A stretch of 64,000 nucleotides of DNA from Centroberyx gerrardi (taxonomy: Eukaryota > Chordata > Actinopteri > Beryciformes > Berycidae). The stretch lies in the NCBI RefSeq assembly GCF_048128805.1, contig NC_136013.1:5752602-5816601 (forward strand), read 5' to 3'. The position numbers and the translations under genes were made by a program. Below are positions 1 to 64,000 of the stretch, piece after piece; within the stretch, counting starts at the first letter, position 1, and the number at the start of each line of letters is the position of its first letter. The notes below the pieces were generated by a model that made no database searches, had not been told where the DNA came from, and was given only the letters and a program-made list of their open reading frames with translations.

Positions 1-1058
1 CACGAACTCATAGCACCAATGCAAAGGTTTATTAAGACACTGCATACATTTGAGCAGCACAGATCTGAAATCACAACCACATGAGCTCCCTGCAGAGAAC
101 TCACCAACTATTAAACACCGATCAGTTGGAAGCCTTGTGACTGTTTGATATAACTGGCTTAATAGTAAACTTTTCTTAACTCATATAGCCACCAGCTGAC
201 AGTAAAGAGACAACTCAAGAGGCAACCTGTTGGCAACCAATTACTGAAATGCACCAATTGACAGATGCTAATTTGAAGGACATGGCCACTATCTCAGGGT
301 TAGACATCAGGTTATGCACACAGAAGTACACTAGAGATCAAAGTTATGGAAGCAGCATTCCTGTGAGGCTCTTCAGCTATTTGACAGACAAGGTGGCTTG
401 GAAAGCTAGTTAGCTTGCTAACGGCTGTTTGTCAACAACACCGAAATAGAACTTCAGCTCTGCGCCCATGACGTCATTCAGGAGATAAGGTTCTAAATCC
501 AATGCGACGCCACACCGACTTCAGTTGTCTAAACATTTCCCACTCGTTCACAACTTGATAGCCAACGACCCCCGGTTGTGTATATAGCCAGCCTGCTAAC
601 TAGTCAAAACCAGCAAGGCCTGTGGCGCGGTGTTTTCGTGCAAAATAACGCTGCACGACAAGAGCTAGCATTGAGTACATCTCTTGGAATGTAGCTAACG
701 TTCCCGTTAGCGTAGCAGTTGCCGAGGTTCAACAGCAGCATTGTATTCGGTTGAAACAAATGTAATTTGATTGGTGCCGTTTTAAACAACTGAGCCGTAC
801 CAAAAACGTAACAATTTATTTGAGTCGGGGCTATCACATTTGTTCACAAAGGAATTTTATGTTGCTGAGCAAGTGTTGTACTCCAGTAGCGTTAAATACG
901 CTAGGCCTACTTTCAGTTTTCCCAGCCAGGCCAGGCACAGCGCAATCACGGACTGGCTGGCTAATGTTACCTTGGTTAGCACACATTAGCTTCACCTCAA
1001 AGTGTTGACAACTTAATAAACGATTATTATTACAAAATTAGAAAAGTTGTGCCCTTAC
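1..1058 (-). other. rtf1: rtf1 intron 1 (partial)
   Basis: This stretch lies downstream of the splice donor of rtf1 exon 1 on the minus strand, so it should be the start of rtf1 intron 1. I see no second rtf1 exon and no convincing coding sequence. The open frames here are short and have no splice or family support. A palindromic CRE-type octamer (TGACGTCA) lies at 469-476. Further exons of the gene should lie left of the window. Confidence 0.6.
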
Positions 1059-1142
1059 CTGATCTAAATTATCATCACTAGCACTGTCTTCAGAGTCGGA
1101 GTCAATCACGACTCGACCTTTCCGTTTCTTTACATTCACCAT
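1059..1142 (-). CDS. rtf1: rtf1 exon 1 (Paf1 complex subunit), partial gene
   Basis: This is the first coding exon of RTF1, a Paf1-complex subunit that acts in the nucleus in transcription elongation and in recruiting histone H2B ubiquitylation. The minus strand encodes 28 residues starting at ATG 1142. They run [20 protein letters not shown] and then an acidic Ser/Asp stretch ending NLDQ, which matches the conserved RTF1 N-terminus (basic KKRKGR followed by VVIDSD). The exon closes in phase 0 at a GTAAGG donor (1058 downward). The rest of the gene, including the Plus3 domain, lies left of the window. It is head to head with ndufaf1, as expected for the 15q15-type block. The identification rests on one short but distinctive exon. 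Confidence 0.85.
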
Positions 1143-2189
1143 GATTAGCTACAAGGCTAACTTGCTAGCTGCCTCTATGTCGTCTGAATGTTTGTTTGAC
1201 GGCAAACGGCGGTAGCTAGCCAGCCAGTCCTGCCGTGATGCTACCTAGCTAGTTGGCTCTGCAGTCAGACACACAAAGGCACCACTGAGCATGCGCGCTC
1301 ATAATGATTGCAGAGAATTGCTACTAGTTTTGTATCACTATCGATAAAATATATTAAGATATATATTCGTGCGTGTGTTTCTCAAACGTTTTATCAATAG
1401 AGCTGATGAAAAATGGGAGGGAAATGCAAGGGCACTAATATATCTGAGAGGGAACTAGATGTTGTCAGTGAGAGCGTCACCAGGACAGTGATCCTTGGTG
1501 CACCAGGGGTACATTCGGGATAATGTAACCGTCTACCAATGCACATTCTCAGTCCCGTTTGTCGCACTGGCGTGTCGCTTCTATATTGTACATTTCTATC
1601 TGACGATGTGCTGAACGCAGCCCAAGTATTTCCGCTGCCTCTCTGGTGGACGGACAACCTTGGGTTTGTGCATATGAATGTAGCAGTGTGTAAGTAGCTT
1701 GTACTTAATAACTGTACTAGAAAGAGCTTACTTTATAGTGTTGTCAACCTCAAACGCCACGAGCCTAGACCGCGCAACCTGGCGATGCTTCCATCACGCC
1801 GTTTTTGGTCCAGCATGCCCAATGTAAGTGGAAGTTGGTCAACATTATGGGAACATATCCTAGCATGGCATCAGTGTATTTAGTGTATCCTGTTCACGTT
1901 TACTCAATAATATAAAGCATGGCCATTTATTATATTTATTTCGACGTTGTCCAAAATGTGGTATCATGTGCCAGAAGATGATGTGGAGACTGAACATGAA
2001 TATCACAAATTTTTGAATAGGATTTTTTTTTTTTTTTTAATTCCCAGCCTTTTGTGATTCAAAGGAAATCCAAGCTTGATAATCCAATATTGCTGCAGTG
2101 CTGGAGTGTTGAACCTACAACACAAGTACAATAACACCACTGTTCTTTGTGATTTATCCCCACAGTGACTCGTCCAGACTGACACTGAC
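1143..2189. promoter_or_regulatory. rtf1/ndufaf1 divergent promoter region
   Basis: About 1 kb separates the rtf1 start (1142, minus) from the ndufaf1 start (2190, plus), so both promoters must lie here or in untranslated exons here. The ndufaf1 ATG sits 25 bases after a 3' splice site (AG at 2164-2165). This implies a separate 5' untranslated exon upstream, and a GTAAGT donor at 1824 is a candidate for its end. CpGs cluster around 1200-1300 and 1740-1800. No canonical TATA element stands out. Confidence 0.5.
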
Positions 2190-4654
2190 ATGTCCCTGCA
2201 GAGGATCACACGCCTCCCTGCAGCGAGGCTGCTGGGCTCCGTCTGCCAGCAGCAGCTCCTGCTCCCCTCCGCCTCTCCTGTCTCTGTGTCCAGGAGGGCT
2301 GTGATTCAAAGCCCGTACAGACGGCCCGGCCAGCCCAAAGACGATCCCCCTCCGTGGCAGAAGATCAAGTTTGACTTTTCAAAAGGTGTGGAGGGGATAA
2401 AGAAGCATTTCGGCCTGCTGAAAAACGAGTTTTTCGGCCGCTGGGTCGGTCCAGAGGGCAAACCCATCGTCGAGCATATTCTGGAGCAGAATCAAGTGAT
2501 ATGGGAGTTCAGAGGTCCAGAGAGCCTGGAGCGGTGGACGGTGTCCTCAGATCGAGAGGTCGGAGGCCAAAGTGAAGCTTACTTGAAGCTCGGCAGAAAC
2601 AGTAACACCTGCTTCCTGTATGGGACTCTGTGCTCCACTCCTCCAAGAGATGGAGAAACACGCTACAGTGGCTACTGCACCATGCGCTCAAAGCAGCCAC
2701 TGGTTAGTGTCCTGTGATGTTCCCAGCTTTCTTTTCTCCTCCTTTTGTAGAATCATACATCCAGTCTACCAAACAAATGCTGGTGTATTTTGCCGATGGC
2801 CGACAAGTTTTTCTGCTCTACCAGCCACTTTGGCAGGTAACAGTAAAGCTGTCAGCAGCAGGGATGGGCAACCATGTGCCATTAGTTATTGGTATTCATT
2901 CCAACCAAACACTACACCAGCTGAATTCATTCAGTTTTTTTGTCTGTGGTTGAATGGGTGTTAAACAGGGGTGGAAAGAGTACTAATTTGACTTAAGTAA
3001 AAGTAAAAAATAGCTCATTAAAAATGTACTCAGAGTAAAAGTTACGTTAAGTAAGAGTTACTTTTTTAGAAAATAGAACATTGTTGCATGATACATTTTC
3101 CATGTCATTCTAAATGGATGAGAGGACAGAGCTCAAACTAGATCCCTTTAATAAAAATAAAAAATACAAAATAAAGTGCACAAAGTAAAGCCAGATTACT
3201 CTTCTTTACTGACTGGCCGTTCACTGTGAATGGCTCCACAACCAGCCAATTTACATTGGTCCAGTTTCTGATGCTTATGGAGAATGTACAAACGTTTTAC
3301 TCTGTAATGGATGTGATTTAAAATGTAGTGAAGTAGAATACTTCAGTGAAAACCTACTTAAGTAAAAGTAATATTACTGACCTTAAAAAATACACAAAAA
3401 AGCTACTCAACAGTAACTGGAGTAAATGAACTTGGTTGCTTCCACCCTTGGTGTTAAATAGTGAAAACACCTGGTGTGTTTTGTTGGAATGAAAACCTGC
3501 AGACTTTTGGCCCTTCATGGCACAAGTGGAGATTCTTTTCCATTTCTAAAATTCCTACTCAGCTGGTAAAACAGTCAAAATGTCTGGTGTATTGTGGAAT
3601 CCATGAGCCACTGCGGCTGGAGGATGAACAAGTTAGTTTCCTACCATGACCTCAACATAGTTAACCCCAAAACATTGTTTCTCCAGGCTTCCTTTGACAG
3701 GAAGAAGCACTTTGATTGGTCCAGTTTCAACACCCTACATCTGCGCGTGCGCGGCGATGGCCGTCCATGGATGATCAACATCGCAACAGAAACCTTCTTT
3801 TCCCACCAGAAAGATGACATATACAGTTACTTCTTGTACACCAGGGGAGGACCCTACTGGCAAGACGTCAAGGTATCATTCTTTAAGTTATAAATGAGTG
3901 TCAGGAGGCAGAGAATGCAGTTGATAGCATCTTTAAAAAGTTTATGCTTCAGGGTCTGTTCATGGGTCTTTTTTGAATGTTTTGCAGTCTACAAGTGCTA
4001 TCAGTTAGTTCTATGTTGATGTTCCTCAAGAAGCATCAAGAGTTAGCAGTGATGCTGATGTGCAAAGTGACTTCCCTTTACTCCTTCACAGATTCCTTTC
4101 TCCAAGTTCTTCCTCGCACATCGTGGGAGAATACAAGATGATCAGCATCCGCTCTGGCTGGACAAGGTACAGCAAAGAAAAACACACATATGATTTGCAT
4201 AAAATGTAAAACGCCTTAATGTTTATCCCTGTCCTACATGAGAGCGACCCTTGATGAAGACAACTGCTGAAAAATATAGTTCAGACATAAAAAAACAAGT
4301 TAAGATTTTTAACTTTTTGGATATCGGAAAGTTCATTAGCATCCTTGCCTAAAAAGTGATTCTTCCATTAACTCCAAAAGAAGATATTTTTTGCAAGAAA
4401 TTTTGAAATTGCTACATAAAGCATGAACCCAGTACTGTATCCGAAGCACTGTGACAAATGTTCAACTTGTTCACTTTATACACACTAGTCACCTCATGTG
4501 TTTGTGTCTACAGATTAACACCATTGGATTTACCCTGGGAGATAAAGCAGATGGCCCATTTCAGCTGGAGATTGATTTCATCGGCGTTTGTAAAGATTAT
4601 GCACACACTGAAGAGTTTGCCTACGAGGTGTACAAGAGGAATCCTGAAGTCTGA
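2190..4654 (+). CDS. ndufaf1: NDUFAF1, complex I assembly factor (CIA30)
   Basis: Coding exons are 2190-2702, 3687-3872, 4092-4166 and 4514-4654. All junctions are phase 0 with GT-AG sites, giving 304 residues (human protein 327). NDUFAF1 is a mitochondrial chaperone of the MCIA complex, needed to assemble the membrane arm of respiratory complex I. The first ~40 residues are Arg/Ser-rich and without acidic residues, as in a mitochondrial presequence. Residues from about 90 onward form the CIA30 domain. Diagnostic stretches are GYCTMRSK, the block [26 protein letters not shown], and [18 protein letters not shown] near the C-terminus, followed by HTEEFAYE. The start is chosen because it begins the presequence just after a 5' UTR splice acceptor. 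Intron 1 holds a hAT-type MITE. I see no lesions. Confidence 0.93.
2966..3450. mobile_element. hAT-type MITE with 8-bp target duplication
   Basis: This is a 485-bp non-coding element in ndufaf1 intron 1. It is flanked by identical 8-bp repeats GTGTTAAA at 2958-2965 and 3451-3458. Its ends are inverted: CAGGGGTGGAA on the left, and the right end reads CAAGGGTGGAA on the other strand. An 8-bp duplication and a CAG/CAA terminus are typical of hAT transposons. The interior is AT-rich with runs such as AAGTAAAAGTAA and has no open frame, so it depends on an autonomous relative. A shortened relative lies in lgmn at about 32150-32390. Confidence 0.85.
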
Positions 4655-4728
4655 GAGCAGCACACTGCAGCTGCTCATCAAAGATGAACTGTTTTTGGAT
4701 CTAAGAGCTGCTTTATTCCAACACTGTC

Positions 4729-4734
4729 AATAAA
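4729..4734 (+). promoter_or_regulatory. ndufaf1: ndufaf1 polyadenylation signal
   Basis: AATAAA occurs 75 bases after the ndufaf1 stop codon, which implies a short 3' UTR of roughly 100 bases. Confidence 0.7.
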
Positions 4735-5293
4735 GCAAAAGAAACCTACTGTAGACTCACTTGAGGGACGAGCTACATATTCAAGATATGAACCAACAAC
4801 AAAAATCCTGGCACTCTTGGTAATGCACTATATGAAGAGATGCTTCACATCTGAACTTCTATTCATGGACTGATACCTGACCATAAATGAAAGCATTTTT
4901 TTCACTGTACAATTAAAGTAATAAGTAAAGTAAAGCCTGAAGAGTTGAGTTACTGGATATGAAAATACACAAATGTGGCTAACTGAAACTGAACCAAACA
5001 TTTTTGTTGCATTCAGGTGATGCTTTTATTCAGAGTGACTTGCAGTGAAAGCGGGTAATGGTTCAGAGGCTTGCTGAAAGACACTTCGACATTACATATG
5101 GTTGTAGCTGAGATGGAATCTGTTTTTGTTATGTCTTCCAATTACTGATGATGGAAATCAACCACAATCTTTATTAACAGTTAAGAGAATATTCGATGTT
5201 CCATGTGGATTTTGAGATTTCTCGTGAGGCAGATATTTCATCATGAAATCATGATGCTGCACAAATGTTAAAAGTATGGAACATATTCTAGGA

Positions 5294-5586
5294 CAGTGGT
5301 TCTCAACGTGAGGTCCGGGGACCACTAGGGGTCCTTGAGGGGGTTCCAGCAGGTCCCCAGCAAACTGAATTGTTAAACTTAATTATTTAATTTACAAGAA
5401 GTTAACACAATTAGAGAATGTAGAAGAATGACTGTTTTGATCAGTTTCACTGTTATCTCTCTACCTGCAATACAGAAAGTCATGGAATTCTGGACAAAAT
5501 CATATCTAACAATAAAAAATATTCTAAGATTTTGGTCAGAGACTAAAATTAGTGGTCCTTGATATAAAAAAGGTTGAGAATCACTG
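5294..5586. mobile_element. Charlie-like hAT MITE
   Basis: The ends are imperfect inverted repeats: CAGTGGTTCTCAAC at the left, and CAGTGATTCTCAACC read from the right on the other strand. This is the terminal motif of vertebrate hAT-Charlie elements. The interior is non-coding. The 8-bp flanks do not match, so the insertion is old or has been rearranged. Confidence 0.7.
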
Positions 5587-5840
5587 CTCCCAATAGCAAT
5601 TTTAATCTAAAATGAGGAAGGCATTCAAGAAATTTTTTTTGCACCAATGTCTTCATACTGATCTTGCCCAAAAAAGTACAACATAGCATATAAAATTTTT
5701 AAGAACAAAATTACAATACATAAGTTTAAAATGTAGCAAAACAGGACATCGATACTCTACACATCGAAATACAAATGCATCATTCAAAGTTGAACTTGAA
5801 TGCTTGAACTAATGTTTGAGTAAAATCTAAAAAAGCACTG

Positions 5841-5892
5841 CACAATAGGCTGGAACTGAAGAACTGCACAATAGGCTGGAACTGAAGAACTG
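5841..5892. repeat. 26-bp tandem duplication
   Basis: Two copies of a 26-base unit starting CACAATAGGCTGGAACTGAA lie end to end at 5841 and 5867, with partial extension on both sides. They are in the nusap1 3' flank. Confidence 0.85.
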
Positions 5893-6026
5893 AAGCGATA
5901 AATGTGAGCTAGTCTACTTTCCTCAAAAGGAGAGACTGCAGGAGTCAATATGTCCATTACGGACAGACAAAATATTTACAATGAAATGACAAGCTGTACA
6001 AACGCCTACAAACAAGCACAAAACAT

Positions 6027-9000
6027 TTATGCCATGACAAGGCCTCTCCTGGCCCCCAGTATGTTCTCTTTCTTCTGCTTCCTGTCTTCCTTGTGCTTTG
6101 TCCTCCTTTCCTCCCTAAAAGAACATTCAGAAAACATCCATAAGAGACAAATGTTGAAGCATCATTTTAATTGTTATGGGAGACAAATCAACAAATATCA
6201 GCCAGTAGCATTTTAATTTAACTTTATAAACCTACCTTGTCTGGACTTGGTGCTGTTTGTAATTTTTCTGATGCGAGTGAGAGATCAGAGACTTGTTTCC
6301 TGCTGTGTTTTCTTTGGTCTCTCCAAACGGCTTCAGTTTACCTATGAAAAAGTACATCGTTAAGTAAGGGTTCATCTGTCTGCAGATGCTATATTTCACG
6401 GAGCAGACAAATTCTTGTTGGTCTTACCTTTATGAGGCTTGTAGGTAAGGGGGCGAGACAGACTGGCCTTCAGGTCAAAGCTTGGCTTCATATTCGTTCC
6501 TGGGGTGTCGGACACACTTGTGTTGCCGTTGAAAACGAACGTTCCTTTGAAATTCATAAGAAAACAAAAACCTAATGAGTCTATCCAGTGGTACAGATAA
6601 GTGCAGACACCATTCTAAGAGGTTAGTGTGAAGTTACCTGGTGTCTTTGTGGCAGAGAGAGTTGAGGTCTTGATGTTGTTGGGCTTTCCTCCATCATTGC
6701 TCTGCTTTTGTGGGGTGCTGGAGGTCACAACGAGTGACATACGTGCCGGCGTCTTCACCAAGGACCTCTTATGCTCATTATCCTGAGTGGCTTGTGAGAA
6801 CCTGCACACATACAGACATTTGGTTGTTCTGCTGTGACATTAAATAGAGCTCATGCAGTGTGAATTTTTAACATGGAGATCCCTCTTGAAAGAATGCTGC
6901 GGGCAAGAATTAAGAGAGGCTCACTGGAGGGAAACATTTTTGGACCAGAGCGTCTGGTAGATCCAAAACATGGCCAGCAACTTTCACTATTTCACCAACT
7001 CGATTAAAAACTCCAAATGATGACTTGCCCAAGTTGCTGGTCGAGTAGACAAATTTACCAGCCACATCTAAATTCCCCTGTATTTGGCAGCTGGAGTTAA
7101 CATCCCTCCCTGCAGAGGCCAGAGGAGGAAACAGCAACTCACCGAACATTGATCCTGCGAGTGGAAAGGACAGACGGTCTGAAAGGAGCATCTTCCTTCA
7201 CAGCAGGTTTATTTGGGGGAGGCTTACTGGCCGAGAGAGCAGTGAGTCTGCGTTTGTCCTCAGCCGGTCTCTTATTCCCCGCCGCAGGGCTGAACATGGA
7301 CGCACGGCTCCGATTTGCCTTTTGTAAGAGACAAACACACATAAGTCTTCATCACAGGAGTTTGAAATTAATTAATATACTGCAACTGTGGCGTCTGTAC
7401 GATTGTGGATGTTCAGGTGCTGATACTCACAGGTTGAATTTTTCCATCAGTTTGATTTGAGATTTTCTCTGAAAGCATCTAAAAATAACGAAATAAAGTC
7501 CACTTAAGTTATGCCATTTTAAATTTTCTGAATAAAGTCAGCCAACATTCACTGATCACCATTACATAGTTGTTTCCATTATTCTGTTAAGTACCTTCAG
7601 TTCTTTCACTGAATTTCTGTAAGTGTCCATCTGCTTGGTCTTCCTCTGGACATAGGAGTCAATGGACTCCATCTTGTTAAAATGCGCCTCATGGAGTTTT
7701 TTGAAGTCTGCACAAGAGACATATTTACAAAGAACATTAAAAAAAAATGGTGCAAAAAAACAAAACAAAAACATTCCCTGTCAACAGTCTTTGAGATTTG
7801 GTTTCAGGGAAGGTAAAGAAGAGACAGACAGAGAAACTTACTTGGAGTATTAGGCTTCAACAAAGGCTTGGTCTTCTTCAGGAGCCCTTCATGACGAGGG
7901 ATTTTACCTGCTTTTGCCACTTTTGGTTCATTTCCTATTTGAAATGCGTATAAAGAAATAGAAGCAGAATTTTTGTAATCTTCATTTAACATAGTTATTC
8001 CTGTTAAGATCAAGGATATAAGGGAGAACTGGCCAAGACAGCAGCAGCACATTTAGCTCTATAACGACAGCAAACATTTCATTAAAAGTAACAGACCATC
8101 TAAGAAAATGTGAGAAAGGAGTGACAGAGACAGAGAGGAGGAACAAAGGTATGCTGCTAAAACAGCTAGCTAAATCAAAGCAATGCGTTTACTAAAGAAG
8201 TTGTAACCATTTCTTTAAGTCTCAAGTCTTAACGCAGGCTATTCCATGCAGAAGACACAGGGATAAGAGTATCAACAGTTCTAACTGTGAATATCTTTTC
8301 ATCACAACATGCTACTGACCTTTATCACAAGGCACAGGCGCTTCATCTTTGATCTCAGGTTGCTGCTCGCTGTTGGCTGCCAGGGTCTCCTCAGGTGGCT
8401 CAGCTGTCTCAGACTCCCTGGTAGTAGACACCCGCCTCCTCTTGGCACCCCCAGTACCACAGAGAGCACTAGATTCAGCCTCTTCGTTATCCTTCTGAAA
8501 TGGAAGAACAGTAGCTGAAGTGCCCCATCCTACACACAGGGGGAATGACCTTAACAGGGTCTGTACGGGATACTAGGGGATGCATGTATACAGACATGCA
8601 TGAGCCAGCCATGATTGTTAGATGCTATTTGCTGATGCTCATTTGTGTATTGGTGTTGAGTGTGTTTTCTTATGCTGTACCTTTGCTGCACTAAGCGGCA
8701 AGTTGGGATCACACTCGGTTCCTGCCTCAGTGTCAGAGATCTTCCTCTTGGTCTTTTTCCCTTTCCCACGACGTTTGGTGACAAAAACTGTCGTGCTGGG
8801 AACTGGTTCGTCACATTTTGCATCTTCCTCTTCTTGGACATTTTCTTGTGCACCATGTACGTCTTCTTGAACATCAGGAGCACCTTTCTCATGTCCCTGG
8901 AAAACATCATAACATATGCACAAATTAGCCATTGACAAAACAGCTATTGTCTAAGACCAAAAGTATAAAAGAATGTGCAATGAAACAACATAATTGACCA

Positions 9001-11332
9001 GAGGCCTGTACTACGAAGCAGGATTTGGGGTTAGCGAGGTAACTTCAGGTTTAATCCAGGGTTTTCGGTGTCACGAAGGTGGTTTACTTTTTACCGGAGT
9101 ATGTTGCCATACCAACTTATGCTGAATGGCTAACCTGCTCCGGAGCAGATTATGTTCAGGATACCGGGTCGAAACGGATAAAAAGCCCGCCTCCTCACCA
9201 ATCAGCTCCCTGGATAATTTGGCGTCATCATTTTAAACAATCTTTAACAAGATTAACAAAACCAGATATGAATAAAATGATTGCATTCAAATGAAAAAAA
9301 TAACTGTACAAAGGGATTCTATTGAAGTAAGGTAAGAAGGACTCTTCGCAGGGCAATGATGTTTAGAGACCGGCAAAACACCTTCGCTTTCCATAAGGAT
9401 TTATTATATTAGAGATATAATAATTCCAGGCGATTTGCCCACTCTGGCTATAAAAGAGGGCTTCTATCAAATAGCGGGTAGCTTACAATAGTTGGCTATA
9501 GTTATCAATAGTGAATTAAATTTACTATTGCATGTGACAGGCAGTGATAAGTCTATTTACCTACACATTTACACTGCATTACACAATCTGCATTTTTCCG
9601 CCAGCCATCCTCTCTAGCCTTGGCAACAGCAACTGTGTTACTTTTCACTGTTGTATTTTTGTATTGCTCATATTTATTCATTATAATAGTATGTTTGTAT
9701 TGAGAGAAAAAACAAATGTTAGTAGCCTAATCTATTTCTTTCATACTTCCCACTTCTACAGTCTACTTAATGTGTTGAAATTGTCAGCAGCATTATATTT
9801 ATGTAACCCCACAATTGATACTATTTTTAGTTCTTATTTTTAGATTCTACATGTGTGCTTGTATTCCATTTCATTTTCCCTGCTGAATAATTTTACTTTT
9901 GCTGCTACAACGATCTAATTTCCTCACGGGGATCAATTACATTTCATTTAATCTTAAAGGGTAACTTCGGTATTTTTCAACCTGGACCCTATTTTCCCAA
10001 CTTTTTGTGTCTAAGTGACTAAAGGGGACAAAAATGTTTGAAATTGGTCCAGTATTGAGCAAGATCGCTTCAGCCAGCAGCCGCGAAACGAGCTGCAATG
10101 TAATCCGATGGGGCAAATGTGAACCATCAATGTACGTCCACTAAAAGTGCTTGTTTTTGCCACTGACAGGCTCAGATTGTTATTATAAGTGTCTGACAAC
10201 ATTATGGAAAGGACTCTACAGAGAAATGAAATGTTTTTCTTTACCTTTCGCTTGATCCGGTCTGTGTGTAACCAAGTCTCACGAGAGTTGAGTTGTTGCA
10301 GGAAGTTACACACAGACCGGAACAGTAGAAAAACGTTTAATTTCTCTGTAGGATCCTTTCCATAATGTTGTCAGACACTTATAATAACAATCTGAGCCTG
10401 TCAGTGGCAAAAACAAGCACTTTTAGTGGACGTACATTGACGGTTCACATTTGTCCAGTCGGATTACATTGCAGCTCATTTCGCGGCTGCCGGCTGAAGC
10501 GATCTTGCTCAATACTGGACCAATTTCAAAAATTGTTGTCCCCTTTAGTCACTTAACGTTAGACACAAAAAGTTGGGAAAATAGGGTCCAGGTTGAAAAA
10601 TACCGAAGTTACCCTTTAAATCCGCTGCTCTGGATCTGTCCGTGTTGCATGTGATTGGCTATTTGTTACAAAATCCGCCTCTTTTATGTGAGCGCGCACA
10701 TAGCTCAAGTGGGAAAGCCTGGATTGAGTTAACGCAGTGGTTCTCAATCCCAGTCCTCAGCACCCAGAATCCTGCTGGTTTTCATGTTTTTCATTTTGGG
10801 ATAGAAAACCAGCAGTACTCCGGGTCATGAGGACCAGGATTGAGAGCCACTGATTTAACGAGTTGATAACCACCGTAGTATGACCGTTTAGCGAAGCCAG
10901 ATAACGAAAAGATATCCTGGGTATGTTGAACTTGCTTCGTAGTACAGACCCCAGGAGTAAGTTACCTTCCCGTCCTCCTCCTGCTCTTCTTGTTGATAAT
11001 GCTGCTTGATCGCCTTCAGGAGTTTATCAGCCTGTTTTAGAAATTATTAACGTTAGGAAACACTCAAGTCAAAGAATTGCTTATTAGCATATATCCGTTA
11101 GATCCTGAGTGAGCTAACATAACATACAAATACATACACACAGTTGGACAAGTTAGCTAAGGTTAAGCTAGTTGTGTGCGTTACCATTACCGTTTCGAAT
11201 AATAGCTCTCTAACCCTGGCTAAAATTAACGTTCGTTTTAAATTGTGGTTTCGTTACCTTCATGTTGGCTTTAAGCCCGAGCTCTTTAGCAAGACTTCGC
11301 AGCTCTGCATATTTCATAGAGTCCAAATCCAT
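6027..11332 (-). CDS. nusap1: NUSAP1, nucleolar and spindle-associated protein 1
   Basis: There are twelve coding exons in transcript order: 11258-11332, 10966-11031, 8681-8896, 8320-8494, 7842-7934, 7595-7707, 7431-7478, 7143-7318, 6638-6801, 6428-6544, 6236-6341 and 6027-6114. All have GT-AG junctions and the phase closes, giving 478 residues (human 441). NUSAP1 binds and bundles microtubules around mitotic chromosomes. The N-terminus ([21 protein letters not shown]) is the SAP-like motif. [47 protein letters not shown] and the terminal LGARRGL are family signatures. A KEN degron lies at residues 424-426, matching APC/C control in the family. The middle is Lys/Arg-rich and low in complexity. 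Intron 2 (about 2 kb) is mostly nested transposons. It is head to head with oip5. Confidence 0.93.
9958..10615. mobile_element. TTAA-flanked foldback (palindromic) element
   Basis: This is a 658-bp near-perfect palindrome. The arms are about 310 bp each (roughly 9958-10270 and 10303-10615) with a spacer of about 30 bp. It is bounded by TTAA on both sides (9954-9957 and 10616-10619), and the ends read AGGGTAACTTCGG from either side. TTAA duplications point to the piggyBac or Kolobok group. It has no coding capacity. The two arms give the same translated peptide on opposite strands, which confirms the symmetry. Confidence 0.85.
10735..10852. mobile_element. 118-bp palindromic hAT MITE
   Basis: The ends are CAGTGGTTCTCAATCC and, from the right on the other strand, CAGTGGCTCTCAATCC. 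The element folds back through AACCAGCAG pairing in the middle. The flanks AGTTAACG (10727-10734) and ATTTAACG (10853-10860) agree at 7 of 8 positions, as expected for a slightly decayed 8-bp hAT target duplication. Confidence 0.85.
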
Positions 11333-11848
11333 GTTTGTACGGTAGTTTATTCTGTTAGGTGAAAAGAAAACAGCATACACGCGTTTTCTCATGCATACAG
11401 TGAACCACAGTGGCGCCTGACGGTTAAAAATCTTCTGATTCAAAACACAGCAGTAGAAGCAATTTGATTGGATCATTGGTGTGAGCGGAAGTACCTCGCA
11501 CCCAATCGGAACTAAGCTGTATTTTCACGGCACTGCCCATTGTCAACATAGAAAATGTTCCATAGATCGGGCATTCCTCTGCGCAACTCGTTTTCCCTTT
11601 GCTTCCAGTCGCTCAACTAAACGGCGATACTTGTTTTGGCACCCCATTACTATCCACTTATTTTAGTATTGTATGTCTTCCTAATGAAAATACTTCAGCA
11701 GTTCATGTCTGCATTCCCAAACTGCTCCGAATGGTGACAGTGTTGCACGTAACAGCGCGCAGAGGTAAACCAGAAGGAGGACGGACATACACACACGTAG
11801 CGATTTCAAATCACAAGCGGGACGGTTTGTCGCACTAAACTTCACTAA
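11333..11848. promoter_or_regulatory. nusap1/oip5 bidirectional promoter
   Basis: Only 516 bases separate the two start codons, which point away from each other, so one short region must drive both. It contains CCAATCGGA at 11502-11510 and ATTGGAT at 11467-11473 (inverted CCAAT-like). CCAAT boxes are common in bidirectional and cell-cycle promoters. I did not find a perfect CHR element. Both products act in mitosis, which fits shared control. Confidence 0.65.
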
Positions 11849-13040
11849 ATGGAGTATGATGGCAGCTTCTTAATGCAATTTACTAATGATATAAAGCGGG
11901 TGATAGAGGTCGAACGCAAAACTCGGGCGACTTTCCATTGCGAGCAATGCAACACCGTGTTGGGGGACTCACTTGGCGTGTGTGGAGAGCTCAGAAGTAT
12001 GGACTCCATCTTGTGCTCAAGTAAGTTCACTTTTGGAGAGGTAATCGAAAGTTTGGAGGATCTTTCTAATGGTTATTCCTGTTCTATCCCAGTTTGATGC
12101 CCATATAACGCTATGGACTTTGAAATATGCTTTTATGTAGGCCTACTGTCTCCAGTAGTGTAGTTGAGGCACTACCTTCAACTCCAAATATGCAAACACC
12201 TTGACTCCTACGTTTGTGTCCTTTCAGGAGTAACCCATGATGTGCTTGTCAGTGATGAAATGGAATCAGGACTTAAGGAGGAAATGGCTAATTGGTGAGT
12301 GAACTCTTTTGGAGAATTGCACATATTCCTGATGGTTAGAGAGGCAAGAGGGAAGTAAACAATCACTCCCCCAGCAGTTACTGTCAGTGAGCCCTTGAGC
12401 TAGACTGTGGCTGTATAAAGCTGCTGCCAGATTTGTTTGCAGGGGTGTAGCTAGGAATTATGGGCCTTGTGCATAGGAAATGACTTTGGACCCCCTCTCC
12501 TCCCCTACTCTCATCCCCACACTGCCATTATTCCATCTAAACATCAGAGCCTACTCATCCACAACTAAAACACACCTCCACACATTCATTAACTGGTCAA
12601 TTATCGGACACATCCCTAATTGAAATTCTGGGTTTTGGGCATTAATCTGATGGCGCTGATCGGCTGTCATAACCAAACTGTCACCATGTTCAAAATCTGT
12701 ATAGGGAGGACAATTGTTTTAGTCTGCGCAGGAAAAACCTGGCCAATTTTTTATTCCTGCTTGTTCCAGTTTGTCTCAGAAAACACAACAGTTGCTGTAT
12801 CGTATCTTTGAGAAAGTTTTATTTGTTTACGTTTTTGTATAATTGCAACCAAACCCTCTTTCAGAACCAAACCAGCGTCAAATAAAAGTATAAAGTATTT
12901 ATAAATATACACTTGAGGACCACAAAAGGCATTTTAGTCCAGACACTTTTGGGGACTTTTGCTGTGAATAACAATGCATTCTTCTTAGTCAACTGACCTC
13001 ACTACAATAATGACTGAAAGATCTACCTGTAATCCAGTAT

Positions 13041-13073
<33 letters not shown>

Positions 13074-14345
13074 CCTTTCAGCATCTACAGTTCTCTGAGA
13101 TGTTCTGGCTGCTGCTGTGTGGTGGGAGCAGTCATTCACTCGGCCCCGCAGCACTTGGCCGCGCTGCGCTCCCTCTTCCTCCTCTACAAAGCAAACATCA
13201 GATGGTAAGCCCCGCTCCATCTGCTGTCTGGATATGCTTCACTAAAGCAGCGCTGTATGAGTGTTGTTCAATTCCAGTAGAGCATTTTTTTTTAAAGCTA
13301 TGTGTATGTTACGTTAAATGAAAGAATGAAATGTACTTTTAGACTTTGTGCAGCTGAGAAATATTGCCGCTGTGTGGGGATTCCACTACATTTCCTTCTG
13401 TGAAATGCCAGAAGTGGAATTACTTACATTTTGTTATTGCTGGTGTATTACAAATGGAATAAATATGTTTTTGTATTGTTGTTGTTGTTGTTGTTGTTTT
13501 TCATTCTGTGGAATCAAAGTTAGTTTTTTTTATATCCTTCCTTTATCTCTCTCTCCAGTTACATCCTCAACAGCAGCTCCATGGTGAAAGCCTCTACACT
13601 CACATTTGACCTGAAGCCCATAGGAGAAAGCATAAATGAGGTGAGATAACAAAATGACATCATCTGTGTGTGTGTGTATATAGAGTGGTGTTCAAGTGTC
13701 TGTAGTCTACTGTAAAACACTTGTAGTCGGTGTTTAAAGTGATTCTGAGGACCACGATTATGTTTCCACAAAGCATAAATCAATGCACTATCAACACTGT
13801 AGTAATGTGCTGACTTGCTCCATTGCAGGTCAATTTACTTGCTATGACTTGGAAGATATGACTTGTTAAAAATGATCTAAAAATGCACGGTGAGGTTCAG
13901 TCCAGATTGATAGTGTGAAATAGTGCTTCCATCCACATCATGTTAAAGCATACACAATAATACATTTTACACTTCACATTTAAGGCATTTAGCTAATACT
14001 GTTAACCAGAGCAACTAAGTGCAACAGTAGAATGAGCTGAAGCTGCTAGATTTCCAGCATTACAACCAACCAGTTTTAAGGAGCACAAGGGTCAATATAT
14101 GCACCTAATAGTCTTGTGTCTATAGCATGTTCTTGTGTAACAGAGTACTGTGTACAGAGATAAAATCCAGACAGATATGGTGGATATTATTGCCAAATAA
14201 CAGATGACTTTTACTAAAAAAACAAAACAAATCTGCTGATCCCGTCCCTCTCCAGTTGAGACAGCAGTTCCAAGTCCAGTTTGATCAGATGTCCCGCATC
14301 AAGAAGTGTCTGGCTGAAAGGAGCGCTGCCAGTGAAATGGACTAG
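11849..14345 (+). CDS. oip5: OIP5 / Mis18-beta, centromere priming factor
   Basis: Exons are 11849-12020, 12228-12294, 13082-13204, 13559-13640 and 14256-14345, with GT-AG junctions and consistent phase. They give 177 residues (human 229). OIP5 pairs with Mis18-alpha and M18BP1 in the complex that licenses centromeres for CENP-A loading by HJURP. The Mis18/yippee-like zinc fold is shown by two Cys pairs: FHCEQCNTVLGDS near residue 30 and LRCSGCCCVVG near residue 85, then the HLAALRSLFLLYK segment. The C-terminus (LRQQFQVQFDQMSRIKKCL) is a short coiled coil as in the family. The fish protein is shorter at its N-terminus, and the first CxxC is close to the start. GTT repeats lie before exons 3 and 4. 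Confidence 0.88.
12430..12560. repeat. interspersed repeat fragment in oip5 intron 2
   Basis: The sequence from GGGGTGTAGCTAGGAATTAT through a CCCCTCTCCTCCCC stretch resembles a dispersed teleost repeat end. Boundaries and family are unclear. I see no coding content in the rest of intron 2. Confidence 0.3.
13041..13073. repeat. (GTT)n microsatellite at oip5 3' splice site
   Basis: About ten GTT units run to within 8 bases of the oip5 exon 3 acceptor (exon starts 13082), so the repeat makes up most of the polypyrimidine tract region. Confidence 0.95.
13476..13500. repeat. (GTT)n microsatellite in oip5 intron 3
   Basis: A second GTT repeat of about seven units lies about 60 bases upstream of the exon 4 acceptor. 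Confidence 0.95.
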
Positions 14346-14508
14346 CCCGTTTGCACATGCTCACTGCAGCGCATCCAGCAACTGGGATCCGGGACACTGT
14401 GTGTTCTCCAGTCTGTTTGTTCTTCTAGACTAGTGTACGTCTAGAGACTAGTAATGTGTTTGTATGTTGATGTTGGTTCGTTGGCTTGTATTGTGTTTGG
14501 TGTTTTGT

Positions 14509-14514
14509 ATTAAA
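14509..14514 (+). promoter_or_regulatory. oip5: candidate oip5 polyadenylation signal
   Basis: ATTAAA, the common variant signal, lies 164 bases after the oip5 stop and is followed within 40 bases by a GT-rich stretch (GTCGTCGTCGTGGTGTC). Confidence 0.5.
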
Positions 14515-14689
14515 CAGGTTTTGTTGCAGAGTCGTCGTCGTGGTGTCACGTTGCTCTTGTTGTTAGGTGAACCAACTGGAAGTGAATCGCACCTAAACCA
14601 CAGTACAGCCTTGGTCAAGGTTCCTGCACATTTTCCATTTCAAAATATTCAATATATTCTTCAAACCTTGGCTTATATTGGCAATATTC

Positions 14690-15424
14690 CAATTCGTTTC
14701 AACATGGGTGTTATTTGGCAATTGACCCCCATGAAAACCAGAATATAAATGACTCACCAAGATGAGATGCAGCTGGATGAGTTTGTAGTGTTTGAATGAG
14801 GCCATGAAAATAGCCTGAAAACTTACATTTAACCATATTCCATATTCCACTTAGTTTTAACATGGGGGTTATTTGGCACTTGACCGCCATGAAAACCAGA
14901 ATATAAACTACTTAACCAGATCAGATGCAGCTAGATGAGTTTGTAGTGTTCAGACTTTTTCTTCCCATTCATTTGAATGAGGCCATGAAAATAACCTGAA
15001 AACTGACATTTAACACGTTTGTGAACAGATTCAACAACAGATCCCGCTTTTAAGACAATAAAGCAGTCATTGTTCCGTCCTCATTTTGCATTTCTATTCT
15101 TGGTTTACACTAAAATTAGTATTGAAAAATATAAGTAGATCCGGTCTCCCAAACAGGAACTATCTCTCCTAAATGGTATCCCTCCGCTACGTTCTCTTCT
15201 AGCAGTAAAAATGCTATCAGGATCTGTTGATGAATCTGTTCACGAACGTGTTAAATGTCAGTTTTCAGGTTATTTTCGTGGCCTCATTCAAATGAATGGG
15301 AAGAAAAAGTCTGAACACTACAAACTCATCTAGCTGCATCTGATCTGGTTAAGTAGTTTATATTCTGGTTTTCATGGCGGTCAAGTGCCAAATAACCCCC
15401 ATGTTAAAACTAAGTGGAATATGG
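14690..15424. repeat. large inverted repeat with an extra direct copy
   Basis: Arms of about 205 bp at 14840-15044 and 15220-15424 are near-perfect reverse complements around a spacer of about 175 bp. A third, more diverged copy in direct orientation lies at about 14690-14835. Shared landmarks are GTTATTTGGCA, CATGAAAACCAGAATATAAA and GATGAGTTTGTAGTGTT. It is non-coding and most likely a foldback transposon with a partial tandem duplication. Superfamily not identified. Confidence 0.8.
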
Positions 15425-15469
15425 CTTTAAAGCGGCATTAAGTACAAGTGCAACGACATCTCCTCCTAC

Positions 15470-16220
15470 CTAGTCCTACTTTGGTACTTATAATAATAAG
15501 CACTCAAGGTCATAGCAGAGGCCAGCTGCTCATGAATTGTACTAATTTTGGAGTTGAAAAACTTCAAAAAAGCAGAGCATTGCTCATTAGAAAGGTTACT
15601 GTTCATATTGGTTTCAGGTGGTTTGAGTAACCTTTTCACTGTGGAGAAGAGAGTTCTAGTATTCCCTTCACCTGTACTGATGATATTTGCATAATAGGAG
15701 GTTTTAGCTATTAAGAGAGCATTTTTGTAGTGGAGTATATGATCAAAATACATTTATGAACAGCAAGTCCAGTCTTGGTGCAGAGCCTCTCCAGGCGCCG
15801 ACCTAAAACCTTGAACTGACGTAGTTCAGGTGTGTACCAGGGAGCAGTATGGGCAAATGAGACAACCCGTGTTTTCAGAGGGGCTAGAGTATCAAGTGCA
15901 GAAGATAAACTGTCATTGTAATAGTCCATTAGATCCAAGAGTGAGGGGGTGGGAGCAGGAACGGGGTTCAAGGTAATTAAACTGCTGAGATCTTCTGGGT
16001 TAGGATGTCTGATGTTGCGGTATGATATGATACGATGCACCCTTGTTTTATTGAGCGGTAGGTTGGTGTTGAATAACACAGCTTTATGGTCTGAGAGCGG
16101 TAGTTCAGCAGCGGTGATGTTGTATGGTGTGATGCCGGAACAACAAACTAAGTCAAGGATATGGCCCTTGATGTGGGTTGTAAAGTTGACATATTGTGTT
16201 AGATCAAAGCGATCTAACAT
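15470..16220 (-). pseudogene. L2/Rex-like LINE fragment (endonuclease C-terminus and linker)
   Basis: The minus strand from 16220 encodes the end of an exonuclease-endonuclease-phosphatase domain of a LINE ORF2. It has HILDLVC, then LPLSDHKAVLF (the SDH catalytic motif), then APWYTPELRQFKVLGRRLER, typical of the linker in CR1/L2/Rex-type fish LINEs. The match continues after a frame break near 15740 (KTSYYANIISTGEGNTRTLF) and decays by 15470. Neither the start nor the reverse transcriptase is present, so it is a dead 5'-truncated or internal relic. Confidence 0.8.
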
Positions 16221-16302
16221 TGCTTAAAAATCTTTAGTGAACATATTATCAGTGTTATCAAAATGAACATTAGCATTGTCCTCTATCACTGAGCAGCTGA
16301 GT

Positions 16303-16343
16303 GTGTGTGTCTAACACTGAGCAGCTGTGTGTGTGTGTGTGTC
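16303..16343. repeat. (GT)n microsatellite, duplicated
   Basis: Two GT runs, each preceded by GAGCAGCTG and followed by CTAACA, form a short tandem duplication at about 16290-16347. Confidence 0.85.
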
Positions 16344-17559
16344 TAACAGAGTCTGGGCCAGGAAGTAAGTTTTGAAAGACAGGAATCTCAGCACCTGCCT
16401 GAGTAATAGTTGATTCATTGGTATTGATCAACTTCTGCAAATACATTGTGGTTATTTTGACTTATTGCCCCTTTAATTTCTTGACTGGATTTTAAAGAAC
16501 GTAGGCTAACAGTGGTTGGGCATTAGGACTGTAAACTATAGGCTATATCTGAAGTTTATTCTTCACAACAACACACAATGTGAATAAAAGTGGGCCTACA
16601 ACTATATGAAACGTGATATTTTTATCAGAACCAGACAGCAGAGAATTTCCCATACATTTCCAGCCTTGCCAGACCCATGTGGGAACGCTGGAAGGTCTAG
16701 TCATTCATTACAAATGGAAAAAACAAACCTCAACACCCAGAACATCCAATTGGCACCATGCTGCTTTTTATTGCTGAATTTCTGATACAGATTTTTTTTT
16801 TTCTTAGTTAATACAAAACCAGACAAGAGGCTCACACGTAATAAGCATGCCCAGTTCCTCCTTCTGGAGTGCATAGTTTCTACATAGTCCACCTCTTCAG
16901 TGGAAAGAGTTGATCAACAAAGTAATGTCACTAATCTTTTCTTCTTTCTAGGCTTTTGTTGTCTTTTTTTTTTTTCCTAGGAGAACAGAGGTTGATTGAT
17001 GTTTTTCAGCTGCACTGTGGCTGTACTGCCACATTTGACACAACAGAGAGCAAGAGAATCGCTGAAACTATTCTCTATTCCTTTACCAGCTGACACGCAG
17101 CAGTAATATTCCTTTGAGATGTTTTCTTTTTGTGCGGTTGGTTTCTCAATGAGGTTTAGCAGTCGGCCGGTATAATCCCAACAGATAATAAAGGCCGTCC
17201 TGTTGTGTCAAACAATCGTCCCGTATGTGTCACCTTGTTACAGAACATCTGATATGAACATTTCAGTATCATAGTTACACTCATTCACATTACAAAGTTG
17301 GATTATTGCATGCAATACAAATCATTCGTTATTCTGCTAAATCATGCATATTTTTTAACCCATATATTCATGTCGCTAAACGGCTACTTGCTTATAAATT
17401 GTGATTATAAATCCCCACATATAGCATTACAGAGTTTTTAGAACACAGTATTCCAAGACAGGGTGGTGATGATGATGACGATGACAGAGAGAGAAAGTGC
17501 TTTTCAACGAGTGTCAAGTTCGTTCATTTGTCCTTTGAAGCCACACAGTTACTGAAAAA

Positions 17560-17562
17560 CTT

Positions 17563-17597
<35 letters not shown>

Positions 17598-17600
17598 GTA
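17560..17600. repeat. poly-T/poly-G run
   Basis: A T tract is followed by about 23 consecutive G (about 17574-17595). The exact length is prone to sequencing error. Confidence 0.85.
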
Positions 17601-17915
17601 ACAATGCTACAAGAATGGAGACTTAATTGCATCGCGTTCAGTGCAATAAAGCATCACTACTGCACCGTTTGGTTTGGACTGTTAGTGGTGCAGAAAGAAT
17701 ACAAGGCTGCAAAAATTGATAGTCTGCAAAAACGTGAAGTATTTTGTTTTTTTGAATTTGTCAAAGCAATGCTACGGTGCTAAAGCGGTCCTCGTGTTAC
17801 CCCAGCTTCTGTCGGGAAGTAGCCCCAAACCTTCGTAAATGATACTGTATTCTAAAGCCAAATATAATACATATCCCGAAAAAGTTGACTAAAAGCTACC
17901 ATAGGCATAAAAAAG

Positions 17916-17940
17916 GTGGGGTGGGGTGGGGGGTGGGGGA
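17916..17940. repeat. G-rich (GGGGT)n tract
   Basis: Runs of GGGGT and GGTGGGG occur on the plus strand inside the Cyrano interval. If transcribed from the minus strand, the RNA would be C-rich here. Confidence 0.8.
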
Positions 17941-18671
17941 TCCTTTCCACATGACATTACAGAATCCTTTCAACACTTATACCCTGGCACTAAACTCATG
18001 CAGTATTGTCGGTTATTGCTTCTAAAACTCTAATCAAATACAATTTTATGGATTAAAATATAACGCTCTGAGTCCCAAAACTATGAGGTATTATGTACAT
18101 TACAATGTTATGGTGAGATCTTTTGTTCTATAACTAAAACACTATGTTGGATCCCTACCAATCAGATCCAAATCTAGAATTTAAGTACTACTCTTAATAT
18201 TACATTTCTCTATAGGTTTCTATCATCTGAGACTTTTTATTGGAGCTTTTTGGCCATCACAGAACTAGGCTAATTAAGTTTTGTTTTTTTCAGACAATAA
18301 TCCTAACAGCTTACAGCAGCTCTGTTAGAAAGCATATAAAATACTTATATTTTCATTACTCAACTCATGCTACACCCTTGCCCCGGACTAAAAAGGAGAT
18401 CTTGCATTAGTCTTAAAGAGTGTAGGACGAAGCTGTGACTAGATATAGAATGTGGTTTATCTGATGGTGTAGTATACTGATCTATCACCTAGGCCCTTCG
18501 TCAAGTCTCACTGAAATGGTTTCCGCAGTTTCGAGCTCCAACTTCGTCTAGAAATCGATTTCACTATTCTTCATGAAGCAAGCATCACTACTAGTCATGC
18601 ATGGCTACTATAATGTTGGCACCACAGTCCCGCTAAATAAGCTAATGCACATGAGTCTATACATATCATAA

Positions 18672-18695
18672 TGGAAGACATTGGTGATTTTGTTG
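18672..18695 (-). promoter_or_regulatory. oip5-as1: miR-7 target site of Cyrano, degradation-type pairing
   Basis: Read on the minus strand, GTCTTCCA (18679 down to 18672) is a perfect 8mer match to the miR-7 seed. Upstream, CAACAAAATCAC (18695 down to 18684) pairs with miR-7 bases 11-22. Between them are four target bases facing two miRNA bases. Seed pairing plus long 3' pairing with a small central bulge is the known layout for target-directed miRNA degradation. The flanking bases (GTTTGAAAG before, TTATGATATG after) contain no repeat. The miR-7 sequence used is from general knowledge. Confidence 0.87.
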
Positions 18696-19185
18696 CTTTC
18701 AAACAACTTGTCACTTGTTTATACAATATACAGTTTGGTCAACAACATGACAGTTAAGATCAAATATTGCACAAATCCCGATAAATGTGTGTGTGTGTTT
18801 TTTTTTTGTTTTTTTATATATAAATCATCTGAAATTGAACCAAAAGAGGCTTAACGAATGATACCAGGGTTACCTTCGGGTCAGGACCAATCCAAGGTGA
18901 AAATAGTTTGAATCGCTCACTGGAGCTACAGGCAAAATCTCACCGTACAGCTTCTCTGGACCAACGAAACACACCACAGTGAGTCAGGTAGAGGCAAAAT
19001 ATGACGTTCAAGAACCAGCAGAAAGAAACACACGGAGCAAATTAGATTTATCATTTTGCTGTGGAATTTTTATCTCAAGGATCAAGCCATGAAGGGGAAA
19101 AATAGCCAATTTCTGTCCCAAAGTGCAATGTGTGAAGAAACTCCCATTCATGTCTCTTACTTGCAAATAAAACCATTTGACAAAT

Positions 19186-19386
19186 GAGAGTATAGAGGGG
19201 CAAAAGATAAAATGAGAGTATGTTGAGGGGAAAAAAGACAAAATGAGAGTATGTTGAGGGGGAAAAAGACAAAATGAGAGTATACTGAGGGAAAAAAAGA
19301 CAAAATGAGAGTATGTTGTGGGGGAAAAAAAGATAAAATGAGAGCATGTTGTGGGGGAAAAAAGATAAAATGAGAGTATGTTGGGG
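19186..19386. repeat. ~31-33-bp minisatellite
   Basis: About six units share AAAATGAGAGTATGTTG, followed by a G run, an A run and GA(C/T). Units differ by small changes (TATACTG, GCATGTTG). A degenerate continuation is at 19450-19500. A separate motif GGAATTTTTATCTCAAGG occurs on both sides (19060 and 19385), which suggests that the array grew inside a larger duplication. It lies in the presumed Cyrano transcript. Confidence 0.85.
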
Positions 19387-20310
19387 AATTTTTATCTCAA
19401 GGGTCAAATCATGGAGGGAAAATGTAACTCTACCTGACTTTAAAAACACTGACAAATGAGAGCAAGATGAGAAAAAGAAAAAAGATGAGAGCAAGTTGTG
19501 GAAAATACACTCTTGTGACTTTCCTCAGAACAGGTGCATAGGAGAGAAGAGGAGACCACAGTTTCAGCGAGTCGGGCTTTTGTAAAGGTGGTTGAACTGA
19601 AGTAAGAGAGAGTGCAGGAGTTTTTTTTGTGTGTGTTTAGTAGGTTTCTAAATCTCCTATTCACCTGTCGACAACATTACTCAGCTGTGCAAAGGACCAA
19701 ACCGTTTTAACCCTCTCATCTGGGAATATGAAATTAAAACCAAATCCATCTAGAAACACTATAAAACTGCGGTGGCGCTTGACAACCGTTTGGCTACTCA
19801 TGCTGATCACGCTCCATTTCGTTATAGTTTCACGTGTATGACAATGAGGTAGTGCAAAAAAACACACAAAAAAAACAACAACACCCTATAAGTCAAATTC
19901 ACTCACAGGCCTAGATCTTTGCTACAGTATGTTGTGTCTTACTTTCCTCCCAGAAAATGGGAGCTATGAGCAATTTGTTCATAATAAAATTGCTTTGTTC
20001 TGATTATAGCAAGGGGTGGGGGGGGGTGGGGGGTGGCAGCAGTTTTAAACCAATTCATGAAACAGCAGTGACTGTGTTTACATGCAGCCTGGGAGTTTAC
20101 TAATGCACCAGCTTTATAAAATCTGACTCAAACTTCCACCAGATGATGGGAGATTTCCCGGCACACATAACCAGCACAGTAATTCAGCTACTTTCCAGCC
20201 CAAGTCAGCTGTTGCAACCCAGTTTCAGGCTAAATGTAGACACAGTCAGAGCATGCAGTAAGTGAAGGGGACCCAGACTGGCCCAGATCCTGCAGATGCC
20301 CTCACTGTGA

Positions 20311-20377
20311 TGGGGGGGGGGGGGGGGGCTGCAGACACGGCAGGATAGAGAGGGGAGGGGAGGGGAGGGGAGGGGGG
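20311..20377 (+). repeat. poly-G and (GAGGG)n tract, G-quadruplex candidate
   Basis: A run of about 17 G at 20312-20328 is followed by at least five blocks of GGGG separated by single A (20352-20377). This satisfies the usual pattern for an intramolecular G-quadruplex on the plus strand. Confidence 0.85.
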
Positions 20378-20507
20378 TGTGGAGGGTGAGAGGTCAGTGT
20401 CCCGACAACTTCCCTGAATAGGAAGCCGTCCCGGAGGAGCTTTGGGGGAAGGATCATCATCGTGGATCTTCATGCTTTACTTCCACGGGTCTCCCATGGT
20501 CTGCCAG

Positions 20508-20540
20508 GCTGCTGCTGCTGCTCCTACTGCTCCTACTGCC
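20508..20540. repeat. CTG/CTC trinucleotide-like repeat
   Basis: CTGCTGCTGCTGCTCCTACTGCTCCTACTG is an imperfect CTN repeat beside the GC-rich region. Confidence 0.7.
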
Positions 20541-20770
20541 GGGTGGGGGAGAGCTGGGTCCGGCCTGGGGGAGACGCATCTCTCCAGTCTGGGCATCAGC
20601 CGACTTTACAACTGCACCAAAGTAAATTAGCAGTCGAAATTAGACGGAAAGGTAACGTATAAAGCGTTTAGAGACGTCTGACATGACTGAAAAGCACTGA
20701 CCTTGGCGAGCGTTTGTCCAAAACGATGGACAGATATTTCCACTGTGACTTGAGCTGCAGCTGCACTCAC

Positions 20771-21100
20771 TGGTAAACAAAAGCCAGGGGTTTTTCTTCC
20801 ACCGCGGGGACACATTTTGGGATCTTCCAAAACCGGAGAACTGGACTTAATCCCGACCAGGACGACCAGACCAGGCGACGATACGTTTAAGAGTAGAAAA
20901 TATCGACGGTCCGGACCTCCATCAAATGCCGGAGAGGAGACGAGAAGGTCCCCTCGTCCCTTCTTCGCACACACCTCCAGTCTACGCCATTTTCGCTCTC
21001 CTACTACAATCCAACGGACGGACGCGTACGGCGATTGCGCGGGGAACCTGTCACTCAAAGCCCAAAGCCCGCCCCGAAACCATAGAAGTAGATGTTGTAG
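20771..21100 (-). promoter_or_regulatory. oip5-as1: CpG-rich candidate promoter/first exon of Cyrano
   Basis: CpG density rises sharply, with many CG pairs between 20800 and 21090, including ACGGACGCGTACGGCG near 21031 and a Sp1-like CCCGCCCC at 21068. In the flanking AT-rich DNA they are scarce. An open frame of 181 codons spans this on the minus strand, but it resembles no family and is explained by GC content. Confidence 0.45.
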
Positions 21101-21159
21101 AGAAGCGGTGTTAAAGGAGTAGTTCACCCCAAAATGAAAAGCGCGAGAAGCAGTGTTAA

Positions 21160-21680
21160 AGGAGTAGTTCACAATGAAAATTCAGTCATTAGCTAGCCAT
21201 CCTCATCTCAGTTGAAACCCCATTGAAGTTTGTATTTCCACTAAACACTTTGTAGTCCTATGTCAACCCTCTTTCAAACTGTAGAAGTTAACGGAGCCGT
21301 CTTTTACCATTCCAAAAATAGCATAAAATGTCCATCAGATCTCTCCAAACAGCTGGTGCAGCATAATTCAGTTGTTTTGTAGCCAAACAATTACACTGTG
21401 GGTCCAAAAGTCTAATGTTTACCTCATTATCTCCTATATTTTCCTCACTGACTATGCGTAACCAGGCGTACAACTGTCACTGTCTAGGACAGAGCATTGT
21501 CAGTGAGGAAAATATAGGAGCTAATGAGGAAAATATTGGACTTACGAATCCAGAGTGCAACCGTTTGGCTACAAAACATTTGGATTATGCTGCACAAGCT
21601 GTTTGGAGAAATTTTATAGACATTTTATGCTTTTTGGAGGCTGAAATGACTGAATTTTCATTTAGGGACAAACTATTCCT
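21160..21680. mobile_element. TTAA-flanked foldback MITE
   Basis: The element is bounded by TTAA at 21156-21159 and 21681-21684. It starts AGGAGTAGTTC and its right end, on the other strand, reads AGGAATAGTTTG. The two halves are diverged inverted copies; for example CTCCTATATTTTCCTCACTGAC at about 21431 returns as its reverse complement at about 21498. Just left of it the first ~45 bases are tandemly duplicated (GTTAAAGGAGTAGTTCAC at 21109 and 21155). Confidence 0.8.
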
Positions 21681-21689
21681 TTAACAAAA

Positions 21690-24081
21690 TGAACCAGTCA
21701 GCTGCATAGGTTACATACAGTGGTTGATGAATGGAAGCAGGAGGTGGAGAGTAGAGAGGCTGTCCTTCAACCACAAGACCTGAATTATGGCCTCGCTGAA
21801 GTGTCCTTGAGCAGAACACTGAATCCCTACCATCTCCAGGGATGCTGTTCTGCAGCTGACCCTGACCTCTGACCTCCCTGTGGAGTGATGGCGAACTGGA
21901 TCAATAAAGTGCCCCATATGTAGTAAACTAATCTCATATAACAGTATCCACAGGAATAGATGTCACCGATGACCTGTGTTGCAGAGCTTGTCAGATTTGA
22001 AAAATGTGCAGTTTTGTACAAATATATCTTTGCTCTCTCCTTGCACATCCATTGTATCTGCCATCCTTCCATTTTAATTGTATTGGTATTGATTTTTTTT
22101 AAATATTTGTATCGTACCTGTCTTACTGTGCCTTGCTGCAAGCTGAATTTCCCCCATGGACAATGAAAGTGAGCTGAACTGAATGTAATCCCACCCTCAG
22201 ACCCTGACCCATAGGGCATATTATGTAATCTTGTTAGGTGGAGACTGGAAGAGTCTTGATACAGTTTAAGGACCCAGGCCCTAACCTATAGCCTCATAAC
22301 AATATCAGTATCCGTATTAGTCTTCGGTGGAAAAGTCACTTGTCTCTCCCTCAATGTTCCCTCAACTGAAATGAAAACTGAGAGGCACAATCATTTTCCA
22401 ATAAATGACACATAAATAGCATGGCACTTATTTTATTCAAATCAAATTCATAAATCATTTTGATAATACCTAGACCTAGACATCACGTAACATTTGAATT
22501 ATATTTGATTGATCATCACATCTTGATTAATAAAATGGGCGAGCTGTATTTCCAGCGTTCAGTAGCCGGAAGGTGTTCTTAGAAATCATTTAACAAACTC
22601 ACAATCACATAAAAGATCAATGGTCTTACATCTGCATTTCAGGCCAAGCACATTGGCCTGTACAGAAAATATACTTTTAATGCAATGAATCCTCTTTCAG
22701 TACCTGGAACTAGCCTGATGAAAACAAAATGCAAGACAAATATTGAGCAGTGCATATAATCAACACATACATGGTTTCTGAGCCACAATGAAGCTGATCA
22801 TGTGAAGAAGCATAGCGAGTTATCTTGGTTCTATCTTGTTCGAAGTCTCTGCACACACTGGTCCACAGCCTGGTTTCCACTACAGGGCCAGACGGTGTTA
22901 GCCAGGGCTTAATTATTAAATCTCAATCAGGGAGGTAAACCTTCTGTATGTAGGCCACAGTGACACCTTAACTTCACCAACCAATTTCACCATTTTGCCA
23001 GTCAGCTATGGTTTTAATAGAATATGACCTCCAAATGTTAGAGTAGACAAATGTACTAGCCAAAGAGCTAGCAGCATTTAGTGTTAAATTTCCTGTCTTT
23101 CTGTCACAATTTATGTCATTGTTTTTCAAATGCAATGAATAGTTCTTTTTTTAAATGAATGAATAAAAAATGAAACTTTCAGTCTCACATTATAAACACG
23201 TTGCTTTGGCCCTGGCTCCAGCTCCAGCAGGCCCCAAGTGGCTTTTGGCTTTGAGGGAAGGTCAAATTCATTTTGGTTGCAGTCCAACAAATGAAACGGG
23301 CAATTACAATCTATTGGCAGTAGCTGGGTTAACCCATATGAAAACAAAACACACAAACATGACCATCGGTTCCCGTGTACTTTGGAGATATTTACGAGGG
23401 GGAACCAAAACCATGGCACTTCAGTGAGTAAAACACAAGAATTTATCCAGAAGGTCCTGCTTTGCTTTAAGGGAAGAGGACAAACTCACAGCTGCAGGCT
23501 GGTCAGACTTGCTCTGCCACAAGTCAAAGAAGAGGAGTCATACGATCCTGTTAGCGTTAAAAACACTGCCTTTCTTTTTAGGTGGAATTGTACAACTTAA
23601 AGGTTTACTTTCAACATTTGCATATTTATAAGGACAAAGACGCAACACGTGCTAAATATCCATGGAAGAGAACAGCGCGAGTACGCTTAAATGGCTAGAC
23701 CTTGCCTTTTCTGCCTACTCACTGCTATAGCAAAAGCCTTGCCGTACCATGGTATAAAATAATTTTTCGCGTGAATAAGAGTGGAACAGCGGTGATACTA
23801 ACTGTGACCCCCTAAAAAGTTGCAAATAAATAATGTTCCATTTCTGGGGGAAAAAAAAAACAGTGACATAGCACAACACAACCCAAGGCACGCAACTTTT
23901 CCCTTTGTTTACAGAGCAGTGCAAAGGCAGAAACTCAAGATCTATGACATTATCTACCTAATGCTTGGTCAGAGAGCATGTACTTAGTAGTGTGGGCCAC
24001 TGCGGCCCATTGAGAGGTTGAGATGGGGTTGTGTCCTGTATCAACTGGCATGTTGAGGCTCCACTCAGAAAACACAGCAAC
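21690..24081. other. Cyrano-chp1 intergenic region and chp1 3' UTR
   Basis: I see no protein-coding sequence. The right part should be the chp1 3' UTR. A minus-strand AATAAA at 22432-22437 would give it about 1.6 kb, but this is not proven. A repeat fragment resembling a teleost SINE tail (CTGAAGTGTCCTTGAGCAG) lies at about 21796. Confidence 0.45.
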
Positions 24082-27000
24082 TTAGTGTAGGAACCGGATG
24101 CTCATTTTCTGTTCCACATCCACCTTCTCCAAGACCTAAGAAAACAAGAAAAACACTGTAAATTTAGCTGCCAATAATAATAATAATAACTGGATTCTAT
24201 GTTGTGGTCCTGTATTGCGTAATGGGTAGAGCATGACAATTTCACCCCCAGGGTAAAGGGTTTTCTATGGAGCCCGGCAGCGGCTGTCCTGGAAGGAAAA
24301 ATGTTTTTTTTTTTTACGAAGTATTAACTCGTGCACAATATATAAAATGTGCAATTGAGTGGAAAATGCCTTGATAACTAAATCCGAGTTTTTTAACTAA
24401 AGTAAAATTTAAAATTAACAATATATCAATCAATACGTCTTTATTCAACAAAATATCAGGCTAATTTAACTAAATAAATCAATGCAATCAAGTCAATTCA
24501 ACCAATTATGGTAAGGGAGTGAAATCAGTTGGAAACTTGCTGAAGGAGCCAAACTGAGCACACGCTTTACTTGTTTACTTGTGGGCGAGTGTTCATTTGT
24601 TCACACAAAATTATGAAACTGTCGCACAGAATAAGGCAAACGAAGGCACGAATGAACCAAAACAAGTGAATGATAGGCATCTTGTGCACTCATATTAATT
24701 AAACAAGGGCACGGGATCTATTTTTATGCGTACGCAATACCATGTTGTGCCCTTGATGTAGTAAAAAGTGGCCTCGAAATGTATTTTTGTCCCTTCTGCC
24801 TCTCCCCAGCTCTGTAGTTTGGGGCCACCGGTGCTAAAAATAAATACACTCATGGTTCTGGTACATGGTTAGGCCTTTAAAATACAAACATTCATCAAAT
24901 GGCATAAGTTTCGTTGTTAATTAGTTTCACCGGCACAACAAGGCAGCCATATTTATTTTTTAGTATTAAGAGACAGGATAGCTTTGAACATGTTCATTAA
25001 GACAGATGCTGATGCTACTCCTCTGACCACAAAACGTACCTTGATGAATTCATTAAAGGAAATGGAGTTGTCTCCGTTCTGGTCGGCCTCCTGGATGGTC
25101 CTGTCAGCAATACTGCCGAGCTGCTCATCTGAAATGTTTACACCAACCATCATCCTCAACACCTGTAAAGAAAGGACAAATCGTTCCTTTGGGGTTAATG
25201 AATACCAATGAAAAACACTTCCTATCCTAGTTGAAATAACACCAACAGATTTTCCATGAAGTAGACCTACACAAAATAGTGCAATGTTTTGAAAACAATG
25301 CTAATACTACATGTATTTATGTACGACACGAGATAATGTGTAGTTGTTTCAGTTAAACAGCGAGTAAACACCAGCCACACTGGACTGTAGGAATTACACG
25401 ATTATCAATACTGAACACATATTTACTGAAAAATAAGCATACAAACATTACTCGGGTCTGAACATTTAAGTCGTGCAGACTTGCGCAGCACATGAAGCAG
25501 GCAAGGCAGAAATGTTTTGCGCAAAACAAGAGATCCGTCTGAGTCATTTAACCCCGGGCTTACAGCAATTGCAGGTCACACAATGTCACCGAAACCGAGA
25601 TGGCTTCGCAGGGGGGCAAATAACATGGGAAGAGCACACAGGAAGACAAAATACAGGATATTAGACTGTCTGGGAGAAATCAACCTGTAGTTAAGGTGAG
25701 ATATCGCATCATTATCAGCAGAAGGGCAAAGTCTTCTCCTCATCGACATGGAAATCCCTCTCTCTAAGGAGTACTTAGAGGGAGGGAGTAGTAGATATTA
25801 CACAATGGCATCTGACTTCTTGTTAAAGCGTGGAACGAAAAGCAAATATTTTAAGTGGCAACAATGCTAGCTCTGTTTTTTCCATGACCGTAAGGAAAAG
25901 GCGTGTTTGGGATTGCGTTATTCATCATCCCCTTTATTTCCTTATCGTGTCAAACGGTTGTTTTCACAAAATGTATCGTGACTCGGCGTCCTAACTCACG
26001 GCACAAAGCAAACCTCTCACCTGTAGCAGCTCATCACGAGAGATTTTGTCATCTCTGTCCAGGTCATACAGACGGAAGGCAACTGAGAAAATAAAAAGAA
26101 AACAGGTCTTCAGGCCAATGAGAGACATATGTTCATTTTACAAAGTGCTCTGGGTGTGCATGAGAGTGGTCCAGACACACCCATGTGACTAAAGCTCTAG
26201 ACTCACAGAGCAACTTGTTTGTCCTGCTGTTGAGCGGCTCGCTGGCGGTGGGGTCCTTGTTCTTCTCGTTGTCCTCAATTGGTCTGAAGTGGGCCAAGGT
26301 CCGCATGAATCCCCTGAAGTTCACCTGGTCCTCCCTGACCAATGACAGACATGCAATTTAGGACATTTTACAGAGAAAAAAAAAATTATATTTACTTCCA
26401 TTTTCTGGTTAAGGGATTCGAAACAACCCATCACTGGGTTTTTATCTGGCTCAAATTACTCTTTTACTACACATAATACACACGAGTTGTGTGGCTAACA
26501 ATGAAAAACCCAAATTAGTTGTAATCTAATACCGTTGAGCAGAGTGTGTATTCTTTGCCTGCAGTAAGGAGTTACCCTGACCCTCTGGCTGTGTTCTCAA
26601 GCTGTTCCAAACCACACAAGCCAAAACCAAACCAGACAGACAAGAGCACATCTGAAACCATTAAAAACCATGGCTAAAATTAAGACGCCTACACATCTGA
26701 CTTTTTGGGATTATAATGATACCCTGGAAAGGAAACTTCAGGTTTAAAACAAGTGGTCAAGCTTTATGTAAGCTCCAAGATTGACAAAACAACCATCTGG
26801 CCAAAGAACAGCCTAATATACGGGCAAAACTTGCTGTCCTCAAAGCCCCGGTTTGATTTTTCTTAGTAGGGTTGGCAGAAAAAGACTAAGGTTCTGAGGG
26901 CTGCAGAACCACCACTAAAGAATCACCACTAAAAAGCACGATGGCGTGGTTCGGCTTTGTGGTGATTGTGACTCAAGCCTATAATGTATAGTCTTGTGAA

Positions 27001-29100
27001 AAACAAGATCACCGCTGAGAGCAGACCAACAACAGCGACGACTCACCCCTCAGGAAAGAACGCATTGATGATTCTGTCTCCCAGAGGATTGATGGCCAAC
27101 TCCGGGATCCTCTGGAAATCTTCTCGACTGCAGAAATGAGGAGACACGATGGAGGTGAAACCCAGCAGAATATATTTTAGGGAACAAATGACAAAATATC
27201 TGCAGAGCTAGTCCCAACCCTGACACCAAATTACCACAGATCTTAGATAAGTTGACAGATAACTGATTATCACCGGCTATAAAAAGGCATGATGCATCAA
27301 TGTAATGATCACAAGGGCAAGTCTTCATCATTCTTAGAAATTTGACTCATTGTGAATGAAGATATGCTAACAGTGGAAGAACAGCTGCAAAGAGAGTGGG
27401 AAATTAACATCAGCCACCAGTCAAATGCTGGTATATGTAGTCCTGGTTGGTAAGTCTACCTACTCTACCAGCCACTTAACCAGCCCATTTTTGTTCTAAA
27501 AATTGTTTTGGCTGGTAAAATAGTTGAAAGTGGCCACTGAATTTTGGAATCCAACAAAAGTTAGTCCTATCCTGTTGTAAAAGTACATGTTACAGAGATA
27601 AAATAGTACATAGAGGAGTGTAAGAGTGTATGTTTGTGTCTTTGTTGGCTGTCAGAGCCACCAATGGGACAGTGTGTCTGCTAGGTGAGATATATTTAAA
27701 ACTTGACTGTTGTGGCAACTGATGAATGATTAAAAAAAGTCACCTTGGACTCAAAGGAGACAGCGGCCAACTGCATACCATGACTTAAAGCCTCAGTGCA
27801 GGACAAGGGGATCCAACCACTTGTTATGTGTAAACATAAAGTCTTTGACTACAAAACTACAAACTATTGTTTTTCCCCAGAATGACTGATCTGCCTATGA
27901 ACCCTCTTAGTAAAGGACTATGTGGAAACAGTCATACTGAGTACTTATACTCTGCATCAAGCTTCCCAACATTCAATGATTAGCCATTTCTTCACCTATT
28001 GCTCATTCTGTCTAGATTGTGCATAGAGCTAGAGGTTAATCACGAACTTAAGAAATGTCATACTGAGTTCTCAACTGAATACTCACATCTGGCTGTGCTG
28101 TGATCATATGAAACATAAAAGACTTCACACACAACCTCTATGAAACCGAACGTAAGACTAGCACCACCTTAATATCTCCCATCAATGACAATTCACAAAG
28201 CTGTGTGTGAGACAATGAATTTTGATTGTTGCCTTCACACTAAATTAACTGTCAGTCTGGTCTAGAACTCTTTAGACGTATCATTCCACCTGCCACAGAG
28301 GCAGGGTTTTTCCAAAATTCAGACACTTTCGTAATTTAACAAGACAAATTTGTAATAGAAAAGAACATCCTAGTTCCAGGTTGGTGACCTGCCAAAGAGG
28401 CTGGGAAAGCAGGCGAACTAGTCAGCTTCAGGATAAATTTGCCAGCATTTGGCTAGTGTTAATTGCGTTCATTTCCCATCCATGTTTATGTTATTGTTTA
28501 CCTGAGGGTGCCATTTTCACCTTTATCCAGACTGGTGAAGCGACTGTAGAGGCGAGTGATCTGACTGTGGGAAACTGCAGGGGGACACAGAGAGCCAGAG
28601 AGATGTGACCAGCTGACCACAAAACAGGGTTTAGAGCATCAGGCAAAATTGCTTTTCACCTAAATATTGGGGGGGAAATGTGTGAAACTGGGCATCATTA
28701 CATTAACAATACACATAACGTTGTAGCATCCAAAACTGTCAAGTGCCATCACAAACTTTTTTCATACACAGAGGTTGTAAGTATGCAGTGTTTCTCAGAT
28801 ACACGGGATACCGGAGTGGCAAGTAAGGGCACTGCCACTAAAGCCATACAAAGCTATGTCGTTAATGCTATTATCCCGAATGCTTATTAGTTCATTTGAG
28901 GATGTAGAGGAAGGTTAGGCTTAAAGTAACCGGCTAGCTACAGAGAATGGTAACGTATATAACTTAAAGTGGTTAATATCAACGAGTGTTTGTGTCCCCC
29001 TCCAGCCCAGGAATTAGTCCGAGCTCAACTTACAGCCAGTCTCCTTCTTGATTTCTTCAATTTCCTCTTCTCTGAGTAACGTGGACGCTCGGGATCCCAT
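24082..29100 (-). CDS. chp1: CHP1, calcineurin B homologous protein 1
   Basis: Exons in transcript order are 29034-29100, 28502-28574, 27047-27127, 26207-26334, 26021-26082, 25040-25162 and 24082-24135. All are GT-AG and the phase closes at 195 residues, exactly the human length. CHP1 is an EF-hand protein that binds Na+/H+ exchangers (NHE1) and stabilises them at the membrane, among other partners. The N-terminus MGSRASTLL carries the Gly2 myristoylation site. EF-hand 3 reads [12 protein letters not shown] and EF-hand 4 [12 protein letters not shown], both with intact calcium ligands. The first two EF-hands are degenerate, as in the family. The conserved tail [14 protein letters not shown] closes it. 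Near identity with mammals suggests strong constraint. The 5' end sits in CpG-rich DNA, and the left flank is the Cyrano interval, as in human. Confidence 0.96.
27420..27565. repeat. interspersed repeat in chp1 intron 2
   Basis: The motif CTACCAGCCACTTAACCAGC, followed by AATTGTTTTGGCTGGTAAAA, resembles pieces at 2770-2840 and 3540-3610 in ndufaf1 and 34620-34670 in lgmn. It is a low-copy dispersed family in this window. Type unknown. I see nothing else definable in this intron. Confidence 0.5.
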
Positions 29101-29530
29101 GGTGAAATGCTAAAACGAATACAAGTACAGACCAGCCAGCTGTCTTTCGCAACCTAGCTGTACAAGATCTCGGAGAGATTCCGGATAGAGCACCTCGGAC
29201 CGAGGTTACACAGCTAACGACAAGTTAGCAAACAAGCTAGCGAGCTAAACTACTAACGTTACGCTTGTTGTGGTCTTGTCGTAAAATGAGCTGGCAATTA
29301 GTCAGAAAGTCGAGAGAGTTCAGTCCAATTCAGCTGTTCTCTGTCTTCTTCGCGATGTACTTGTGTACTCCGTTTGTTACGAAAAGAGGTCTGTCGTGTT
29401 ATCATGCCATCAAGGAGGTTTAGCTGCTAGCTATCTTCCTGCATTGTGAAGTGGGCGGGCAGAAGAGGCAGGTAGAAACGATGACGCGCGTGCAGGCCTG
29501 CCCACTGCTGTCTGACATAGAAATAGAATT
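29101..29530 (-). promoter_or_regulatory. chp1: chp1 5' UTR and CpG-rich promoter
   Basis: Sequence upstream of the chp1 ATG is rich in CpG up to about 29510, with a GC box type motif (GTGGGCGGGC at 29451-29460). No TATA box is evident. I infer a housekeeping-type promoter. Confidence 0.5.
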
Positions 29531-31147
29531 TTCAGAACAGACGCTGCTTTCAAGTGCTGCCGAAAATATCGCAATTACGACGTGTACATTCACCTAGGAC
29601 ACACCGAAGGGATAAAAACGACCGGACTAGGAAAGTTGGAATGTTCTGTCATACCCGAGTTGCTGAGATTTGTCATTTAGCGGGTGGAGACCGTGGAAGC
29701 AATTGATGGTAAAAGTGGCAAAGAGATTAATTCAACTTAATTTGTATGCCTCATGAACATTTTATCCTCGTAGCAACACATTAGCTGTGTGGAATTTGAT
29801 TTGATAAAACAAGTGCCACCAAAACCTTTTTTTTTGTTAGTGTCCATTTTGTTATTTTTTCTGCACCAAAATCCCGCAATGAACGTCAAGTCGTATTTAT
29901 TACTTGTGCAATCGAAAGAACGAGTTTACGAGGAGCACTTGAAGGCAGCATGGCTACAACAGGCGAGAATACGCAGCTATACCACTTCTACCCACACGGG
30001 GTCAGTGTAAGGCTGCACAATAATACTATGACTTTATACAGACAGCTTGAAATCAACCTTGCAGATCAATGCTTCTTGAACTGTTCTAAGTCAGGACTGA
30101 TCTAATGGACAAGTCAGTTTACCACCACCTTTTAATTTGTCACATAAAGTCTACCCAGTTTTTTACCTGACACGTTTATGATATCAATTCATAGTATCCA
30201 CTACATTATTGTAAGTAGGGTCAGACAGTGTAAGCTATATGAAAACGTGGTCTTTTCATTCATATGAAACATGGATGAATACTTTTCTGAGAATATAAAT
30301 GTTTTCCCCCCTTTTTCCTGTTTGTATTGGTGGTGAATCGGATCACCACCAAGTAAAGACTATAGTTAAACCACCTTATTTACAACATCACTGATATGCA
30401 CATAACACTTTAGAATAGGAAACACACATTAACTATTAACTATGGGTTTAATAATTTCCCTCAATAATATGTGATACTAGCACCTTCTAAGCCCTATACT
30501 GAGCAAAGCATACTAAGAACCTGATTCATGTGCAACAACTTTCTCGCTGACTGCTATAAGCACTAATTAGGAGGCTGTTGAGGGAAAACTCATAGTTAAT
30601 GGGCTGTAGTTGTAGAATACAATAGTGCAGAATAAGGTGCTAATAAGTGATGTGTAATGACTAATGATGAAAACAATACACTATTAATATGCATGTTAAT
30701 AAGCAACTTATTAATAGTTAATATGTGTTCCTTAATCTAAAGTGTTACCGAGAATGCTCGTTACAAAGGTGTCATGCTTCAGATATCAGGCATTAGACAA
30801 ACCCACAGCCAGACCAAGATCCTAATAAAGCTGACACTAGTTTATAGTATAAGTGGATTTGTGTGGGCCAACTGTCTTCCAGGTAGAGGAGGGAAGACTA
30901 AAAAGTGTTTATAATCATAGGCGAATAGGCTTAGGTTGGAATTAACTTATCACTTGGACAGCATACAAATCCTCTTCTGAAAAACATACAGTATGTAATG
31001 TATGCTTGTACTCTATTCAGCAGCTATGTGACATATTTTGCTCATAAAGGTCATAAAAATGACTCATTTGATATTTGGGAATTATTCAAAAATTACACAG
31101 GAAACACAGAAGCAAGAGGTAAAAGCACAATGCATTTTTCATCAGGT
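29531..31147. other. chp1-lgmn intergenic region
   Basis: No recognised gene. A short frame on the plus strand at 29949-29999 (MATTGENTQLYHFYPHG), ending at a GTCAGT donor-like site, could be a first coding exon of something divergent from chp1, but no continuation was found. A MITE lies at 30404-30746. Confidence 0.5.
30404..30746. mobile_element. MITE with ~35-bp terminal inverted repeats
   Basis: The left end AACACTTTAGAATAGGAAAC and the right end on the other strand AACACTTTAGATTAAGGAAC continue as matching inverted repeats (CACATATTAACTATTAA type) for about 35 bases. The interior is AT-rich and non-coding. Family unassigned. Confidence 0.75.
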
Positions 31148-31153
31148 TTTATT
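31148..31153 (-). promoter_or_regulatory. lgmn: candidate lgmn polyadenylation signal
   Basis: AATAAA on the minus strand, about 480 bases past the lgmn stop, is the first canonical signal found downstream. Confidence 0.5.
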
Positions 31154-31633
31154 TCAAGATCCCTGTGTTACAACAAAGTCTCTTGAACTTTTAACAAGCT
31201 TACTATATTCAGCGGCATGTCCTTTACACGTCAATCAAACATTCATGCCAGGGCCTTACACACCACAAATAAAGCTAAGAGCAAAATGGGGAAAATTTTT
31301 CCAATAATTCCATGTCATAATTGTCAAACCTATGTCTTATAAAAATCAGAATCAGTAAAACATTCTCCCAGAAACAGTGACTTTCACAGTGATATAGTGC
31401 AATTCATCATAAAACAAGTCTTTAAAAGTTCTCAGTAAAATCAAAAACATCACAAGTAAAAAAAAAAAAGAAAAAAAAAGAGAAGTGTTATAGTGTGTTG
31501 ATAAAACAATAAACCTCCAACTCCATGTCCGATTGGTTCCGAAGCAGCGCGGAGAGAAGCCTCGTCTTCTCAGGTCTTTACAGATGGAAGAAGCAATTTT
31601 ATTTGAGGCTTGCATGGATTTCCAGAAGTCCTC

Positions 31634-34600
31634 TTACTGTCTGAAATAACACACAAAGTCCATGGCCTTCTGGATCCTGGAGAGAGAGAAACAACAAAAT
31701 AAAATTAATTAGGCATTAATAAACAAAAATATATATATAAAAAAAAAAAACCGACAACTTTTGATTTAGAAAAGTTAGATTTTTCTATTGCTTTCTTCTA
31801 CTGTTAGATCGATATATATCGGCCTGTAAAACCTGCATTTTATTTTCTTTGCACATTTTATTTATTCATTTAATTGTTCAATAATGTTTTTGTATATATG
31901 AATTCTTCATTTAAAAAAGCAGTAATGTATTTCACAGTTTCCCCCACCAAAGAATAGGTGGGGTGGGTCACCCTTAGGTGCTGCTAACCCACCTAAAACA
32001 CTGAATCCTTGTAATTTTTGGTATGAATTTGGTCAATTTAAAGATATTAAATACGGGCACAAAATATCAGCTATTTGCAACAAGTCTAAAAATATCGCTA
32101 TCAGCCTTCAAAAACCCATATCAGTCAAACCCTGCATTACTATTTAAAACCAACTGGTCAGTCAGCAGAGAAGAGTAATCTGGCTTTACTTTGTTTTCAC
32201 ACTTTACTGTGTGATTTCCAGATTTTCCAATTAAAAGAAGTCAATCCTCTCATACTTTTACAGTTGCATGAAAAACATCAGTAACTTTTACTCTTAAATA
32301 AGCAACTTTTACTTCTACTCAAGTAAAATATCAGTCAAAGTAACAGTGCTTCTACTTGAGTCGGACATTCTAGTACTCTTTCCACCACTGACAAAATCAA
32401 AAACTTTAAATAACAGAGCATCCCTACTCATCGACACCTAATTAAAAAAAAAAAAAAAAAAAAATCAAACCACAGAGAAAAACACCAGCACAATGGTAGA
32501 ATGAGTTATCAAGTGTGTTGTACCGGTCTGTGGGGTATCCTCCCTCACACAGGTTCACCAGAGCGTAGAGATGCCTCAGAGCGTATTCATACTGAAACAC
32601 AAGACGACATCGAGTGCCAAAAAACGTCAACCACAAGTGACATTTATTTTCAGTGTACTGTATGCAAATGATGGTGACCCAAGCTAATTTCCCTGTTATA
32701 TACTTGTGTAACTCTTAAATGTCAAACAGTTCCAAAAAAAAACAAAACACAAAGGGAATTTTTGAGAATATACCCATGCAGACGCAGGAAAATACCCAGG
32801 AAATATTGTGTTTGAGCGATGAGGATTCTGTGTCACTTCTGAAGGGTTTTAGGACGATTTCTCACTAGCCTGACAATTATTATCTTCGGGGCAAACAGGC
32901 AAGGGACAAAAAAAAAACCAATCCATCCCTGCATCTAAAGTCAGACATATTCAGACATTTAAAAAGACAGAACAGCAGAGTCACTCCCCGTCTTCTGTCG
33001 TAGACTGACAATGCATCTCTTCAAGAGGAAAAACACACACACACCACCATTTCCTCACTGTATCTTCTCCATACTCCCATTTCCTCTTTCTAGTCACTCT
33101 ATTATGCGCTCCTCTTACAGTAAACAAACAAAAAAAACAAAAAATTCTACATTTCTCTCTGTAGCACTTATTTCTTTTTCTAGCACTTCTCTCTTACATG
33201 ATCTTTTTTTGTTTACACCTTACTGCTGGTTGCCTGTGATGTTGGTGATGTAGGAAGTGAAACTTGCTCTGCTGTTGCGCTCACTGTCAGTCACTCTGGA
33301 TTGCAGTCAGCTAAATATGCCTTGTCTTATGAATGGCATATATAAAACTGGATGTGACATTTCCCGTTTTAAAAAGAGAACCAACAACCAATATCATGCC
33401 ACAGGAGTTAGTTTCAACCATCTGCTACGAATAAAACCTGTCAAAACTCAAAGTACCTTACAAGGTTTCCTGAACCATTTAAACAAGCTGCAGTAGGTAA
33501 CTTTTATGGATTGATATTTATTATTTAGAAGTAATGAAAATAAACACCACGTCTGGTGGCCAAAGACGAGCAGGAGAACGTGTTAGAATCTCAGAAACAG
33601 CGGCAGCCCCGTTCCCCTGCTACTGTCATTTCAAAGTGAAATATCTGGAAACCCATCCGGCCAATGAGAAGTCAGAGGCAGAAGGCGTGACTCCGTCCTG
33701 TCACTCACTCCTCCTGTCACTCACTAGGAGGAGAGGGCGGCGTGTCGTTCCTTGTGTTGGTTTGAATTTCTCTTTCCTACAGCAGCTTGAACTTATCCAC
33801 CAAAATGTTCTATGGCCTTAATCTGTTAAATTCTAGTGCAAGTGCGAACTCAGCGCAAAACGGGATTCAGTGCTGCTGTACCTCTGTTTTGTGCCAGTTG
33901 AAGCAGGTGTTTTTGTAGTGGTTGACTGCAGCCTTGTAGCACTCATGCTGGGAGAGATCCGCTTTGTCGTCGAGAATCTGCTGGGCCTCGAACTCGTCGC
34001 CAGTCACCCTCTGAACCACCCTGCGCATCGTCTCAGCCAGCATCTGCTTGACCTGAACACACACACACAGGGCAACAGCATGTTCACGCTACGTTAGACA
34101 TCTGTAAATGTCGTGTTAACTGCTGCGTTAGTGCTGTGGCATCTTTCATGATGAATCTGATTTGCATCGCACGCTCCAACGATCATCCACACAAGACAGG
34201 AAACAGTCAAAACATCAGACAGTAAAAACAGGGCTGTAATAATGTGTGAAAACCACTGAACGTTCCTCCCTCTTTACCTTGAGGTGGCTATTGATCTCCA
34301 TGAGCAGCCCCCTTGCCATACCAATATCATTGGTGGCCATCATCTTCCTCTTGAGGATGGCCAGCGGTACGTCGGGGCTGGGGGTCAGATCCGGGTTCAT
34401 GACGGGCTGCAGGGTCATCGGGGGAGCAGGCTGGGCGCCCGACATGGAGTTACCCTGGAAGGCCATCACCTTCATGTGGGCCAGAGTCTGTGCAGGAAGC
34501 AAGAAGCTCATAATAAGTAGCGGAAACGGGCAGGAAACAAGCTTTTTTGTCGCAAAATTCCCCTCGCCACTTTCACTATTCTGCTAGCCAGCTAGACATT

Positions 34601-37600
34601 TAAAAAACAGAACAGAACCTCCAAATGGTTGTTGGTAAGAGAAGATTTACCAGCCACGGGCAAAAATTTACAAGCATTTGGTTCACAGCGGGTAGTAATT
34701 TCCCCCAGTGGGCTATTTATTCTTTTCGCTGACCTTGTTTCCGAACTGCTGGACATGGCTGGTGGTGGTGTGGTTCTTCACGATCTTGAACTGCTTCACC
34801 AAGGTCTCCTTATTCAGGTCCTCCTGTTAGCATAATGTTAGAGAACAAAAAAAAACATCAGACAAAACTATTTTATATAACGAGCAACAAGATATTCCCC
34901 AAACAAATTGTCTTGAAGTGGTAATCTGTCAAATTTGCACTGCACTTCCCAGAGATCACTTGTCAATCAAACTGTGTTTTTCAGTGGATTTTAAGTTGAG
35001 TAAGGGCTTTCATGAACTGGCTATAGGTTGAGTCACTAGTGTGTTATATCAATCAGCTACAGAGGGTGGCAAAATGGGCATTTATTTATATGAAAATCTG
35101 GATTATCACTTTCATTTTCAGGATAATTAATTAAGATCTCAATTGGGTCCTATTACCCTTTTAAATGTGTGCCAGTGTGTACTTGTGTTACTACCTTAGC
35201 TGTAAATGTCTCTGCACCAATGGCACAAAAAAAAACAATTCCTGTACATTTATTAGAAATTTGAAAATCAAAATGAGTGACAAAATGAGACTGGGGAAAT
35301 GGCGCTAACCACATCAGAGTCCTCCATCCAGTTGACGCTGTACCAGTCTCCCAGGTACGTGTCTCTCTTCTCGTCGTAGTAGCAGGCGTAGGAGGATTCA
35401 TGAGAGTTGGCTGCAGTGGTAGCATACACTGAAAACAGAGGAGAGAGTATGATGTTAAGTACATTACACTTTAGTAGAATATTTTCACTTTTTTAAACAG
35501 GAAAACCTCAATTTGACTCGCATCAAGTGTCAATTTCCTTTCAATGTCAACAATCAATACAAAAAGTACTGTTAAAAAAAGTGCGACACAAAAACATCTG
35601 AAACTCTGATCGACTGTTCAGGTACTGGCATGGGGGAAATACAAAAAAAAATGCTCTGAAGAAGAAAAATATTATTTTCCATGTGGTACAGATGTTTCAG
35701 TCATGTGCACCACATTCACAGATGTCGGTGTGTAAAAATGTGATGCACACAATGTAAAAACTTCAATTCAGCACAATAAAAACAGAACTTTGATCAGTGG
35801 GAAACGGTGTGTGTGTCACATGAGGCCGAGCACATGAGAGAGTGACTTCGCCCACAGAAGTGCCACCAAACATAATGCTGACCTCAGTGATAGGCAAGAC
35901 ACGAGGGTCAAGACACGAGGGTCAAAACAAGCCCACAGATCAACCACCAAAGCTGTCTATGACATTCTTGGTAGAGCGGGCTGTTTTATTTTATTTTTTT
36001 TAATTCGGGGTCAGGGGTCGAACTGTCACAAGGAACAATCGAGTTCATCTTTGTTCCAGGCCGATCGATTGAGAACTTTTTTATTGACTAGGCCCCGTTT
36101 CATTATCTCTGTTTTGCTTTTCCTAGAAAGTGGTTCTGATGAGGTCACGTTCAACTCACCGTCAATATCAACAGGCAGGTGGTTCATCATTGACCCGGAC
36201 TCGCATGCCTCGATATAGAACACCATCTGCATGTGTGTGTGTGTGTGTGTGTGAGAAAGGAGAGTTGTGGAAAAAAAAAAAGACAAAAACAGGTTTTGTG
36301 AGCTGACACCACCATCTTCCACTACATGATTCATCAGCTGATTAGACATAATCAGTGACTAGGGGCATGCATGCACATGTGGGCCCAAAAAGTTGAAAAC
36401 AACAGCATGTTGGATCGCACCTTTTTGTATTTCTTGTTTTCGTGCATGTATGTTATGGTGTCCTGGAGGTCTTTAACGTGGAGCTGCGGAGAGAGAGAGG
36501 GAGAGAGAGAGAGGGAGAGAGAGAGAGAACAAAAGTTTAAAATTACAAATATGTGCAAATGTTTCTTTTCTTTGAGACACATATACACATTTCACCAGAT
36601 AAAACCACAGCCCCACCACCCCGTTCCTGTCACCCTCTACAGTCAGTGTACAAACCAATAAAAAAAAACGCTGAACACCACACTGATCAAAAGTAATAAG
36701 TTATAAGTAATCTTTGTCTCCACAAGGCCATGCAAAAAATTGTCAGTTATCTTAAAAAAAAACAGAGGCATGACTGTTGCACAATCACAAATTCTTGGGA
36801 GCGAGCCATTCCAGTGACTCAGGACTTTCCCGTCAGCCTTGTTAAGACGAACCGAACCAAACTGAGCAGCAGAACAACAGTTACTGTGTGGTTCGTGTTT
36901 AGGGGTAAAAACATCATTTGAGTCATTCATTTGGAGCAAGAAGTCCAGGCAGAAACATGAACGAGAGCAGGAAGTAAAGAAGTGCTCACATCATCGTTGG
37001 GAAAGGCCAGAATGCCAGGAGCCCCGTGATCGGTGAAGTAAACAAACACGTGGTCGTTGGGGCCGCTGCCAAGAGAAAGAGAAGAAGATAAAAGACCTGA
37101 TAAACCAGCTACACCCTGTTCTACCTTGGAACGGATTTACCTACTGCTCAGAATACTTTATACAGACCAACACACCCTGGAAACTTAAAGCTCTCTCCTC
37201 CAAAAAGGAAGAGATTCACTACTCTAAACCTCCTTTGTATTCCTCATCACTTGCCTCTTCAGCACTTTTCCAGAACCACCTTTGACACTTGCAGCGTCGC
37301 CCTTCAGCACTGCCAGGAAGTTTTCAGGAGTCACAGCCTACAGGATACCACCATAAATAAGGGGGCAGAAAACAAAAAAAAAAAAAAAGGTGGTTTTAAG
37401 ATCGAAATCTCACAGAAAAAGCAGTTTGTTTGAACATTATCAGCATTGCGAAGCATTGATTCGTGTGTTATGTAAAAGTAGCCTGGATTTGCACTCTTGT
37501 ACAAATATTTGGACTGCAGCACTCACATCCCCGGTGTAGTCTTTAGGAACTCCCTTGTACACGTCTGTGCCATTGGGCCTGTTGATCAATATCCCAGGGG

Positions 37601-40197
37601 TAGGGTTGCTGGAAACCAAAAAAAAAAAATATATGATTTATGTTGGCTGAGGGAAGTGAAAACGACTGACAAAACATTTTCACGCAGATGTAGCAACGAG
37701 ATGAATGATTCACCAATCAGGTGACGATGAACACAGTCGGAAACTGGTGAAAACTCCACAGCACTAAAGGTCTTTCCCTTTTTACCGGAGAATCACGTTC
37801 TGAAACCCGTAACCTCAAGGAACCTGGCCTGTCAGTAACTGCTTTGTCACAGTGATTCTGTGGGGAATTCATGTTCATCACACAAACATCATCATTTCAT
37901 ATGAAATCACTGGAAAATGTTCCAGTGTTTTTATTACTGTCAAAGCCCTGGAAACAAGCTACAACTATCAGTATTGCCATTTCAGAATTACATAATGTAT
38001 AATAAACCATATGGGCTGCCCTCTTGTCCGAGTTAACTATTAACTAAAAAACCCAATAGATCATCATACTGTGAGCCATGTTACAGCATGACAGCAGATA
38101 TAAAACAATCAATGCTGCATCACTTTCTGTAAAACTTGACCTACATTATGTCAAGGTATACACACTTAGGTGGGGAAACTAATCAAAGAATAGCGATATT
38201 ACACAACCCACCACTGTTTGTTGCTACACAAAATTAAATCAATCAGCATCTTGAATGAGCTATGATCTCAGCAACTCTATCTACACTTGGGTTTCCATCT
38301 AAAAAAACATACATATATCTATTACATAGATAATAGAAAAAGAGCAGCACCAATCCTGCGTGTGCATTTATCTTTTTTTTTCTTTTTATTACCTGGTCAG
38401 TGCTGAAACCTAATACTTAATACATAAAGTGATACATACAGTCTACTGTGCACAGTATTCAGGGATTTAATGGTAACCGTCCGAGTTCTACTTGGCCCTC
38501 ATATATTTTCAGAAATTAACAACTTTTTCATACATTTAAGCAATTTATTATGATAAAAGTATGTCGACCGTCCTTAATGTACAGCAAAAAAGTGGCTGAA
38601 AAATAATAAACAAAAAGTAAATAATTGAGTGTGAATAAATCTGAAATGTAGGGTTTTTTTTTTTTTTAGCAACAGTGCAAAAAGGCAAAGATAAAGACTG
38701 GCGGAGAAATAGGAAGAGGAGAAACTTGTTTGGCTGCTGGTCCAACTGGGCCACTGACTGACCAATCAGCTCTCACTCTGCACTGTATGTGAGGCCCTTC
38801 TGTTTCTGTCCCATGCGTGTCATTAAGTACTACGAAACTCTGTCATCAACAAGTTCCCAACATCTCATGTAATTGGCGAATAACGAGATTCTGATTCTGG
38901 CTGAAACTGATGGATGTGCATCCACTTCTGCCCTGCTATCCAGTCACCATCTGAGTAATATAACTCCAAGTCGAAGCCCTGAAGGAGCACTAAAATTAGT
39001 TCCTTGTGACTCTGCGGACAAGCCTCAGTGTCTCTCTTTAACTCAGCCTGTTTACGGTGAAGCCCGGTCTGAATACTGCCGCTCTCACAATGAACCTCAC
39101 AGCGCCTACATGCCACAGCAATGTGACAAATGCCAAGTTGATTGTATAATGATTCTGCGGCTTACAGGAGAATACAGACGGCCGTTTTTTGGAAATATGC
39201 ATAATTTAAATCATTACAATCATTTGGTTTTTGACATGCCAACCTTTTAAAAAGGCCATTGATGAAGTGCTGCAGTCTATAACAAGATTGGACAGCATCT
39301 CAAAATACAATATTTAAGGCTCTACAGAAAGCTTATATCAGAATATATCTCAAACAAGGAACAAAGGCACTGAGTCACATATGAAATCCTGTGATTATGA
39401 TCCTATGTCATGTATAAATGGCTTATAAAACCATTTATGAAACTAAAAACACATATATTTGCATACGATGTCAAATATTGAAACAATGTTTAATATGCTG
39501 ATACTTGCCCTTCCCAATACAATGACATTTGTGTGTATTTTCTATTGACTTACAAAGGGGAAAAGAAGGACAATGGAAGCCAACAAAAGGCCAAGAACTA
39601 ACACAACTTGCCTCCAATGGGGTTTGTGAACACTTTGAGGGAAAACAATAAGTCAGTGTACAACAGTGATCTGTTGTGTACCACAAAGAAAACGAGAACT
39701 CACTCCTCATTGTGTGCCAGGTCGTCGTACATCATGATCACAATCTGCTCATCTGGAACGCCATTCTTGTGGACAATCTGGTAGGCATGGCAAACATCGG
39801 CCTGAGGGGAAGCAATAAGTAGAAATCAGGAAGGCATTATCACAGTCAGTCTCTCAGCCTATTCAGAGGCTGGAAACACTTGGGATGCATTGTGGCTCCA
39901 TGGAAGGGGCTTATCTGACAGTAAAGTCAGTCATATCACAAAGCCAATAAGGAAAGGTTTCTCTCTTGAATCCAGGTAACAAAAACAGTTGGGTCATGCA
40001 CAGTGCTGACTTGATAAGGTGACATTGTGGCAGTAGTTTCATACAGTTTCATCTCTCACCTGGTGTCTGTAGTTGTACCAGCCATTGGAGCCGGCGACGA
40101 TAAGCACCCAGTTTTTGCCACCGTCTGCCTGCTGTGAGGGAAATGCGTTGGCCAGCCCGAGGCTCAGGCCCAGCAAGGCGAAGACTGACTTAAACAT
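31634..40197 (-). CDS. lgmn: Legumain (asparaginyl endopeptidase)
   Basis: Thirteen exons in transcript order: 40060-40197, 39704-39801, 37527-37608, 37255-37337, 36990-37065, 36421-36483, 36160-36226, 35310-35428, 34734-34823, 34278-34487, 33882-34052, 32524-32591, 31634-31676. The phase closes at 435 residues (human 433). Legumain is a C13 lysosomal cysteine protease that cuts after Asn (and Asp at low pH). Residues 1 to about 19 are a signal peptide ([18 protein letters not shown]). [22 protein letters not shown] opens the catalytic domain. The catalytic pair is His147 (YFTDHGAPG) and Cys188 ([14 protein letters not shown]). Asn325 in ATND matches the auto-processing site before the C-terminal prodomain, which keeps [19 protein letters not shown] and [16 protein letters not shown]. 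The mammalian RGD at 118-120 is KGD here. The intron after exon 4 starts with GC. Confidence 0.96.
32150..32390. mobile_element. truncated hAT MITE, same family as 2966-3450
   Basis: The right end reads TAGTACTCTTTCCACCACTG, the reverse complement of the other copy's left terminus. Internal blocks such as AGAGTAATCTGGCTTTACTTTG are shared in inverse orientation. The far half is missing. It lies in the last lgmn intron. Confidence 0.75.
33480..33830. repeat. probable interspersed repeat in lgmn intron
   Basis: The block from CTGCAGTAGGTAACTTTTAT to TGTTCTATGGCCTTAATCTG has a GC content and texture unlike the intron around it, with a TGTCACTCACT duplication (about 33700-33726). It looks like a dispersed teleost element, but ends are not defined. 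Confidence 0.4.
36232..36252. repeat. (GT)n microsatellite at lgmn splice acceptor
   Basis: A GT repeat on the plus strand (CA on the transcript) begins about 5 bases upstream of the acceptor of the exon that carries catalytic Cys188 (exon 36160-36226). Confidence 0.9.
36484..36530. repeat. (GAGA)n tract at lgmn splice acceptor
   Basis: On the transcript strand this is a long CT-rich tract directly before the acceptor of exon 36421-36483, so it serves as an extended polypyrimidine tract. Confidence 0.9.
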
Positions 40198-41597
40198 TTC
40201 CTTGCCTATGGATATCCTGTATGGATGACAAGGGGAATTAAACACCCTCCTTACTGCGGATACCTTTGTTTGCCAAATGCCCACTGAGTTGAGTTAAGTT
40301 TTATTTAAGCTTTATTGACTACGGGCGGACGAAAACAACAACTGCAGCTAAACATAAAGCAACACACACACACACACACACACACACAACCTGACTGCCT
40401 GGGTGTCACATGATGACGATACTTATCTTTGGAAAGCTAACGTTCGCTAGCTGGTAGCATAACAAGCTAACTTACCGACTTTTAAAAGCCTAGAATGCGA
40501 CAAGATACAAGCATGACCATAAATCACTCAGCGCAGAAAAAAAAAAACACAAGAGGAGAAAATAACTGTAATTTCGTTTACCTTCTCTTTGTTGTGGCGT
40601 ATCAAGATGACAGCGATAAGCTACATGTATCCTCCACAGGAGTCAATGGGAAATTTATATGTGCTGTCGGGAAAACAGTGCGATAGGGAATCTACTTCGG
40701 CAGCCAATCACGTCGCTCCGTGGGCGGGGCTTCACTGTAAACAGTCATGTGCTCGAACAGCCACAACATGTATAATCTAGTCTTAAAATTAAAACTAGAT
40801 TAACTATCATCTCCGGTCGGTGAACATTATCACGCAAACGACCTGTGCTACAAACAAAAATCAATCATACATTCAAATAAACATGTATTTAAGTCATTGT
40901 CCTTAAAAGACCCTATCTTCACATAACTGACATTAGTTTGATAGTGCTTGCTATGATGTATACTATTAATTCACGCCATAAAAAAATTATGTCAGCTTAA
41001 AAAGGAGGGTAAACTATTCTGCAAATGTAACTGGGTCAACTGAGTTTGCGTTGCCCCCAGTTTATTTGTAACTGTAGTACTGTGGTTGTAATACTTTAAA
41101 TTATAGGCTTATCCTGTGACAATTTTTACAATGCAGTGATTTCAGGTGGTGTATATTGAATGCACTAATTCTTTAGATTATTCAGACAGGATGTATGGCA
41201 CAATTTTTGCAAAATCTTACGCAGTTCCTTATTATCTATGTAGGTGGGCACAGTAAAGAAATGTCATATGATTCACTCACTCATAAAATACCTTAGAAAC
41301 CATAACAAACACCTTATAAAATACTAGATGAGTGCAGCTCAACAGATCAAGGGTTGCCTTTTAAACCTGTTTTCTAGGCTAACATTTTGTGTGTTGACCC
41401 AGAACTTCTAACATTGTCACTGTTAATGTTAGTGACTTGATTTCCACTCCCCAAGATGTAAATACCACCATTCTTTTAGTTTAGTCTTTTAGTTGTTGTT
41501 GTTTTTTTACTAAAACATTTTGGAAGGATCAATAAAATTCTGCATAAACAATCAGAAGAGGCATTTTAAAGAAGATATCAGCAATAAATCAAACTGT
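40198..41597. other. lgmn 5' region and lgmn-pcnx1 intergenic DNA
   Basis: The lgmn ATG is preceded by a likely 5' UTR intron. Candidate minus-strand donors are AAG/GTAAAC (exon side from 40582 up) and CG/GTAAG (about 40474), and a CACAC repeat is at 40363-40388. GC content and CpGs rise around 40680-40740 (CGCTCCGTGGGCGGGGC, a Sp1-type box at about 40718-40728), which may be the promoter. From 40790 to 41597 it is AT-rich and I see nothing definable. Confidence 0.5.
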
Positions 41598-41603
41598 TTT
41601 ATT
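41598..41603 (-). promoter_or_regulatory. pcnx1: candidate pcnx1 polyadenylation signal
   Basis: AATAAA on the minus strand about 1.1 kb past the pecanex stop codon. It would give a 3' UTR spanning 41580-42733 that contains a TA repeat (41791-41844) and a CA repeat (42360-42378). Confidence 0.4.
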
Positions 41604-41790
41604 TCTCCATATAGAAAAGAATTAAGTTAAATAGGGAAACAGTCCATCAAAAATTCGGCATCTTGTTTTCAACCGATGGTCCTTGATACATTAACCTTTG
41701 TCCCATAAATGAAAAAAAAAAGATGTAACAAAGTGTAAATACCATGTTCACAGTAATAAATATTCAAACAAAATCTTTTGTACATTGACA

Positions 41791-41844
41791 TAATATATAT
41801 ATATACATATATATATATATATTTATATTTATATATATATATAT
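41791..41844. repeat. (TA)n tract in presumed pcnx1 3' UTR
   Basis: Alternating TA over about 54 bases with a few interruptions (TATTTATATTTATA). It is self-complementary and can form a hairpin in RNA or DNA. Confidence 0.9.
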
Positions 41845-42733
41845 AATCATATACAGTAAAAAGTTCTTTTCAAGTTTATCAAACATAAAACAGTAAAATA
41901 AAAATGGCTGAAAAACAGAATGATGATTGCATTTTTTTTTCATTCCCAAGGCATCGGTAACCATGGCCATTCAGAGTCTGTAATAAATAAAATGTGATAT
42001 TATCTCAAGATTGTAGTGCATCGCTGTAAATAAAAAAAAAAATCATAGTGCAAGTTCTTTTCTCTTTGCGCAACATCATCTTGCAACTTCCAAATGAATC
42101 CAGAAGGAATGATGACAAAACAGAAGAGTATGTTGAGCACAGCACCGGCAAGTCTCCCCGACTTCGTCTATTCTACACCACAACTTCCTCTGTAGTCTTG
42201 GCAGCAAAAAAAAAAGCTTTCACATGTATGAAACCATGGCAAATATTCAATACCAGGCTTATTTGGCAAATTATTTAAAGATAAACAAAATATAATTAAT
42301 TTCCACACACTCTTAACACTCAGCTCTGTCAGAATTACAAATCAAACCTGCATTAGTTTACACACACACACACACATACAGTATGTGTGTCTGCCAACAA
42401 AATAGTCGATGAAATGCATAGAAAAGAATTACCAGTAGCAAGAACTAACTTAACAGGGCTGTTAACTGTCATGCAGCATTTCTGAGACGCAAAGCAAGGC
42501 AGATACTGTAAATGTATGCTTATGTAGTAAAGGATGTTTAATGGATGTATACTCTGCCTCCGCTTGCACTTTTCCCTGGCTTCCTTTCCCCCTCAGCAAT
42601 AAGGAACGGGGGAGGGGGGAGAGCTCCCATGTCCTTGTTGTCTGCAGGCTTCGGTGTCCTGCTCAAAGCCACGCACGTCTGGCTTTAGTTTTCGCAAAGG
42701 TGTGTGTGTGTGTGTGAGATGTGCTTGCTTGGC

Positions 42734-64000
<21,267 letters not shown>

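Follow-up and report, generated by a model that had tools for sequence, protein, structure and literature searches.

The lncRNA Cyrano (OIP5-AS1) carries an unusually long miR-7 site that triggers miR-7 destruction in mice (PMC6175985). Cyrano RNAs are characterized as spliced, polyadenylated, and expressed in the nervous system, with a 67-nt element that can be aligned to human and zebrafish. As described in PMC10899785, triggers of target-directed miRNA degradation (TDMD) combine 1) a seed site, 2) at least six contiguous 3' pairs, and 3) unpaired nucleotides blocking positions 9–10, with the Cyrano site at the strong extreme of the range and m169, which has six contiguous 3' pairs, at the weak one. 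A comparison of 18 vertebrates, seven of them fish, lists nine short Cyrano elements conserved in order, except in shark (PMC7798263). In the window, by which we mean the whole 64,000-nucleotide stretch of Centroberyx gerrardi DNA analyzed here, the minus strand from about 21.0 to 16.75 kb is, judging by its motifs and neighbors, almost certainly the fish orthologue of Cyrano. The account that best explains the locus as a whole, and that we consider very likely, is a Cyrano orthologue with one extended miR-7 site driving miR-7 destruction. The Cyrano gene, its site, the mammalian mechanism, and its presence in fish are already known from the accounts in PMC7798263, PMC6347452, PMC10899785, and PMC6175985, and because published work already shows both to be conserved in vertebrates, seven fish among them, we regard this as an ordinary orthologue. 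What is particular here is minor: miR-7 position 23 forms a G:U pair, a second canonical miR-7 site is missing, the predicted RNA is short, and chp1 is a neighboring gene. The features are collected in Table 1.

Table 1. Positions of the genes, Cyrano elements, and predicted Cyrano exons in the window.
Feature	Position	Strand	Remarks
ndufaf1-type open frame	2169-2717	plus	part of CIA30 domain, PF08547 E 8e-12
nusap1-type gene, first three coding exons	8681-11332	minus	head to head with oip5
oip5 (Mis18-domain protein)	11849-14345	plus	five coding exons, 177 aa
Predicted Cyrano last exon	16745-18828	minus	acceptor TTCAATTTCAG/ATG
GCAATAAA, polyadenylation signal / miR-137 site	16767-16774	minus	T/G-rich stretch after
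CTATGCA, conserved miR-153 seed match	16870-16876	minus	PMC7798263 list
TGCATGA, conserved Rbfox motif	18595-18601	minus	PMC7798263 list
TGTATAG, Cyrano element 6, Pumilio-type site	18657-18663	minus	PMC7798263 list
Extended miR-7 site	18672-18695	minus	18695-18672 reads CAACAAAATCAC-CAAT-GTCTTCCA
miR-7 site, 8mer seed match GTCTTCCA	18672-18679	minus	
miR-7 site, loop CAAT	18680-18683	minus	
miR-7 site, 3' block CAACAAAATCAC	18684-18695	minus	12-nt Watson-Crick
Two extra pairing bases (A, G)	18696-18697	minus	duplex prediction, 14 contiguous 3' pairs
TGTGCAATA, Cyrano element 2, miR-25/92 seed match	18765-18773	minus	PMC7798263 list
Predicted Cyrano exon 1	20702-21003	minus	donor CCAAG/GTCAGT; start near 21003 arbitrary
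ATGGCGTAG, Met-Ala-stop ORF	20982-20990	minus	in CpG-rich segment; weak TISU match, 9/12 to the consensus
ATGGCG element	20985-20990	minus	Cyrano element in PMC7798263
chp1	24082-29100	minus	seven coding exons, 195 aa

Read on the minus strand, the 24 bases of the miR-7 site are CAACAAAATCACCAATGTCTTCCA, exactly the 8mer seed match plus 12-base 3' block that the sequence-only reading had described. That reading had also placed four target bases opposite two miRNA bases between the blocks, which is the loop seen in the predicted duplex, and had called a chance origin of both blocks at this spacing very unlikely, a view that the searches bear out. When up to three mismatches were allowed, the pattern CAACAAAATCACNNNNGTCTTCCA matched once in the window and in none of 100 dinucleotide shuffles. 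Its exact form has a single occurrence across the 778.9-Mb assembly, the window's own site at C17:5771273-5771296, and the pattern is absent from the collections of prokaryote and viral contigs. At up to three mismatches, the pattern matched 130 places in the whole assembly and its reversed control 105, which is background; simple arithmetic on the control (105/32551) gives about 0.003 exact matches expected by chance genome-wide. The seed 8mer by itself is nonsignificant, with three occurrences in the window where 2.5 are expected, and this expectation is what speaks for reading the site as a chance match in intergenic DNA with no relation to Cyrano. Against such a reading stand the rarity of the exact pattern, the presence of the expected neighboring genes, and an array of Cyrano elements that went unmatched in 200 shuffled strands. 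A chance match is thus ruled out by the shuffles, the genome-wide uniqueness, the reversed control, and the element array, and we give it a practically negligible probability.

The array was assessed with eight of the nine published elements, those named in the text of PMC7798263, and all eight are found on the minus strand, in the published order and with spacings close to those reported. As in vertebrate Cyrano, AUGGCG, UGUGCAAUA, UGUAUAG, WGCAUGA, CUAUGCA, and GCAAUAAA follow one another, and the Cyrano hallmark of an extended miR-7 site followed by UGUAUAG is present. TGTGCAATA precedes the miR-7 site by 69 nt (about 60 in PMC7798263), TGCATGA sits 55 nt after the Pumilio-type site (about 55), and 95 nt separate CTATGCA from the polyadenylation signal (about 100). 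In brief, we scored the array without the miR-7 blocks, using five tests per anchor position, the last two elements counting as one test, and spacing limits that were chosen after seeing the sequence, though centered on the published values. The score was 5/5 at the miR-7 site and also at neighboring anchors, 47 in all, while the best anchor in each of 200 shuffled strands passed three tests in 19 strands, two in 179, and one in 2. Anchors on the plus strand passed 2/5 tests at most, which rules out an origin from that strand. Single elements are weak, with ATGGCG found 4 times on the minus and 7 times on the plus strand of the window and CTATGCA 6 times on the minus strand. The predicted exons hold 4 copies of WGCATGA against a shuffle mean of 0.47, a count reached in 2 of 1,000 shuffles; consensus Pumilio sites are not enriched there (1 versus 0.19, reached in 176 of 1,000 shuffles).

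The genes around the array also fit. The miR-7 site had been placed between oip5 and chp1, and a Mis18-domain gene and a CHP1-matching gene do flank it. The best PDB match of the chp1 product is Calcium-binding protein p22, which we take to be another name of CHP1 (E 2e-115, 195/195 residues), and its match to chains named Calcineurin B homologous protein 1 has E 2e-108. The oip5 candidate, which lies tail to tail with Cyrano, matches PF03226 (E 3e-26), and all five genome matches to it at E 0.001 or better fall at this one locus. Its best solved relative is Mis18-alpha; we call it oip5 and not mis18a because the locus adjoins Cyrano and a nusap1-type gene. The latter is presumably well named from its protein start and synteny, and its protein has no Pfam match, as was the case for 8 of the 10 window proteins tried. 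The next open frame is assigned as ndufaf1-type because a CIA30 domain is present, a frame with this domain being, we assume, the ndufaf1-type gene by name. What we take to be the human gene order, chp1–Cyrano–oip5–nusap1–ndufaf1, is the same as here. Zebrafish cyrano differs, the neighbors listed for it in PMC6347452 being tmem39b and oip5; since tmem39b stands there in place of chp1, chp1 is not a universal Cyrano neighbor. Strand and position relative to oip5 are those of vertebrate Cyrano/OIP5-AS1, as is the extended miR-7 site. The assignment of the minus strand to Cyrano is therefore supported by the ordered elements and the chp1/oip5 synteny together, and the likeness to Cyrano outside the 24 bases, on which the assignment had been made to depend, does exist as judged from the published element list rather than from sequence alignment (PMC7798263).

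Two exons were predicted (Table 1), summing to about 2,385 nt with the donor after 20702 and the acceptor before 18828, where the end was set arbitrarily about 20 bases beyond the polyadenylation signal. Splice candidates are many, and others score as well or better, the chosen acceptor being third best by a rough matrix. Mammalian Cyrano overlaps oip5, whereas 2.4 kb separate the end predicted here from the oip5 coding end, with no overlap. A predicted RNA of about 2.4 kb falls inside the 2,340 to 10,155 nt range given for Cyrano in PMC7798263, in which the medaka RNA has 2,340 nt. An ORF of two to three codons is reported at the Cyrano 5' end, and the predicted RNA is likewise noncoding with a short 5' ORF, ATGGCGTAG being present and the longest ATG ORF in the predicted exons having 42 aa. 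One unrelated ATGGCG in the window reaches 10/12 against the same TISU consensus. The last exon used in counting ORFs and accessibility was placed 4 bases too early, and the exon 1 used stopped a base before its donor (at 20703 instead of 20702), which leaves the conclusions unaffected. The ratio of observed to expected CpG is 0.95–1.21 in 300-base tiles over 20601–21300, compared to 0.34–0.43 in the tiles beyond this segment and 0.59–0.63 in two tiles on its other side. Rfam has no family match anywhere in the window.

From this gene model, we infer that Cyrano would be expressed, spliced, and polyadenylated in this fish. The locus might instead be a relic in which the elements persist and the gene is silent in this species, a reading that draws on our evidence being genomic DNA. 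Short motifs should decay in a silent gene, and here none of the eight named elements has been lost, nor has the polyadenylation signal or the promoter-like segment rich in CpG, which makes a relic very improbable.

Three further features were observed in or beside the predicted gene. The predicted intron contains a minisatellite with 6.5 copies of a 31-bp unit (19182-19383). Just beyond the polyadenylation signal, there is a 170-codon open frame on the minus strand (15714-16223), which resembles a piece of a LINE protein and has no Pfam match. A long inverted repeat spotted by eye between oip5 and Cyrano (14841-15400) is probably a mobile element.

We next consider the pairing of the Cyrano site. 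Its predicted duplex with miR-7 has an energy of −29.5 kcal/mol, the lowest among the 6,394 overlapping tiles into which the two strands of the window were cut. A helix of 14 pairs is followed by a loop, to which the target contributes 4 bases and the miRNA 2, and by a further helix of 8 pairs. When miR-7 was replaced by 20 shuffled versions of itself, the top tile in the window ranged from −19.9 to −25.1 kcal/mol. The predicted 3' helix has 14 rather than 12 pairs because G18696 pairs with miR-7 U23 as a G:U wobble and A18697 with U24. Since the Cyrano site is described as having 14 contiguous 3' pairs (PMC10899785), this length would be kept here, the fish site differing by its one G:U inside the helix. 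The predicted duplex thus has the architecture of a TDMD trigger (8mer, 14-bp 3' helix, 4 + 2 nt loop). It resembles libra/Nrep, HSUR1, and m169 in its seed pairing, at least six contiguous 3' pairs, and unpaired center, as these are described in PMC10899785, whereas those triggers act on other miRNAs. Predicted accessibility is unremarkable. Across the predicted last exon, the openness of the seed is equaled or exceeded at 43% of all places, that of the 3' block at 64%, and that of the whole 24 bases at 38%; the 179 nt around the site are no more stably folded than shuffled sequence (z −0.12). The second-best miR-7 duplex of the window (32970-32997, plus strand) has −26.8 kcal/mol and 15 + 7 pairs, some of them G:U, and its seed contains wobble pairing. 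It beats the best of the 20 shuffled miR-7 sequences (−25.1 kcal/mol), lies on the other strand from chp1 and in no recognized transcript, and is probably due to chance.

Between 16.7 and 21.0 kb, the minus strand has no other 7mer or 8mer match to miR-7, whereas PMC6175985 describes a second canonical miR-7 site at the start of Cyrano exon 3. The circular RNA CDR1as likewise binds miR-7, as is predicted here, but with 73 (human) to 130 (mouse) sites (PMC6175985) against the one extended site of this locus. A single extended site would fit a catalytic trigger more than a sponge.

By analogy with mouse and human work (PMC10899785, PMC6175985), a miR-7–loaded Argonaute would bind the Cyrano site, and the unpaired center of the duplex would prevent slicing of Cyrano. 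The altered Argonaute complex would then be recognized and ubiquitinated through ZSWIM8, so that miR-7 would be destroyed and the Cyrano RNA reused. On this analogy, we think it likely that the locus directs miR-7 decay in this fish. A different possibility is that this is a true Cyrano whose site serves chiefly for ordinary repression or as a decoy, where miR-7 lowers the RNA or is briefly held, with no appreciable destruction. Zebrafish with cyrano deletions that include the site are viable and fertile with no overt phenotype (PMC6347452), five mir-7 loci face one site in the present genome, and none of the literature searched tested miR-7 decay directly in any fish, all of which would agree with such a role. 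A plain site, however, needs no 14 bp of 3' pairing, and extended 3' pairing, which distinguishes the known triggers (PMC10899785), is kept here. The missing phenotype is no argument against decay because Cyrano-deficient mice show no obvious abnormality, yet their miR-7 is sharply up (PMC6175985). We therefore consider a mainly repressive or decoy role improbable and retain miR-7 decay as the likely function.

The other parts of the pathway are encoded in the same genome. A search permitting one mismatch at most, and so covering only close copies, found at least five mir-7 loci; in four of them all 24 nt of miR-7 are unchanged, and the fifth differs in the final base. A reversed control of the miR-7 sequence had no genome matches, and all five loci reach the Rfam mir-7 gathering score. 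The ZSWIM4-8 domain has nine hits in the genome, and a C-terminal exon on C15, the one exon read, matches ZSWIM8 chain 9rwz_N with E 4e-38 over 67/67 residues. Trigger and miRNA are thus encoded, as is the ligase judging by this exon, so that each known component of target-directed miR-7 degradation is present. On C15, ZSWIM8-type C-terminal exons are found at 788815-793396 and again at 835938-840522, about 47 kb apart and with identical or almost identical scores, which represents either tandem duplication in the recent past or a segment duplicated in the assembly.

The locus might also be a near-minimal natural Cyrano, with about 2.4 kb, a single copy found, one site, and no auxiliary site, which would have to restrain at least five miR-7 loci, an idea that we put forward as doubtful. 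If it were true, the few conserved elements left would suffice for high potency; that conserved regions outside the site boost Cyrano potency appears as speculation only in the 2018 review (PMC6175985). A short single-site Cyrano whose 3' helix contains a G:U could be of use in asking what parts of the RNA give potency. In addition, the locus offers a clean positive control, in which an alignment-poor lncRNA was recovered from raw sequence by its site and ordered short motifs.

A second Cyrano from the fish genome duplication was considered and rejected, there being no other place with zero or one mismatch to the site pattern in the genome. This check covered 8 of the 130 places with up to three mismatches, the window's own included, and its reach ends at copies with a further-decayed site and at very common words, which the genome search skips. 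The three places with two mismatches (L002-L004) have neither TGTGCAATA nor TGTATAG in their 3,024-base loci; both are also absent from L005-L007, and L008 has two TGTATAG and no TGTGCAATA. One of the two-mismatch places, L004 (C22:16905923-16905946, minus strand), has the 12-nt 3' block for miR-7 intact and, spaced from it as in the Cyrano site, a GTCTTC 6mer, and its predicted duplex has −23.5 kcal/mol, within chance expectation at two mismatches.
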